Assembly: GCF_001005315.1 (NCBI RefSeq)
Contig: NZ_LBMG01000042.1
Span: forward strand, 1 to 57,736
Length of the DNA stretch: 57,736 bases
Source of the DNA: Kordia jejudonensis
GTDB lineage: Bacteria > Bacteroidota > Bacteroidia > Flavobacteriales > Flavobacteriaceae
Direction of reading: 5' to 3'
The position numbers and the translations under genes were made by a program. The notes beneath the pieces are model-generated. The model saw nothing but the letters and a program-made list of their open reading frames with translations. It was not told the origin of the DNA and did not search any database. Shown piece after piece: positions 1 to 57,736 of the stretch. Within the stretch, counting starts at the first letter, position 1; every line of letters starts with the position of its first letter.

Positions 1-1466
1 TTGTTGCTACTGAAACAACACATGAAATTAAACTACAAAATCTAATAGGTTCGCCTAATTTTCTTTGGCATGCTGTTATTGATGCTCAAGCGTATACATG
101 TGGAAACATTACAGATGCTATTTATTGTACAGATGCATTAGAAGATACAGCAACAGGTTTAACTGTAGGAAATACATATTACATACAAGTATACTCGCAT
201 GTGGCAAATGCAAACACGACATTTGATATCTGTGTATCTACAAACTTAATTCCAGGGCAAACCTATGTGCCTGATGATAACTTTGAGCAAGCACTCATCG
301 ATTTAGGTTTAGATACAGCATTAGACGATTATGTAACAACGAGTAACATCAACACAGTAAATGACTTAAACATTCGTAACCTTGGTATTTTTGACCTTAC
401 AGGAATAGAAGACTTTGCTGGATTAGAAATCTTAAACTGTGGATTAAACTTTTTAGGCGAAGTAGATCTAAGTCAAAACACAAATCTAAACTCACTAATC
501 GCGGATAATACGGCACTAGTTGCCTTAAACGTTAAAAACGGAAACAATACCAATGTTACAACATTCATCACACTTGGTAATGTAGATTTATTCTGTATTC
601 AAGTAGATGATGCCGCGTATAGTACCACCAATTGGACGCTAATTGAATCGACTACAAGTTTCAGTGAATACTGTGGAAATCCTATTCAAGTAGCTGCAAA
701 AGTATATTTGCAAGGAGCTATGCTCGACAATACAGATGGTTTTATGCGAACAGACTTAAAAGATAACAATCATATTTTAACAGTAAGTCCATACGCTGAT
801 GCCACTGCAATTGTTGCAACCGATCCTGTATATATTGCTACAGAACAGGATAAAATTGTCGATTGGATTTGGATAGAACTCAGAGACGCTACAGATCCTA
901 CAAACATCATTGATGGAAAATCTGCGCTGTTACAACGTGATGGCGATATTGTAGAAGCACTTGCTGACAATACTACAACGCCTGTTAGTTTCAATCAAGC
1001 ACCAAATGACTATTACATCGTAATAAAGCATAGAAATCACTTAAGTGTCATGTCGGACATCGCGGTATCATTATCTAGTACAGTTCTTGTGGTAGATTTT
1101 ACAGATCGTGCCAACCAAATAACGTATGGTTCAAATGCACAAGCTACTTTCGGAATGCCAATTGATGTCGTAGCCATGTGGTGCGGAAATGTAAATGGAG
1201 ATAACGTAGTGCAATACTCTGGAACCAATCCAGATGTGCCAACCATTCTCTCTACGGTGCTCAATGATCCTGATAACTTTCTAAACTTTCCAACCTTCAT
1301 TGTTTCTGGGTACGATACAAATGATGTCAACATGGATGGAAGCATACAGTACACAGGTACAAATCCCGATACGCCATTCATATTACAAAACATATTGGCA
1401 CATCCAGGAAACTTCCTAAACTTTAGTACATTTCAAATCTCAGAGCAATTACCCGAAAATGAGTAG
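1..1466 (+). CDS. Secreted multidomain protein with LRR-like and dockerin-like parts (5' end outside window)
   Basis: The frame is open from base 3 to the TAG at 1464-1466, so this is the C-terminal part of a gene that starts before the window. An internal ATG at 201 should not be taken as the start, because the frame continues upstream without a stop. From about 260 to 640 the protein reads as short leucine-rich segments with the opening YVPDDNFEQALIDLG, a pattern common in secreted Flavobacteriaceae proteins. The last 160 residues contain two GxVNxDNxxQYSGTNPD-type units (around 1186-1240 and 1315-1375) resembling paired calcium-binding dockerin-like loops. No C-terminal T9SS sorting motif was recognised. 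Role unknown; probably cell-surface adhesion or binding. Confidence 0.75.
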   Translation, partial: VATETTHEIKLQNLIGSPNFLWHAVIDAQAYTCGNITDAIYCTDALEDTATGLTVGNTYYIQVYSHVANANTTFDICVSTNLIPGQTYVPDDNFEQALIDLGLDTALDDYVTTSNINTVNDLNIRNLGIFDLTGIEDFAGLEILNCGLNFLGEVDLSQNTNLNSLIADNTALVALNVKNGNNTNVTTFITLGNVDLFCIQVDDAAYSTTNWTLIESTTSFSEYCGNPIQVAAKVYLQGAMLDNTDGFMRTDLKDNNHILTVSPYADATAIVATDPVYIATEQDKIVDWIWIELRDATDPTNIIDGKSALLQRDGDIVEALADNTTTPVSFNQAPNDYYIVIKHRNHLSVMSDIAVSLSSTVLVVDFTDRANQITYGSNAQATFGMPIDVVAMWCGNVNGDNVVQYSGTNPDVPTILSTVLNDPDNFLNFPTFIVSGYDTNDVNMDGSIQYTGTNPDTPFILQNILAHPGNFLNFSTFQISEQLPENE

Positions 1467-1712
1467 TGAGCTAAAAAATAAAAATAAATTCAACACATTA
1501 AAAACTCCGTAAAAAGCTATCAAAAAACAACTTAAATAGCGGTCGAAATACATTATAAAACAGCAGCTTTTTTTAGTATTAATAGTATTTATTTTCATCA
1601 TAAATTTTTATGATATCTTAATTGTTAAATCCTTTGTAAAGTCCTTTCATAAATCGCGACTTATTTCGTAATTTAGCAAACCAGATAAATAAATAAAAAT
1701 TCTACTAAAAAT

Positions 1713-3002
1713 ATGTCAGATAATATAGCTACGTTAGAAGTCAATGGTGAGAAACATGAGTTCCCAATAATCAAAGGAACGGAAAATGAAATTGCTATTG
1801 ATATCAAAAAATTAAGAGGCGCAACAGGTGGCGTCATCACAATTGATCCAGGATACAAAAATACAGGCTCTTGCGAGAGTGCCATTACATTTTTAGATGG
1901 AGAAAAAGGTGTGCTTCGTTACAGAGGATACGCTATAGAAGACTTAGCTGAAAAAGCAGACTTCCTAGAAGTTGCTTACTTACTTATTTTTGGAGAGTTG
2001 CCAACTTCTGAACAATTAGAAAAATTTCACAAAGACATCAAAAAAGAATCTGTTGTTGATGATGACGTGAAAAAAATATTAGATGCATTTCCAAAATCTG
2101 CACATCCAATGGGCGTGTTAGCTTCGTTAACAAATGCACTAACAGCATTCAATCCTTCTTCTGTAAATGTTGATTCGGAAGAAGATATGTACAAAGCTAT
2201 CGTAAAAATACTTGGAAAATTTCCAGTGTTAGTCGCTTGGACAATGCGCAAAAAACAAGGATTACCGTTAGACTACGGCGATTCATCATTAGGATACGTA
2301 GAAAACGTACTAAAAATGATGTTCAAACAGCCAAATGAAGAATACTCGCTAAATCCAATTGTAGTAAATGCACTAGACAAACTACTTATCTTACATGCAG
2401 ATCACGAGCAAAACTGTTCAACGTCTACAGTTCGTATCGTAGGTTCGTCACATGCAGGATTATTTGCTTCCTTAGCTGCTGGAATTTCAGCACTTTGGGG
2501 ACCATTGCACGGAGGAGCAAACCAAGCTGTATTAGAAATGTTAGAAGGAATTCGTCAAGATGGTGGAGACACTAAAAAATACATGGCGAAAGCAAAAGAT
2601 AAAAGCGATCCTTTCCGTTTAATGGGATTTGGACACAGAGTTTACAAAAACTTCGATCCAAGAGCTACCATCATCAAAGTTGCTGCCGATGAGGTATTGG
2701 GCGACTTAGGTGTGGAAGATCCAATCTTAGACATCGCAAAAGGTTTAGAACAAGAAGCATTACAAGATTCGTATTTTGTAGATAGAAAATTATATCCAAA
2801 TGTAGATTTCTACTCAGGAATCATCTACCGAGCAATGGGAATTCCAACAGAAATGTTTACCGTAATGTTTGCATTAGGACGTTTGCCAGGATGGATTTCA
2901 CAATGGAGAGAAATGCGCTTACGCAAAGAACCAATTGGACGTCCACGTCAAGTATACGTTGGAGAAAATCATAGAAATTTCAAGAATATCTCTGATAGAT
3001 AA
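1713..3002 (+). CDS. gltA: Citrate synthase
   Basis: Condenses acetyl-CoA and oxaloacetate to citrate in the TCA cycle (cytoplasm). The 429-residue length is that of the type II, E. coli-like enzyme. The catalytic residues fall at nearly the E. coli positions: His231 in LHADHEQNCST, His266 in WGPLHGGANQ, His308 in GFGHRVYKN and Asp365 in NVDFYSG. The N-terminal 40 residues match the small beta domain found in Gram-negative forms. The start is the first ATG after an AT-rich leader, and a strong terminator follows at 3021-3057, so the gene is probably monocistronic. Isocitrate dehydrogenase, the next-but-one TCA enzyme, is encoded 30 kb away in this window. Confidence 0.97.
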   Translation: MSDNIATLEVNGEKHEFPIIKGTENEIAIDIKKLRGATGGVITIDPGYKNTGSCESAITFLDGEKGVLRYRGYAIEDLAEKADFLEVAYLLIFGELPTSEQLEKFHKDIKKESVVDDDVKKILDAFPKSAHPMGVLASLTNALTAFNPSSVNVDSEEDMYKAIVKILGKFPVLVAWTMRKKQGLPLDYGDSSLGYVENVLKMMFKQPNEEYSLNPIVVNALDKLLILHADHEQNCSTSTVRIVGSSHAGLFASLAAGISALWGPLHGGANQAVLEMLEGIRQDGGDTKKYMAKAKDKSDPFRLMGFGHRVYKNFDPRATIIKVAADEVLGDLGVEDPILDIAKGLEQEALQDSYFVDRKLYPNVDFYSGIIYRAMGIPTEMFTVMFALGRLPGWISQWREMRLRKEPIGRPRQVYVGENHRNFKNISDR

Positions 3003-3020
3003 AACACAGAATAACACACA

Positions 3021-3057
3021 AAAGCTTCATGGATCTAAACATCTATGAAGCTTTTTT
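3021..3057 (+). terminator. Rho-independent terminator after gltA
   Basis: A 14-bp stem (one G-T pair) with a 6-base loop is followed by six T. Arms are 3021-3034 and 3041-3054. It separates gltA from the arginine deiminase-like gene, whose ATG is only 19 bases further on. Confidence 0.85.
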
Positions 3058-3075
3058 ACTATAGATCCCGAATGT

Positions 3076-3990
3076 ATGTTAGAACTTTACGTAAACGATG
3101 AAACTTCTCAATTAAAAGCAGTTGTACTAGGAACTGCCGAAAGTTGCGGGCCTACGCCAAAAGCTGAAGACTGTTATGACCCAAAATCAAAACAACATGT
3201 GATTGCAGGAACATATCCTTTAGAAAAAGACATGATTCCTGAAATGGAAGCCGTTGCCGCAGTTTTTGAAAAATACAACGTACAAGTCTTTCGACCGAAA
3301 ATTATTCAAGATTACAATCAAATATTCTCAAGAGATATCGCTTTTGTCATCGAAGACAAATTTATAAAATCGAATATACTACCAGATCGTGAACGTGAAA
3401 TTGAGGCTATTCAGCACGTAATTGATCAAATCCATCCAGAAAACATCATTACCTTACCTGAAGAAGTACATGTAGAAGGTGGCGATGTTATGCCTTGGGG
3501 CGATTATATATTTGTTGGCACATATTCAGGTGAAGACTATCCAGACTACATCACAGCGCGTACAAACATTGATGCGGTAATTGCATTGCAAGAATTATTT
3601 CCAAACAAAACCGTTAAATCATTCGAGCTTCGGAAATCGAATACAGATCCAAAAGAAAATGCATTGCACTTAGACTGCTGTTTTCAACCTATTGGCACCA
3701 ATAAAGCCATCTTGCATAAAAATGGATTCTTAGTTGAAGACGAATATCAATGGTTAGTAGATTTCTTTGGGAAGGAAAATATCTTCGAAATCAGCAAAGA
3801 CGAAATGTACAATATGAACAGTAACATATTTTCTATTTCTCCAGAAGTTGTCATTTCAGAGCAAAACTTTACACGTCTAAACACATGGTTTGAAGCACAA
3901 GGATTTACTGTTGAAAAAGTTCCGTATGCAGAAATTGCCAAGCAAGAAGGTTTATTGCGTTGTAGTACCATGCCATTAATAAGAGCATAA
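3076..3990 (+). CDS. Arginine deiminase / amidinotransferase-superfamily hydrolase
   Basis: A guanidino-group-modifying enzyme fold of 304 residues. Visible superfamily motifs are FSRD (84-87), the substrate-binding EGGD (134-137), HLDCCF (198-203) with the catalytic His, and the nucleophilic Cys296 in LLRCSTMPL near the C-terminus. Family members hydrolyse arginine to citrulline plus ammonia or act on methylated arginine. Which substrate is used cannot be told from sequence alone. The next-but-one gene is another member of the same superfamily (CtlX at 5095), so arginine and citrulline breakdown in one neighbourhood is the likely theme. The start lies just after the gltA terminator; no clear -7 box was seen between them. 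Confidence 0.85.
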   Translation: MLELYVNDETSQLKAVVLGTAESCGPTPKAEDCYDPKSKQHVIAGTYPLEKDMIPEMEAVAAVFEKYNVQVFRPKIIQDYNQIFSRDIAFVIEDKFIKSNILPDREREIEAIQHVIDQIHPENIITLPEEVHVEGGDVMPWGDYIFVGTYSGEDYPDYITARTNIDAVIALQELFPNKTVKSFELRKSNTDPKENALHLDCCFQPIGTNKAILHKNGFLVEDEYQWLVDFFGKENIFEISKDEMYNMNSNIFSISPEVVISEQNFTRLNTWFEAQGFTVEKVPYAEIAKQEGLLRCSTMPLIRA

Positions 3991-4118
3991 TTCATTTTAT
4001 AAAATACGATAACTAAAAAATACTAGAATTGCTTGATGTTTTACAGTCCGTAAAATTAAATTCATGCAAACTAAGTAAGTTTCTCAAAGCACCACAGACT
4101 AAAACCAAAACATTAGGT

Positions 4119-4928
4119 ATGTGGAAACATCTCATCAAAGCTATTTGCTTCATCATTTTCTGTAACTCCTATAACGGATTTGCACAAGGCGCTATTAGCG
4201 GATTTTACAATGAAAAAGGAAACACAACACTTGTCGTTGGCGCAGGTTTTGAAGACTCTAAAAACTACTTCATCGGAAGAGAAAAAAGTGATCTGAGTCG
4301 GAACTTATACAGCGTTTCAGTCTTTGGAATTTACGGAATCAATAATCGATTAAATGTCCAAGCTTCATTACCATATTTAGTCAGTGACGATCAAAGCGGA
4401 TTGCAAGATGCACAACTATTTCTCAAATACTTAGCGTTTACAAAGCAGCGTGCAACAGACAAATTTGAATTCTCTATTGCAACAGGATTTTCATTCAATG
4501 TAAGCAATTACGATGTTGGCGGATTAAACGATTTAGGTCAGCGTGCCAAAATACTTGAAACACGCGCGTTGCTTCACTATCAAAAAAAGTCAGGCTGGTT
4601 TGCAAACGTTCAAACAGGATTCTCTTTCAAATTTGAAGAAGTACCGAATAGCTTTCCGTTCAACGTAAAATTTGGAAAAGCAAGTGCCAAAAGTTACTTC
4701 GATTTTTGGTATGATTTCCAATACGCTTTTGGCGGAATTGATTATCGTGGCACGCCAGCTCCACAAAACTTTAGAGAATTAGGCGTTGGTTTTCATAAAA
4801 TTGGCGGCACTTATCATTTTCCACTATCAAGCAAATCAGGAATTTACATTGCACCTTCATACACAATCTCAGGAAGAAATGTATTTCAAGGATTTGCATA
4901 TCATGTAGGTTGGACGTACCAACTGTAA
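4119..4928 (+). CDS. Putative outer-membrane beta-barrel protein
   Basis: A protein of about 269 residues, starting at the ATG at 4119 because this gives a clean signal peptide (MWKHLIKAICFIIFCNSYNG then FAQ). A TTG at 4029 would add 30 residues of non-signal sequence in front. The mature part alternates hydrophobic and polar residues with many aromatic girdle residues (for example YFDFWYDFQYAFG) and ends in Leu after an aromatic-rich strand, as in outer-membrane barrels. It lies between two guanidino-hydrolase genes, so a role in uptake of their substrate is possible but unproven. No family name was recognised. Confidence 0.6.
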   Translation: MWKHLIKAICFIIFCNSYNGFAQGAISGFYNEKGNTTLVVGAGFEDSKNYFIGREKSDLSRNLYSVSVFGIYGINNRLNVQASLPYLVSDDQSGLQDAQLFLKYLAFTKQRATDKFEFSIATGFSFNVSNYDVGGLNDLGQRAKILETRALLHYQKKSGWFANVQTGFSFKFEEVPNSFPFNVKFGKASAKSYFDFWYDFQYAFGGIDYRGTPAPQNFRELGVGFHKIGGTYHFPLSSKSGIYIAPSYTISGRNVFQGFAYHVGWTYQL

Positions 4929-5094
4929 TTCCGATATCTTTTAAATAAAAAACAACCTGTAAATCAGCAACTTATTTAAGAACTTCATAATTTGAATGGG
5001 CTTTCATTGAAAAAATCGAAAAAAAATGAACATTATTTTAGTTTTTATGTAATTTTAGCGCAACAATAAAAACACTAAAAGCAAGGCTAACAAA

Positions 5095-6030
5095 ATGCAA
5101 CAAATCACCAATACGATCCTTATGGTACGTCCGGTTGCGTTTCGTATGAACGAACAAACGGCGGTAAACAATTACTATCAAAAAGTATTAGATGGCTTAT
5201 TGCCAGAAACAGTACAAGCGAGAGCAGTAGCAGAATTTGATGCATATGTGGAAAAGTTAAAAGCAATTGGCGTCAATGTAGTTGTAATTCAAGATACCAA
5301 AGAACCAGATACACCAGATTCTATTTTTCCAAACAACTGGATTTCTTTTCATGAAAATGGAAATGTTGGTTTATATCCAATGTATGCTGAAAATCGTCGT
5401 CAAGAACGTAGAGAAGACATTTTAGTGGAACTCGAAAAATTAGGTTTTCACATTGAGAATGTTATAGATTATACGTCAGCAGAAGACGAAGACATTTTTT
5501 TAGAAGGCACAGGAAGTTTATTGCTAGATAGAGTCAACAGTAAAGCATACTGTGCGTTATCGCCAAGAGCTGATGAAGAATTATTCATAGAATTCTGTGA
5601 AGATTTTGAATATATGCCTGTAATTTTTACAGCAAATCAAACGGTAAACGGGAAACGCGAAGCTATCTATCATACCAATGTAATGATGTGTTTGGCAGAA
5701 AACTTTGCAGTCATTTGTTTGGAATGTATCGATGACAAAAAAGAACGTGAAAACGTCAAAAAACATCTCAAAGCAGATGGAAAAGAAATCATAACCATCA
5801 CTGAAAAGCAAGTCAATAACTTTGCAGGAAACATGTTGCAAGTAAAAGGAGCCAATGATGAACGTTTCTTAATCATGAGTGATGCCGCACACAAATCATT
5901 AACAGAAAGTCAGCTAAAAGCCATTGAAAAACATTGCAAGATCGTATCAAGTTCTTTAGATACTATTGAAGCTTGTGGTGGAGGAAGCGCGCGTTGTATG
6001 ATGGCTGAGGTTTTCTTGCCAAAGCAATAA
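5095..6030 (+). CDS. ctlX: Citrulline utilization hydrolase CtlX family
   Basis: An amidinotransferase-superfamily protein of 311 residues. Diagnostic CtlX-type segments are FPNNWISFH (78-86), LYPMYAENRRQERR (93-106), EGTGS (137-141), YHTNVMM (192-198) and the C-terminal GGGSARCM, with Cys301 as the expected nucleophile. CtlX proteins are described as acting on citrulline, freeing ammonia and CO2 toward ornithine. With the deiminase-like gene at 3076 this could form a two-step arginine to citrulline to ornithine route. A weak -7 candidate (TAATTTTA, 5050-5057) precedes it, and a bidirectional terminator follows at 6167-6200. Confidence 0.88.
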   Translation: MQQITNTILMVRPVAFRMNEQTAVNNYYQKVLDGLLPETVQARAVAEFDAYVEKLKAIGVNVVVIQDTKEPDTPDSIFPNNWISFHENGNVGLYPMYAENRRQERREDILVELEKLGFHIENVIDYTSAEDEDIFLEGTGSLLLDRVNSKAYCALSPRADEELFIEFCEDFEYMPVIFTANQTVNGKREAIYHTNVMMCLAENFAVICLECIDDKKERENVKKHLKADGKEIITITEKQVNNFAGNMLQVKGANDERFLIMSDAAHKSLTESQLKAIEKHCKIVSSSLDTIEACGGGSARCMMAEVFLPKQ

Positions 6031-6166
6031 TTTGAAATCATTATAGTGAATAGAAAATGGTCATTCTAAGCTCGACTCAGAATTTCATAACAGTAAGTCA
6101 AGTATGATGTGAAGTTGAGTCAAGTTTAGCTTTGCGTAATGAAATAAAATTTAGTAGTATAATAAT

Positions 6167-6200
6167 AAAAGCCTGAGAAATTCACTTCTCAGGCTTTTTT
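6167..6200. terminator. Bidirectional terminator between ctlX and the convergent gene
   Basis: A 12-bp stem (6167-6178 with 6187-6198) has GCCTGAGA as its core and an 8-base loop. It has an A run on the left and a T run on the right, so it can stop transcription from both sides. Confidence 0.85.
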
Positions 6201-6226
6201 ATAGTTGAATCATTCAAGCTTTCAGG

Positions 6227-7672
6227 CTATTTACAATCAGTATATTCTTGAATAATTTGTTTCAGATTTTCTTCATTCTTTACATCAAACTCGCCTTCTT
6301 TTAAATCAGTAGCGACTTGTTTACACTTAGATAAGTACTTTGCCATTGCTTTGGAAATCTTTTCGTTATTACGATCGTCAATCATAAAACCAACTTTCTG
6401 ATCGTTCACTTTAATAACATACGTTCCTTCTTCGCCAGGTTTTGTCAATAACATATTTCCGTTTTCTTCATACAACATCTCATAGAAATACGAATTATTG
6501 AATCCAAAATTTGATGCATTTGTCAACTTTTTCATGGCATTTCCTTTCGTTTTCATACCATAAAAAGATTTCTCAACACCTTCGTCAGTAGCTGTAAATG
6601 AAATTCCGTCTTTCGCAGAAAACTTTTTAATACGTGTGCGACCTTTGTCATTTTTATAGCGAATACTAATTGACTTTCCATAATTATCAATAGAATTCAT
6701 ATCGTGCAAACCAGCAACTTGCTGTCCTGGTTCAATCACTAACTTTTCAAAAATAACATACACTGTTCCCGTATAGGTTTTACCTTTTTTATCGGTAATA
6801 CTTCCTAGAACTCCGTATAAATTAACACTATTTTCTTTGGCAATTTTTACTTTTTCTTTGCGTAAATCACTTTGGTATTTCTTCGCCTGACGACCAAATA
6901 CATAACCGCGACCTACCATTTCTTCAACGAAAATCTGCCCAAAAGTTCTAGAAAAACGATTGGTAAACATCGTCTTAGAACCTTCATCAAAATCAAACGT
7001 TTCGTCTGTATATGTTGTTACAACGGCTGCTGTAGAACCTACTTTGCGCGATTCTTTTGCCGTGGCAACTCTAATTCCGTCTAAATCTGAAATTCCATAC
7101 GACTTATCAGAAGCAGAATAAAATACTTTTCCAACAATTTTAGTTCCTGTAGCGCCGCCAAACGTAATTGTTCCATTTGGTTTTACATACGGTTTGTAGC
7201 GTCCAACAGTTTCCTTGCGTTTATCATCTTCAAGTTTTGCCGCTGCTGCTGCTTTTGCAAACTTTTCACTAATAATTTCACGATCTTCTGCAAAAAAGGC
7301 AGCTACATTTTCTTTATTAATTCCGTTAGCATCAATCAAATTGTATTTCTGACTCAACAAACGGATGATAATTTTTTTTGAGCTAAATGAAGTTTGTAAA
7401 ATTTCATACGGAATCTCCGTTTTTTGTCCATCAGCAGAAGTCATTTCTACATATTGATGATCTTGAATTGAAGAAACTGAAATTGCTTTATAATGTGCAT
7501 CAAATGCTTTTTCGCCCGATAAATACTTAAATGTATATTTATCTCTTGAATCTCCATCTTCAAAAATGGCAACTTCTTTCTTGTCAAAAAGAATTTTATT
7601 TTTCTTGATCTTAATTTTCTGACCAAATGCTAAAACTGGTAATAATAGTAGCGCAAATATTAATTTTTTCAT
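6227..7672 (-). CDS. Secreted/periplasmic protein of unknown function
   Basis: 481 residues with a short signal peptide (MKKLIFALLLLPVLAFGQ). An Ala-rich stretch at about 140-150 (KFAKAAAAAKLEDDKR) is probably helical. The rest is lysine-rich and mixed alpha/beta, with several repeated patterns of the type YGIS/GKxYTGTVY that look like short beta units. A similar 'signal peptide plus many lysines' layout is common among uncharacterised Flavobacteriaceae proteins. No catalytic motif was recognised. It converges with ctlX and has its own upstream region toward the Rrf2 gene, so it is likely transcribed alone. Confidence 0.7.
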   Translation of the reverse strand: MKKLIFALLLLPVLAFGQKIKIKKNKILFDKKEVAIFEDGDSRDKYTFKYLSGEKAFDAHYKAISVSSIQDHQYVEMTSADGQKTEIPYEILQTSFSSKKIIIRLLSQKYNLIDANGINKENVAAFFAEDREIISEKFAKAAAAAKLEDDKRKETVGRYKPYVKPNGTITFGGATGTKIVGKVFYSASDKSYGISDLDGIRVATAKESRKVGSTAAVVTTYTDETFDFDEGSKTMFTNRFSRTFGQIFVEEMVGRGYVFGRQAKKYQSDLRKEKVKIAKENSVNLYGVLGSITDKKGKTYTGTVYVIFEKLVIEPGQQVAGLHDMNSIDNYGKSISIRYKNDKGRTRIKKFSAKDGISFTATDEGVEKSFYGMKTKGNAMKKLTNASNFGFNNSYFYEMLYEENGNMLLTKPGEEGTYVIKVNDQKVGFMIDDRNNEKISKAMAKYLSKCKQVATDLKEGEFDVKNEENLKQIIQEYTDCK

Positions 7673-7875
7673 GTCAATGTTTATGAGTTTGTAATAGAAT
7701 CGGTGGCTAATGTACTAAAATAAAAGGACACATAATCAGAATGTTACAGATGAAAAGCTTACATCGGTACTTTTAAAAATTGAATGTTGATAGTCGTATA
7801 GAAAAAGTGTGAAAAAAATGAAATATATGCTAAATATTGGCAATAATACTTCGTAAAATATAGATAATTGACGAA

Positions 7876-7883
7876 TACTTTTG
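7876..7883 (+). promoter_or_regulatory. Candidate -7 box for the Rrf2 gene
   Basis: TACTTTTG fits the Bacteroidota TAnnTTTG element. It lies 79 bases before the ATG at 7963, leaving a leader where an autoregulating Rrf2 protein could bind. No convincing -33 TTTG was found, so confidence is modest. Confidence 0.4.
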
Positions 7884-7962
7884 TTTTTAACAAACAACCA
7901 TTTACTTTTATGCACTAGATTGGAATGCCTCGAAACGTTACCATTATCTGAAAAATAAAAAT

Positions 7963-8376
7963 ATGCTTTCTAAAAAGACTAAATACGGACTCAAAGCATT
8001 AACCTACATCGCACGCAAAGGAGACGAATTGCCTGTGTTGATCTCAGAAATTGCTACGGAAGAAAATATTTCTAAAAAGTTCCTAGAGGCAATTTTACTA
8101 CAACTCAAAAACAATGGTTTGCTCGGTTCCAAAAAAGGAAAAGGCGGCGGCTATTACTTAATTAAAACTCCAAGTGAAATAAAAGTTGCATCGCTTATTC
8201 GCATTTTAGAAGGTCCGATAGCAATGTTGCCGTGTGTGAGTCTAAATTTCTACGAAAAATGTGATGATTGTCCTGATGAAACCAAATGCGGATTGCATCA
8301 ACTCATGTTAGAAGTACGCGATAATATGTTGGCCGTTTTAGACAACAAAACACTAGAAGATCTTACTATTTTGTAA
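7963..8376 (+). CDS. Rrf2-family transcriptional regulator
   Basis: 137 residues. The N-terminal winged helix begins KKTKYGLKALTYIARKG and includes the family signature KKGKGGGYYL. Four cysteines lie in the effector region: Cys91, Cys100, Cys103 and Cys109, plus His112. This is close to but not the same as the IscR Cys3-His arrangement, so an Fe-S cluster or redox-sensing function is plausible. Members of the family control Fe-S biogenesis, cysteine metabolism or NO response. The neighbouring genes (argS downstream with its own promoter) do not show the target. Confidence 0.88.
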   Translation: MLSKKTKYGLKALTYIARKGDELPVLISEIATEENISKKFLEAILLQLKNNGLLGSKKGKGGGYYLIKTPSEIKVASLIRILEGPIAMLPCVSLNFYEKCDDCPDETKCGLHQLMLEVRDNMLAVLDNKTLEDLTIL

Positions 8377-8423
8377 ATCTCAATTATCTCTAACAACTTT
8401 CGTGATACCTAATCAATAATTGA

Positions 8424-8431
8424 TATCTTTG
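8424..8431 (+). promoter_or_regulatory. Promoter -7 box of argS
   Basis: TATCTTTG is a perfect TAnnTTTG match 20 bases before the argS ATG. TTTC at 8398-8401 is a possible -33 element with 22-base spacing. It separates argS from the Rrf2 gene. Confidence 0.65.
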
Positions 8432-8451
8432 CACCTTAATTTTTAGGAGTA

Positions 8452-10230
8452 ATGAATATTCAAGACGTATTATCGGCAAAAGTCAAAGAAGCATTTGAAA
8501 CCTTATACAGCGCTACCTTAGACACTGTAGAATTTCAAGCAACACGAAAAGATTTTGAAGGAGACATCACCGTAGTGACGTTTCCAATGTTACGCGTTAA
8601 AAAGATGAATCCTGCACAATTGGGAGAAGAACTTGGGCAATATTTAGAAAAACATGTTGCTGAAGTAAGTCGTTTTAATGTGGTAAAAGGATTTTTGAAT
8701 TTAGTTATTGACGATTCATATTACCTAAATTTCTTTGCAAATATTACCAATAATACATCATTTGGACACGAAACGCCTGCTAAAGATGATAGTGCTGTCA
8801 TGGTTGAATATTCTTCGCCTAATACCAACAAACCGTTGCATTTAGGACACATTCGAAACAACTTATTGGGCTATAGTGTTGCAGAAATTATCAAAGCTTC
8901 TGGAAAAAAAGTATACAAAACACAGATCATCAACGATCGTGGAATTCATATCTGTAAATCCATGTTGGCTTGGCAACGTTTTGGAAACGGCGAAACACCA
9001 ACTTCAACAGGATTAAAAGGCGATAAATTAGTCGGAAACTACTATGTAGCTTTTGACAAAGCCTATAAAGAAGAAATTGCACAGTTAATTGCCAATGGAA
9101 TATCAGAAGAAGATGCAAAAAAGCAAGCGCCAATATTACTTGAAGCACAAGAAATGTTGCGTAAATGGGAAGCTGGAGACGATGCAGTGGTGGCGCTTTG
9201 GAAAAAAATGAACCAATGGGTGTATGATGGTTTTGCAACTACTTATACAAACTTAGGTGTTGATTTTGATGCGTTGTATTATGAAAGTGACACATATTTA
9301 TTAGGAAAAGACTTTGTAAAAGAAGGATTAGAAAGTGGTGTTTTCTATGCAAAAGAAGATGGTTCGGTTTGGTGCGATTTGACAGATGAAGGCTTAGATG
9401 AAAAAATTGTATTGCGAGCTGATGGAACGGCAGTGTACATGACACAAGACATCGGAACGGCAATTCAGCGTGTAAAAGATTATCCAGATATTGGCGGAAT
9501 GATTTACACGGTTGGAAACGAGCAAGATTATCACTTTAAAGTATTGTTCTTAATCTTAAAAAAGCTAGGATTCAACTGGTCTAAAAACTTACATCACTTA
9601 TCCTACGGAATGGTAGATTTACCAAGCGGAAAAATGAAAAGTCGTGAAGGAACTGTTGTAGATGCAGACGATTTAATGGTGGAAATGGCAGCAACCGCCA
9701 AAGAAATTTCACAAGAATTAGGAAAGCTAGAAGGCTATACAGACGAAGAAAAAGAAGAACTCTACAAAGTAATCGGAATGGGAGCGTTGAAGTATTTCAT
9801 CTTAAAAGTAGATCCTAAAAAACGAATCTTATTTGATCCGAAAGAATCCATTGATTTTGCAGGAAATACAGGACCTTTCATTCAATATACGTATGCGCGA
9901 ATTCAATCAATTTTGCGCAAAGCTGATTTTGATTATTCCGCAGAAATTACCGATATCGAAATTGACATTCGTGAAAAAGAAATTCTAAAACAATTACAAG
10001 GATATCCTGCGGCAATTCAGTTGGCAGCAAACAATCAAAGTCCAGCAGTCATTGCTAACTACACCTATGATTTGGTAAAACTGTACAATTCATTCTTCCA
10101 AAATATTTACATCTTAGGAGAAGAAAACGAAGCTAAAAAAGTATTCAGAGTACAATTGTCTAAAAAAGTGGGAGACACGATCAAATTAGCATTTGGATTG
10201 TTGGGAATTCAAGTTCCTGAACGAATGTAA
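8452..10230 (+). CDS. argS: Arginyl-tRNA synthetase
   Basis: Charges tRNA-Arg with arginine (class I synthetase, cytoplasm). The 592-residue length is normal. The HIGH motif is HLGH at 130-133 within NTNKPLHLGHIRNN. The KMSKS-like loop is KMKSR at 394-398, following a VDLPSG segment. The C-terminal DALR anticodon-binding domain begins near GNTGPFIQYTYAR and ends with LLGIQVPERM, the typical ArgRS terminus. An AGGAG at 8445-8449 is too close to the ATG to be a normal ribosome-binding site. Transcribed from its own promoter. Confidence 0.97.
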   Translation: MNIQDVLSAKVKEAFETLYSATLDTVEFQATRKDFEGDITVVTFPMLRVKKMNPAQLGEELGQYLEKHVAEVSRFNVVKGFLNLVIDDSYYLNFFANITNNTSFGHETPAKDDSAVMVEYSSPNTNKPLHLGHIRNNLLGYSVAEIIKASGKKVYKTQIINDRGIHICKSMLAWQRFGNGETPTSTGLKGDKLVGNYYVAFDKAYKEEIAQLIANGISEEDAKKQAPILLEAQEMLRKWEAGDDAVVALWKKMNQWVYDGFATTYTNLGVDFDALYYESDTYLLGKDFVKEGLESGVFYAKEDGSVWCDLTDEGLDEKIVLRADGTAVYMTQDIGTAIQRVKDYPDIGGMIYTVGNEQDYHFKVLFLILKKLGFNWSKNLHHLSYGMVDLPSGKMKSREGTVVDADDLMVEMAATAKEISQELGKLEGYTDEEKEELYKVIGMGALKYFILKVDPKKRILFDPKESIDFAGNTGPFIQYTYARIQSILRKADFDYSAEITDIEIDIREKEILKQLQGYPAAIQLAANNQSPAVIANYTYDLVKLYNSFFQNIYILGEENEAKKVFRVQLSKKVGDTIKLAFGLLGIQVPERM

Positions 10231-10251
10231 TTTATATAAAAATATACGCTT

Positions 10252-10297
10252 AAATCGCTTCCGCAGGCATGCAAATGTCAGTGTAAGCGATTTTTAT
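10252..10297 (+). terminator. Terminator-like hairpin after argS
   Basis: Nine-base perfect arms (10252-10260 with 10285-10293) enclose a 24-base loop and are followed by T-rich sequence. The long loop makes this weaker than the other terminators in the window. Confidence 0.5.
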
Positions 10298-10468
10298 ATT
10301 AGAAAAGTTTCTGCATCTAGATAAAAGTAGCATCTCACTCGTATTTAAAAATAAAATTTAAGTTCATATCTTAGTTGCTTCTAGGGCTGATTGAACGTTT
10401 TATAAATACTATTTAGAAACGAACGTCAAAACCTGATTCATCAATCAAAAATAATATGTCTTTTAGTT

Positions 10469-13400
10469 ATGCATAAAAAAATATTCTTTCTTCTCGTTTT
10501 TGTAGTTATATCCATTGTTCATGGACAACAGCAAACCGATGACACTGCTCATTTTACCTTAAAACCAACACTAACACCCGATGCAAAAGCAGTCATATTT
10601 AGTTACGAAGGCGATTTGTGGAAAGTTTCTTCAGATGGAGGAGAAGCGTACAGAATAACTGCCATGCAAGGCGTTGAAACAAATCCGAGTGTTTCTCCTG
10701 ATGGAAAATGGTTGGCGTTTTCAAGCTATCAATACGGAAATAATGATGTGTATATAATGCCGCTAAAAGGCGGAAAAATTACACAACTAACGTTTCATCA
10801 AGCGGATGATATGATGTCTTCTTGGAGTTGGGACAGTACAACCATCAATTTTACCTCAAACAGGTACAATTTGGAAACAAACTATACAATAGCTATAAAT
10901 GGCGGAACACCCAAAAGAACCTTTGGACACTATTTTAACAGAGTTCACAACGTGGTACAGCATCCAAAAACAAACGATATTTACTTTAACGAATCAAGTG
11001 AAGCTTCATTTGATGCCAATAGAAAAAGATACAAAGGCGATTACAATCCTGATATAAAATCATACAATCAACAAACAAAAAAATACACACAGCATACAAC
11101 CTACAGAGGAAAAGATTTTGCAACAACTATCGATGCTGCTGGAAATATCTATTTTCAATCAGACAGCGGAAATGGTGAGTACAATTTATACAAACTAGAA
11201 AACGGAACTTCCACACAATTGACCAATTTTTCTACGTCAATTATGTGGCCAAAAGTAAGCGCGAATGGTGAAAAAATAGTGTTCCGAAAAGACTATCAAT
11301 TGTTTGTATATGATGTAGCCAATAAAACGACTAAAAAGCTGAAAATTAACATCAGTAACAATTCTACACTCGAAAAAGAAGAGTCGTATACAGTCAAAGG
11401 TGCAATCACTTTTTTCGATGTTTCTTCTGATGGAAAAAAGATGGCATTTGTTGCGAGAGGAAAATTATTTGTCTCTGATGTAAAAGGCAAATTTGTCAAA
11501 GAAATACCAACCAATTCATTAGAAGCTGTCAAGGAAGTAAAATGGCTAAAGGACAACAATTCGCTGCTGTTTTCTCAATCAGACAAAGGATATTACAATT
11601 GGTTTGTAACAAGCGTAACTAGTAAATTTGAAACAAAACAACTTACAAAAAATACACAAAACAATAGGCAAATTACGTTTAATGCAGACAAAACCAAAGG
11701 TGTGTATTTGCGAGGGAGAAACGACATCTATATTCTAGATTTAGAAACTTTTAAAAGTGAATTGATAGTGACAGATGAATTGTGGGGATTTTACAATTCA
11801 AATCCACAATTTTCTCCTGATGGAAAGTATATTTCATACACTGCATACAGAGATTTTGAAGCAGATATTTTTGTGTACAACATAGCTTCAAAAAAATCAA
11901 TCAATCTGACAAAAACCAAAGTTTCCGAACGTGAACCAATTTGGTCTGCAGATGGAAAATACATCTATTTATCTTCTGAAAGAACAGCGCCGAGCTTTCC
12001 TAGTGGTGGAAGTGGAAACTCTAAAGTATATAAAATGGCTTTAGACAAATATGAAAAACCATTTAAAATTGATAAAATAAACGCGCTTTTTAAAGAGGAA
12101 AAGAAAAAAGAAAAAGACGAGAAAGACGGAAAAGATAAAAAAACCACCAAGAAAAAGGAAGAAGTTATCGTGGCAATCAACGAAAAAGGATTGATGGATC
12201 GGTTAACCTTAGTCAGTCCGCAATTTGGTAATCAACATAGTATCACTGTTGTAAATGATGGAGAGAAAACGCATGTATTGTATGTATCAAATCATGATCA
12301 AGGGAAAAGAAAGTTGTGGAAAACAACTTTAGCGCCTTTTGAAAACAATAAAACAGTGAAATTAAGTGATAAGACAATAAATGGCTATCAATTTAACTCT
12401 GTTGGAAAAAAACACTTTATATTATCAGGTGGAAATATAAGTACGGTAGATTTAAAAGCCAACAAGCTACAACCCGTAACAATTGATTATCGCTTTCATA
12501 AATCGTTGTCAAATGAATTTGATCAAATGTATTATGAAGCTTGGGCAGGAATGGAAGAGAATTATTATGATGAAAATTTCCACGGAGAAAACTGGCAAAA
12601 ATTAAGAGATCAATATGCTACATATTTACCGTATGTGTCTAGCAGAGCAAATTTAAGATTAATCTTTAACGATATGTTGGGCGAGTTAAATACATCTCAT
12701 TCTGGGTTTCGATCGTCTGGAAAAGAAGAAGAAACCTATCACGGGACACGTACATCAGAGACAGGAATTATTTTCAATACCGAAAATCCGTTTGTCGTAG
12801 AAAGAATTGTTACAGAAGGACCAACTGATATCAAAAATAAAGATCTTAAGAAAGGCGATAAATTAGTTGCCGTAAATGGCAAACGAATAAATGAAAAATC
12901 TAACAGAGAACAGTATTTTGCCAATCCAAAATTTAATGAGGAATTACAATTAACATTCAGCCGTAACAACAAAGAATTTAAGGTAAATATACATGCAATA
13001 TCTTTTTGGGGACTTAAAGACTTATTGATTGACGAATGGCAAGATCAAAATCAGGCACATGTAGATAAAAAGTCTAACAATAAAATTGCGTATGTGTGTA
13101 TGAAAGATATGGGAAGACGAGAGTTGACCAAATTCTATCAAGATTTAATTAGTGATGAAGCGTATAAAGAAGGTTTAATTTTAGATTTACGTTGGAATAC
13201 AGGAGGAAATGTACATGATGCAGTATTGAATTTCTTGCGACAAAAACAATACCTAAACTGGAAATATAGAGAGGGAAAATTAACAAGTCAATCTAACTTT
13301 AATTACGGTGACAAACCAATTGTGTTACTCATCAATGAACAATCGTTATCGGATGCAGAAATGACGGCTGCTGGTTTTAAAGAATTAAAAATTGGAACCA

Positions 13401-13639
13401 TTGTAGGTACTGAAACTTATCGTTGGATTATTTTTACAACCAGTAAATCATTAGTCGATGGTTCTTCATATCGATTGCCAACTTGGGGATGTTATACCTT
13501 AGATGGGAAAGATTTAGAAATGAGCGGAGTTGCGCCAGATGTATATGTTGGTGAAAATTTTAAGCAGCGTTTGGAGAATGAAATGCCACAACTAGATAAA
13601 GCAATTGAAATTATACTGAAAGAATTGAATAAAAAATAA
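10469..13639 (+). CDS. Tricorn-like S41 protease with PD40 propeller
   Basis: 1056 residues with a signal peptide (MHKKIFFLLVFVVISIVHGQ). The N-terminal half holds PD40/TolB-type propeller blades, with repeated SPDGKWLAFSS, SPDGKYISYT and SADGKYIYLSS. A Lys/Glu-rich linker sits near residues 540-570. A tricorn core-1 region, a PDZ domain (GPTDIKNKDLKKGDKLVAVN) and the S41 peptidase domain follow. The probable nucleophile is in QSLSDAEM (958-965; Ser961 by family alignment). Archaeal tricorn is a large cytosolic peptidase, whereas this bacterial form carries an export signal and probably acts in the periplasm. Single gene, no operon partner on the same strand. Confidence 0.9.
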   Translation: MHKKIFFLLVFVVISIVHGQQQTDDTAHFTLKPTLTPDAKAVIFSYEGDLWKVSSDGGEAYRITAMQGVETNPSVSPDGKWLAFSSYQYGNNDVYIMPLKGGKITQLTFHQADDMMSSWSWDSTTINFTSNRYNLETNYTIAINGGTPKRTFGHYFNRVHNVVQHPKTNDIYFNESSEASFDANRKRYKGDYNPDIKSYNQQTKKYTQHTTYRGKDFATTIDAAGNIYFQSDSGNGEYNLYKLENGTSTQLTNFSTSIMWPKVSANGEKIVFRKDYQLFVYDVANKTTKKLKINISNNSTLEKEESYTVKGAITFFDVSSDGKKMAFVARGKLFVSDVKGKFVKEIPTNSLEAVKEVKWLKDNNSLLFSQSDKGYYNWFVTSVTSKFETKQLTKNTQNNRQITFNADKTKGVYLRGRNDIYILDLETFKSELIVTDELWGFYNSNPQFSPDGKYISYTAYRDFEADIFVYNIASKKSINLTKTKVSEREPIWSADGKYIYLSSERTAPSFPSGGSGNSKVYKMALDKYEKPFKIDKINALFKEEKKKEKDEKDGKDKKTTKKKEEVIVAINEKGLMDRLTLVSPQFGNQHSITVVNDGEKTHVLYVSNHDQGKRKLWKTTLAPFENNKTVKLSDKTINGYQFNSVGKKHFILSGGNISTVDLKANKLQPVTIDYRFHKSLSNEFDQMYYEAWAGMEENYYDENFHGENWQKLRDQYATYLPYVSSRANLRLIFNDMLGELNTSHSGFRSSGKEEETYHGTRTSETGIIFNTENPFVVERIVTEGPTDIKNKDLKKGDKLVAVNGKRINEKSNREQYFANPKFNEELQLTFSRNNKEFKVNIHAISFWGLKDLLIDEWQDQNQAHVDKKSNNKIAYVCMKDMGRRELTKFYQDLISDEAYKEGLILDLRWNTGGNVHDAVLNFLRQKQYLNWKYREGKLTSQSNFNYGDKPIVLLINEQSLSDAEMTAAGFKELKIGTIVGTETYRWIIFTTSKSLVDGSSYRLPTWGCYTLDGKDLEMSGVAPDVYVGENFKQRLENEMPQLDKAIEIILKELNKK

Positions 13640-13658
13640 ATGAATCAATAGTCATTTA

Positions 13659-13700
13659 TCAAAAAATCATTCGAAAACTCAAACTTGGCGTAAGGCTAAA
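13659..13700 (-). pseudogene. Remnant of a TonB-dependent receptor 3' end
   Basis: Read on the minus strand, this stretch encodes SLTPSLSFRMIF and a stop. It resembles the last codons of the receptor gene ending at 14283 (ITPNLSFRVDF and stop), and the DNA is also very similar over about 27 bases. The remnant overlaps, in another frame, the end of the small gene at 13679. It suggests that a second receptor copy was once here and was lost. Confidence 0.55.
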
Positions 13701-14158
13701 TTTTGTTTTTTTGTAAGCGCTATTTTTCTTGAATATAATAGGTTTAATAACTGCACTTTAGTTTTCATTTGCTGTAAAGCAGAAAATTGGAATTCAAGGC
13801 TTTTAATAAGGAAAACGGTATTGCTTTTAGTCAATTCTAAATTACGCAATCTTTCATATAAACTGTCAGATAAATTTTCATCATGCGTTTCCTTCATGTG
13901 CGCTAGATAATTACTAAATGTCATATCTTTAAACAGAAGTTTATTGGCAGCATTCGCTTTTACAATATAGTTTTCGATGTCTAGTTGAACTTCTTCCGAT
14001 AGCTTTTGAGTTGCTTTAAATTGTGTTTCTAAAGGATCAGTTTCTTCTGCTACTTCTACTATTTCTTCTTCTTTTGGTTTTGAAAAAAAACTGTATTTAA
14101 AACATATAATAGCAATGATAATAGTGATAAATCCTAAAATTCCAATAGTTGTTCCCAT
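13679..14158 (-). CDS. Small membrane-anchored coiled-coil protein, unknown function
   Basis: 159 residues from the ATG at 14158, which begins MGTTIGILGFITIIIAIICF, a single membrane segment. A TTG 36 bases upstream would add 12 residues and is less likely. After an acidic stretch (EEEIVEVAEETD) the rest is predicted helical and charged. The cytoplasmic or periplasmic domain contains no motif that I recognise. Its final codons lie inside a leftover receptor tail (13659-13700), so the C-terminus may have been altered by recombination. Confidence 0.6.
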   Translation of the reverse strand: MGTTIGILGFITIIIAIICFKYSFFSKPKEEEIVEVAEETDPLETQFKATQKLSEEVQLDIENYIVKANAANKLLFKDMTFSNYLAHMKETHDENLSDSLYERLRNLELTKSNTVFLIKSLEFQFSALQQMKTKVQLLNLLYSRKIALTKKQNLALRQV

Positions 14159-14282
14159 GTATTTTAAAACTATAATAATATAATTAAAGATCAAAGTTGC
14201 TTATCATTTTTTTAACACAAATTAAGAAGATGACCTATTTGTTATGTGAAGGCTAAGGATTAGATAAAAAAGAATATAAAGC

Positions 14283-16589
14283 TTAAAAATCCACCCGAAA
14301 ACTCAAATTTGGCGTAATGCCCAATGCACGATTTTGAACTTGAGAAATAACTTCGTTATCTAAATTATAATATTCGTTCAATACATTTTGCTGATCAAAT
14401 ACGTTCCAAACAGCGCATCCAATTTTAGCATTGATCTTTTTCTTTTTTGAAAGTGTCAAGCGATACGTCGCGGAAAAATCCGTTCTAAAATAATCATCTA
14501 AATTTTCCGAATTTGGCGAATTGTAATTAATATCTCCACTAATAACAGAAGGATTTCCAATAGAAGTTGTCGGTATTCCAGAACGATAATATGTTCCTAA
14601 AGAGAACTCAAATGCTTTCCAAGAATAAGTGCCGCCAAGTGTCAAATTGTGCGTAATGTCTAAGTTATTCGGAAAATGTTCGCCATTATTCAACGACATA
14701 AATTCATAATTATTGGTACTAAACGAATAACTCATCCACGTATTGAAATCGTGCCATTTTTTATTAACTAACACATCAATTCCTTTGGTAGTGTAACTTC
14801 CCACGGCATTCACAAATTGAAACTGATTTTGAAATCCTTGACTTCGTGTCGTAATGCCATCCACTTCTTTAATATAGGCTTCTGCGCTAATGAGCAAGTT
14901 GTTTTTTGTGTATTGTATGCCAACGGAAGCTTGTTTACTTCTAATAAGTGGCACAGAAGTTCCGTTTGCCAGCGTCCAACGACGTTTTTCAATCCCTAAA
15001 AAATCATTCTGTAAATCTATAATTTGTGAAATAGCTTGACTTTTATATTCGCCCAAGACCAATACACTAAAATAATTTGAAAATTGTTGTCTAAAATTCA
15101 AACGCGGTTCAAAACGAAATACGTCAATCTCTCCATAATGATTACCGCGAATTCCAACATTGATCATCGTTCGGTAACTGTCCGAAATATAATTTAACTC
15201 TGAATATACAGCATGATTTCGCATGACATCTTTACGATCGCTTCGAAATTGTGGATTGCTTACATCTTGAATATTCGTAATACCAATCTCTGAAAATTGA
15301 TATCCATTTTGCGTAGTAAAGTTTTCATTGATGCGATATTTTGTGTGAAATTTAAGAGCGCTATCTGCCAAATCATTTTCCTGAAATAGGCGTTGATTGT
15401 TGGTAATATCAAAGTTGGTCGCTTCCAAATTGTAATTGGAAGAATACAATTGCACTTGCGTAGAAAACGAAGATGACCATTCCCGATTGTACGTCAGACC
15501 TGCGGCTAAATTTCGTTGTGTAATGCCACTATTTACGGTTTGAACCCGATTATTAAACAAACCTTCTTCGGTATAACTCAAATCGTTAAAAATAGTCAGG
15601 AAACTCAGTTGTAAATTGTCTTTTTTAGAAATATCATAGATCAACTTTGTACTCATGTCATAGAAATAAAAATCTCTATTTGTGGTTACGGTACTATTGG
15701 TTTGTTGAGTGTTATTTGTGATGTCTGTATCTTGAAAAATTCGATCAAAATATACCGTATACGTTGGTGTTTCAACCAAATCGGTAATAGAACGACGCGC
15801 CGAAACTTGTACTTCCATTTTTTTGTTGAGTTGAATTTTAGCAAAACCATCCGCATGAATCAAGTTCAATCCAGCGCCAGCTTGCAAAGAATCATTTGGA
15901 TGTGCATCTAATTGCATTTGAATCATCCCAGAAACGCCATCGCCATACTTTGCGCTTGTTCCATTTTTAGTGACTGTAATTTTGTCTAAAAAATACGGAT
16001 TAAAGGCAGAAATTAGGCCGAAAAAATGACCCGATTGATACATTTTAATATCATCCCACAATAAAATATTTTGATCATTTGTTCCACCACGAATATTGAT
16101 ATTAGAAACCGTTTCGTTACTACTAGAAATACCTGGAAGTGCCTGAATTGTCAATAAAACATCAGGTTCCGTAACGCCTGGAAGAATACTAAAATCTTTA
16201 GGTTTTACGGTAATTTGTCCTGTTCTATTGGTGGAAATTCCAGATGCAATATATTCTGTTAAGTAAATTTCGTCTAACTCCTGAATTTGTTCTGTAAACA
16301 CCGTAATTGCAATATATCGGCCATTAATCAAGGTAAAACGCAAATTGGTTTCCGCTTCAAAACTCTTTAGAATGGCTTCAAGTGAAGTAGTGTTTTTTTG
16401 GGGAGTTACATACACATTCTCAATAAACGCATCGACATATGAAAAAACGACATCATATTCTTTTTCTATACTGGGCAGTAATTTAGACAGTAATATAGTG
16501 TTCTCTTGATTTTTCTGTGCGTTAACTAGCTGAAAAATAAGAAAGAAGCAGAGAAAAGTGAATACGGTTACTACACGTTTTTTAGTCAC
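14283..16589 (-). CDS. TonB-dependent receptor with N-terminal STN signalling domain
   Basis: 768 residues with a signal peptide. Residues about 30-110 form a secretin/TonB N-terminal (STN) domain (TILLSKLLPSIEKEYDVVFSY), which passes ligand signals to FecR proteins. A plug domain follows, with NINIRGGTNDQNILLWDD and the LDKITVTKNG segment. The C-terminal barrel ends in LSFRVDF, the usual terminal aromatic. It overlaps the upstream fecR gene by 8 bases, so translation is coupled. Together with the ECF sigma gene it forms a cell-surface signalling system that probably controls uptake of an iron complex or a polymer fragment. The substrate cannot be named. Confidence 0.93.
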   Translation of the reverse strand: MTKKRVVTVFTFLCFFLIFQLVNAQKNQENTILLSKLLPSIEKEYDVVFSYVDAFIENVYVTPQKNTTSLEAILKSFEAETNLRFTLINGRYIAITVFTEQIQELDEIYLTEYIASGISTNRTGQITVKPKDFSILPGVTEPDVLLTIQALPGISSSNETVSNINIRGGTNDQNILLWDDIKMYQSGHFFGLISAFNPYFLDKITVTKNGTSAKYGDGVSGMIQMQLDAHPNDSLQAGAGLNLIHADGFAKIQLNKKMEVQVSARRSITDLVETPTYTVYFDRIFQDTDITNNTQQTNSTVTTNRDFYFYDMSTKLIYDISKKDNLQLSFLTIFNDLSYTEEGLFNNRVQTVNSGITQRNLAAGLTYNREWSSSFSTQVQLYSSNYNLEATNFDITNNQRLFQENDLADSALKFHTKYRINENFTTQNGYQFSEIGITNIQDVSNPQFRSDRKDVMRNHAVYSELNYISDSYRTMINVGIRGNHYGEIDVFRFEPRLNFRQQFSNYFSVLVLGEYKSQAISQIIDLQNDFLGIEKRRWTLANGTSVPLIRSKQASVGIQYTKNNLLISAEAYIKEVDGITTRSQGFQNQFQFVNAVGSYTTKGIDVLVNKKWHDFNTWMSYSFSTNNYEFMSLNNGEHFPNNLDITHNLTLGGTYSWKAFEFSLGTYYRSGIPTTSIGNPSVISGDINYNSPNSENLDDYFRTDFSATYRLTLSKKKKINAKIGCAVWNVFDQQNVLNEYYNLDNEVISQVQNRALGITPNLSFRVDF

Positions 16590-17481
16590 GTTTTAAAATA
16601 ATCGTGTTTTGGTTTTTTTGATACTTCAGTTGTGATGGTATCGTGATCGATTGCAAAGCCATATCCATATTGGTATGCGTGAAACCGCAAGTAACTATTT
16701 GCGCAGTATCTACGTTGCTGGCATCGATTGTTACATTATACTGTCGTTCAAATTCTTGAATAACTTCTCGTAAAGGTAAGCTTTTAAAAGAACTTTCATT
16801 GCGAATCCATGAAGGTTCTTTTAGCATTTCTTTTTCATTGTGAATTTGTTTCCCATCGAGTATTAAAAAGCGTTGTCCTGGTTTTAGAACAATATTTGTA
16901 TTCTTGTGATGTACCTTTACAGAACCTTCATAGCAAAAGACTTCGAAGAGGTTTTTACGTTGTTTTACATTGAATTCTGTTCCTAAAACAGTTACAATTC
17001 CCGCATCCGTAACCACGCTAAAAGTAGCACCTTTTGCAACTTTAAAATACGCTTCTCCTGTTAAGTTGACTTCTCTATTTTCATCCCAAGAATCTTCATT
17101 ATAAACTAAACTTGAAACCGCATTTAGTTGCACCGCAGAAGTATCAGGTAATTTAACAGAAGTTTTTGCTGCAATTTCAGTTTCTATAGTAGTCGGATTG
17201 GAACTGGTGGTATATACATACGTACCAAATCCAATAGCTAAAATAGCCGCAATGCGCAACAAAGGTTTGAACCACGAAGTAGATTTCGGTGCTTCTTTTT
17301 GTTTTGGTGTTTGTATCGCATTATAAGCCGCCTCAACATCAACGTCGGGCGCTTTAAAATACTGTAGGGCAGCGTTCATCTTTGTCAATTCCTCATAATC
17401 TTCTAGCTTTTTAAAAGCTTCCAACTCTTTAGGAGTCAACGAGTGATCTAGCCATTTCTGTAGTAATTCTTCTCGTGTCAT
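16582..17481 (-). CDS. FecR-family anti-sigma factor
   Basis: 299 residues. The cytoplasmic N-terminus (MTREELLQKWLDHSLTPKEL) would bind the ECF sigma factor, and a single membrane segment lies near residues 73-90. The periplasmic FecR domain spans about 95-205 (TSVKLPDTSAVQLNAVSSL; LTGEAYFKV; VLGTEFNV). The DUF4974-type C-terminus (LREVIQEFERQYNVTID) contacts the receptor STN domain. The stop overlaps the receptor start. Unusually, 748 bases including about 80 copies of a heptamer separate it from the sigma gene. A -7-like TATATTTA at 17544-17537 on the minus strand may give it a separate promoter. Confidence 0.93.
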   Translation of the reverse strand: MTREELLQKWLDHSLTPKELEAFKKLEDYEELTKMNAALQYFKAPDVDVEAAYNAIQTPKQKEAPKSTSWFKPLLRIAAILAIGFGTYVYTTSSNPTTIETEIAAKTSVKLPDTSAVQLNAVSSLVYNEDSWDENREVNLTGEAYFKVAKGATFSVVTDAGIVTVLGTEFNVKQRKNLFEVFCYEGSVKVHHKNTNIVLKPGQRFLILDGKQIHNEKEMLKEPSWIRNESSFKSLPLREVIQEFERQYNVTIDASNVDTAQIVTCGFTHTNMDMALQSITIPSQLKYQKNQNTIILKRD

Positions 17482-17610
17482 AATCGTTTCTTATCTATAT
17501 AACAACCAATAGTTTAAAATTCCCCTATTTTTACTGTAAATATACTTTTTTTAATTTTTTACGTTGTCCTATATTTTTATTAGCAATAAAACTGTTATTT
17601 CTAGATACAA

Positions 17611-17626
17611 TTTTTTTGCAAAAAAA
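17611..17626. repeat. Perfect 16-bp palindrome (T7GCA7)
   Basis: Seven T, GC, seven A lie between the heptamer array and fecR. It could be a hairpin or a binding site. No function is assigned. Confidence 0.45.
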
Positions 17627-17659
17627 TCACTCGAAATGACGCTAGAATATTTAATTTCC

Positions 17660-18220
17660 ATCTAACATCTAACATCTAACATCTAACATCTAACATCTAA
17701 CATCTAACATCTAACATCTAACATCTAACATCTAACATCTAACATCTAACATCTAACATCTAACATCTAACATCTAACATCTAACATCTAACATCTAACA
17801 TCTAACATCTAACATCTAACATCTAACATCTAACATCTAACATCTAACATCTAACATCTAACATCTAACATCTAACATCTAACATCTAACATCTAACATC
17901 TAACATCTAACATCTAACATCTAACATCTAACATCTAACATCTAACATCTAACATCTAACATCTAACATCTAACATCTAACATCTAACATCTAACATCTA
18001 ACATCTAACATCTAACATCTAACATCTAACATCTAACATCTAACATCTAACATCTAACATCTAACATCTAACATCTAACATCTAACATCTAACATCTAAC
18101 ATCTAACATCTAACATCTAACATCTAACATCTAACATCTAACATCTAACATCTAACATCTAACATCTAACATCTAACATCTAACATCTAACATCTAACAT
18201 CTAACATCTAACATCTAACA
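17660..18220. repeat. Perfect heptamer tandem array, unit ATCTAAC, about 80 copies
   Basis: 561 bases of uninterrupted period-7 repeat. I checked the phase at the start of every 60-base line and it never slips. It fills most of the sigma to anti-sigma gap, and the transcribed (minus) strand reads GTTAGAT. Each frame on that strand meets TAG every 21 bases, so it cannot be coding. Three A/T-rich heptads in the same phase (18220-18240) lead into it from the end of the sigma gene. There are no spacers, so it is not CRISPR. Perfect identity suggests recent expansion by slippage. Confidence 0.97.
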
Positions 18221-18229
18221 ATTCATAAT

Positions 18230-18745
18230 TTATAACTCATGAATCTCTTCCCGCAATTTACTCAACGCTCTATAAATCCGTTTTTCTACTGCTTTTGAAG
18301 AAATGCCCAATATTTCAGCAATTTCTTTATGTCGTTTTCCTTCAATTCTATTCATCAAAAAAGCTGTACGTTCCGATTCGGTCAAATTTGCAATAGCGCG
18401 TTGTAACTTTTGCAAATATTCTTGTTCCTGCATTAAAAATTCAGGATTCTCATTCGTATGCGATTTAGGTTTTATTTGTCGATGTTGCAATACTACTTTA
18501 TGATGTTTTACTTCATTTAGCATCATATTATTGCCAATCGTAAACAGGTAGCTTTTTGCTTTTTCGGGTTTCACTTTACCACAATTTTGCCACAACTTGG
18601 TAAAAGCTTCTTGCGCTTTATCTTCAGGATTCAAATAATCGCCAAACTTGTAGTACAAATATGCATGCAGACTTTGGTAATGTTTCTTGAAAATTTTAGA
18701 AAACAAACCTTCGTTACAAATATTTTCGTGTAATGATGTTGGCAT
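18230..18745 (-). CDS. ECF-type RNA polymerase sigma factor
   Basis: 171 residues. Region 2 is at about 20-85 (KIFKKHYQSLHAYLYYKFGD; PEDKAQEAFTKLWQN) and region 4 at about 110-168, with ending helix ISSKAVEKRIYRALSKLREE. The absence of other domains fits the ECF group. Its order with fecR and the STN receptor matches the Bacteroidota FecI/FecR/FecA scheme, in which ligand binding releases this sigma to transcribe the receptor. The stop codon is 9 bases from the heptamer array, and a degenerate heptad overlaps its last codons. A possible promoter lies at 18767-18774. Confidence 0.93.
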   Translation of the reverse strand: MPTSLHENICNEGLFSKIFKKHYQSLHAYLYYKFGDYLNPEDKAQEAFTKLWQNCGKVKPEKAKSYLFTIGNNMMLNEVKHHKVVLQHRQIKPKSHTNENPEFLMQEQEYLQKLQRAIANLTESERTAFLMNRIEGKRHKEIAEILGISSKAVEKRIYRALSKLREEIHEL

Positions 18746-18766
18746 GAATGGTGGTTAATTTGACGC

Positions 18767-18774
18767 TAAAAGTA
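18767..18774 (-). promoter_or_regulatory. Candidate -7 box of the ECF sigma gene
   Basis: TACTTTTA on the minus strand (one base off TAnnTTTG), 21 bases before the ATG. A TTTA about 20 bases further upstream could be the -33 part. Confidence 0.35.
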
Positions 18775-18885
18775 AACATAAATTTTTTAATTTATAAAGG
18801 TGGGAATTTTGCATCTGAAGTTGTTTCATTAGTAGCATACCTACATAAAATTGTGTTTTAAAATGCCCGAATAGTACTAATGTAT

Positions 18886-20898
18886 ATGATTAAAATCACT
18901 AAAATAACGTATTTGCAATTTGTTTTTTCGCTTCTCGCGATAAGTCTCTGTTTCACTTCATGTCAGGAAGAACGATTAGAAACCACGACGCCTGATACTT
19001 CTGAAACGCTGGTTGCTAATACGATGTTACCACAACTCATGGAACGTATGGCGTTGCTTGATGGTTCTACAGATAACTTCATTGATAACGCAAACTGTTT
19101 CTTAGTCAATTTGCCTGTGACGGTTTCCGTGAACGGAACAACTGTAACTGTAACTAATAGCAATGACTATGCTCAAATTGTTCAATTGTTGAACCAATCA
19201 AATGACAATACTGTTGCAATTACGTATCCAATTACAATTATTTTAAGCGATTATTCAGAAATAATCATTGAAAATCAAGAACAATTAGAAACGGAAATAG
19301 TCAACTGTTCTGGACCAAATCAGCCTGATATTGATATTGAATGTATTGATTTTCAATATCCGTTTAGCATTGCCATTTTTGACACCAACTTTGAAGTCAT
19401 CGAAACACAAACGATTACTGATGACGAAACTTTGTTCTATTTCTTAGGAACACTTTCTAGCGGAACAGTCGCAAGTATCAATTATCCAATTAGTTTGGTG
19501 CAGGCAGATGGAACGGTAATTACGGTCAATAGTAATTCAGCATTAGAAACAGCAATAAATGCTGCTGTAAATAGTTGTGATGAAGATGACGACAATAATT
19601 ATAATGATACAGATTGTACAATAGCTCAAATAACAGAAAATTTGCTGGATTGTTTTTGGCGAATTTCAAGCTTAAACGGAAATACACAATTTGACTATGA
19701 ATTTTATTTCAATGCTGACGGATCGTTTACCTTTTCACAAGATCCAACAAGTAGTGTAGTGTATGAAGGAAACTGGGAAATTACAACGGCGCAAGGAAAT
19801 TTAGTCTTAAATATTAGCAATGTAGCTTCTGCAGTTACAACAATTAATGGCACTTGGATTATTGACCAATGTACTTCGGAAGAAATACAATTGCATAACA
19901 ATAATCAACAATTAACATTGCAAAAAAGTTGCGAAAACAATACACCTTTTGAATGTTTCGCTAATTTACAAACGACAATATGTGATGAAGAAAATCCATT
20001 TGACGGTTTTGTAGACATGAATTTAGAAGAACTCTTCATTGCCACGGTTCCATGTACACAATCTTTTAACTTTTCATTTCACTTATCACAAATTGACGCA
20101 GATACCAATCAAAATGCATTGATTCCTGTGTCATATACCAATACGAGTTCGGTAGAAACCTTGTATTTACGTATTGAAGATGCTGCTGGAACATATGAAA
20201 TCTATATAATTACAATTTCCATAGAAGAATGTTGCACAAGCAATACCACTCCGTTAACGGACAACTTAATTTTATACATGCCGTTTGCCAACGAAACCAA
20301 AGATTTGGTAAGTAATTGGGAAGGAACAGGAAACTATACTTATGTATCTGACAGAGCAGGAAATTCAAGTTGTGCTATTGGATTTAACGGAAATGAAACG
20401 GTTGAAATTCCTATTACCACAACAAATCAAATTGTGCAAGGCGATGCGTTTTCGGTAAGTCTGTGGTTTAAAATGCAAAATACCAATCCATCAAACTATG
20501 AAATCTTATTCCAAAAAGGAAGTTCTATCAGTGAAGGTTTTCAAATCAGTGTATTCGATTTAAATACGCCCGTATTTAGTGATGCAGATTCTGGCTACGG
20601 TTTATGGGATGATCCTTGGAATATGGATGCCAATTTACCAACTGACACCACCAACTGGCATCATTTAGTGCTCACAGTTGATGACAACAATACCGTACGA
20701 TTATACAGAGATGGTATCCAACGAAATGCAGACATCAACGCTGCCATTGATATTGGAAGTACACCATTACTAAATTACATACTAGGAAATGGCTTTGAAG
20801 GTCATTTAGACGATATACGCATGTACAACATTGCACTAAATCCAAATCAAGTTTCTACACTATTTACACTAGAAGCTGATTGCAATGTGTGTTTATAA
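18886..20898 (+). CDS. Outer lipoprotein with C-terminal LamG-type domain
   Basis: About 670 residues; start at 18886 or the ATG at 18880 two codons earlier. A lipoprotein signal ends in CFTSC. Repeated stretches around residues 60-230 (VSVNGTTVTVTNSNDYAQI; VITVNSNSALETAIN) look like two copies of one domain. A lipocalin-like segment follows (YEFYFNADGSFTF). The last 210 residues form a concanavalin/LamG fold with FSVSLWFKMQ, NWHHLVLTVDD and GHLDDIRMYN. Likely binds carbohydrate or another surface ligand. It is divergent from the ECF sigma gene and may belong to the same regulon; that is only positional inference. Confidence 0.8.
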   Translation: MIKITKITYLQFVFSLLAISLCFTSCQEERLETTTPDTSETLVANTMLPQLMERMALLDGSTDNFIDNANCFLVNLPVTVSVNGTTVTVTNSNDYAQIVQLLNQSNDNTVAITYPITIILSDYSEIIIENQEQLETEIVNCSGPNQPDIDIECIDFQYPFSIAIFDTNFEVIETQTITDDETLFYFLGTLSSGTVASINYPISLVQADGTVITVNSNSALETAINAAVNSCDEDDDNNYNDTDCTIAQITENLLDCFWRISSLNGNTQFDYEFYFNADGSFTFSQDPTSSVVYEGNWEITTAQGNLVLNISNVASAVTTINGTWIIDQCTSEEIQLHNNNQQLTLQKSCENNTPFECFANLQTTICDEENPFDGFVDMNLEELFIATVPCTQSFNFSFHLSQIDADTNQNALIPVSYTNTSSVETLYLRIEDAAGTYEIYIITISIEECCTSNTTPLTDNLILYMPFANETKDLVSNWEGTGNYTYVSDRAGNSSCAIGFNGNETVEIPITTTNQIVQGDAFSVSLWFKMQNTNPSNYEILFQKGSSISEGFQISVFDLNTPVFSDADSGYGLWDDPWNMDANLPTDTTNWHHLVLTVDDNNTVRLYRDGIQRNADINAAIDIGSTPLLNYILGNGFEGHLDDIRMYNIALNPNQVSTLFTLEADCNVCL

Positions 20899-20944
20899 TA
20901 TATAAAAATAAGTGTTTATTTAAGTTAGTTTAGTGACTTAGTTT

Positions 20945-20980
20945 AAAAGCTGCCTTTTGTTGAATTAGGGCAGCTTTTTT
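20945..20980 (+). terminator. Terminator after the LamG lipoprotein
   Basis: Ten-base arms (20945-20954 and 20969-20978) with GCTGCC at the core, followed by a T run. Confidence 0.85.
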
Positions 20981-21035
20981 TAGTAAAACTCAATACTAAA
21001 AATTGAGTTTTACTAATCCCGTTGAAGAACGGGAT
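20980..21035. repeat. Two consecutive perfect hairpins
   Basis: A 15-bp perfect stem with a 7-base loop (20980-20994 with 21002-21016) is followed directly by an 8-bp stem with a GAAG loop (21016-21023 with 21028-21035). The first contains CAATACT, the same heptad word seen before the LytTR regulator gene. It lies just beyond a normal terminator, so it is not needed for termination. Confidence 0.6.
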
Positions 21036-21146
21036 CTAATACTAGTTTTGCAGTAACTATAATTCATATATTCCCTTTTTTAAGAAGTTTTGATATTGAA
21101 AAGCCTTAAGAGCGAATCAAAGTAAGTTACTTTAATATGCTGATGT

Positions 21147-21404
21147 CTAGAACGTGAGTTCTGGATTAGGTGGACAACTTACTGATATTGGACAATCCAT
21201 ATTAGAGGCTGGGTTTGGACAGCATTCACTTACGCAAGTTTGGGTGCCAGGTGCGCAGACAAATATGTTTGTATTGTCGCCTTCTCCACAGCGCTCAATT
21301 GAGCAAAAAGTAGAAGTTCCATACGTTCCACCTTTAACTGAATTGCTCAAATTAGAGACAGACATTTTTGCAAGTTTTAATAATTTAAGATTCTTTTTTT
21401 TCAT
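21147..21404 (-). CDS. Small double-glycine leader peptide, Cys-rich (RiPP-precursor-like)
   Basis: 85 residues. The leader MKKKNLKLLKLAKMSVSNL ends SVKGG and closely matches the leaders at 22272, 56155 and 56614. Such leaders are typical of Bacteroidota natural-product/lanthipeptide-like precursors cleaved after GG during export. The core has eight Cys among many Ser and Thr, including adjacent Cys-Cys, and Pro-rich ends. No modification enzyme or C39 peptidase transporter lies nearby, so partners would have to act in trans. The opposite-strand frame is a shadow. Confidence 0.75.
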   Translation of the reverse strand: MKKKNLKLLKLAKMSVSNLSNSVKGGTYGTSTFCSIERCGEGDNTNIFVCAPGTQTCVSECCPNPASNMDCPISVSCPPNPELTF

Positions 21405-21469
21405 ACTATAAAATTTTAATATTTAGTTATAAGTCATATTTACATGTACTTAGTTACAATATTTAAAAC

Positions 21470-22123
21470 TTACCCTGAAACCTTTTCCAATAACTCTTTG
21501 GCTTCTTGCAGTTCGGTAATTTTTTGATCAATTTCTTCGGTAAGATTCTTTTGCGCAGTAGGATCTATCTTTTTACGTTTTGATCCTGCTTTGCTCATTT
21601 CGGTTTTAAAGGCTTCAAGCGTTGTCAATTCAATTTCTTGTTTTTCCAATGCTTCTGCAACTCTGATGTTAAAACGTGCAATTTCAGGTGTTATTTTTAA
21701 ATATGAGGGTAAGAAAAATTTATCTTTTACTCCTTGCCAATACACTTCTGCATCTTCTTCACGATCTGGAAATTCTATTTTCTCTGATCGTAAATTTTTC
21801 AAGCGTTTCTTTTCAGACATATATGAAAATCCAACAATTAAAAGAATGAAGCCAATAAAAATTCCAAAAGTCACACCAATTCCTGTCCATTGGTATGCCA
21901 TATACGTAATTACAAAAGGTAACGGAATACTCAGTAGCCACATCGGAATAAAAAATAATCGCCCTTCTCTAACAATAAAAGAAGCTACCATCACCATCCA
22001 ACTAGCACAAATAATAAGCATTTCTTCGTTCATGCCACCAAAATAATAAATACCATAAAAAGGAAGAGATAAAAGTGCAGCGAGTAAGGTAGCCATAATA
22101 GCACCTGCATTGAAAATAATCAT
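21470..22123 (-). CDS. Membrane protein with C-terminal coiled coil, unknown function
   Basis: 217 residues. Three to four hydrophobic segments lie in the first 105 residues (for example IMATLLAALLSLPFYGIYYF and TGIGVTFGIFIGFILLIVGF). A charged, largely helical tail (KNLTEEIDQKITELQEAKELL) is probably a cytoplasmic coiled coil. It is flanked on both sides by double-glycine leader peptide genes on the same strand, so a link with them is possible. It has no ABC or peptidase motif and is not a recognised exporter. ATG at 22096 is an alternative start. Confidence 0.65.
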   Translation of the reverse strand: MIIFNAGAIMATLLAALLSLPFYGIYYFGGMNEEMLIICASWMVMVASFIVREGRLFFIPMWLLSIPLPFVITYMAYQWTGIGVTFGIFIGFILLIVGFSYMSEKKRLKNLRSEKIEFPDREEDAEVYWQGVKDKFFLPSYLKITPEIARFNIRVAEALEKQEIELTTLEAFKTEMSKAGSKRKKIDPTAQKNLTEEIDQKITELQEAKELLEKVSG

Positions 22124-22210
22124 GGGATATACAGTTTTAAGATTTTAAAAATAATAGATTATTCTGAATTGAACAATTCTAATATTTTTTAAAACGAAAC
22201 GATATACTAT

Positions 22211-22238
22211 TAAAAAGGCCGGAACGAACTCCGACCTT
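22211..22238 (-). terminator. Terminator of the small peptide gene at 22272
   Basis: On the minus strand a 9-bp stem (one G-T pair) has a 6-base loop and is followed by T5. Arms are 22230-22238 and 22215-22223. Confidence 0.8.
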
Positions 22239-22271
22239 ACCTAACTTAACTTGTTACTCAACTAAAAAAAA

Positions 22272-22436
22272 CTAACAAGCATGTTCACTTGCTGTTGGAT
22301 GACATGTTCCTGTTCGGCTCACATCTGACAAACTATCACACGTGTGTGTTTTGGGCGGTCTACCTCCTAAAATAGCTGTAATGTTAGAAATTGACTCCTT
22401 GTTTAATCGTAATGATTTTAAATTTCTCTTTTTCAT
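22272..22436 (-). CDS. Small double-glycine leader peptide (RiPP-precursor-like)
   Basis: 54 residues from the ATG at 22436. The frame is open further upstream, but MKKRNLKSLRLNKESISN matches the other leaders here, and the promoter at 22466-22473 lies inside that upstream part. The leader ends ILGG. The core of 29 residues has three Cys, several Thr/Ser and a C-terminal Cys, compatible with thioether rings but not proof of them. It has its own promoter and terminator, making it a small independent transcript. Confidence 0.78.
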   Translation of the reverse strand: MKKRNLKSLRLNKESISNITAILGGRPPKTHTCDSLSDVSRTGTCHPTASEHAC

Positions 22437-22465
22437 ACTATTTGATTTAAAGATTAATAATAGTA

Positions 22466-22496
22466 CAAAATTAGGCCTGTTTCTAGCTCGCAACAA
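22466..22496 (-). promoter_or_regulatory. Promoter of the small peptide gene at 22272
   Basis: TAATTTTG (22473-22466) matches TAnnTTTG perfectly. A TTG (22496-22494) lies 20 bases upstream as the -33 element. The predicted transcript starts about 20 bases before the ATG, which fixes the start at 22436. Confidence 0.6.
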
Positions 22497-22708
22497 GCAT
22501 CATAACCTTTGGTTTATGAATTGAAGGTGTTGCATAAAAGAAAGCTTAAAAAAATCATAAAAAATAAGTCATACATACTTGGAAATTATAGTTTCATTAA
22601 GAAACAGCAATAGCCTTTTTTGAAGCAAACAGTTTAATTTTAGCTTTCTTCCTTTAAAAAGAACAAAAAAAACCTGTAGAATCTTGTTGAAAACGAGCGG
22701 TTTTAAAC

Positions 22709-22739
22709 TTTCAAAATTTATAAGTTTCTCCTATCTTTG
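22709..22739 (+). promoter_or_regulatory. Promoter of ffh
   Basis: TTTC (22709-22712), a 19-base spacer and TATCTTTG (22732-22739) form a near-consensus Bacteroidota promoter, 28 bases before the ATG at 22768. It excludes the upstream TTG start at 22684. Confidence 0.7.
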
Positions 22740-22767
22740 CAACTTCTCAAAAAAAGAATACAAACGT

Positions 22768-24099
22768 ATGTTTAATAATTTAAGTGAAAAGCTAGATAAA
22801 GCGATGCATGTTCTTAAAGGACATGGAAGTATAACGGAAGTAAATGTTGCAGAAACACTAAAAGAAGTGCGTAGAGCGTTACTTGATGCCGATGTAAACT
22901 TCAAAATTGCAAAAGATTTTACAAAAAGAGTAAAAGAAAAAGCTTTAGGACAAAACGTACTAACTACTTTACAACCAGGACAATTAATGGTAAAGATCGT
23001 GAAAGACGAACTTACCGAACTCATGGGAGGCGATGCCGCAGGAATCAACTTGTCTGGAAAGCCAACCATCATTTTAATGTCTGGTTTGCAAGGTTCGGGT
23101 AAAACAACATTTTCTGGTAAACTTGCCAATTACTTAAAAAATAAAAAAACAAAGAAACCTTTATTAGTTGCCTGTGATGTATACCGTCCAGCGGCGATTG
23201 ATCAGTTACATGTTGTAGGAGATCAGATAAAAGTGGATGTATTTTCAGATAGAGGAAACAATGATCCAGTTGCGATAGCCCAGGCAGGAATTGCACATGC
23301 AAATCAAAATGGACACAATGTTGTTATCATTGATACCGCAGGTCGTTTGGCAGTTGATGAAGCCATGATGACCGAAATTGCAAACATTCACAAAGCAATT
23401 GAACCACAAGAAACACTTTTCGTAGTAGATTCAATGACAGGACAAGATGCTGTAAACACGGCAAAAGCCTTCAATGACATCTTAAATTTTGATGGAGTTA
23501 TCTTAACGAAATTAGATGGTGATACACGTGGTGGAGCGGCAATCTCTATTAAATCTGTAGTAAACAAACCGATCAAATTTATTGGTACAGGAGAGAAGAT
23601 GGAAGCTATTGATGTTTTCTATCCTTCACGTATGGCAGATCGTATTTTGGGAATGGGAGATGTTGTTTCGTTAGTGGAAAGAGCACAAGAGCAGTTTGAT
23701 GAAGAAGAAGCTAGAAAATTACAAAAGAAAATTGCCAAAAATCAATTTGGTTTTGACGATTTCTTAAAGCAAATACAGCAAGTGAAGAAAATGGGGAACA
23801 TGAAAGACTTAGTCGGCATGATTCCTGGAGCTTCCAAGGCAATGAAAGGTATGGAAATTGAAGATGATGCTTTCAAACACATTGAAGCATTAATTCACTC
23901 AATGACGCCAGAAGAACGTTCTAAACCAGCAATGATCAATGCAAGTCGTAAAAAGCGTATTGCCAAAGGAGCTGGTCGTTCGGTACAAGAAATGAATCAA
24001 TTGTTAAAGCAATTTGATCAAATGAGTAAAATGATGAAGATGATGCAAGGCGGCGGCGGAAGAAAGCTGATGCAGATGATGAAAGGAATGGGCGGATAG
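22768..24099 (+). CDS. ffh: Signal recognition particle protein Ffh
   Basis: SRP54 GTPase that, with 4.5S RNA, takes inner-membrane proteins to FtsY. 443 residues from the ATG at 22768. N domain at 1-95. The G domain carries GLQGSGKTT (106-114), DVYRPAA, DTAGRL and TKLDGDTRGG. The methionine-rich M domain ends MKMMQGGGGRKLMQMMKGMGG and contains the RNA-binding SxKRIAKGxG-type segment SRKKRIAKGAGRS. Length and order are normal. The region after its stop starts with degenerate heptads and then a long heptamer array reaching folD. Confidence 0.97.
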   Translation: MFNNLSEKLDKAMHVLKGHGSITEVNVAETLKEVRRALLDADVNFKIAKDFTKRVKEKALGQNVLTTLQPGQLMVKIVKDELTELMGGDAAGINLSGKPTIILMSGLQGSGKTTFSGKLANYLKNKKTKKPLLVACDVYRPAAIDQLHVVGDQIKVDVFSDRGNNDPVAIAQAGIAHANQNGHNVVIIDTAGRLAVDEAMMTEIANIHKAIEPQETLFVVDSMTGQDAVNTAKAFNDILNFDGVILTKLDGDTRGGAAISIKSVVNKPIKFIGTGEKMEAIDVFYPSRMADRILGMGDVVSLVERAQEQFDEEEARKLQKKIAKNQFGFDDFLKQIQQVKKMGNMKDLVGMIPGASKAMKGMEIEDDAFKHIEALIHSMTPEERSKPAMINASRKKRIAKGAGRSVQEMNQLLKQFDQMSKMMKMMQGGGGRKLMQMMKGMGG

Positions 24100-24105
24100 T
24101 TTGCT

Positions 24106-24147
24106 AAATGCTAAATTATAAATGTTGAATTATAAATGTAAAAGTAT
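24106..24147 (+). repeat. Degenerate A/T-rich heptads after the ffh stop
   Basis: Six imperfect 7-base units start six bases after the ffh stop. They match, unit by unit, six units at 51010-51051. The shared 12-base core here is AAATGTTGAATT (24120-24131). They are in phase with the GCCAACA array that follows. Confidence 0.7.
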
Positions 24148-24167
24148 TTCAATATTTTAATAAATTT

Positions 24168-24635
24168 AGCCAACAGCCAACAGCCAACAGCCAACAGCCA
24201 ACAGCCAACAGCCAACAGCCAACAGCCAACAGCCAACAGCCAACAGCCAACAGCCAACAGCCAACAGCCAACAGCCAACAGCCAACAGCCAACAGCCAAC
24301 AGCCAACAGCCAACAGCCAACAGCCAACAGCCAACAGCCAACAGCCAACAGCCAACAGCCAACAGCCAACAGCCAACAGCCAACAGCCAACAGCCAACAG
24401 CCAACAGCCAACAGCCAACAGCCAACAGCCAACAGCCAACAGCCAACAGCCAACAGCCAACAGCCAACAGCCAACAGCCAACAGCCAACAGCCAACAGCC
24501 AACAGCCAACAGCCAACAGCCAACAGCCAACAGCCAACAGCCAACAGCCAACAGCCAACAGCCAACAGCCAACAGCCAACAGCCAACAGCCAACAGCCAA
24601 CAGCCAACAGCCAACAGCCAACAACCAACAGCCAA
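24168..24635. repeat. Heptamer tandem array, unit AGCCAAC, about 67 copies
   Basis: 468 bases. Copies 1-65 (24168-24622) are perfect, the next has one substitution, and the last is partial. The plus strand has no T. Because 7 and 3 share no factor, all six frames are open: the minus strand would read the heptapeptide LLAVGCW without end. These frames are an artefact of repeat composition, not genes. The array ends 25 bases before the folD ATG, and no -7 box lies between, so folD mRNA probably carries the array as leader. Confidence 0.97.
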
Positions 24636-24660
24636 AAAGACACACACAACACAACTATAC

Positions 24661-25551
24661 ATGATTTTATTAGATGGAAAAAAGGTATCGAATGATATCA
24701 AAGATGAAATTGCTGCTGAGGTTCAGAAAATGAAAGATCGCGGTGAAAAAGTTCCGCATTTGGCCGCAGTTTTAGTAGGAGACGATGGCGCAAGTCTAAC
24801 ATACGTAGGAAGCAAAGTGCGTTCTTGCGAGCGTGTCGGATTCGAATCTACGTTAGTGCGCATGTCAAACACAACTTCAGAACTCGAATTGCTAAAGAAG
24901 ATTCACGAATTGAATGAAAACGATGACATTGACGGATTCATCATTCAGTTGCCTTTACCACCGCAAATCAACACACAAAAAGTAATTATGGCGGTACATC
25001 CAGACAAAGATGTTGATGGATTCCATCCTGAAAACTTTGGAAAAATGGCATTAGATATGTCTACCTTTATTCCTGCTACTCCTTTTGGAATTTTAGAATT
25101 ACTGGAGCGTTACGATGTAGAAACCAAAGGAAAACATACGGTTGTTATTGGAAGAAGTCACATTGTCGGAAGACCGATGAGTATCTTAATGGGAAGAAGA
25201 GGTTTTCCAGGAAACTCAACCGTTACACTAACGCACAGTCACACTAAAAACATTACACAAATTACCTGTCAGGCAGACATTATCATTACGGCATTGGGAC
25301 AACCAAATTTCTTAAAAGCGGAAATGGTAAAAGATGATGCGATTGTAATTGATGTGGGAATCACAAGAGTTCCAGACGACACTAAAAAACGTGGATATCG
25401 TATCACGGGAGATGTTGATTTTGAAAATGTCAGCAAAAAGACAAGTCACATAACGCCTGTTCCAGGTGGAGTAGGACCTATGACCATTGCAATGTTACTC
25501 AAAAATACTTTATTGGCTAGAGAACGTCATAATATGGCAAATAGAAGATAA
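24661..25551 (+). CDS. folD: Methylenetetrahydrofolate dehydrogenase / methenyltetrahydrofolate cyclohydrolase
   Basis: Bifunctional one-carbon enzyme interconverting methylene-, methenyl- and formyl-tetrahydrofolate. 296 residues. Catalytic Lys52 lies in YVGSKVRSCERVG. Further motifs are PLPPQI, DKDVDGFHP, the dinucleotide-binding GRSHIVGRP and the ending PVPGGVGPMT. The ATG at 24661 is right after the heptamer array. The same frame stays open back to 24142 through the array but has no ATG, GTG or TTG, so an N-terminal extension made of the repeat is not expected. Transcription probably starts before the array or reads on from ffh. Confidence 0.97.
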   Translation: MILLDGKKVSNDIKDEIAAEVQKMKDRGEKVPHLAAVLVGDDGASLTYVGSKVRSCERVGFESTLVRMSNTTSELELLKKIHELNENDDIDGFIIQLPLPPQINTQKVIMAVHPDKDVDGFHPENFGKMALDMSTFIPATPFGILELLERYDVETKGKHTVVIGRSHIVGRPMSILMGRRGFPGNSTVTLTHSHTKNITQITCQADIIITALGQPNFLKAEMVKDDAIVIDVGITRVPDDTKKRGYRITGDVDFENVSKKTSHITPVPGGVGPMTIAMLLKNTLLARERHNMANRR

Positions 25552-25573
25552 AATAATTAATTATAATATATTG

Positions 25574-25604
25574 AAAAGCAACTTCGAAAGGAGTTGCTTT
25601 TTTT
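25574..25604 (+). terminator. Terminator after folD
   Basis: A 12-bp stem is closed by a GAAA tetraloop (25586-25589) and followed by T7. A very strong intrinsic terminator. Confidence 0.9.
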
Positions 25605-25745
25605 ATAATGTTTTTAAATAATTATTCATTGTATTGATTTAGTGTGAGTTAATACATCGAATTTTCTGAACGATCATAGAATAAAATAGCAGTCTTGTAA
25701 TAAAAAACTTATATTAATTAAAGATATTAACCAATACTTTAACTA

Positions 25746-26291
25746 ATGAAAACAGTAAAAACAAGTGGATTGTTGCTCATATTATGTCTCTTATTTATAT
25801 ATTCTTGTGCAAATAAAGAGAATAAGCAATCTAACAACGAAACAAAAACAGAATCAAAAAAAAGTACTGAAAAAGAGAAAAGTAATAGTATAGCTAAAAT
25901 GGAAAAGGGTAAAATTGTTTTTACTGATAAAAAGAAACTTGTGGCAACCCTCGAAAAAAGTATGGGAGCAAGTAGAGCTGCCCAAATGGACATGAGTACT
26001 CTTAAAATTGATTTTAGTAAAGCTACTGATAATGAAAAAATAGAAATAGTACAACTAATAGTAGCAAGTAAAGACAAAACGGAAAAAACAGCCTATTTAC
26101 TAAAACGAAGGGGAAATGAATTTGAAGTTTCGGATACTGCTACAATTGTAAGTTGTACAGGTTGTACTGTTGGCTGTAATCCAAGAAGACAAAGCAATGG
26201 AGATGGATATTGTACAGTATGTACAAATGATCCAGAAGGCAAATGTGAAAAAACAGAAACCTTAGCTGCAACAGCGTCAGTTAAACAATAA
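25746..26291 (+). CDS. Small lipoprotein with six-Cys C-terminal cluster
   Basis: 181 residues. The lipoprotein signal ends FIYSC (Cys21). A Lys/Glu/Ser-rich, probably disordered stretch (residues 23-55) is followed by a charged alpha/beta region. The C-terminus holds SCTGCTVGC, then YCTVC and KC, which could bind a metal or form disulphides. No family was recognised. It is transcribed alone, between the folD terminator and its own terminator at 26312-26348. Confidence 0.7.
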   Translation: MKTVKTSGLLLILCLLFIYSCANKENKQSNNETKTESKKSTEKEKSNSIAKMEKGKIVFTDKKKLVATLEKSMGASRAAQMDMSTLKIDFSKATDNEKIEIVQLIVASKDKTEKTAYLLKRRGNEFEVSDTATIVSCTGCTVGCNPRRQSNGDGYCTVCTNDPEGKCEKTETLAATASVKQ

Positions 26292-26311
26292 ATAGCTCAG
26301 TTCTTAACTGG

Positions 26312-26348
26312 AAAAGCTGAAAATCAATACTTGGTTTTTAGCTTTTCT
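26312..26348 (+). terminator. Terminator after the six-Cys lipoprotein
   Basis: A 12-bp stem (one G-T pair) with AAAAGCT/AGCTTTT arms and an 11-base loop. The T run is short and interrupted. Confidence 0.6.
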
Positions 26349-26378
26349 TATATGAAAATTTATAAAATATAATTTCAT

Positions 26379-26386
26379 TACTTTTA
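26379..26386 (+). promoter_or_regulatory. Candidate -7 box of the SRPBCC gene
   Basis: TACTTTTA, one base off TAnnTTTG, 17 bases before the ATG at 26404. Confidence 0.4.
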
Positions 26387-26403
26387 TCTAAAACCTAATG
26401 TAA

Positions 26404-26841
26404 ATGAAAACCTCTGAACCACCAGTAATCGTCTCACAACGTTTTACGCAATCTGCGGCAGTTGTATGGAAAGCCATTACAGATGTTACACAAATGCGCC
26501 AATGGTTTTTTGAGAACATTCCCGATTTCAACCCAGAAGTTGGTTTTCAAATAGCATTCAATGTCAAAGCACCTTCGCGTGACTTTTTACATCTTTGGAC
26601 AATTACGGAAGTTATTCCGCATAGAAAGGTAGTCTACAATTGGAAATATAAAAATTTGCAAGGCGATTCATTTGTTACTTTCAAATTAGATTCAATCGAT
26701 AACAAAACGAAATTAACTTTAACCACAACTGTTATTAAAGATTTTCCTGATGAAGTTCCCGAATTTAAACGCGAAAGCTGTGAGGCAGGCTGGCAATATT
26801 TCATCAATGAACGATTGGTTGCTTTTGTAAAAACTGTATAA
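26404..26841 (+). CDS. SRPBCC / AHSA1-like domain protein
   Basis: 145 residues of the START-like lipid-binding fold. It begins with the family pattern VSQRFTQSAAVVWKAITDVTQMRQWFF. The central strand is HLWTITEVIPHRKVVYNW, and the C-terminal helix is CEAGWQYFINERLVAF. In bacteria such proteins bind small hydrophobic ligands or act as stress proteins. The ligand is not predictable. No signal peptide, so cytoplasmic. Confidence 0.85.
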   Translation: MKTSEPPVIVSQRFTQSAAVVWKAITDVTQMRQWFFENIPDFNPEVGFQIAFNVKAPSRDFLHLWTITEVIPHRKVVYNWKYKNLQGDSFVTFKLDSIDNKTKLTLTTTVIKDFPDEVPEFKRESCEAGWQYFINERLVAFVKTV

Positions 26842-26982
26842 TTTTTACTATATTATTTCATACTCCATGACCGTTTGAACGCATTTAATAGTTACATTAC
26901 AAAATGTATGAGCACTTACTCATAATTGAATGCGTTAATCGAAGTATTTAGAAACCTTTATATTTGGAGCATAACCAACCTT

Positions 26983-28101
26983 ATGAAGCGTACATTAGTC
27001 AAATTTCGAAATAGTAAATTTAGGAAATTCATCAAACGGCATGAAAAGTATGCGCCGTTACTATTCTTTATTGGCGGATTTATTTTTGATTCGCTCACAT
27101 TAGGACGGATTGACAGAATGTACGATTTGGTAGTGTTGACATCGCACATGACGCTATTGACCATTGTATTGTATCTATTCAATTTGGTTGATGATCAACG
27201 GTGGAAAAACACATTTTTAGAACGCTATGAACTTTATTTCCCCTTAGCAATTCAGTTCTTTTTTGGAGGACTTTCAAGTGCATATGTCATTTACTTTTCC
27301 AGAAGTGTTTCATTATCTAAAACCGTCACATTTTTTGTCATTCTCTTATTGCTTCTCTTTGCAAATGAATTTCTAAAGAAAAGAATATCAAACAAATACC
27401 TGCAATTTAGCGTCTATTACTTTATCAGTTTTATATTCTTTGTGTTTATGATTCCTGTAATGATCAAGGAAATGAACACGACTATTTTTCTCTATTCAGG
27501 TTTAATAAGCAGTGCGTTAACCATTGGTTTGATTGCTTTTATCTATTTTTCTAGTCCAAGTACGAGAGCCGAGATAAAGTTGGGCAAACTCATAGCAATC
27601 ATTGCTGCTGTGTATATTTTAATTAATGGATTGTATTATTTTAGAATGATTCCGCCAGTTCCGTTGGCTTTGGCAGAAGGTTTTGTGGCGCATAATATTA
27701 CCAAAGAAAATGATCAATACATCGCGACGTACGAATCGGATGCATGGTATATTTTTTGGCGCACGCATAAGATAAAATTTTACCATCATGTAGATGAGCG
27801 CGTGTATGTGTATTCGTCCATATTTGCACCTACGGATTTGGACAAAGTTGTTTCACACCGTTGGAATTATTACAATCCTGACACAGAAACATGGCAACTC
27901 ATGGATGAAATGACTTATGAAATTACAGGCGGACGCGATCATGGTTATCGCGGATATACATATAAAGAAAATATTATTGATGGTCATTGGCGTGTAGATG
28001 TTGTCACTACAGAAGAATCGTTGTTGCTTGGCGTTATTGAATTTGAAATCATTTCGAAAGCACCTAAAAAGCCCGTAAAATTGGTTACAAAACGATTTTA
28101 G
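26983..28101 (+). CDS. Polytopic membrane protein with DUF2914-like C-terminus
   Basis: 372 residues from the ATG at 26983; a TTG at 26926 would add 19 residues. Seven or so membrane helices occupy residues about 25-230. A soluble C-terminal domain follows (RTHKIKFYHHVDERVYVYS; VSHRWNYYNPDTETW; GGRDHGYRGYTYKENI; GHWRVDVVT), which has the look of DUF2914. That domain is found on the outer side of bacterial membranes and has no known role. It is transcribed alone. Confidence 0.75.
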   Translation: MKRTLVKFRNSKFRKFIKRHEKYAPLLFFIGGFIFDSLTLGRIDRMYDLVVLTSHMTLLTIVLYLFNLVDDQRWKNTFLERYELYFPLAIQFFFGGLSSAYVIYFSRSVSLSKTVTFFVILLLLLFANEFLKKRISNKYLQFSVYYFISFIFFVFMIPVMIKEMNTTIFLYSGLISSALTIGLIAFIYFSSPSTRAEIKLGKLIAIIAAVYILINGLYYFRMIPPVPLALAEGFVAHNITKENDQYIATYESDAWYIFWRTHKIKFYHHVDERVYVYSSIFAPTDLDKVVSHRWNYYNPDTETWQLMDEMTYEITGGRDHGYRGYTYKENIIDGHWRVDVVTTEESLLLGVIEFEIISKAPKKPVKLVTKRF

Positions 28102-28349
28102 ATAGGTTGATTTCTTTTTTGCTACTTTCTCACATCATTGAAGATATTTTTAATCTATAGATTTGATAATTGCGATAAACCGCACTGTTTAGCATGCATT
28201 ATATTTTATAAAAATTCAGAAGAGAACTTTTGAACAGAAACTTTTTAAATTAAAATATATACAAGTTTTAGAAAATTGAATACTTATTGTTAGCATCGGG
28301 AAATAATTTGATTTATCTAAAACATTTTGAAGGCTAAAACTGCAAAACA
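28102..28349. other. Intergenic, nothing recognised
   Basis: About 250 bases of AT-rich DNA between the DUF2914 gene and the terminator at 28350. No open frame, promoter match or repeat was seen. Confidence 0.5.
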
Positions 28350-28390
28350 AAAAACCGAACAACATATTCTAAACATATTGTTCGGTTTTT
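28350..28390. terminator. Terminator between convergent genes
   Basis: AAAAACCGAACAA pairs with its complement around a short A/T loop, with T5 on the right and A5 on the left. It serves the barrel gene on the minus strand and possibly the DUF2914 gene. Confidence 0.8.
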
Positions 28391-28456
28391 AACTAACCAG
28401 TACTAACTATTTTATAAGTTGCTAGTTTCAATCAAAAACTAGACTTTATGATTACA

Positions 28457-31165
28457 TTACAACGTATAAACAAAACGGAAGGTAACAAATCGTGGCTGAA
28501 TAAACGTTTCAGAAGTAAACACTGATAAGTTATTCGCGCTGTTTCGTACTTGTGAATCAATATCTAATATATTGGTTGCTTTGAGTTCATATTCCCATTT
28601 GGCATCTCTATTTTTTCTATATGAAAGTGTCGCATCCCATGTTTGGAACGATTGCGATTCGCCATTGCCCAAATCTTGATTGGTATAGGTATAATCAGTT
28701 CGGAAAGTAACGCGCTTCCAAATATATGCATCAAAGTTAATCGAAGGTGCATTGGTCACAAACTTCGTTTCACGTCCACCTTGTGTATTGTTCGTAACAC
28801 TGTAACGGTAACGCAAACTTACATTTGGTGCCACTCTGTAATTGGTTCGAATACCAGGCGTATACGTTTGTGTAAATCCTTCATTCAACGATTGTTGTCC
28901 TTGTATAAACTGATTGATCTTACTGTAATTAAAACTTGCATTCAAACTCGCACGAATCTTTCCGAACGTACGCTGCACACGTCCAAATACATTCACATTT
29001 TCATCTGCAAAATTAGAGTTGAAAAAGGTACTTGTACGGATGACACTTTCAAAATCTGTCAAGCTTCGTATCTGATCTATATTACTAGAATACGATGCTC
29101 TGGCAAATACATTGGTATAATTAAACAAATTGAAACTTGTATATACCAAACTCACATTGTGCGATAATGCATTTTGCAATTCTGGTTCTCCAAATTGGTA
29201 ACTGTTGAAGTTGTTCATGACCAAACCTTCTGCCAATCGGGTCACGTCGGTAAACTGATTCTGCATTTCGTAGCGTAAAGTTAATGCTTCACTCTTTTTA
29301 AACTGAATGCGTGTTTCAAAATCAGGCAATACTCTAAAGAAATTGTCTTCAAACGTAACACCACTTTGCGTATTTTTGTTACCGTATGCATGTACTGAGA
29401 ATCCTGGAGTGATAGTAAATTTACCCGTTTTTAAACGATAATGCACACCAACATAAACATCACTAAAATTGTATTCTACATCATTGGTAATTTGTCCATT
29501 GTTAAAAGTAGGTATTGGATTAAATTGAATGCCTGTACCTCTAAACTGAAATAGATTTGAATTGAATTCTTGGCGACTTAAAATAGTTCCCAACGTAAAG
29601 TTGATATTACTTTTCGTGTTTAAAATATTGTAATAATCCAACTTTGCATCTAACTGATTCGACTTGATTCGTCTGTTCTGCGCCAAATCGAAATCAGCTA
29701 CAGAAGTATCCAATCCTAAAGCGTCTGCCGTTGTATCAAAAGCATTGTTTGTTCCATTTTCTAAACGTGCATTGTAAAAAGGATCTTCATCTTTGATTAA
29801 ATGCTGCGCTTCAAAAGCTAGAATATTAGTTTCGTTAATCGTGTAATAATAATTTACATTTTGATTAATGCTAAACGGTTTCACATTATTGATCTGATCT
29901 GTAGATCCAATAACAGACGAAAATACGCCTTGTACTTGCGAATCGTTAGACGTTCGTGCTAACACATCATAATCCAATTGATTGTTAAAGTTTGGCTGAA
30001 ATTTGACACTAAACTTTGCCAATCCTTGATCCGAGCGTTCTCTACTGCGTTGTTCTGTAGCTTCATCAGGAATGCCTAAACTTGGATCTGTGTATTGTAC
30101 AAAACTGGTTTCTTGGGAAAGAATACGACTGCTATTGTAAATTAAGAATCCGCTTAAATCTAAAGATTTACTTGGCGAATAGCTAAAGTTTCCTGTGGCT
30201 AATTTGTTTTCTATTTCGAGTGCGTTTCCTTGGTTGGTAAGGAAATTTAAACTGTTGTCTCCCAAATTAATATTTGTTCCGCTTCCTCTACTTGGCGCTC
30301 TAAATCCGCCACCAAAACCACGAATATCTCTACGGCTTAAGGCAACTTCTCCGATATTATTCATATCGCCAATAAAGTTGATGCTGTATTCTGGACTGTA
30401 ATAAAATAATTTTGGCTGTAACAAATACAATTTATTATCTGGCGAACTTCCTCCACCAGCGGTAACATTTCCAAACCAAAAGTTTTCTTTTCCTTCTTTT
30501 AGCTTAATATTGATTGCAACATTATCTTGATTGTTTGTAACACTTCGGAGCTGATTTACCTCAGAATAATTTCGTAAAACCTGAATTTTATCTACAGCTT
30601 TCGATGGAATGTTTTTGGTAGCAAGTTTGGTATCTCCGTCAAAAAAGTCTTTTCCGTTGACCATTAACTTGTTTACGACTTTCCCTTCAACTTCTATCTG
30701 TCCGTCTTCGTTAATTTCGACGCCAGGTAATTTTTCTAAAACGTCTTCTAATTTTCGTTCAGAACCATTTTTGAAAGAATCTGCATTGTAAATTAATGTA
30801 TCTCCTTTAATGGTAACGGGCATTTCATACGTAAGTTCAACTTTATCTAACGTATTATCTTCTTTGAGTATAAAGTTTTTAGTGATGTCACTTTCTTTCG
30901 TTTCTAAAGAATCAGTAAGTGTTTTTAAACCAATATAACTTACCTGAATTTTGTATTTGTTATTTTTTTTGAGTTCAATACGATATTTTCCTTCTTTGTC
31001 TGTAATGCTATAGGATTCTAGAGTACTTGTCGCTTTGTTAATTGCTATAACGTTCGCTAATTCGAGAGGTTTGTTTAAACTGTCTGTAACTTTTCCTTCA
31101 ATTTTAACTTGTGCGTACGTTTGGTGAGCAATAAGGAATAAGAAAATACAAAGTATTTTTTTCAT
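28457..31165 (-). CDS. Outer-membrane beta-barrel protein, TonB-dependent-receptor-like, with carboxypeptidase-regulatory-like domain
   Basis: 902 residues. A signal peptide (MKKILCIFLFLIAHQTYAQ) is followed by a carboxypeptidase-regulatory-like beta sandwich at about 20-110 (KIEGKVTDSLNKPLELANVI). A plug-like region has LEDVLEKLPGVEINEDGQIE and VNGKDFFDGD. The long barrel ends FVTFRFVYTL. It lacks a clear TonB box. The gene follows a GLPGLI protein gene by 68 bases, a pairing seen often in Bacteroidota, so the two probably work together at the envelope. Transported substrate unknown. Confidence 0.88.
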   Translation of the reverse strand: MKKILCIFLFLIAHQTYAQVKIEGKVTDSLNKPLELANVIAINKATSTLESYSITDKEGKYRIELKKNNKYKIQVSYIGLKTLTDSLETKESDITKNFILKEDNTLDKVELTYEMPVTIKGDTLIYNADSFKNGSERKLEDVLEKLPGVEINEDGQIEVEGKVVNKLMVNGKDFFDGDTKLATKNIPSKAVDKIQVLRNYSEVNQLRSVTNNQDNVAINIKLKEGKENFWFGNVTAGGGSSPDNKLYLLQPKLFYYSPEYSINFIGDMNNIGEVALSRRDIRGFGGGFRAPSRGSGTNINLGDNSLNFLTNQGNALEIENKLATGNFSYSPSKSLDLSGFLIYNSSRILSQETSFVQYTDPSLGIPDEATEQRSRERSDQGLAKFSVKFQPNFNNQLDYDVLARTSNDSQVQGVFSSVIGSTDQINNVKPFSINQNVNYYYTINETNILAFEAQHLIKDEDPFYNARLENGTNNAFDTTADALGLDTSVADFDLAQNRRIKSNQLDAKLDYYNILNTKSNINFTLGTILSRQEFNSNLFQFRGTGIQFNPIPTFNNGQITNDVEYNFSDVYVGVHYRLKTGKFTITPGFSVHAYGNKNTQSGVTFEDNFFRVLPDFETRIQFKKSEALTLRYEMQNQFTDVTRLAEGLVMNNFNSYQFGEPELQNALSHNVSLVYTSFNLFNYTNVFARASYSSNIDQIRSLTDFESVIRTSTFFNSNFADENVNVFGRVQRTFGKIRASLNASFNYSKINQFIQGQQSLNEGFTQTYTPGIRTNYRVAPNVSLRYRYSVTNNTQGGRETKFVTNAPSINFDAYIWKRVTFRTDYTYTNQDLGNGESQSFQTWDATLSYRKNRDAKWEYELKATNILDIDSQVRNSANNLSVFTSETFIQPRFVTFRFVYTL

Positions 31166-31233
31166 TGGTGTGGTGCTATTAGTTAGTTTTAAAAAAGAGT
31201 ATTTTCAATTAGACTACAATTTTAGCCAAAGGT

Positions 31234-32073
31234 TTAACCTCTTCTTCTTCCTCTATTGTTTCTCATTTCAAGCATTTTTTCACGAATCGTAGTTTGATAG
31301 TCTGCTTTATTGATTTCTTTTCCTTTATCTGGTGCTTCAATAGTGATTGTTTCTCCAGAATTGATAACAATTTTAGAGCAAAGCATCACTGTATTTCCAG
31401 CGCTTACTTCTAATATTAATCCTGGTAATCCCCAATATTCTGCTGGTCCGTGACTTACTGGAATTTGTGGAGAATACCACGCTTCAATAGTTGTCATTTT
31501 TATTTCTGGTTCAGACGTTGTACCATCCGCATTCTTTTTTGGTTCGGCACTTCGTAAATCTGCCCAAGAGAAATTGTACCAATCTAATTCACTTGAAGGA
31601 ACAATTGCCGTAGCTTTGAAACAAGTATATTGACCAATTTGCTTTGTTTCTTTGCCCATATTCCATTCTATCTTTTGTAATTTGTCTTTTACTAAAAACT
31701 TTTTACCATAAAATTCTTGACTTTGTACTAAGGCATTGTCTTTTACATTTTTATATTGATATCCACGAGAGAAGTTTGCGCCCCACGAATCTGTTGCTCC
31801 TGAAACGGCATCTAATTTGTCTTCTTCTTTAAAAACAGATTCTTCTTTATTGAAAGTTAACACATATGTTTTTTCCAAACGATTCTTTAGACGAGCTGCC
31901 ACATCTTTTTTCTGAGCTTCACTCATTCGTGCGCCCCATCTTCCTAATTCCATCTTCGTTTTAGAATAATAAAAGGCTTGCCCTTGAAATTCTTGTGTGG
32001 ATGCAGTGTTTGGTTTAAATGATAAAAGCACTAAAAAAGTAAGTGCGGAGAGTTTTAGTAGAAAAGATTTCAT
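31234..32073 (-). CDS. GLPGLI family protein
   Basis: 279 residues with a signal peptide. The name-giving motif appears as YWGLPGLILEV (about residues 213-223). Other shared features are an N-terminal strand (FQGQAFYYSKTK) and IEAWYSPQIPVSHGPAEYWG. The C-terminus is basic (RNNRGRRRG). The function of the family is unknown, but it is normally encoded next to an outer-membrane barrel receptor, as here. It is the first gene of a two-gene transcript. Confidence 0.92.
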   Translation of the reverse strand: MKSFLLKLSALTFLVLLSFKPNTASTQEFQGQAFYYSKTKMELGRWGARMSEAQKKDVAARLKNRLEKTYVLTFNKEESVFKEEDKLDAVSGATDSWGANFSRGYQYKNVKDNALVQSQEFYGKKFLVKDKLQKIEWNMGKETKQIGQYTCFKATAIVPSSELDWYNFSWADLRSAEPKKNADGTTSEPEIKMTTIEAWYSPQIPVSHGPAEYWGLPGLILEVSAGNTVMLCSKIVINSGETITIEAPDKGKEINKADYQTTIREKMLEMRNNRGRRRG

Positions 32074-32210
32074 AGCAGACGTTATTATAGTTTATTAATT
32101 GTTTAACGAATTTAATTAAACATTAAACAACTATTCTTAATTTATAAAATAATTAACATGAAAGGTTCTTATTTTCAATGAGTCTAAATAGTGGCTCGCA
32201 ATTAAACATA

Positions 32211-32271
32211 AAAAAACCGAATAGCCTCATCACTTGCTATTCGGTTTTTTTAAAAACTAGCTATACAAAAA
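32211..32271 (-). terminator. Second copy of the isocitrate dehydrogenase terminator block, without a gene
   Basis: A 15-bp perfect stem (32211-32225 with 32236-32250). The block to 32271 is almost the same as 32381-32440, including the flank ACTAG..ATACAAAAA. On the minus strand it lies right after a copy of the icd promoter block, with no coding sequence between. Confidence 0.85.
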
Positions 32272-32288
32272 ACACTTTTGTCTTATTC

Positions 32289-32350
32289 TTTTTTGCACTA
32301 CAAAGATGAAAAATATTGTTTATATATTTTTATTTATGTTTTAAATGTTC
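32289..32350 (-). promoter_or_regulatory. Second copy of the icd promoter block
   Basis: About 60 bases are closely similar to 34009-34070 upstream of icd. The shared -7-like box is CATCTTTG (32308-32301 here). Transcription from it would run about 85-90 bases to the terminator copy at 32211. Confidence 0.65.
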
Positions 32351-32380
32351 ATCATAAACAATATTTATGATAAACAAAAG

Positions 32381-32440
32381 AAAACCGAATAGCCTCATCA
32401 TTTACTATTCGGTTTTTTAAAACTAGTCATACAAAAATAC
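32381..32440 (-). terminator. Terminator of icd
   Basis: A 12-bp stem (32381-32392 with 32405-32416) around a 12-base loop, 68 bases after the icd stop. It is a direct repeat of the block at 32211-32271. Confidence 0.8.
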
Positions 32441-32483
32441 GGACTATTTTTACATTCTATATTATTGATTTTCAGTATTTTAT

Positions 32484-33995
32484 TTATTCTCCCTGTCCTA
32501 GTGAGAATGCACGTTTTCCATCAAATTCGTATAAGTTTTCTGTTTTAATAACTTCGTATCCTATTTTATTGATATTTGATAACAATGCTAAGATTTGCTC
32601 GAAATTGATCGGAGCATATTTTGGCGTTCCTTCCGTAACGGCGTCTATAGCTACAAATCGGCATCTCCAGTGGTCTGTACAATATGTTTCTGGCATTCCA
32701 TTCGGAAATACTTTGACACCTCTATTGGTAATCATTTTGAGTTTTAGTTTGTATGAATCTAATCCTGCCAATGCATTTCCAATTTCTTCAGGATTGCTTC
32801 CTTGCCAGTTGATAAATACATCTGTACCGACTAAAACTTGTTCTTGTTGTTTTCTTTCGTATACAGGAATTGAAATACTTCCTGCTTTTTCGTCTATAGT
32901 ACTTGGTGTTAACTTTTCAGGTACATTTCCTAAGTTTTCAATGACTTTATCAGCAAATTCGCTTGTAGACATTTTTTGAACGCTTTGTCCTTCTTCATAA
33001 ATATCTGCTGTGTGATATCCTTGTTCAATTGTTGTCAACCAAGCATTTTTGATTTTGTTAGCAATGTTTACTTTTCCAACATGAATTAACATCATTACCG
33101 CCGCATTTAGTAAGCCTGAAGGATTTGCAATGGCTTTTCCTGCAATGTCAGGAGCCGAACCGTGAATTGCTTCAAACATGGCAACATTTCTTCCTACATT
33201 TGCCGAACCTGCCATTCCTACAGAACCTGCAATTTCAGCCGCTATGTCAGAAATAATATCTCCATATAAGTTTGAAGTTACAATCACATCATAGTTTTCA
33301 GGAGTTGCCGCCAAACGTGCAGATCCGATATCAATAATTTGTGAATTGCTTTCTATTTCTGGATATTCAGCTGCAATTTCTTTGAATACATTGTGAAAAA
33401 GACCATCTGTAAGTTTCATGATGTTGTCTTTTACCATACAAGTAACTTTTTTTCTTCCGTATAGTTTTGCATATTCAAATGCGTAGCGTACAATTTTTTC
33501 ACAACCAGGACGAGTAATCAATTTTAAACATTGTACCACATCTTGTGTTTGTTGATGCTCAATTCCGGCATATAAATCTTCTTCATTCTCACGAATAATG
33601 ACAACATCCATGTTTGGAAAGTTTGTGTGTACATACGGATGCAAAGCATTTACTGGGCGAACATTTGCGAACAATCCTAATGATTTTCTCAACGTAACAT
33701 TTAAACTTTTATAACCTTTACCTTGTGGCGTTGTAATTGGCGCTTTTAAGATAATTTTGTTCGTGTTGATCACTTCCCAAGATTTTTTCTCAATTCCTGA
33801 AGAGTTTCCTGATAGGTATACTTTTTCGCCTACTTCTATGATTTCTGGCTGAATGTTTGCACCACTTGCTTCTAATATCTTTAAGGTTGCTTTCATAATT
33901 TCAGGACCAATCCCGTCTCCGTATGCAACAGCAACTTTCGTTACTTGGTTGGTCGTTTGTTTAGAAATCGTTTTCGTAGTTTTTGTATTTTCCAT
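32484..33995 (-). CDS. icd: NADP-type isocitrate dehydrogenase
   Basis: Oxidative decarboxylation of isocitrate to 2-oxoglutarate. 503 residues from the ATG at 33995; an upstream GTG at 34016 is less likely. Family motifs are AYGDGIGPEI, the substrate Arg segment VTLRKSLGLFANVRPV, IRENEEDLYAG, NLYGDIISDIAAE and EAIHGSAPDIAGKAIANPSG. It is longer than the E. coli enzyme: an extra C-terminal domain of about 140 residues (from NWQGSNPEEIGNALAG on) resembles the Thermus-type enzyme of about 500 residues. It is transcribed alone, with promoter and terminator blocks that are duplicated downstream. Confidence 0.93.
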   Translation of the reverse strand: MENTKTTKTISKQTTNQVTKVAVAYGDGIGPEIMKATLKILEASGANIQPEIIEVGEKVYLSGNSSGIEKKSWEVINTNKIILKAPITTPQGKGYKSLNVTLRKSLGLFANVRPVNALHPYVHTNFPNMDVVIIRENEEDLYAGIEHQQTQDVVQCLKLITRPGCEKIVRYAFEYAKLYGRKKVTCMVKDNIMKLTDGLFHNVFKEIAAEYPEIESNSQIIDIGSARLAATPENYDVIVTSNLYGDIISDIAAEIAGSVGMAGSANVGRNVAMFEAIHGSAPDIAGKAIANPSGLLNAAVMMLIHVGKVNIANKIKNAWLTTIEQGYHTADIYEEGQSVQKMSTSEFADKVIENLGNVPEKLTPSTIDEKAGSISIPVYERKQQEQVLVGTDVFINWQGSNPEEIGNALAGLDSYKLKLKMITNRGVKVFPNGMPETYCTDHWRCRFVAIDAVTEGTPKYAPINFEQILALLSNINKIGYEVIKTENLYEFDGKRAFSLGQGE

Positions 33996-34008
33996 TGCTT
34001 TGAGTTTT

Positions 34009-34070
34009 TTTGACACTGCAAAGATGAAAAATATAATCCATATGTTTTTATTTATGTTTTATATGATATG
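34009..34070 (-). promoter_or_regulatory. icd promoter block
   Basis: CATCTTTG (34026-34019), one base off TAnnTTTG, lies 23 bases before the ATG. About 60 bases here recur at 32289-32350, so this block is the likely regulatory unit. Confidence 0.6.
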
Positions 34071-34259
34071 TATAAGTGAATTTTATGAGTTTTTATAATG
34101 TTTTAAAAATGAGTAGATTAACTTTTTTAGTCTCGTAATGAATTCACTTTATTAAGAAATGATTATGAATATAGAACGCACGAGATACTATATAAACTTT
34201 TACAATGTTGAAATATATATTGTTTGAAGGGATTATTCTTTAAAGTATGTCTGTAGTTA

Positions 34260-34327
34260 TTCTTCACGTATTAGAAATCTAACAAGTCAAGAAATCTAGT
34301 AGCAAAGCGATCTAACATCCAATAAGA
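34260..34327 (-). repeat. Degenerate heptads after the LytTR regulator stop
   Basis: On the minus strand, directly after the stop, TTGGATG and TTAGATC occur, then GTTAGAT again further on. These are the same words as the array between the sigma and fecR genes. Highly degenerate. Confidence 0.45.
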
Positions 34328-35080
34328 TTATTTTCGATGAATACTACTCAAAATTTCCATGACTTCTACTTTTTTACGAACAGAAACAGGAACCGTACTT
34401 TTATCTTTTAACAATAAATAACCGCCATCTGTTTTTATAAAGGCTTTGATGAATTGCAGATTGACCAAATGACTTTGGTGTACACGCAAAAATTGATAAC
34501 TTTTCAACATATCTGAAAAGTATTTGAGTGTTTTTGTTACAAAAATCTTCTGTCCATCTTGTAAATAGAAAATAGTATTGTTACTATCCGATTCGCAACG
34601 AATAATTTCATCCAAACTCACAATAATAATCTTATCTAAGGTATGAAGTGATATTTTGTTTGGCTTTTCATTTGGGGCCGCTAAGGTATCTTTTAAAATA
34701 TCCAAACGTTCTTTGTTCGGGTGAATTTGACTTTTCGCTTTTTCAATTGCTAACGATAATTCTTCTTCCGCATACGGTTTTAATACATAGTCGATTGCGG
34801 CAAATTTAAAAGCTCTGATGGCGAATTCATCACTTGCAGTCACAAAGATAATTTTTGAAGTCAAATTTGGGAAAATTTCCAATACATCAAACCCAGATCC
34901 GTCGCCCAACATAATGTCAAGAAATAAAATATCAGGTTGTTGCTTGCGTAACAGTTTTGCAGTTTCAACCACACTTGAAGCAGTTCCAATAATGTTCAAT
35001 TCAGGATGCAAGCGTTCAATGTCGCTTTTTAGCATATGTAACGCAGCAGGAATATCGTCAACAATTACAGTAGTAAGCAT
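34328..35080 (-). CDS. LytTR-family response regulator
   Basis: 250 residues from the ATG at 35080 (MLTTVIVDDIPAALHMLKSD). The frame is open further up to 35203, but that part is a heptad repeat. The receiver domain at 1-120 has the acidic pair at 8-9, phosphoacceptor Asp55 in ILFLDIML and the Lys in YVLKPYAEEE. A LytTR DNA-binding domain follows at about 145-248 (LHTLDKIIIVSLDEIIRCES; FLRVHQSHLVN). It forms a pair with the histidine kinase upstream. Six CAATACT-type heptads stand just before the start codon. Confidence 0.93.
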   Translation of the reverse strand: MLTTVIVDDIPAALHMLKSDIERLHPELNIIGTASSVVETAKLLRKQQPDILFLDIMLGDGSGFDVLEIFPNLTSKIIFVTASDEFAIRAFKFAAIDYVLKPYAEEELSLAIEKAKSQIHPNKERLDILKDTLAAPNEKPNKISLHTLDKIIIVSLDEIIRCESDSNNTIFYLQDGQKIFVTKTLKYFSDMLKSYQFLRVHQSHLVNLQFIKAFIKTDGGYLLLKDKSTVPVSVRKKVEVMEILSSIHRK

Positions 35081-35085
35081 GTTTC

Positions 35086-35127
35086 TTAGTATTGAGGTTT
35101 TAGTATTTAGTATTGAGTATTGAGATT
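35086..35127 (-). repeat. Six CAATACT-type heptads before the regulator start codon
   Basis: Six consecutive 7-base units, three or four of them CAATACT or AAATACT, end six bases before the ATG at 35080. They occupy the usual ribosome-binding region. Confidence 0.65.
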
Positions 35128-35166
35128 TGTCTCGATAACACTCTTCATAATAATTAGACTTAAATA

Positions 35167-35215
35167 AATCTAAAAGCGGTCTAACTTCCAACAGCGACAG
35201 CAATCTTTCATCTAA
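35167..35215 (-). repeat. Seven degenerate heptads after the kinase stop
   Basis: Starting at the base after the kinase stop and read on the minus strand, the first heptad is TTAGATG (unit of the 17660 array). The fourth is CTGTTGG (the unit of the 24168 array on its other strand), and the seventh is TTAGATT. So one locus has both expanded words in the same phase. Confidence 0.6.
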
Positions 35216-38200
35216 TTAATAATCTGTTTCCAACGGAATTTTAAATGAAATTTTCGTTCCAGCTAAGGTATGATCTTTTTTAGACATATCTTCAATTTTT
35301 AGCGTGTTGCGTCCTGCCAAGGATTCAATTCGCTCTTTGGTTACTTGCAACGCCATCGACTGATGATCGGTACTTTTTTTGTTTTGTTGCGATTGATTGA
35401 TGCCTATGCCGTTATCCGTAATCGTCGCATACAAAAAATGATTGTCCGTTTTAAAATGCACCTTCAATTCGCCAGGTCGTTGCAATGGCATAATTCCGTG
35501 TCGAATAGCATTTTCTACAAATGGTTGAATCAACATTGGAGGAATGAGTACTTCTTCCGGATCTAACTCAGAAGTGACATCAATTGTATATGAAAAATCT
35601 TTGCTAGCCATCAAACGTTCCACTTCAATATAGTTGGAAAGCGTTTTGATTTCTTGCGAAAGCGAAATGCTATCTTTTCTAGAATTTGTCAAGGTTTCAC
35701 GCAATAAAACAGCAAAAGTATTAATGGTATTGTCCATTTTTGGAATATCGTTTCTACTCATGCCTTTGATGCCATTCAAGACATTGAAAATAAAATGCGG
35801 ATTCATTTGCAAACGCAATGCTTTTTGTTCTAGCGAAAGCAAATGATTTTCTAATTGTAAACGTTCACGAATTGCTTTGTTTTTAGCTTTGATCCGTTTG
35901 ATATAGCTGTAAATGATGAGAATGATAATTAGCCCAAGTATTGTCCAACCAAGATTTTTAAACCATGTTTTTTTGTACAATGGTTGAATGACGTGCAGTT
36001 TAAAACCAATGGAATCACTTTCCAGCCAATCTTTGTTACGTGCTTGCGCCATAAAATCATGATCTCCGTAGGTTAAACCGCCAATGGTAATTTTACTTTC
36101 CTTTGTCCACGAACTCCAATCTTCCTCGTCAAATTTATACCGATATACGATGGCTTCAGGATTGTCTAAATCTACAGAGCGAAATTGAAATTTTATATTA
36201 TTTTGATCTTCAGGAAGTTGCAATCTTTTGTCAGTATTTGTCCATTGCTGCAAATCGATAGAATCTAAACTTTTTGAATCAACTTCGATGTCTTCAAAAT
36301 GTATTTTCGGTTTTAAAAGTTGCTGCTCCGAAGTAGAAGGTTGGTATTTTGTAAGTCCGTAAATTGTACCAAACCAAAGATTTCCTTCTGTATCTTTTGT
36401 AGTAGCATTATGGCAAGTTTCGATTCCTAAAAAACCATCATTTCTTCCGTAGTGAATAACGTTGGTAATTTCATTTTTCTTGTTTAATGTAATTTGATCT
36501 ACGCCACCTTCACTTCCTGCCCAAAGTGTTCCATTATCGTCAAAAATGAGTTGATAGATATTGTCTGAGTAGAGGTCTTTTGTTCCTTGTAATTGGTTGA
36601 ACTTTAGTTTAGAAGATAGTTCCGAATACCAAATTCCTTTTCCAAACGTGCCAATATACATGTCATAATTGTGAAAACGTATGGTTCCGATCGTGACTTC
36701 GTTTCCAGTGACATCTTTTGGCATTAGGTGCGTAACTTTATCTTTTTTGATGTATCCTAAATGTCCTTTGTTGGTACAATACCACATACGACCAGTTTCA
36801 TCACGAGCCAAATCGCGAATGGACAAATCTTTGATGCCTTCTTGTACACCAAATGTTTTGATATTGTAAATTTGTTTTTTGTCAAAATCGTACTGAAATC
36901 GTACAATTCCATTGGAATATGTTGCCGCCCAAATTTGTGAACCAACTATTTTTATATTGCGAATCCAATCGGAAGGTAAACCGTCTTTTGTAGTGATACT
37001 TGCACTGTAAATATCTTCAACTTTGAGCGTTTCATAGGTAATTTCATCTACGAAAGTGCTATCGTACACAATAGAATCACGAATCTTTTTTTGATAAATG
37101 TAGATGCCTTTTCCTTCGCTTCCTGCCCAAATTCGTCCTGCGGTATCGTTTGTAAGTGTTTTTACTTTTACCGTCAAATACTCACTTGCGGCAACTTCTT
37201 GATGAATTCCTGTAGAATCAATGGTCATTAAACCCGATTCAGACGTAGAAAGCCACAATTTTTTGTCATAGCTGTGTACCGCGTAAATACGATTGGCTGT
37301 CAATCCATTATCTTTTGTGTAATGTCTAAAATTATTTTTTTCAAACTTAAATAATCCGCCACCTGACGAACCAATCCAAATATTGTTTTGTCGGTCTTTG
37401 TATACTTCACGAATGTTATAGACAGACAAACCATTTCGTTTTGTAATTGATTTTTCAGGCAAATTGTCCGTTAAGTTGATTCGTTTGATGCCTGCATTTG
37501 TCGTATTAATCCATAATTCAGCATCGTTAATAACCGTGATGCTATTGATTTTTTTGACTTCAGAAACTATTTGAAAACCTTTTTCTTTAGGTGTAAACGC
37601 GAAGACTCCATCCGTAAAACTTGCCGCAATTACTTTTTGCTTATATTTTGCCAACGATTTGAAATCGCCTTCGAGAACTTTTGTAAAGGTTGCCGAATTT
37701 TCCAAACGATCCGTTTTCCATAAGCCTTTTCGCGAAGCAATCCAAAATGTAGTTCCATCAAATAATACATCATTTATTTGAGTTGCATTTAAGATAGCGT
37801 TGCAGTTTAGTGGTTTTGCGCCTTCATTGGGTTTGTAGTAGTACAATCCTTTTTTTGTCGCTAAATAGGTGTTGTTTTCCGTAGTTTCAATATGAAAAAT
37901 TGTAGGTGTTGCATATTTTTTGAATGTATTTTTTACAAGTGTAGAAAGTCCTTGACGTGTTCCAATAAGCAATGTGTCGTTTGAAAACTGTAATGCATGA
38001 ATGTAATTGGAAGCCAACCCATTTTTTTCTTTCCAATTGGTAAATGAAAGTCCATCAAAACGTACAATTCCGCCACCTTGTGTACCAATCCATAAATACC
38101 CAAAATCATCTTGAACAATAGCATTTACTTGCGATTGCGGCAAACCATCTTTTAAGGTATATGCGCGCAATTGATTGTTTTGTGCTGAGGAAATACAGCA

Positions 38201-38251
38201 ATAAAAAAGTATGAAAGCGAGTAGGAGATATGTATTAGAAATAAATTTCAT
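35216..38251 (-). CDS. Propeller-type sensor histidine kinase (Reg_prop, Y_Y_Y, LytS-like kinase)
   Basis: 1011 residues. A signal peptide (MKFISNTYLLLAFILFYCC) leads into about 14 two-component propeller repeats (YLWIGTQGGGIVRFDG, NIWIGSSGGGLFKFE, RIWAGSEGKGIYIY and others) to about residue 690. A Y_Y_Y domain, one membrane helix near 768-788 and a short coiled coil follow. The LytS-type kinase has His819 in QMNPHFIFNVLN and an ATPase domain with PFVENAIRHG and DNGIGI. There is no fused receiver or AraC domain, unlike many hybrid kinases. Periplasmic propellers of this kind often sense oligosaccharides. One base separates it from the SH3-domain gene upstream, so they are co-transcribed. Confidence 0.94.
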   Translation of the reverse strand: MKFISNTYLLLAFILFYCCISSAQNNQLRAYTLKDGLPQSQVNAIVQDDFGYLWIGTQGGGIVRFDGLSFTNWKEKNGLASNYIHALQFSNDTLLIGTRQGLSTLVKNTFKKYATPTIFHIETTENNTYLATKKGLYYYKPNEGAKPLNCNAILNATQINDVLFDGTTFWIASRKGLWKTDRLENSATFTKVLEGDFKSLAKYKQKVIAASFTDGVFAFTPKEKGFQIVSEVKKINSITVINDAELWINTTNAGIKRINLTDNLPEKSITKRNGLSVYNIREVYKDRQNNIWIGSSGGGLFKFEKNNFRHYTKDNGLTANRIYAVHSYDKKLWLSTSESGLMTIDSTGIHQEVAASEYLTVKVKTLTNDTAGRIWAGSEGKGIYIYQKKIRDSIVYDSTFVDEITYETLKVEDIYSASITTKDGLPSDWIRNIKIVGSQIWAATYSNGIVRFQYDFDKKQIYNIKTFGVQEGIKDLSIRDLARDETGRMWYCTNKGHLGYIKKDKVTHLMPKDVTGNEVTIGTIRFHNYDMYIGTFGKGIWYSELSSKLKFNQLQGTKDLYSDNIYQLIFDDNGTLWAGSEGGVDQITLNKKNEITNVIHYGRNDGFLGIETCHNATTKDTEGNLWFGTIYGLTKYQPSTSEQQLLKPKIHFEDIEVDSKSLDSIDLQQWTNTDKRLQLPEDQNNIKFQFRSVDLDNPEAIVYRYKFDEEDWSSWTKESKITIGGLTYGDHDFMAQARNKDWLESDSIGFKLHVIQPLYKKTWFKNLGWTILGLIIILIIYSYIKRIKAKNKAIRERLQLENHLLSLEQKALRLQMNPHFIFNVLNGIKGMSRNDIPKMDNTINTFAVLLRETLTNSRKDSISLSQEIKTLSNYIEVERLMASKDFSYTIDVTSELDPEEVLIPPMLIQPFVENAIRHGIMPLQRPGELKVHFKTDNHFLYATITDNGIGINQSQQNKKSTDHQSMALQVTKERIESLAGRNTLKIEDMSKKDHTLAGTKISFKIPLETDY

Positions 38252-38252
38252 C

Positions 38253-39101
38253 TTAGTTTTCAGGCGTTCTTTTTGCGAATTTTTTTGAAAATTCTGGCAC
38301 TAGCTTTTCGCCATTCCATTCAAATATACGTTTCATATGTTTGGTTTCGTACCATTTTTTTTCTTCATCAATCAATTCTTCTTCTTCTTTTGTAAAAATA
38401 ATGATCGGTTGTCCATTTTCTTCATTGAAAGTATAGGTGAATTTTTCTATTAAACCATAAACGCCACCATCGCCAATTAATGATAAATCTGCAATTTTAA
38501 CCAATTGATAGTTTTCCTTCAAAAATAATACCGTTGTGCCATTTTCTGCGCCGCAAGAATCGCCAAAGTAGTTTATGTTTACAATTTGAATTATATTTTC
38601 TAAGTCGTACGACGAGTCAAAACTAATTCCGATGTTATTATCTAATGGTTCAATTGTAGTTTCTGTATATGCTTTTGTAGTAGCATTAAAAATAGTTCTG
38701 ATGTGTAGTTTTCCAAATGCATCTTCTCCTTCTGTTTTATGTAAATAAAAATGTTGATCGCCACTTTTTTTGTGCGCATTTGCGATGAACTGTCCAGCAA
38801 TAAAACCAGTTTTATCATTGTGTTTTACCTCATACCAAGCCGTTTTCGCTGTTGCAGTTTCTAAAAATTGATCCGTTTTTTTTAAAATAGTCACTTCATC
38901 GCCAATACGCAATATCGTAATAACTTCAGAAGTGGTATTTGGTGCAGCTCTTAATTTTACATTATCGCCAAAAAGAGCATATGTTGTGTTGACTCTAAAA
39001 CTTTCTGCTACATAGGTAATTTCTTTTTCCTGAGCGTACGTATGCGACAAGCAGCAAATAAAAAATAGCGTTAGAAGGATTTTGGATTTTAAGAAATGCA
39101 T
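38253..39101 (-). CDS. Secreted SH3-domain protein
   Basis: 282 residues from the ATG at 39101 (MHFLKSKILLTLFFICCLSH, signal peptide). A bacterial SH3 domain at about 35-95 has DNVKLRAAPNTTSEVITIL and WYEVKHNDKTGFIAG, typical of cell-wall or peptide binding. The C-terminal half has no recognised fold. It is the first gene of the SH3/kinase/regulator transcript, so it may assist or modulate the kinase sensor. The -7 box ends four bases before the ATG, which suggests a leaderless mRNA. Confidence 0.82.
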   Translation of the reverse strand: MHFLKSKILLTLFFICCLSHTYAQEKEITYVAESFRVNTTYALFGDNVKLRAAPNTTSEVITILRIGDEVTILKKTDQFLETATAKTAWYEVKHNDKTGFIAGQFIANAHKKSGDQHFYLHKTEGEDAFGKLHIRTIFNATTKAYTETTIEPLDNNIGISFDSSYDLENIIQIVNINYFGDSCGAENGTTVLFLKENYQLVKIADLSLIGDGGVYGLIEKFTYTFNEENGQPIIIFTKEEEELIDEEKKWYETKHMKRIFEWNGEKLVPEFSKKFAKRTPEN

Positions 39102-39105
39102 GACA

Positions 39106-39113
39106 CAAATATA
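39106..39113 (-). promoter_or_regulatory. Promoter -7 box of the SH3/kinase/regulator operon
   Basis: TATATTTG is a perfect TAnnTTTG on the minus strand, and only four bases separate it from the ATG at 39101. The transcript would start at or next to the ATG. Confidence 0.5.
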
Positions 39114-39145
39114 GTTTAAAATTGATAGGTTTAGAAGTAAACACA

Positions 39146-39186
39146 ATCGAGAGTACTTATTCCGTAATTAAGCATCTCGACTGCGT
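39146..39186. repeat. Degenerate copy of a dispersed CTCGACTGCG element
   Basis: ATCGAGAG and, about 20 bases on, ATCTCGACTGCG match the two ends of the element at 41387-41460, but with a shorter middle. Confidence 0.4.
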
Positions 39187-39270
39187 TTATAAAGATTTAA
39201 AAATGTTATGATTAGAGGAGTGAAAGACTACTCATTTTCAAATCATCAAATTTTCAAATTGATACATTTA

Positions 39271-40320
39271 CTACAATTGTGTGTAATAGCGTTGATTGTC
39301 AAATTCTGTGCGAACATACGATAAAGGATTATTGTGTTGCATCATCGGTTTCATTACGCAAACGGCAGTAGATTTTCCTTTGATGATTATTTTTTGACCA
39401 ACTTTGACAGCTTTCCATCTAAATTTTTCTAAAGGAATTCCAGTGTCTTTTACTTTTTGCGCGTATACTTCATTGTCTTCAATCCAATCCATAATTTCGT
39501 TTGCATCTGCTAATGAAGGCACATCTTCATCATCTGAGAATTGTACTTCCCAACGAATTGGAATGTTGAATTTGTATGCAAATGGCTTTCCAGGTTCCGT
39601 TTCTTCTTTCGTTCTGATGGCATCTAACCAGTGAATGTCTTCGTAAGGATAGTTACGGATAAATTGCTTTGATAAATCTACATTTCCTGGCGATTGTGCT
39701 GTTGGATAGTATCCGTAAAATGCTTTGGCTAAGAAGTGTTTTTGAAATTGCCCGTTGAAAACCGTTGCATGTGGAGTGGCAAATACTTTTGGCTGATAGT
39801 TTGCTGTAAACGTTTGTTTCAATATTTGCAATAATGCTTTGTTTTTGCCAAGTTCAGAAGTGTGAAACACAAGTTTGCTGTTTTCTGCCAATACATTTTC
39901 AAGTTTAGGAAGTGTACTTTCTTTTAAACAGTTTAGTAATGATTCTTGTGATAAAGGTACGCCATGAATAGTTGTTTCTAATGAAAGTCCTTGTTTTGCG
40001 TTTCCTTTGTTTACAATATGAATTTCCTTGTAATCTTGTGCATTGTGATTTTTATTTAGCCAAGCTATGATTTCTTGAAGTGAAAACGCATCATCAACAA
40101 TGGTATAATTTTGTGCTTCAAAATGCTTTTTTGCATCTTTATAATACGTTTGTGAACCTTTATCGTATCCTGCAATAAATACAACTGCTTGCTGTGCGAC
40201 TACTTTTTCGCTTGCTTCCAACGAAGCGATATCTTTCGTTTCTTCTTTTGGGGAACATGCAAATACGAGTGCTAATACAAGTCCCATGAATCCTGTGAAT
40301 CTTAATGTTTTTGTGTTCAT
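39271..40320 (-). CDS. Lipoprotein of unknown function
   Basis: 349 residues. The lipoprotein signal ends LALVFAC (Cys22). The N-terminal half is alpha/beta: VVFIAGYDKG, EIHIVNKGN and LVFHTSELGKNKALL could be strands of a Rossmann-like or caspase-like fold with His but no convincing Cys-His pair. The C-terminal half has PIRWEVQFSDDEDVPSLADA. Not recognised. It is preceded by a long non-coding region with strong secondary structure (40388-40519), which may be its leader. Confidence 0.7.
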   Translation of the reverse strand: MNTKTLRFTGFMGLVLALVFACSPKEETKDIASLEASEKVVAQQAVVFIAGYDKGSQTYYKDAKKHFEAQNYTIVDDAFSLQEIIAWLNKNHNAQDYKEIHIVNKGNAKQGLSLETTIHGVPLSQESLLNCLKESTLPKLENVLAENSKLVFHTSELGKNKALLQILKQTFTANYQPKVFATPHATVFNGQFQKHFLAKAFYGYYPTAQSPGNVDLSKQFIRNYPYEDIHWLDAIRTKEETEPGKPFAYKFNIPIRWEVQFSDDEDVPSLADANEIMDWIEDNEVYAQKVKDTGIPLEKFRWKAVKVGQKIIIKGKSTAVCVMKPMMQHNNPLSYVRTEFDNQRYYTQL

Positions 40321-40387
40321 AGTGTTGTGATTTTAAAATTATACGTTGTGTGTTTTTTGTGTTGTTATATTTTGTTGATTTAGTGTA

Positions 40388-40519
40388 AAAATCAGCCTGA
40401 ATACGTTCAATCTGCTTTCGGATTGAAACGACTATCAGCATTGCATTTTGAAAACCCACTCTTCAATACATTTTGATAGTCACTTTTGACAGCCATCAAA
40501 AGCTATTCAAGCTGATTTT
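40388..40519 (-). ncRNA. Four-way-junction structured element, possible leader RNA or mobile DNA hairpin
   Basis: The outer stem (40388-40403 with 40504-40519) pairs at 15 of 16 positions; the odd pair is G-T on the minus strand. Inside it, with almost no unpaired bases between, lie three hairpins: 40404-40430 (about 11 bp, one bulge), 40431-40480 (7-bp base and 5-bp tip), and 40483-40502 (7 bp, 6-base loop). It lies 68 bases upstream of the lipoprotein ATG at 40320. Strand cannot be settled: wobble pairs favour neither clearly. I do not recognise it as a known RNA family. Confidence 0.5.
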
Positions 40520-40615
40520 ACCCAACTAACCAACCTAATTTGTTTAATTTGATCTTGACTTAATCTTATTTAAGTTTTTCATATCCATTTTACTTAAATG
40601 ATTCAAATTCAGTTT

Positions 40616-40811
40616 CTATTTTTCATTTTCTTTGTTTGCCCAAAGAAAACGAAACAAAAGAAAGGGCACTTTTAGTTTATGTCGTCTACATTTTAAATTA
40701 AGGTATTCATGAATGCACAGCATTTCCAGAGGTGTTTTTAGCTGAAAAAGCTAAAACCGCAATTCTTTCTCTAAATTTTTTCCAAGGCTTCAAAAATTCT
40801 TAACGAGAAAG
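40616..40811 (-). pseudogene. Decayed small reading frame with nested hairpins
   Basis: On the minus strand one frame reads from about 40789 to a TAG at 40616 with a single internal stop. The intact part is 35 residues from the ATG at 40723 (MLCIHEYLNLKCRRHKLKV, then a Phe/Leu-rich end). Inverted repeats lie at 40626-40649 (9-bp arms), 40734-40757 (8-9 bp) and 40765-40811 (two nested 7-bp stems). It may be a fragment of a gene or a repeat element instead. Function unknown. Confidence 0.35.
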
Positions 40812-40873
40812 TATTTCTACACTGCGGAAAAGAAAAAAACTTACTATTTTCAACATTGAGCCAATCTTCATAG

Positions 40874-41089
40874 TTATCTTTTTAATGTAATAGACGCTGC
40901 TTGCTGTATTGGCAATGCAATGTGTTGCAATTGCATGCGTTTTGCTAATGTTGGACTTGAAATCCATCTGCCTTCTTGATATAAAGCAACCGCGTTTACT
41001 TTTCCTTTTGCATCAAACTTTAAGTTGATTTGCGAATAGATATTCAAATAGTTTTGAATCATTTTTGTTGCTGTTATATCGTACCACAT
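40874..41089 (-). CDS. Small unknown protein or gene fragment
   Basis: 71 residues (MWYDITATKMIQNYLNIYSQ at the start). The segment INLKFDAKGKVNAVALYQEG resembles the C-terminal DUF3471-like beta domain often found at the end of serine hydrolases, which would make this a leftover tail of a lost gene. It has an ATG preceded by A-rich sequence. No terminator follows. Real translation is uncertain. Confidence 0.35.
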   Translation of the reverse strand: MWYDITATKMIQNYLNIYSQINLKFDAKGKVNAVALYQEGRWISSPTLAKRMQLQHIALPIQQAASITLKR

Positions 41090-41240
41090 TTGTTATTTCT
41101 TTTTATTGTTTGTAATTTTTTAGATGCGATTAAGATGACTTTGTTTCTTAATTACATTTCAAATGTAGTAGCAACTTCACGGTTTTTTGGAGTGCTTTTA
41201 GAATTCGTTGGTGGTAAACTAGAATTCGTTTTAAAACATA

Positions 41241-41275
41241 AAAAAAGCAGTAATGAATTGTATTTCATTACTGCT
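41241..41275 (-). terminator. Terminator of the HerA/lipoprotein/cupin operon
   Basis: A 12-bp perfect stem (41246-41257 with 41264-41275) with a 6-base loop and a T run on the minus strand. It lies about 240 bases after the cupin stop. Confidence 0.75.
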
Positions 41276-41386
41276 GTTAACTTGAGTTTAATGTAACTTT
41301 TTATAGTATGATTTTGTTTTTAAAAATCTTAGTGGATAATGTCAAATCGAGCATTATTGAAATCGAAAAATTTTTTGATTGAAAAT

Positions 41387-41460
41387 ACGTAGCGAAGCTA
41401 TCGAGATTCAATGCACACAATAGATTTCCTATTTTTCTCGACTGCGCTCGAAATGACAGT
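41387..41460. repeat. Dispersed element with CTCGACTGCGCTCGA end
   Basis: One end is CGTAGCGAAGCTATCGAG and the other CTCGACTGCGCTCGAAATG. The same two modules occur, inverted, at 53638-53706. The ends partly pair with one another (TCGAGATTC/TTCTCGA). Confidence 0.6.
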
Positions 41461-41517
41461 GTGTATTTTTTATACTAAACTATGTTTTAATGATTTATTT
41501 AAATATATATATTTCTA

Positions 41518-41889
41518 CTATTCTTCTTCTCGGTGAACTAAATCCATTGAGAATGCAGGCAAACAAATTGCCAAATATTCGCAATCATCTTCAAACGGAT
41601 TGGAATATTGAACACGCGTGTTTTTTTCTATTTTGATTGATTGTCCCGCTTCTAATACGATTGTTTCACCTTCAATGATGAATTGCTTTTTTCCTTTGAT
41701 GATATAAGTAAATTCATCAAATTCAGGAGTTTGAAACGGTTCTTTCCATTTCGGAGGCGCAATCATATGTGCAATGCTTACATTTGAATTTCCGTCTGTA
41801 GCATTTCCAAAATGCTCTTCAATTAGTTTTCCGTCTGTGGTTGGAACTACAAAAGGTGCTTTTTGAATGTGGTATTTTTTAGTGCTCAT
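41518..41889 (-). CDS. Cupin-domain protein
   Basis: 123 residues of a single beta-barrel cupin. PEFDEFTYIIKGKKQFIIEG is cupin motif 1 with its Glu but few His. LEAGQSIKIEKNTRVQYSNP is motif 2. The metal site looks reduced. Such small cupins bind sugars or organic acids or act as simple enzymes. It overlaps the preceding lipoprotein gene by 11 bases and is the last gene of the HerA operon. Confidence 0.82.
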   Translation of the reverse strand: MSTKKYHIQKAPFVVPTTDGKLIEEHFGNATDGNSNVSIAHMIAPPKWKEPFQTPEFDEFTYIIKGKKQFIIEGETIVLEAGQSIKIEKNTRVQYSNPFEDDCEYLAICLPAFSMDLVHREEE

Positions 41890-42475
41890 CTTTCGTTTCG
41901 TTTTCAGTGTTGGTTTCCTCTACATGTTCCCAATTGATCATGAAGTATTTTATTTTGGCTGCATCAGGAATTTGAACAGCTTCAATATTCAAACTTGGAT
42001 TGTAACGCAAATCTTCAGGAAGTTCTTTCTTATCAATAGTAAAATATTCATTGCTATCTACAATAACCACAATGGTATTCATGGTATTGTAAATGTTTTT
42101 GATAGTATAGTTTTCACGAATATCCTTAAAGGTACTTTTTGTAGAAATGCCTTTTGCCGTTTTAAAACGATCATCATGAATTTGAATTGTTTTAATTTTT
42201 TCGTTTGTATCGTGTTGTTGTCTTGGCGTAATAGTTAATAATTGTTTTCCACCTTTTTCATAAATCAAATATTTATCATCGCCAGCTTGCACATAATCGC
42301 CTTCGCCAATACGCTTTACCAAGGAATCATTTGCATAGATAGAATCCAATTGTTGTACCGTAATTTCTTTGTGTAATTTTCCAATTTGATCTTTCTGAAT
42401 CAAAAATGGATCTTCTTTTTTTGCACAACTAGCCAAACTAATCATGATAATTCCGAGGAATAAAAACTTCTTCAT
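41879..42475 (-). CDS. Small lipoprotein of unknown function
   Basis: 198 residues. The lipoprotein signal ends MISLASC (Cys17). The sequence has DSIYANDSLVKRIGEGDYVQ, KYLIYEKGGKQLLTITP and TFKDIRENYTIKNIYNTMN. This reads like a protein with an internal repeat sensing or binding domain, but no family was recognised. It stands between the HerA-like ATPase gene (27-base gap) and the cupin gene (11-base overlap). Confidence 0.7.
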   Translation of the reverse strand: MKKFLFLGIIMISLASCAKKEDPFLIQKDQIGKLHKEITVQQLDSIYANDSLVKRIGEGDYVQAGDDKYLIYEKGGKQLLTITPRQQHDTNEKIKTIQIHDDRFKTAKGISTKSTFKDIRENYTIKNIYNTMNTIVVIVDSNEYFTIDKKELPEDLRYNPSLNIEAVQIPDAAKIKYFMINWEHVEETNTENETKDEH

Positions 42476-42502
42476 TTATTTATTTTAAATTTTACTTTTT
42501 TA

Positions 42503-44020
42503 TTATTTGATCACTTTTTTAAGAACTCCTAAAACACTTCGAAGGAATGTAACACTTGTGAGTAATTTTACAATCGGATTTTGGCGTGTACTTTTTCGGC
42601 TTGAGCTTCTTGAAGATTTCGCTTCAGCTTTTGCTTCTTTTTCCTTCTCATGAATAGCTTCTGCCTTTTTAATCTTCTCATTTAGCATTTCATACGCGCT
42701 TTCACGATCGATTTCCTCGTTGTATTTTTTTATCAATTTCGAGTTGTCCGTGAGCTCTTTTAATTCAGCAGGTGTCAATACATCCATACGACTCATTGGC
42801 GCACGCAACATGGTAGCAGCCAGTGGAGTTGGGCGTCCTTTTTCATCTAAAGCAGAAACTAAGGCTTCTCCAATTCCTAATGAAGTTAGTACTTCCGCAG
42901 TATCGTAATATTCAGAGTCTGGATAGTTTTCAGCTGTTAGTTTAATGGCTTTTCTATCTTTTGCGGTAAATGCACGTAATGCATGTTGTATTTTTAAACC
43001 TAATTGTCCTAAAACCGCATCAGGTACATCTGTTGGATTTTGTGTTACGAAATACAATCCAATTCCTTTGGAACGAATTAGTTTTACGATGCTTTCTATT
43101 TGGTTTAATAATGCTTTGGAAGCTTCTTTGAAAATTAAATGCGCTTCGTCAATAAATAGTACCAATTCTGGTCGTCCGCTGTCGCCTTGCTCTGGAAATG
43201 TTTCATAAATTTCAGCTAATAAACTCAGCATGAAGGTTGAAAATAGTTTTGGCTTATCTTGAATATCTGTCAAGCGAATAATGTTGATATATCCTCTTCC
43301 GTCTTTATCAATTCGAGTTAAATCTTCAACATCAAAGGAAGTTTCTCCAAAAAACAAATCGGCTCCTTGTTGTTCCAATTCTACTATTTTACGCAAAATT
43401 GCACCTGTGGAAGCGCTTGAAATACGTCCGTACATTTCTTTAAATTCCTCTTTTCCTTCGCCTGTTGCGTATTGCAATACTTTTTTAAAGTCTTTCAAAT
43501 CGAGCAAAGGCATTTTGTTGTCATCACAGTATTTAAATACAACTGCGACAATTCCTGATTGCGTTTCGGTCAAATCTAAAATTCGAGAAAGAAGTACAGG
43601 TCCAAATTCGGAAACGGTGGCACGCAAGCGCACTCCATCTTGATCGGATAATGAAAGTATTTCTACAGGAAAGTTATTGGCTTCAAATGGAAACCCAATT
43701 TTTGTGTGGCGTTCGTCAATTTTTGGATGTCCAGCACTTGGTTGTGCTATTCCACTTAAATCACCTTTAAGATCCATTAATAATACTGGAATTCCTTTGT
43801 CAGATAAGTTTTCAGCAAGAATTTGCAAGGTTTTTGTTTTTCCTGTTCCCGTTGCTCCCGCAATTAAACCATGACGATTCAGCGTTTTTAAAGGAACTTT
43901 TACATAGGCTTCCGTGACCGTTTCTCCTTCATGCATTGCAGCGCCCATGGTAATATAATCGCCTTTGGTTGCATATCCTTTATCAATATGATCTTTAAAA
44001 TTTTCCATCGAATTATTCAT
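42503..44020 (-). CDS. HerA-like ATPase (DUF853 family)
   Basis: 505 residues from the ATG at 44020; ATG at 44008 is also possible. The open frame up to 44101 would start almost inside the terminator of the previous gene. Walker A is GATGTGKT (about residue 55-62), and Walker B is ELVLFIDEAHL. LLMDLKGDLSGIAQPS and RLTDIQDKPKLFSTFMLSLL are family features. The C-terminus is a Lys/Glu/Ala-rich helix, then a basic Ser/Arg linker and a hydrophobic tail. Members are hexameric DNA-translocating ATPases of the HerA/FtsK kind. Here there is no NurA nuclease beside it, so a defence or repair role is not supported. Confidence 0.88.
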   Translation of the reverse strand: MNNSMENFKDHIDKGYATKGDYITMGAAMHEGETVTEAYVKVPLKTLNRHGLIAGATGTGKTKTLQILAENLSDKGIPVLLMDLKGDLSGIAQPSAGHPKIDERHTKIGFPFEANNFPVEILSLSDQDGVRLRATVSEFGPVLLSRILDLTETQSGIVAVVFKYCDDNKMPLLDLKDFKKVLQYATGEGKEEFKEMYGRISSASTGAILRKIVELEQQGADLFFGETSFDVEDLTRIDKDGRGYINIIRLTDIQDKPKLFSTFMLSLLAEIYETFPEQGDSGRPELVLFIDEAHLIFKEASKALLNQIESIVKLIRSKGIGLYFVTQNPTDVPDAVLGQLGLKIQHALRAFTAKDRKAIKLTAENYPDSEYYDTAEVLTSLGIGEALVSALDEKGRPTPLAATMLRAPMSRMDVLTPAELKELTDNSKLIKKYNEEIDRESAYEMLNEKIKKAEAIHEKEKEAKAEAKSSRSSSRKSTRQNPIVKLLTSVTFLRSVLGVLKKVIK

Positions 44021-44113
44021 TACTTCCAAAATTTCGTTAAAAATAAGCGATTTTAATGAAGTCCAAAAAGATTGTTGACAATTTCCAAGAAAGTTATTCA
44101 ATTGAAAAGTATA

Positions 44114-44153
44114 CTAAAAAAAGCATCCGTTCTTCTTATGAAAACGGATGCTT
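44114..44153 (-). terminator. Terminator of the T9SS protease gene
   Basis: Ten-base arms AAGCATCCGT (44121-44130 with 44144-44153) and a T7 run on the minus strand. Confidence 0.88.
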
Positions 44154-44177
44154 CTCTATATAATTGTAAACGTTAAG

Positions 44178-46517
44178 TTAGTATTTGATGACCTTTTTAG
44201 TGATGCTAATATTCGTTTCTGGGTCTAAGATTTTGATGAAATATAAACCAGCTGCCTCACGTTGCATGGACAAGGTGTTTGTGCCAGTTGCAAATGCTCC
44301 TGTTTGTAAACGTTGTCCTGTAATATTTGTAATTTCGTATACTAAGTTTGAAAATCCATTCACAGAAACTGTAAAATCAGTTGCAGATGGATTTGGATAA
44401 ATTCGTAAGTTATTATTCAGCGCTTGTTTACTAACGCTTAGTGGCATGATAACATTGAATAAGTTAGAAGCACTTCCACCGAAATCTCCGTTTCCATTGA
44501 TCAATACATTATTGTCTTGATCTTCCAATCGATATGTTCCTGCTCCGTATAAACAGCAAATTCCGTCTCCGTATGAATCCAAAATGGTAAAAGTATAGCA
44601 TTCATCAAATGTCGTAATTGTTACATCTGTAACTTCATCTGGTTGTGTACCATTAGTTCCTGTCGTAATATAAGGTCCGCCGCTTCCCACAACAGTTCCG
44701 CTAGAATTTTCTAAAGTCCATGTAGTTTCAGCTCCGTAACGGTCAGGTGTAATAATAACTCTGATTGTTGTTGCTTCATAAGTTACAGGAATTGTAAATA
44801 ATCTTGTGTTTGAATCATTACTAGTAGATTGATCAGCATTTCCGTTAGGATTAGCTACAGAAGCATTAAATGCGTGTGCTCCAACACCTGAAACGGCTAT
44901 TGGATTTAGCGTGATATCTTCAAAAGCATCGGTTGCTAAATTTCCTGTCCAGTTGATTGTTGAAGTCGCGCCGCTATCCAATTGGTAAGTAATTGTTGCA
45001 CTTGTTAAAGCCACACTTCCAGCATTTGTAATACGTATGGTTGGTGTAATGGTTCCATCGCATACACTTGTAGGAATGTCTAATACACTAATAGCCGCAT
45101 CAAAATCAAATGTTTGAAGCGGTGGAAATTGTTGCAATGATACTGGATTTGTTCCTGCTGGATCTAACCAAAATTTTAATTGTGCATTGCTTGAAGCACT
45201 AAAATCCCATGATACGCCAAAACGTCCGTACCAATCTTCCTGATTGTTATCATTTGTTCCTGAGCAGGCAGCAAATCCTCCAGATAGTTTTCCAATAACC
45301 AATCCATTTTGATCAAATAAAGGCGATCCAGAAGAACCTGGTTCTGTAACACCTAAATCCCAATCAGCAATTCGCCATATTTCTGTAGATGGATTTCCAT
45401 TAAAGTTAATTGCTTGTCTTACTGCAATATCTTCATCAACACATACTTTTTGAATGTCTCCACTTGGATGATGAATACCAACCGTTAATGATGGTACAGC
45501 AGTTGTTGAACGATTCCAACCTGCCCAAACTACATCTGGACTTCCCGCAAAGAAAGCTGCATCTGTAATTTCAATCAATGCCATGTCAGATTCAGAGTTT
45601 GCAGCTCTTAAAATTCCTCCACTAGCTGTTTGTAAAAAAGAATTGTTTACACTTGGTGCGTTTGTAGCACAGTCAGCAACGGATGCATCACTTGCCCAGT
45701 TGAAACGAAATGCCCAACCAGCAACAGAGCCACCTAAACAGTGATTTGCTGTTAAGAAGTATGGCGTTCCATCGTTGTTTGTATTGTTTACTAAAGATCC
45801 TGTACAAATTCCTGTTCCGCCACCAACAACAATCATACCTACAGATTTTTTTACATCTTCTTTGATATCGTGTGCTGTTGAATTGAATGCCGAAATATCA
45901 CAGTTTACATCTACATTACAAGCTCCAGAATCGTTAATTGCTTCAGGATTTCCGTCTGAACTATGATTTTGTAATGTACGATATCCGTGAATGACATTTC
46001 CAATATTCAAGCGTCCTTGACCTTTAACTTTTTTTGGTTCAAAATATTCAATCCAAATGTTTTCGCCTTGTACCATCCAAGTTCCTAAAATTTCTTCAGG
46101 ACTATTGTGTTCGTGTGTAAAAACATTTAGTATTTCAGAACGATCATCATTATAAATGTATACTTTTCCACCAATAGGAATGTTGTAGCGATCAAAAATT
46201 AAATTCATTGTCAATGCATTCGGAGAAATAAAGTTGATTCTCCAAATACGATCTCCATTAGGTAAGTTATGCCATTTTCCAGCATTGGATAAACCAAAAT
46301 CAACAAAATGATCATAACCAAATCGCCATGGAATTGACTTATCCATATCATTTACCGCGTCTTCTGCTTGTAAAGGTGCCAAATTTGGTCTTGGTAACTC
46401 AATCGGAGTCACTTTTTCAATTTCTGAAAGATTCCAACTTTCGGGTTTTGGACGTAGGTTCTGTGCTGTTGCCTGAAAAATAAAGGCTAGCAAGACTAGA
46501 AGGATAATTTTTTTCAT
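44178..46517 (-). CDS. Secreted trypsin-like protease with T9SS sorting domain
   Basis: 779 residues from the ATG at 46517, which gives the signal peptide MKKIILLVLLAFIFQATAQ; 18 more codons upstream are open. The chymotrypsin-fold catalytic triad is His259 in FLTANHCLGG, Asp311 in SDMALIEI and Ser398 in PGSSGSPLF. The layout resembles lysyl endopeptidases. CARDB-like beta domains follow (about 485-600). The type IX sorting domain is the last 75 residues (RIYPNPSATDFTVSVNG, ending in a KKVIKY tail). Exported across the outer membrane and fixed at the surface or released. It is transcribed alone. Confidence 0.93.
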   Translation of the reverse strand: MKKIILLVLLAFIFQATAQNLRPKPESWNLSEIEKVTPIELPRPNLAPLQAEDAVNDMDKSIPWRFGYDHFVDFGLSNAGKWHNLPNGDRIWRINFISPNALTMNLIFDRYNIPIGGKVYIYNDDRSEILNVFTHEHNSPEEILGTWMVQGENIWIEYFEPKKVKGQGRLNIGNVIHGYRTLQNHSSDGNPEAINDSGACNVDVNCDISAFNSTAHDIKEDVKKSVGMIVVGGGTGICTGSLVNNTNNDGTPYFLTANHCLGGSVAGWAFRFNWASDASVADCATNAPSVNNSFLQTASGGILRAANSESDMALIEITDAAFFAGSPDVVWAGWNRSTTAVPSLTVGIHHPSGDIQKVCVDEDIAVRQAINFNGNPSTEIWRIADWDLGVTEPGSSGSPLFDQNGLVIGKLSGGFAACSGTNDNNQEDWYGRFGVSWDFSASSNAQLKFWLDPAGTNPVSLQQFPPLQTFDFDAAISVLDIPTSVCDGTITPTIRITNAGSVALTSATITYQLDSGATSTINWTGNLATDAFEDITLNPIAVSGVGAHAFNASVANPNGNADQSTSNDSNTRLFTIPVTYEATTIRVIITPDRYGAETTWTLENSSGTVVGSGGPYITTGTNGTQPDEVTDVTITTFDECYTFTILDSYGDGICCLYGAGTYRLEDQDNNVLINGNGDFGGSASNLFNVIMPLSVSKQALNNNLRIYPNPSATDFTVSVNGFSNLVYEITNITGQRLQTGAFATGTNTLSMQREAAGLYFIKILDPETNISITKKVIKY

Positions 46518-46712
46518 AGTATTTAGTTCTTGGTTAAATAGTTTTAGTAATTTTTGTCGTGAAATTAACAAAAAAATAACATTATGAATGGATATTTATT
46601 GATTTATAGTGAAATTTGATAGATTTTTCTTAATAATTTTCAATTTTTAACAGATTGATGAATAAAAAAATATATTTGTAATGCTTTTGGAATACTATTT
46701 GAAAAGCACTCA

Positions 46713-46741
46713 TTGTAAAACACCTACCCGTTTTATTTTTA
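46713..46741 (+). promoter_or_regulatory. Candidate promoter of the DUF2059 gene
   Basis: TTG (46713-46715), an 18-base spacer and TATTTTTA (46734-46741) lie only four bases before the ATG, suggesting a leaderless or nearly leaderless transcript. Confidence 0.35.
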
Positions 46742-46745
46742 CACT

Positions 46746-47279
46746 ATGAAAAATTTATGTATTGCCATTTTATTTTTATGCAGTTTACAACACACGGTTG
46801 CACAAACTGATCCGTATGTCGAAAATGTAAAGCATTATTTAGCAATTAATGGAACTCAACAACAATACGAAGGCGCTGTTGACGGAATGTTCACGATGTT
46901 ACGAAAACAATTTGAAGCGTATAAAATTCCAGAAGCAGTTTGGAAAGAGCTAGAAAGTGTGAAAAGTACACAAGTTGATGAAGTAAAAGCTATTTTAGTA
47001 TCCGCTTATAAAGCTTATTTTTCATTGAATGATATCAAAAATATGATTGTTTTTTATGAATCAGCAGCAGCAAAGCAAATGTTGGCAGATACTACAAAAT
47101 TGACCAATGTACAGCGTCAACAAATTGGAAATTTTTACGATTCTGAAACGGGACAAAAAATAATTGCGAGTAAAGATGGTTTGGCAAAAATAGAAGGAGA
47201 AATTTCGATGCAATGGAGTGGCGAATTGTATAAAAGTGTCCTTAATAAATTGGCCGAAAAAGGATATAGTCTTAATTAG
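46746..47279 (+). CDS. Secreted DUF2059-type protein
   Basis: 177 residues with a signal peptide (MKNLCIAILFLCSLQHTVAQ). The mature part is all helical with the DUF2059 pattern, including LVSAYKAYFSLNDIKNMIVF, then YESAAAKQMLADTTKL and GQKIIASKDGL. The family is widespread in Gram-negative bacteria and has no known function. Monocistronic, with terminator at 47308-47342. Confidence 0.85.
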   Translation: MKNLCIAILFLCSLQHTVAQTDPYVENVKHYLAINGTQQQYEGAVDGMFTMLRKQFEAYKIPEAVWKELESVKSTQVDEVKAILVSAYKAYFSLNDIKNMIVFYESAAAKQMLADTTKLTNVQRQQIGNFYDSETGQKIIASKDGLAKIEGEISMQWSGELYKSVLNKLAEKGYSLN

Positions 47280-47307
47280 ATCATAACCTTAGTTATAAAA
47301 TTTAGAT

Positions 47308-47342
47308 AAAGTTCACTATGATTTTCGAAGTGAACTTTTTTA
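47308..47342. terminator. Terminator between convergent genes
   Basis: A 10-bp perfect stem with AAAGTTCACT arms and an 11-base loop, followed by T run. The right arm reaches the stop of the methyltransferase gene. Confidence 0.8.
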
Positions 47343-48044
47343 TTTTGATAGTTTTGCTAAATAATCATAATGTTCTCCTTCGAGTACGAGTTCACAGTGT
47401 AAACCGCATGCGTGTGCTGCATTTTGCAACGTATTGTAGTCAATATACAACCAATGAAATGGTGCTTCGTGTTCGCCTTTGTAACTTACATAATACAATA
47501 ATTCGCCATAATAATCAGTTTCCGACGGAATCCATTTGCCGCCATCTTCATCTTCGTCAAACATATAAATGATATCAGACGAATCAACCAAAATTTGTCC
47601 ACCATCATTTAGTAACGTTTTTAAATGATGTAAAAAGTTAGATATGTGTTGTAGCTTTCCACACATTCCGGCACCATTCATTAATAAAAGAATCGTGTCA
47701 AAATTTCCAGTAAAATCTAACACATCTGTTTGAATTGCTGTTGAAATTCCTCGAAGTTTACAGGCTTCAATTGCTTTTTCAGAAACATCAATCGCCGTAA
47801 CATCTAAGTTGCGTTCGTTTTGTAAATACAAACTATGACTTCCTGCGCCGCAACCAACATCTAATACGTTTCCTTTAGAGAGTTGTAAAGCCGTTTGTTC
47901 CAATTGTGGCATTTCTTCATACGAACGAAATAAATAGGGAAGAGGCAACGAATCTTCTTCAGAAATCGATGTGGCCGTGACTAAATCTTCTGTATAATTT
48001 CCTTGCTGATAATCTAAAATGGCTTTTCCGAATAAATCTTTCAT
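47340..48044 (-). CDS. SAM-dependent methyltransferase
   Basis: 234 residues, Rossmann class I. The SAM-binding loop is VLDVGCGAGSHSLYL, followed by the acidic end of strand 2 in VTAIDVSEKAIEACKL, then QTDVLDF and the FDTILLLMNGAGM segment. No other domain, so a small-molecule methyltransferase is likely. The acceptor is unknown. Its stop lies within the T-rich side of the shared terminator. Confidence 0.88.
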   Translation of the reverse strand: MKDLFGKAILDYQQGNYTEDLVTATSISEEDSLPLPYLFRSYEEMPQLEQTALQLSKGNVLDVGCGAGSHSLYLQNERNLDVTAIDVSEKAIEACKLRGISTAIQTDVLDFTGNFDTILLLMNGAGMCGKLQHISNFLHHLKTLLNDGGQILVDSSDIIYMFDEDEDGGKWIPSETDYYGELLYYVSYKGEHEAPFHWLYIDYNTLQNAAHACGLHCELVLEGEHYDYLAKLSK

Positions 48045-48107
48045 GAATCTAAAATGTTGCTCGCGAGCAAAAGTACATCAAGTAATTGATATTTAATCGA
48101 AAGACCC

Positions 48108-48147
48108 AAAAAAAGCAACGATTCATACATTGTATTCCTCGTTGCTT
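48108..48147 (-). terminator. Terminator-like hairpin without a gene in front
   Basis: On the minus strand AAGCAACGA pairs with TCGTTGCTT over a 17-base loop, followed by T7. It is upstream of the methyltransferase gene, and no minus-strand gene lies before it, so it may end a short RNA. Confidence 0.5.
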
Positions 48148-48154
48148 CCGTGTT

Positions 48155-48205
48155 AACTATAACCTAAATAATTAACCTATAACCTTAATTTTAACCTATT
48201 TGTGC
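48155..48205 (-). repeat. Short AACCTA-type repeats
   Basis: Four or five imperfect copies of TAACCTA/AACCTTA lie between the orphan terminator and the YkgJ gene. On the minus strand they read as TAGGTTA units in front of the hairpin. Confidence 0.4.
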
Positions 48206-48313
48206 AAGAAAAAGATACACAAACATCAATCTGCTGAATGATTTTTTTATGATATTCAACCTTTAGTTACACAGGAAAAGATTTGTTACCCAACAAAAGC
48301 AAAAAATATCATG

Positions 48314-48321
48314 TACTTTTG
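48314..48321 (+). promoter_or_regulatory. Promoter -7 box of the YkgJ gene
   Basis: TACTTTTG is a perfect TAnnTTTG, 18 bases before the ATG at 48340. It lies downstream of an in-frame TTG at 48283 and so rules that start out. Confidence 0.55.
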
Positions 48322-48339
48322 TCGCAAACTGAAAATTTC

Positions 48340-48846
48340 ATGCAAGATTTTATTGATAAGCTTCCCAAATTGGCAAAAGACGTTGAAGTGGAGAATCGAA
48401 AATTCTTTGATAAGCTCAAAAAGCGAACTCCAAAGAATTTAGATTACATCATGCAAGATTTACATGATGAAGAGTTTGAAAAAACAGATTGTTTGGAATG
48501 TGCGAATTGTTGCAAAACGACAAGTCCTATTTTTACAAATGCTGATATTGCTCGAATTTCCAAGCATTTTAAAATGAAAGAACATCAATTTATAAGTCAG
48601 TTTTTATACTTTGATGAAGACAATCATTATGTGTTACAAAGCGCGCCATGTCACTTTTTAGGCGCCGATAATGAATGTATGATTTATGATGTACGCCCAA
48701 AAGCTTGTCGCGAATATCCGCATACCAATCGTAAAAAGTTTCATAAAATCTCTGAAATTACAATGCAAAATATTGCCATTTGTCCCGCAACCTATAATAT
48801 TATGGAAAAGCTAAAAGCGGTAATTGACACAAAAGCAAAACGTTAA
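48340..48846 (+). CDS. YkgJ-family cysteine cluster protein
   Basis: 168 residues from the ATG at 48340. The cluster starts with DCLECANCCKTTSPIF. PCHFLGADNECMIYDVRPKA follows, then CREYPH and ICPATYNI. These Cys are the presumed zinc or Fe-S ligands of the family (UPF0153/YkgJ), whose role is unknown. Cytoplasmic, no signal peptide. Start chosen from the promoter. Confidence 0.88.
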   Translation: MQDFIDKLPKLAKDVEVENRKFFDKLKKRTPKNLDYIMQDLHDEEFEKTDCLECANCCKTTSPIFTNADIARISKHFKMKEHQFISQFLYFDEDNHYVLQSAPCHFLGADNECMIYDVRPKACREYPHTNRKKFHKISEITMQNIAICPATYNIMEKLKAVIDTKAKR

Positions 48847-48878
48847 TTTGGACTAATTTTTAGAAAAACGTATCTTTA
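48847..48878 (+). promoter_or_regulatory. Promoter of the sterol desaturase gene
   Basis: TTTG (48847-48850), a 20-base spacer and TATCTTTA (48871-48878) form one of the best -33/-7 pairs in the window. It begins directly at the previous stop and supports the TTG start at 48911. Confidence 0.6.
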
Positions 48879-48910
48879 TAAGCTACATAACCTACGAAAT
48901 CAAACCTATT

Positions 48911-49762
48911 TTGGACAGTATCTTAGCATATTTTGAATCAATTCCTTCTTCGCATCGAAGCGCCATTTTAATTGGTGGAATCGCATTTTTTTGGCTTATT
49001 GAATATCTAATTCCGCTATTTCGATTTAACTATAAAAAAGTAAATCATGCAGGAATCAATATCTTTTTTACGCTCACAACTATTATTATTAATTTTTTCT
49101 TGGCCTTTTTATTATTCAAAGCTTCCGAATGGACAGTGACTCATAAATTTGGAATTCTCCAATGGATTGATCTTCAATTTCCAACATTATCTGCTTGGTG
49201 GTATGTGTTACTTGGCGTAGCTTTATTAGACTTTTTTGGCGCTTGGTTGGCGCATTACGTTGAGCATAGAATTCCAGTATTATGGCGTTTTCATTTAGTA
49301 CATCACACAGATACACATGTAGATACGACAACGGCAAATCGTCATCATCCTGGCGAAAGTGTCATTCGTTTTGCATTTACGTTGATTGGAGTAATTATCG
49401 TTGGCGCACCTGTGGCAATTATTATGTTGTATCAATCAATGTCGGTGGTACTTTCTCAGTTTAATCATGCCAATATTAACATTCCCAAAAAACTTGATAC
49501 TTGGTTGAGTTACATTATTGTTTCGCCAAATATGCACAAAGTACATCATCATCATGTGTTGCCATATACAGACACAAATTATGGTAATATATTTTCTATT
49601 TGGGATCGAATATTTCAAACCTTTGCTACAAAAGATCCCGAAACTTTAGTGTACGGCGTTGATACCTATCCACAAGCTGCGGAAAATGCAAACTTGAAAA
49701 GCTTATTAAAAATTCCGTTTAACAAATATCGTCCGCCTACAACGTTGAATGCTGATGAATAA
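48911..49762 (+). CDS. Sterol desaturase / fatty acid hydroxylase family membrane protein
   Basis: 283 residues starting with TTG; no in-frame ATG fits. Four membrane segments are visible. The di-iron histidine boxes are HYVEH (115-119), HLVHH (128-132) with NRHHPGE, and MHKVHHHH in the C-terminal half. Members oxidise or hydroxylate lipids using O2 at the inner membrane. The substrate is unknown; in flavobacteria, hydroxylation of fatty-acid or ornithine/glycine lipids is a possible role. A glycosyltransferase gene follows after 9 bases and is probably co-transcribed. Confidence 0.9.
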   Translation: MDSILAYFESIPSSHRSAILIGGIAFFWLIEYLIPLFRFNYKKVNHAGINIFFTLTTIIINFFLAFLLFKASEWTVTHKFGILQWIDLQFPTLSAWWYVLLGVALLDFFGAWLAHYVEHRIPVLWRFHLVHHTDTHVDTTTANRHHPGESVIRFAFTLIGVIIVGAPVAIIMLYQSMSVVLSQFNHANINIPKKLDTWLSYIIVSPNMHKVHHHHVLPYTDTNYGNIFSIWDRIFQTFATKDPETLVYGVDTYPQAAENANLKSLLKIPFNKYRPPTTLNADE

Positions 49763-49771
49763 TTTTACAAC

Positions 49772-51010
49772 ATGAAACAGCATGTTTTAGTCATTGGTTA
49801 CGTTTGGCCAGAGCCAAATTCGTCCGCCGCAGGAACGCGTATGTTGCAATTATTACACGTATTTCGAGCACAAAATTGGGAAGTTACGTTTGCTTGTCCA
49901 GCAGCTGAAAGTGAATTTGCTGTTGACTTACGTCAGATTGGAATTGCTTCAAAAACTATTCAGATTAATGATTCAGGATTTGACGATTATATACAAAAAT
50001 TGAATCCGTCTATCGTTTTGTTTGATCGTTTCATGATGGAAGAACAATTTGGTTGGCGCGTTGCTGAACATTGTCCAAATGCGTTGCGAATTCTGGATAC
50101 AGAAGACTTGCACAGTTTGCGAAAAGCACGACAGCAAGCCTTGAAAGATGGAAAGGATTTTCATATCGATCAATTAAAAAGTTACAACCTAGCACAACGT
50201 GAAATTGCGAGTATTTTACGCTGTGACATTTCATTACTTATTTCAGAAGTAGAGCGTGATATTTTAATCAATGATTTTAAAATTGACGCTTCTTTATTGT
50301 TATACATTCCATTTATGTTGGAATCGTTATCAAAAGAACACATACAAGCTTTACCAACGTTTGAAGCACGCCAACATTTTGTAACCATTGGAAACTTTTT
50401 GCATGCGCCCAATCGTGATATGGTATTGTATTTAAAAAAAGAAGTTTGGCCAGTTTTACGAAAAAAATTACCCAAAGCCGAAATGCACATATATGGTTCG
50501 TATGCAAAACAAGACAGTTTGCAGTTGCATCAGCCAAAAGAAAAATTCTTTGTACATGGCAGAGCTGAAAGTGCTTCGGAAGTGATTTCAAAAGCTAAAA
50601 TCCTATTAGCGCCATTACGTTTTGGCGCAGGTTTAAAAGGAAAATTTATTGATGGAATGCAAAACGGGACACCTTGTGTAACTACTACTGTTGGAGCAGA
50701 AGGAATGCCTGGAAATTTACCGTGGAACGGAGTTGTTTCTGACGATATAGAAACTTTAGTAAATGAAACAGTAGAATTGTACACAGATAAAAATCGTTGG
50801 TCAACAGCGCAGCAAAATGGTTTTCAAATTCTTTCCAAACGCTATCAAAAAGAAATCTTTCAGCAACAGCTTTTAGACAAAATAGAAACGACTCAAAACA
50901 ATCTTACAACACACAGAACAAATAACTTTTTCGGAAGTATGTTACAGTTACACACTTCAAAAAGCACGAAATATATGTCGCTTTGGATAGAAGCGAAAAA
51001 TAAGGTTTGA
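49772..51010 (+). CDS. Glycosyltransferase, GT4/GT1-like
   Basis: 412 residues with a GT-B fold. The N-terminal GYVWPEPNSSAAGTRMLQLL is a nucleotide-sugar glycosyltransferase pattern. The C-terminal donor site is LAPLRFGAGLKGKFIDGMQN followed by GTPCVTTTVGAEGM. No membrane segment. It transfers a sugar in envelope or exopolysaccharide synthesis; donor and acceptor are unknown. It is the second gene after the desaturase. A run of 13 in-phase heptads begins at its stop codon. Confidence 0.88.
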   Translation: MKQHVLVIGYVWPEPNSSAAGTRMLQLLHVFRAQNWEVTFACPAAESEFAVDLRQIGIASKTIQINDSGFDDYIQKLNPSIVLFDRFMMEEQFGWRVAEHCPNALRILDTEDLHSLRKARQQALKDGKDFHIDQLKSYNLAQREIASILRCDISLLISEVERDILINDFKIDASLLLYIPFMLESLSKEHIQALPTFEARQHFVTIGNFLHAPNRDMVLYLKKEVWPVLRKKLPKAEMHIYGSYAKQDSLQLHQPKEKFFVHGRAESASEVISKAKILLAPLRFGAGLKGKFIDGMQNGTPCVTTTVGAEGMPGNLPWNGVVSDDIETLVNETVELYTDKNRWSTAQQNGFQILSKRYQKEIFQQQLLDKIETTQNNLTTHRTNNFFGSMLQLHTSKSTKYMSLWIEAKNKV

Positions 51011-51100
51011 AATGATAAATATTAAATGCTGAATTTTAAATACAAAAGTGTATTTTTTAGACCCAAGACCCAAGACCCAACACCAAACACCCAAAAACTC
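51010..51100 (+). repeat. Thirteen in-phase heptads after the glycosyltransferase stop
   Basis: Units 1-6 match the degenerate block after ffh, with core AAATGCTGAATT at 51024-51035. Unit 7 is T-rich. Units 8-10 are AGACCCA three times, and 11-13 are C/A-rich variants. The array ends three bases before the stop of the convergent namZ gene. Confidence 0.75.
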
Positions 51101-51102
51101 AA

Positions 51103-52359
51103 TCACTCATACATCAAATACTGCTCGCGAATTTTCTTAAAAGCTTCCAAACCTTCTTGCCAACTTGCTTTAATTTCAGCTTCAGTTAGTCCAGCTTCAA
51201 TTTGTTGTTGTAGTTTATCGGTTCCAGCGAGTTTCCAAAAGAAATTATCTGTATTGAAAAAAGATTTTTTTGGCGCGTGTTGCTGATGTGTTTTGTAAAA
51301 CTCTAACAGCCATTTTAAGTTGATTTCTGACAATCGTTTTTCTTGCGACAAATCGTAACCATGACATTCTTTTCCATTGTTTTTTGGACTTTTTGCTCCA
51401 AAATTTGGCTTTGGTGTAAAGCTATATGTATGTCGTTTCAAGAAATAATCTGGAGTTCCTGCAATTTGAAATTGTTTTTCTGTTCCGCGCCCAATACTTA
51501 CGCGTGTTGCTTCAAGTAGACACAAACTCGGATATAAATTTATAGATTGATCATTCGGTAAATTTGGCGACGGTTTTATGGGTAAACTGTAAAACATATC
51601 ATGTGTGTAGTTTTCAACTTCAACAACAATCAATTCACATTGAACAGCATTTTTTAACCAATTTTCGCCATTGATCATTTTTCCATATTCGCCAATCGTC
51701 ATTCCGTGAACAATTGGAATTGGATGCATTCCTACAAAACTTTTAAACGCCGTTTCTAAAATTGGTCCATCTACATAATGTCCATTCGGATTTGGTCTGT
51801 CTAAAATTAACACGGGAATATTCGCTTCCGCGCAAGCTTCCATTACATAATGTAAAGTAGAAATATAGGTGTAAAAACGTGCGCCAACATCTTGTACATC
51901 AAAAATGACAATATCTAAATTTTCTAATTGTTCGGGATATGGTTTTTTGTTTTTTCCATACAAAGAAACAATGGGTAAACCCGTTTTAATATCTTTTCCA
52001 TGTTTTACGAGTTCGCCAGCATCTGCTTTTCCTCGAAAACCGTGTTCGGGAGAAAAAACCGTTTGTACATTCACGTTCAGTGCTACCAACGAATCTACCA
52101 AATGTGTATATTCGGTATCCGATTTAAAAATTACACTTGTTTGATTGGCAACAATTCCGACGCGTTTATTTTTGAGTTTTGGTAAAAATACGGCTGTTCT
52201 ATTTGCGCCAACTACGATATCTTTTTTCGTTTCTGGAATTACAGTAGCAGCGGTTGCTTCAGATTTCTTTGAGTTTTGTGTTGTATTGGCATCACATCTT
52301 GTAAAAAATCCGATTAATAACAACAATAAAAATGTATTTTTGAAAAAATTATAAACCAT
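51103..52359 (-). CDS. namZ: Exo-beta-N-acetylmuramidase NamZ family (DUF1343)
   Basis: 418 residues. It is a putative lipoprotein: the hydrophobic signal ends FFTRC (Cys22), an atypical lipobox. Family motifs are VGIVANQTSV, VFSPEHGFRGKADAGE, FDVQDVGARFYTY, LDRPNPNG and VHGMTIGEYGKMINGE. NamZ removes terminal MurNAc from peptidoglycan fragments and so belongs to cell-wall recycling. Start codons of this gene and the permease gene on the other strand are only two bases apart, so each promoter lies in the other's coding sequence. Confidence 0.92.
   Translation of the reverse strand: MVYNFFKNTFLLLLLIGFFTRCDANTTQNSKKSEATAATVIPETKKDIVVGANRTAVFLPKLKNKRVGIVANQTSVIFKSDTEYTHLVDSLVALNVNVQTVFSPEHGFRGKADAGELVKHGKDIKTGLPIVSLYGKNKKPYPEQLENLDIVIFDVQDVGARFYTYISTLHYVMEACAEANIPVLILDRPNPNGHYVDGPILETAFKSFVGMHPIPIVHGMTIGEYGKMINGENWLKNAVQCELIVVEVENYTHDMFYSLPIKPSPNLPNDQSINLYPSLCLLEATRVSIGRGTEKQFQIAGTPDYFLKRHTYSFTPKPNFGAKSPKNNGKECHGYDLSQEKRLSEINLKWLLEFYKTHQQHAPKKSFFNTDNFFWKLAGTDKLQQQIEAGLTEAEIKASWQEGLEAFKKIREQYLMYE
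52335..52342 (+). promoter_or_regulatory. Promoter -7 box of the permease gene, inside namZ
   Basis: TATTTTTG is a perfect TAnnTTTG, 19 bases before the TTG start at 52362, a spacing like the other promoters here. It lies within the namZ signal peptide codons. Confidence 0.5.
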
Positions 52360-52361
52360 TC

Positions 52362-53609
52362 TTGAATTTGAATTACGAGTTTTTTATTGCCAAACGTATT
52401 ATTAAGGCAAAACAGTATAAAAGTAGTGTATCTGCAACAATAATAAAAATTGCTATTGCTGCTATCGCCATCGGTATTGTAATGATGATGGTTGCGATTG
52501 CTACAGGAATGGGATTGCAAAAAACGATCCAAGAAAAAGTGTCTACATTTAACGGACACATTCAAATTTCTACGTTTGACAATAATGATTCGGAAGTTTC
52601 TTTACTTCCTGTAGATCCAAATCAAGAGTTTTATCCAAATTTCACACAAGTTGAAGGTATAAAACACATTCAGGCAGTAGCTACGAAAGCAGGAATTATT
52701 CGTACGGAAAAAACCTTTGAAGGTGTGTTGGTAAAAGGTGTTGGTGCTGATTACGATTGGACATCTTTTGAAGATTTTTTGAAAGAAGGACGTTTGCCAA
52801 ATGTAACTGAAAAGCGAGAAAATAAAGAGGTTTTAATTTCAAGATATTTAGCACGACGTTTAGAATTTAAGCTAGGAGACACATTTAAAGCCTTATTTTT
52901 AAAAGAAAATACCAGCGAAATACCAAATGAACGTACGTTTGAAATTGTAGGTATTTACGAATCAGGCTTTCAAAAATTTGATGAAAATGTGCTGTTTGCA
53001 GATATTCGCCACATTCAGCGGATGAACAGATGGAAAAATGGCGAAATTGGAAACTTTGAAGTTTTTCTAGACGACTTTGAAACGATTCAACAAAAGGATG
53101 ACGAAATTTACAGCGTCATTCCGCCAAATTTAGACACACAAAGCGTTATTAGTAAGTTCCCGTTTATTTTTGAGTGGATCTCATTGTTTGATGTAAATAT
53201 TTTTCTCATCATCGGAATTATCATTATTGTTGGCGGAATCAATATGATAACAGCTTTGTTGGTGCTTATTTTGGATAGAACACCAATGATTGGAATCTTA
53301 AAATCATTAGGAAGCAACAATTGGAGCATTCGAAAAATATTTTTGTACAATGCTACGTATCTTATCGCTATTGGTTTAGTGGTTGGAAATGTACTTGGAA
53401 TTGGACTAATTTGGGCGCAACGAACATTCGGATTCTTAAAATTTCCGAATCCTGAACAATATCATACGGCAATCATTCCTACACATATAGAACTGTGGCA
53501 TATTATTGCGCTCAACATCGGAACGTTGGTACTTTGTGTATTAATGTTGATTTTACCTTCGTATATCATTACAAAAATAACACCTGTAAAGGCTATAAAA
53601 TTTCAATAA
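52362..53609 (+). CDS. ABC transporter permease, FtsX/LolC-LolE type
   Basis: 415 residues starting at a TTG. The N-terminal EFFIAKRIIKAKQYKSS is followed by a membrane helix (about 26-48), then a large periplasmic domain to about 270 with VEGIKHIQAVATKAGIIRT. Three C-terminal helices contain the FtsX core (LVLILDRTPMIGILKSLGSN). This is the layout of the LolCDE-type permease that lifts lipoproteins from the inner membrane, also seen in macrolide exporters. No LolD ATPase is adjacent. It ends with LPSYIITKITPVKAIKFQ. Confidence 0.88.
   Translation: MNLNYEFFIAKRIIKAKQYKSSVSATIIKIAIAAIAIGIVMMMVAIATGMGLQKTIQEKVSTFNGHIQISTFDNNDSEVSLLPVDPNQEFYPNFTQVEGIKHIQAVATKAGIIRTEKTFEGVLVKGVGADYDWTSFEDFLKEGRLPNVTEKRENKEVLISRYLARRLEFKLGDTFKALFLKENTSEIPNERTFEIVGIYESGFQKFDENVLFADIRHIQRMNRWKNGEIGNFEVFLDDFETIQQKDDEIYSVIPPNLDTQSVISKFPFIFEWISLFDVNIFLIIGIIIIVGGINMITALLVLILDRTPMIGILKSLGSNNWSIRKIFLYNATYLIAIGLVVGNVLGIGLIWAQRTFGFLKFPNPEQYHTAIIPTHIELWHIIALNIGTLVLCVLMLILPSYIITKITPVKAIKFQ
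52391..52398 (-). promoter_or_regulatory. Promoter -7 box of namZ, inside the permease gene
   Basis: TACGTTTG on the minus strand (CAAACGTA on plus) is a perfect TAnnTTTG about 32 bases before the namZ ATG. Confidence 0.5.
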
Positions 53610-53637
53610 ATAAAGAATTTCTTTATAACTAGTGTTA

Positions 53638-53706
53638 AATCGAGCGCAGTCGAGATTCAATTAAAACGTTAGATTTGTTTTGATTCTCGATAGTTTCACT
53701 AGGTAT
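53638..53706. repeat. Dispersed CTCGACTGCG-type element (inverse orientation)
   Basis: It begins TCGAGCGCAGTCGAGATTC and ends TTCTCGATAGTTTCACTAGG. The arms CGAGATTCAA and TTGATTCTCG nearly pair. Both modules match 41387-41460 on the other strand. Confidence 0.6.
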
Positions 53707-53828
53707 TTTTAATCAAAATATATTTGATCTTAAATAATGCTCTAACTGACAAACTAGATAATTTTGATAATCCCTTTCTACTTCTGCAAGACTTTTCAAT
53801 TCGGTAACATAAATCTAAAGAGAGTTTG

Positions 53829-53836
53829 TATCTTTG
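53829..53836 (+). promoter_or_regulatory. Promoter -7 box of the cystathionine beta-synthase gene
   Basis: TATCTTTG is a perfect TAnnTTTG, 18 bases before the ATG at 53855. It excludes an upstream in-frame TTG at 53834. Confidence 0.6.
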
Positions 53837-53854
53837 TACGCTCAAAATACAAGC

Positions 53855-55216
53855 ATGGAATACGCAGAAAATATATTAGGCACTATTGGAAACACACCGA
53901 TGGTGAAAATGAATGCCTTAGTGAAAGATGTTGACGCTTTGGTATTGGCGAAATATGAAACTTTTAATCCAGGAAATTCTGTAAAAGATAGAATGGCGTT
54001 AAAGATGATTGAAGATGCAGAAGCGGATGGACGTTTGAAACCAGGCGGAACTATTATTGAAGGAACTTCTGGAAATACGGGAATGGGATTGGCGTTGGCT
54101 GCCGTGGTAAAAGGATACAAACTTATTTGTGTGATGGCGGATAAACAATCGAAAGAAAAGATTGATATTTTACGTGCCGTTGGTGCAGAAGTTGTCGTTT
54201 GTCCAACTGCTGTTGAACCAGACGATCCTCGTTCGTATTACTCAGTTTCAAAACGTTTAGGAGAAGAAACACCAAATTCTTGGTACGTAAATCAATATGA
54301 TAATCCGAGCAATGCACAAGCGCATTATGAGAGTACAGGACCAGAAATTTGGAAACAAACTGAAGGAAAAGTTACTCATTTTATAGTTGGAGTAGGAACA
54401 GGAGGAACTATTTCGGGTGTTGGAAAATATTTGAAAGAACAAAATCCGGACGTGAAAATTTGGGGAGTTGATACCTATGGTTCTGTGTTTAAGAAATACC
54501 ATGAAACTGGAATTTTTGATGAAAATGAAATCTATTCGTATGTCACTGAAGGTATTGGAGAAGATATTTTACCAAAGAATGTAGATTTTGATATTATTGA
54601 CGGATTTACGAAAGTAACCGATAAAGATGCTGCCGTTTACACACAGCGTTTGGCGAAGGAAGAAGGTATGTTTTTAGGAAATTCTGCAGGTTCAGCTATC
54701 AAAGGATTGTTGCAACTAAAGGAGCATTTTACTAAAGACGATGTGGTTGTGGTTTTATTCCACGATCATGGAAGTCGATATGTTGGAAAAATGTTTAATG
54801 ACGATTGGATGCGTGAACGTGGTTTCTTAGATGAAGATATTTCTACAGCGGCAGATTTAATTAAAGATCATCACGATAAGCCATTGGTTACTGTAAAAAC
54901 TGGCGAATTGGTTTCACATGCTATTGAGCGTATGCGTAAGTTTAAAATATCTCAAATTCCTGTAGAAGATACTGAAGGTTTTGTTGGTTCAGTAGATGAA
55001 ACTACTTTGTTTTCAAAGTATATGGAAAATAAAGAAATTAGCGATATGTACATCTCAGAAATCATGCAAAAGCCGTTTCCTGTAGTACATAAAAATGCTG
55101 CTATTGATGACATTTCTAAATTGATTACGAAAGATAATCAAGCTGTATTGGTTGATTTAGGAGATGGAAAACACCATATTATTACCAAATACGATATTAT
55201 TAAAGGAATTAGTTAA
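53855..55216 (+). CDS. Cystathionine beta-synthase-like PLP enzyme with CBS domain pair
   Basis: 453 residues. The PLP domain has Lys44 in FNPGNSVKDRMAL, EGTSGNTGMGLA, FIVGVGTGGTISGVGKYL and LGNSAGSAIKG. Two CBS regulatory domains follow at about 330-450 (KISQIPVEDTEGFVG and HKNAAIDDISKLI), which in the human enzyme bind S-adenosylmethionine. The reaction is serine plus homocysteine to cystathionine. A cysteine synthase activity with the same fold cannot be ruled out. Monocistronic, ending at a strong terminator. Confidence 0.92.
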   Translation: MEYAENILGTIGNTPMVKMNALVKDVDALVLAKYETFNPGNSVKDRMALKMIEDAEADGRLKPGGTIIEGTSGNTGMGLALAAVVKGYKLICVMADKQSKEKIDILRAVGAEVVVCPTAVEPDDPRSYYSVSKRLGEETPNSWYVNQYDNPSNAQAHYESTGPEIWKQTEGKVTHFIVGVGTGGTISGVGKYLKEQNPDVKIWGVDTYGSVFKKYHETGIFDENEIYSYVTEGIGEDILPKNVDFDIIDGFTKVTDKDAAVYTQRLAKEEGMFLGNSAGSAIKGLLQLKEHFTKDDVVVVLFHDHGSRYVGKMFNDDWMRERGFLDEDISTAADLIKDHHDKPLVTVKTGELVSHAIERMRKFKISQIPVEDTEGFVGSVDETTLFSKYMENKEISDMYISEIMQKPFPVVHKNAAIDDISKLITKDNQAVLVDLGDGKHHIITKYDIIKGIS

Positions 55217-55234
55217 TTCTGAATTATCTTATAT

Positions 55235-55270
55235 AAAAAAAGCCGAATACAACAAGTATTCGGCTTTTTT
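55235..55270. terminator. Bidirectional terminator
   Basis: A 15-bp perfect stem with core GCCGAATAC and a 5-base AACAA loop, T6 on the right and A6 on the left. Confidence 0.9.
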
Positions 55271-55283
55271 GTGAAATTGTATT

Positions 55284-55601
55284 TTATAAAAGTGGATCTT
55301 TATTTTTAAAGTCAGATACCAACCTTTTGTAGCGTTTTTCAAGATTTCGATTATCGATGAGTATGATAATTAATACGGCAAAGAAGATAAAGATGGAATA
55401 GCTTAAAATGGAATTTAAACTTCCTTTTAGCGTACTTTCATCATCTAAAACGTTCGTCAATACTCCTGACGCGTCAGAATCATTTGCAGTTACAGTACTA
55501 GTTATAGAGCCTTCTAGCTTGTTATCCGTTGTTTTCGGAGTACTAGCAAGCAAGTAAATACTACACATGAAAAATAATAATATGGTAAATTGTATTTTCA
55601 C
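55284..55601 (-). CDS. Small membrane protein of unknown function
   Basis: 105 residues from a GTG at 55601 (KIQFTILLFFMCSIYLLAST, signal peptide). A longer frame reaching 55628 starts with unlikely A/T-only codons. After a Ser/Thr/Asp-rich spacer there is one membrane helix (SYSIFIFFAVLIIILI) and a basic, helical C-terminus (RNLEKRYKRLVSDFK). No family recognised. Convergent with the cystathionine beta-synthase gene. Confidence 0.5.
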   Translation of the reverse strand: MKIQFTILLFFMCSIYLLASTPKTTDNKLEGSITSTVTANDSDASGVLTNVLDDESTLKGSLNSILSYSIFIFFAVLIIILIDNRNLEKRYKRLVSDFKNKDPLL

Positions 55602-56101
55602 AACATAAAAATATAAAAAAAAACTCACAAATTTTACATTAACTATTGATTTTAAGTATTTTATGAACTGTAAAGTTCTTGAAAAAAGGACAAGTACTTT
55701 AGTTTTATCAATGAAGTGAGTTGTTTTTATTCACGTTCAAGATTATTTTTCAAAAAAATATTACAAAGCATTACATGATACATAATTTTATGTAATCGCC
55801 TTGTTTTCAATAGTTTACTTTGTGATTTTCTAATTTTTTTAAAACGGGTTAAATTCATTTAAACACATCAAAAAACAAGCACATTTGCTTGCAACGATTC
55901 ATGAAATGAAATACTCGATTTGGGGGGCAATCAGTGTAGAAAAAACATGAATATTATCGTCTGATTCAGATGTAGTATCTAAATCATTTCTTTAATGTGA
56001 AACAAAAATAACAACTTTTTTCTTAAAAAATTGTATTTATATAACAGATTTGTTGCAAAGACAGGAAGATTCAAAGAAATGTTCCATTTTTAACACAAAA
56101 C
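55602..56101. other. Intergenic, nothing recognised
   Basis: 500 bases without a supportable gene. A small hairpin is seen (CAAGCA/TGCTTG at 55876-55891). Nothing else stands out. Confidence 0.45.
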
Positions 56102-56143
56102 TTAAAAAAAAATCTCTCCATAGAGTTCTTACGAAGAGATTTT
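56102..56143 (-). terminator. Terminator of the small peptide gene at 56155
   Basis: Nine-base arms AAAATCTCT (56109-56117 with 56135-56143) and a T9 run on the minus strand. Confidence 0.8.
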
Positions 56144-56154
56144 GATATCTATGT

Positions 56155-56349
56155 TTAGTGTTCTTGAGCGGTTTCAAGTTCGGTTGGCGGACAAATTTCA
56201 ACAGATTGACATGTATAATTACACGTACAAACGCCAAGTGGAAATGTTTCTCTAAATGAGCTCAAATCGCCTCCAGTGATGATTAAACTATCTAATTTAC
56301 TGATTGACTTTTTGTTTAATTGTAAACTTTGTGTTGTTCTTTTTTTCAT
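56155..56349 (-). CDS. Small double-glycine leader peptide (RiPP-precursor-like)
   Basis: 64 residues. The leader MKKRTTQSLQLNKKSISKL ends IITGG and aligns with the peptides at 21147, 22272 and 56614. The 37-residue core has four Cys (VCTCNYTCQSVEIC) and an acidic end. A close terminator follows. No modification or export gene nearby. Confidence 0.75.
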   Translation of the reverse strand: MKKRTTQSLQLNKKSISKLDSLIITGGDLSSFRETFPLGVCTCNYTCQSVEICPPTELETAQEH

Positions 56350-56414
56350 GATTTATAGTTTTGATTTCTTTCAAGATATGAAAAAACTAGCTTACATTAT
56401 TATGAAATTTAGCA

Positions 56415-56451
56415 TAAAAAAAGCTCAACACAACAACTGTGTTAAGCTTTT
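56415..56451 (-). terminator. Terminator of the small peptide gene at 56614
   Basis: A 14-bp stem (one G-T pair on the minus strand) with a 5-base loop and T run, 160 bases after the stop. The long 3' leader in between holds nothing recognisable. Confidence 0.7.
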
Positions 56452-56613
56452 ATAATCTAAGTTCTATTGTTACAACTATTTTTAAAATGTAATGATCATG
56501 GTATCACTTTGTAAAATTTATATTGAGCAACTACCATTGTATAAATGCTTTTGAAACCGCAGTTTCTACATGCTATGTACTTTTACCATCACAGTTATTG
56601 TAACGAAAAATCT

Positions 56614-56808
56614 TTATGCAGGATGTGTTCCCATATCACAATGCCAGTTTTGAGTACAGTTATTTCCTGTACAATATTCTTGTAGCGTTCCCCAACAGTT
56701 ATTAGGCGCATAACTTGTTGTAGTTCCACCACCTTTGGCACTGTCCGTGTTTAAATCTGAAACAGATTTCTTATTAAGCTTTAATGACTTAAGATTCTTT
56801 TTTTTCAT
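56614..56808 (-). CDS. Small double-glycine leader peptide (RiPP-precursor-like)
   Basis: 64 residues from the ATG at 56808. MKKKNLKSLKLNKKSVSDL is the best copy of the shared leader and ends SAKGGG. An upstream extension of 15 codons is open but not needed. The core has four Cys (NCWG, YCTG, NCTQ, HCDM), several Thr/Ser and Trp. A -7-like TACATTTA (56843-56836) lies 27 bases before the ATG. Confidence 0.78.
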   Translation of the reverse strand: MKKKNLKSLKLNKKSVSDLNTDSAKGGGTTTSYAPNNCWGTLQEYCTGNNCTQNWHCDMGTHPA

Positions 56809-56988
56809 GGTAAAAAGTTTAAAAGTTAATTTCTTTAAATGTAAGAATAACACAGATGATTTTCTTACGGTAAAACCTTAATAATTTTAGTTGTTCTCTT
56901 TTTTTTACACATTCCAATACACTATTTAGAGTAGAAATCTACACTTTTTATATTAATACGTATATTGAGCATACTTAATAGTGTTCCC

Positions 56989-57570
56989 ATGAATAATGTA
57001 AAATCCTTTCAAGAAATTCTGTCAATAGGCTATATTTATTTAATTGCTATCGGAATTTTAAGTGAATCTTTTTATTACAGTCAAATAGGAATTAACATTC
57101 TCAGTTATTCCAGTATTTTAGATGTGTTGATAAGTCCTATAGCGAAGTTAACATCTAGTGTAAAGACCTTAATTGTTTTCTTTGTGTTACTGTTTTTGGT
57201 ATTTCAGTTGCCTAAATTGTTAGTGAAGAAAAGAGAGAAAAATTGGTTTAAAAAACGCTTAAAGTTAGAGGAAAACCTCACTGATAAAGAAGTAGAATCT
57301 ACGCTATTACGAAGTTTTCTGTTCATATTTTCTATCATGTTATTTGGTTTCTTTATCGGAACAGGTATGGGACAAGGCTTAGGAACTTCACGTAAGATTG
57401 AAAACAACGATATTAAATATCATGACCACATCACGTTTCTTGATGGAGAAAAAGTGAACGTAAAAATAATGGGCGTCAATAGTAGTTATATTTTTTACTT
57501 AAAAGAAGACAATAAAACAGTGCAAATAACACCAATTAACAGTGTTGTAAAGAGTATTGAAAATAAATAA
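56989..57570 (+). CDS. Membrane protein of unknown function
   Basis: 193 residues from the ATG at 56989; a TTG at 56965 would add 8. Membrane helices are at about 10-30, 52-75 and 107-130. Between the last two is a basic loop (KKREKNWFKKRLKLEEN). The C-terminal domain is soluble (ITFLDGEKVNVKIMGVN and YIFYLKEDNKTVQITP) and may be an SH3-like beta barrel. No family recognised. Confidence 0.6.
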   Translation: MNNVKSFQEILSIGYIYLIAIGILSESFYYSQIGINILSYSSILDVLISPIAKLTSSVKTLIVFFVLLFLVFQLPKLLVKKREKNWFKKRLKLEENLTDKEVESTLLRSFLFIFSIMLFGFFIGTGMGQGLGTSRKIENNDIKYHDHITFLDGEKVNVKIMGVNSSYIFYLKEDNKTVQITPINSVVKSIENK

Positions 57571-57715
57571 TACCAAACTTACTTGAAATTATTGTAATAC
57601 CACAACATAAGAGTTTTAGTTCACTACTTTTTTAAAACATCTCGTGCAACTATTTTGTTGTGTCCTATTGGTTTTCATATAAAAACAAGAAAGGCGAGTA
57701 ACCAACCAGTCATGG

Positions 57716-57736
57716 TCGGAAGAAAAAATCTTCCGA
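57716..57736. repeat. Hairpin at the right edge of the window
   Basis: TCGGAAGA and TCTTCCGA form an 8-bp perfect stem around five A. It may be a terminator for a gene beyond the window. Confidence 0.45.

Follow-up and report, generated by a model that had tools for sequence, protein, structure and literature searches.

Identification of a branched RNA element in front of a lipoprotein gene

What is the function of a long, branched inverted repeat lying directly in front of a lipoprotein gene of Kordia jejudonensis? In a 57,736-nucleotide stretch of contig NZ_LBMG01000042.1 (the whole stretch that was analysed, hereafter termed the window), a preliminary description made from the letters alone had noticed at positions 40388–40519 an outer stem enclosing three almost contiguous hairpins. 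It considered this fold hard to obtain by chance and proposed a cis-acting leader of the lipoprotein gene, a small RNA gene or the hairpin of a small mobile element.

The four-way junction was recovered at these coordinates, within an element that occupies positions 40382–40536 of the minus strand. Its outer stem P1, placed by folding and by an alignment of 11 Kordia genomes, consists of a 5' arm with an A-tract (40505–40519) and a 3' arm that includes a T-run (40388–40402, GCTGATTTTT), and encloses 102 nt in the window. Inside P1 the hairpins P2 (40482–40503), P3 (40430–40481) and P4 (40405–40428, placed by the alignment and by single folds) are near-contiguous. The GGCTG of the P2 loop region is invariant and the apical stretch of the P3 arm, TATTGAAGAGTGG, is conserved with one A in genome G009. 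The T-run is located within the P1 stem and reads four T then C in three of the 11 Kordia genomes, five T then A in seven and eight T in one. A conserved unpaired 5' tail, AGGTTGGTTAGTTGGG (40521–40536), outside the coordinates given initially, also belongs to the element. The spacer between the element and the lipoprotein ATG (40321–40387) measures 67 nt and shows a mean pairwise identity of 0.41. No open frame runs through the element, each frame containing at least one stop in all 11 genomes.

The minus strand of positions 40380–40530 folds with a minimum free energy of -52.5 kcal/mol (z -6.6) and none of 200 dinucleotide shuffles folded as well, in agreement with the view that such a structure is hard to obtain by chance. 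Folding of both strands had been recommended, and the plus strand also folds strongly (z -7.1) because an inverted repeat must fold on both strands. When 4608 segments of 150 nt were scanned on both strands, the element ranked second once the energies had been corrected for GC content and overlapping segments merged (z -4.9). The first rank (-5.8) belongs to 20901–21050 of the plus strand, a fold that comprises a terminator-like hairpin, then a 14-bp inverted repeat and then another hairpin.

Compensatory changes support an RNA transcribed in the sense of the lipoprotein gene

The 11-row Kordia alignment displays compensatory changes in all four helices P1 to P4. Pairing is retained in 93.2% of its 528 cells (48 pairs in 11 rows), and in 96.4% of the cells of the P1 helix. 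Changes on both sides affect 13 of the 48 pairs and 26 cells, compared to shuffled means of 6.2 and 8.9 respectively (0/500 shuffles for each), and control alignments that had been slid gave 1–5 pairs with both-side changes. The number of further pair types showed no excess (28 against 25.1 in shuffles, 52 of 500 shuffles reaching 28). By parsimony on a lipoprotein tree, we counted 15 events of double change, 15 that affect a single side and 25 that break a pair. The compensating changes that the preliminary description had advised seeking in relatives are thus present, and the stems are kept. Double-change pairs were found in P1 (three), P2 (two), the base of P3 (four), apical P3 (one of nine pairs) and P4 (three), with no double change in the apical helix formed by columns 72–75 with 100–103. 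The RNAalifold consensus did not contain P4, which was put in manually before its changes were counted. We think that the MAFFT alignment probably misplaces a gap in the P4 of G002 and G010, so that these positions count as broken pairs and part of the 25 breaking events would be due to the alignment; both genomes keep P4 in their own single-sequence folds.

Two observations concern the strand. On the 39 RNAalifold pairs, G-U cells number 30 and A-C cells 6 out of 429, in a count made on the structure derived from the minus (sense) strand and with ten of the G-U cells coming from one pair. Additionally, the sense strand is more stable than the antisense strand in 10 of the 11 Kordia genomes. 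The mean pairwise identity of the element is 0.80, that of the promoter stretch 0.87, of a neighbouring 71-codon open reading frame (the 71-aa ORF) 0.83, and of the lipoprotein gene 0.79 (0.61 at its third codon positions).

The element is a single-copy feature of Kordia

A covariance model detected the full element once in each of the 11 genomes of the marine genus Kordia, always in the same location. The cultured species Kordia algicida OT-1 is a carrier. The remaining 12 rows of this search comprised seven on the opposite strand at the same place and five with E-values of 0.02–0.94 (L107–L111). As judged by eye, L108 is a tailed hairpin with a T-run, L109 and L110 are hairpins with T-runs, and L107, which does not resemble the element, was rejected; L111 scored 11.7 bits. 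No further copy was found in the K. jejudonensis genome, the other 35 of 36 matches (E up to 10) being fragments of 14–33 bases with E-values of 0.1 or worse. The suggested comparison with the Flavo-1 motif gave no match: no Rfam 15 family, Flavo-1 included, had a match overlapping the element with an E-value of 10 or lower (positions 38000–43000), and none reached its gathering threshold in the whole window.

A search of 397 family genomes with model R1 gave matches with E-values of 0.1 or lower in 18 genomes, three of them Kordia. Thirteen of the 15 non-Kordia matches are 55–65 nt long and are considered below together with the tail; the other two, L050 (139 nt) and L051 (168 nt), do not resemble the element by eye and were rejected as homologues. 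Among 296 genomes of the order searched with model R2, the only match beside the K. jejudonensis genome itself was in G555 (E 1.7e-4). It is without the base of P3, many of its pairs are non-standard and its neighbour is an NtrC-type gene; we judged it a chance match, though the E-value alone would not dismiss it. No convincing homologue beyond Kordia was therefore found in these 397 family and 296 order genomes, in searches filtered so strictly that very distant relatives may be missed. An exact-pattern scan of genome contigs returned 14 stretches, of which eight from Kordia score as the element (one incomplete) and the other six do not score at E 1; none of eight stretches from viral contigs scores. 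The element is absent from 12 loci of lipoprotein homologues searched with 1.5 kb flanks (ten of other genera and two Kordia paralogues), where the unfiltered matches, with E-values of 0.004 and worse, were not accepted as homologous.

The good folding of both strands would suit a feature acting at the DNA level, such as a cruciform, a recombination site or the relic of a small mobile element. We nevertheless hold this to be very improbable, given the single full copy at one and the same place in all 11 Kordia genomes, on which ground the mobile-element hairpin originally proposed is also rejected, the preponderance of G-U over A-C cells and the greater stability of the sense strand. Furthermore, blastn detected no match in plasmids and a single 57-base match (E 0.5) in phages.

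The element lies inside a probable LytTR-controlled operon

The gene order is the same in 11 of 11 Kordia genomes: two ACGAATTCTA boxes, TACATTTG, the 71-aa ORF, the element and the lipoprotein gene. In the window, where all these features are on the minus strand, the boxes are found at 41220–41229 (box 1, a candidate LytTR site) and 41199–41208 (box 2), 21 bp apart from start to start in all 11 genomes. They are followed at a fixed spacing from box 2, likewise in all 11, by TACATTTG (41160–41167), which fits the Bacteroidetes -7 consensus TAnnTTTG as given in PMC6847099. A single box with one mismatch allowed shows no excess in the window over shuffles; the weight rests on the pair of boxes and its conservation. 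Of 299 family genomes, 13 contain paired boxes, and 11 of these belong to other genera; in the six of these 11 that were read, the boxes precede a VWA gene, a lipoprotein gene or both, and TAnnTTTG is spaced as in Kordia, 41 bp from start to start. The unit is separated from the preceding gene by a terminator-like hairpin immediately ahead of the boxes (41246–41275, minus strand).

The 71-aa ORF (40874–41089) encodes a protein that shares 65–82% identity with its counterparts in the other ten Kordia genomes, belongs to no Pfam or NCBIfam family and resembles the C-terminal end of the VWA-domain proteins of about 720 codons found in such operons. The lipoprotein gene (39271–40320, 349 aa, ATG at 40320) likewise has no Pfam or NCBIfam family. 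Further along the minus strand are a LytS-like sensor kinase with propeller and His_kinase domain matches (35216–38251) and, as the next gene, a LytTR response regulator (34328–35203); ten of the 11 Kordia genomes have a LytS-type kinase in this place, the stretch of G003 stopping at a contig end. As far as the sequence can suggest, this neighbouring LytS/LytTR pair probably drives the operon, and the paired boxes would be bound by the LytTR protein. A paralogous operon on contig C186 of the same genome (L157, L159) carries paired boxes with no TAnnTTTG behind them, a VWA-domain protein and a lipoprotein paralogue, and has no RNA element. The lipoprotein paralogue of G002 has no box pair.

The element follows the 71-aa ORF closely in most genomes: from the stop codon to the GGTT[A/G]GTTGGG part of the tail, the gap is 1–20 nt in nine of 11, 172 nt in G001 and 342 nt in K. 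jejudonensis (G000). In the latter, a dispersed repeat is inserted between the ORF and the element (40540–40872, minus strand); this repeat gave another 72 partial matches in the genome, a number of which are fragments of a single copy. The distance from the element to the lipoprotein ATG stays at 63–111 nt in all 11 genomes, also where insertions separate the element from the 71-aa ORF.

The tail motif precedes terminator-like hairpins in Flavobacteriaceae

The 13 short R1 matches in other genera are hairpins with T-runs, 11 of which are preceded by the full or near-full tail of the element (by eye). Since the covariance model contains the tail, these weak matches only suggested a link to terminators, for which separate counts of the motif are the tests. 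We observed, as a new finding, that hairpins resembling intrinsic terminators tend to follow the tail GGTTGGTTAGTT in Flavobacteriaceae. Among the matches listed, motif and A-tract were followed by a hairpin with a T-run at 27 of 30 loci, compared to 131 of 1123 control A-tracts. When the A-tract was not demanded, a hairpin followed 29 of 41 places (30 loci among the matches listed) compared to 50 of 600 random places, several of the 41 being Kordia tandem copies and hence not independent. The 12 misses include L226:2940, where a hairpin visible by eye was missed by the detector. The detector allowed loops of up to 30 nt and found loops of 5–25 nt, and the distance from the stop codon was 7–51 nt in nine of the 29 motif hairpins with a distance. 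GGTTGGTTAGTT with AAAA within 6 nt was present in 73 of 149 family genomes, compared to 17 of 149 for the reversed control. The motif without the A-tract was only moderately enriched over the reversed control in 40 relatives, with 117 matches against 42 and 27 genomes against 20.

Within Kordia, GTTGGTTAGTT-N0-6-AAAA is found in nine of 11 elements (L001, L009–L013, L016–L018), and the tails of G004 and G006 differ. The K. jejudonensis genome has five motif copies besides the element; three of the four that were read precede terminator-like hairpins and one, L208, does not. A copy at position 28398 of the window (minus strand) has the shorter form GGTTAGTT before a terminator-like hairpin. The GGTTGGTTAGTT lead-in often comes after a T-run, as at L197:487, L197:1182 and L198:971 (minus strand). 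Some Kordia genomes contain tandem units of about 202–208 bp, each ending in the motif and a terminator-like hairpin (the L206 array at 1501–2010, L207, L213); these are possibly tandem small genes or RNAs and have no Rfam match at gathering. A literature search with the tail as a string returned only papers with unrelated titles.

A partial or conditional terminator with a folded loop is the favoured reading

We tentatively favour, at a little short of an even chance, the reading that the element is an intercistronic partial or conditional terminator, that is an attenuator, whose loop contains a structured domain and which forms part of the mRNA of an operon probably under LytTR control. The order of its parts is that of the motif terminators, namely stop codon, tail, A-tract, stem and T-run, and only the loop differs. 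RNA polymerase would start at the promoter formed by the boxes and TACATTTG, transcribe the 71-aa ORF and then, on the same transcript, meet a terminator module of Flavobacteriaceae type made of the GGUUGGUUAGUU tail, the A-tract, the P1 stem and the U-tract. The 102-nt P2–P4 domain replacing the terminator loop would fold first and bring the P1 arms together. If P1 closed in time, some polymerases would stop at the U-tract, at about position 40388 of the window, and the remaining ones would read through into the lipoprotein gene. No TAnnTTTG lies between the element and the lipoprotein ATG in any of the 11 Kordia genomes, and the operon promoter provides the only one common to all 11; G004 and G006 have one extra inside the element. 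Since no conserved promoter lies in the spacer before the lipoprotein gene and all 11 genomes retain this gene, termination, if any, would have to be partial or conditional. The element would thereby set the ratio of lipoprotein mRNA to 71-aa mRNA, a ratio that binding or remodelling of P2–P4 could regulate, the invariant loops of the folded domain being a possible site for a ligand or protein.

Several features argue against a terminator. The T-run is modest, with four or five T in 10 of 11 Kordia genomes, the loop of 102 nt far exceeds the loops of 5–25 nt of the motif hairpins, and two genomes, G004 and G006, have an altered tail. A terminator scan of the window that allowed loops of 3–8 nt does not list the element. 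Closeness to the 71-aa ORF is not required, as indicated by the intact elements of G000 and G001 at 342 and 172 nt from its stop codon. No antiterminator pairing was identified in single-sequence folds, and the sequence data would be compatible with a fixed partial terminator as well as with a regulated one. In a more specific version, which we regard as doubtful, the element would be an attenuator with a sensor nested in the terminator: a ligand or protein bound by the P2–P4 four-way junction would join or part the P1 arms, and this would act on top of the LytTR promoter of the same mRNA.

The cis-acting leader originally proposed is retained in so far as the covariation, the strand and the G-U cells support a cis RNA in the sense of the lipoprotein gene. 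Its position close behind the 71-aa ORF in nine of 11 genomes, together with the terminator-like tail and outer stem, makes it more of a terminator or attenuator than an ordinary 5' leader. A leader or a processing or stability element of the lipoprotein mRNA (a 5' end protector, a protein-binding site or a riboswitch) with no role in termination would agree with the steady distance to the lipoprotein ATG, even in the genomes with insertions after the 71-aa ORF, and with invariant loop stretches that resemble a binding site. However, the tail is a pre-terminator motif and its pairing with the start region is no better than in shuffles in 11 of 11 genomes (89–287 of 300 as good). With no such pairing and a poorly conserved spacer, no translational expression platform is visible, and we rate this explanation as somewhat unlikely.

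A small RNA acting in trans, either as an independent gene or as the 3' end of the 71-aa transcript and ending at the P1 T-run, would account for a stable structure present once per genome with a T-run at its end, and both the G/U-rich unpaired tail and the conserved loops could serve as seeds. We nonetheless find it unlikely, the small RNA gene of the preliminary description having lost ground since no conserved promoter of the TAnnTTTG type lies directly upstream of the element in the 11 Kordia genomes. In addition, the tail is accounted for as a terminator signal, and neither a second match to its 15 nt nor one to their complement (at most one mismatch) was found in the K. jejudonensis genome, which excludes only long pairing.

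The element adds a new RNA family supported by covariation to a little-studied phylum, with K. algicida OT-1 as a cultured carrier, and the short sequence leading into terminator-like hairpins across Flavobacteriaceae is useful for transcript annotation. It raises the question of whether a terminator stem split by a folded domain of 100 nt still stops polymerase, and whether that domain is a sensor. On the terminator reading, the amount of the downstream lipoprotein may be set by the element acting as an adjustable stop signal.

Comparison with known systems

Hairpins of mobile elements and dispersed repeats occur in several copies or at varying sites, which is not the case here. Flavo-1 is a structured RNA of Flavobacteriia; our element is likewise a structured RNA of this class but shows no covariance match to it. 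As in riboswitches, there is a conserved aptamer-like junction with covarying helices, and P1 could be a terminator; recurrence before several related genes is not seen, with one locus per genome, and single-sequence folds reveal neither a competing pairing nor masking of the start site.

In terminator-type attenuators and riboswitches the structured domain usually lies upstream of the terminator. The element shares with them a structured RNA and a terminator ahead of a possibly controlled gene, and differs in that its domain is nested in the terminator loop, that no antiterminator was identified and that it is confined to one genus and one locus. PMC9723704 reports structured 5' RNAs in a flavobacterium, together with partial termination and indications of leader-peptide attenuation. 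The closest likeness in the order of parts is to the GGTTGGTTAGTT terminator-like hairpins of Flavobacteriaceae, with which the element has in common the 12-nt lead-in, the A-tract, the stem and the T-run, whereas its loop of 102 nt contains three helices, its T-run is shorter and it lies inside a probable operon. It also possesses the stem, T-run and 5' A-tract of an intrinsic (Rho-independent) terminator but not the short hairpin loop, and because of its 102-nt loop we file it as a variant possibly working like an intrinsic terminator rather than as an ordinary member of that class.
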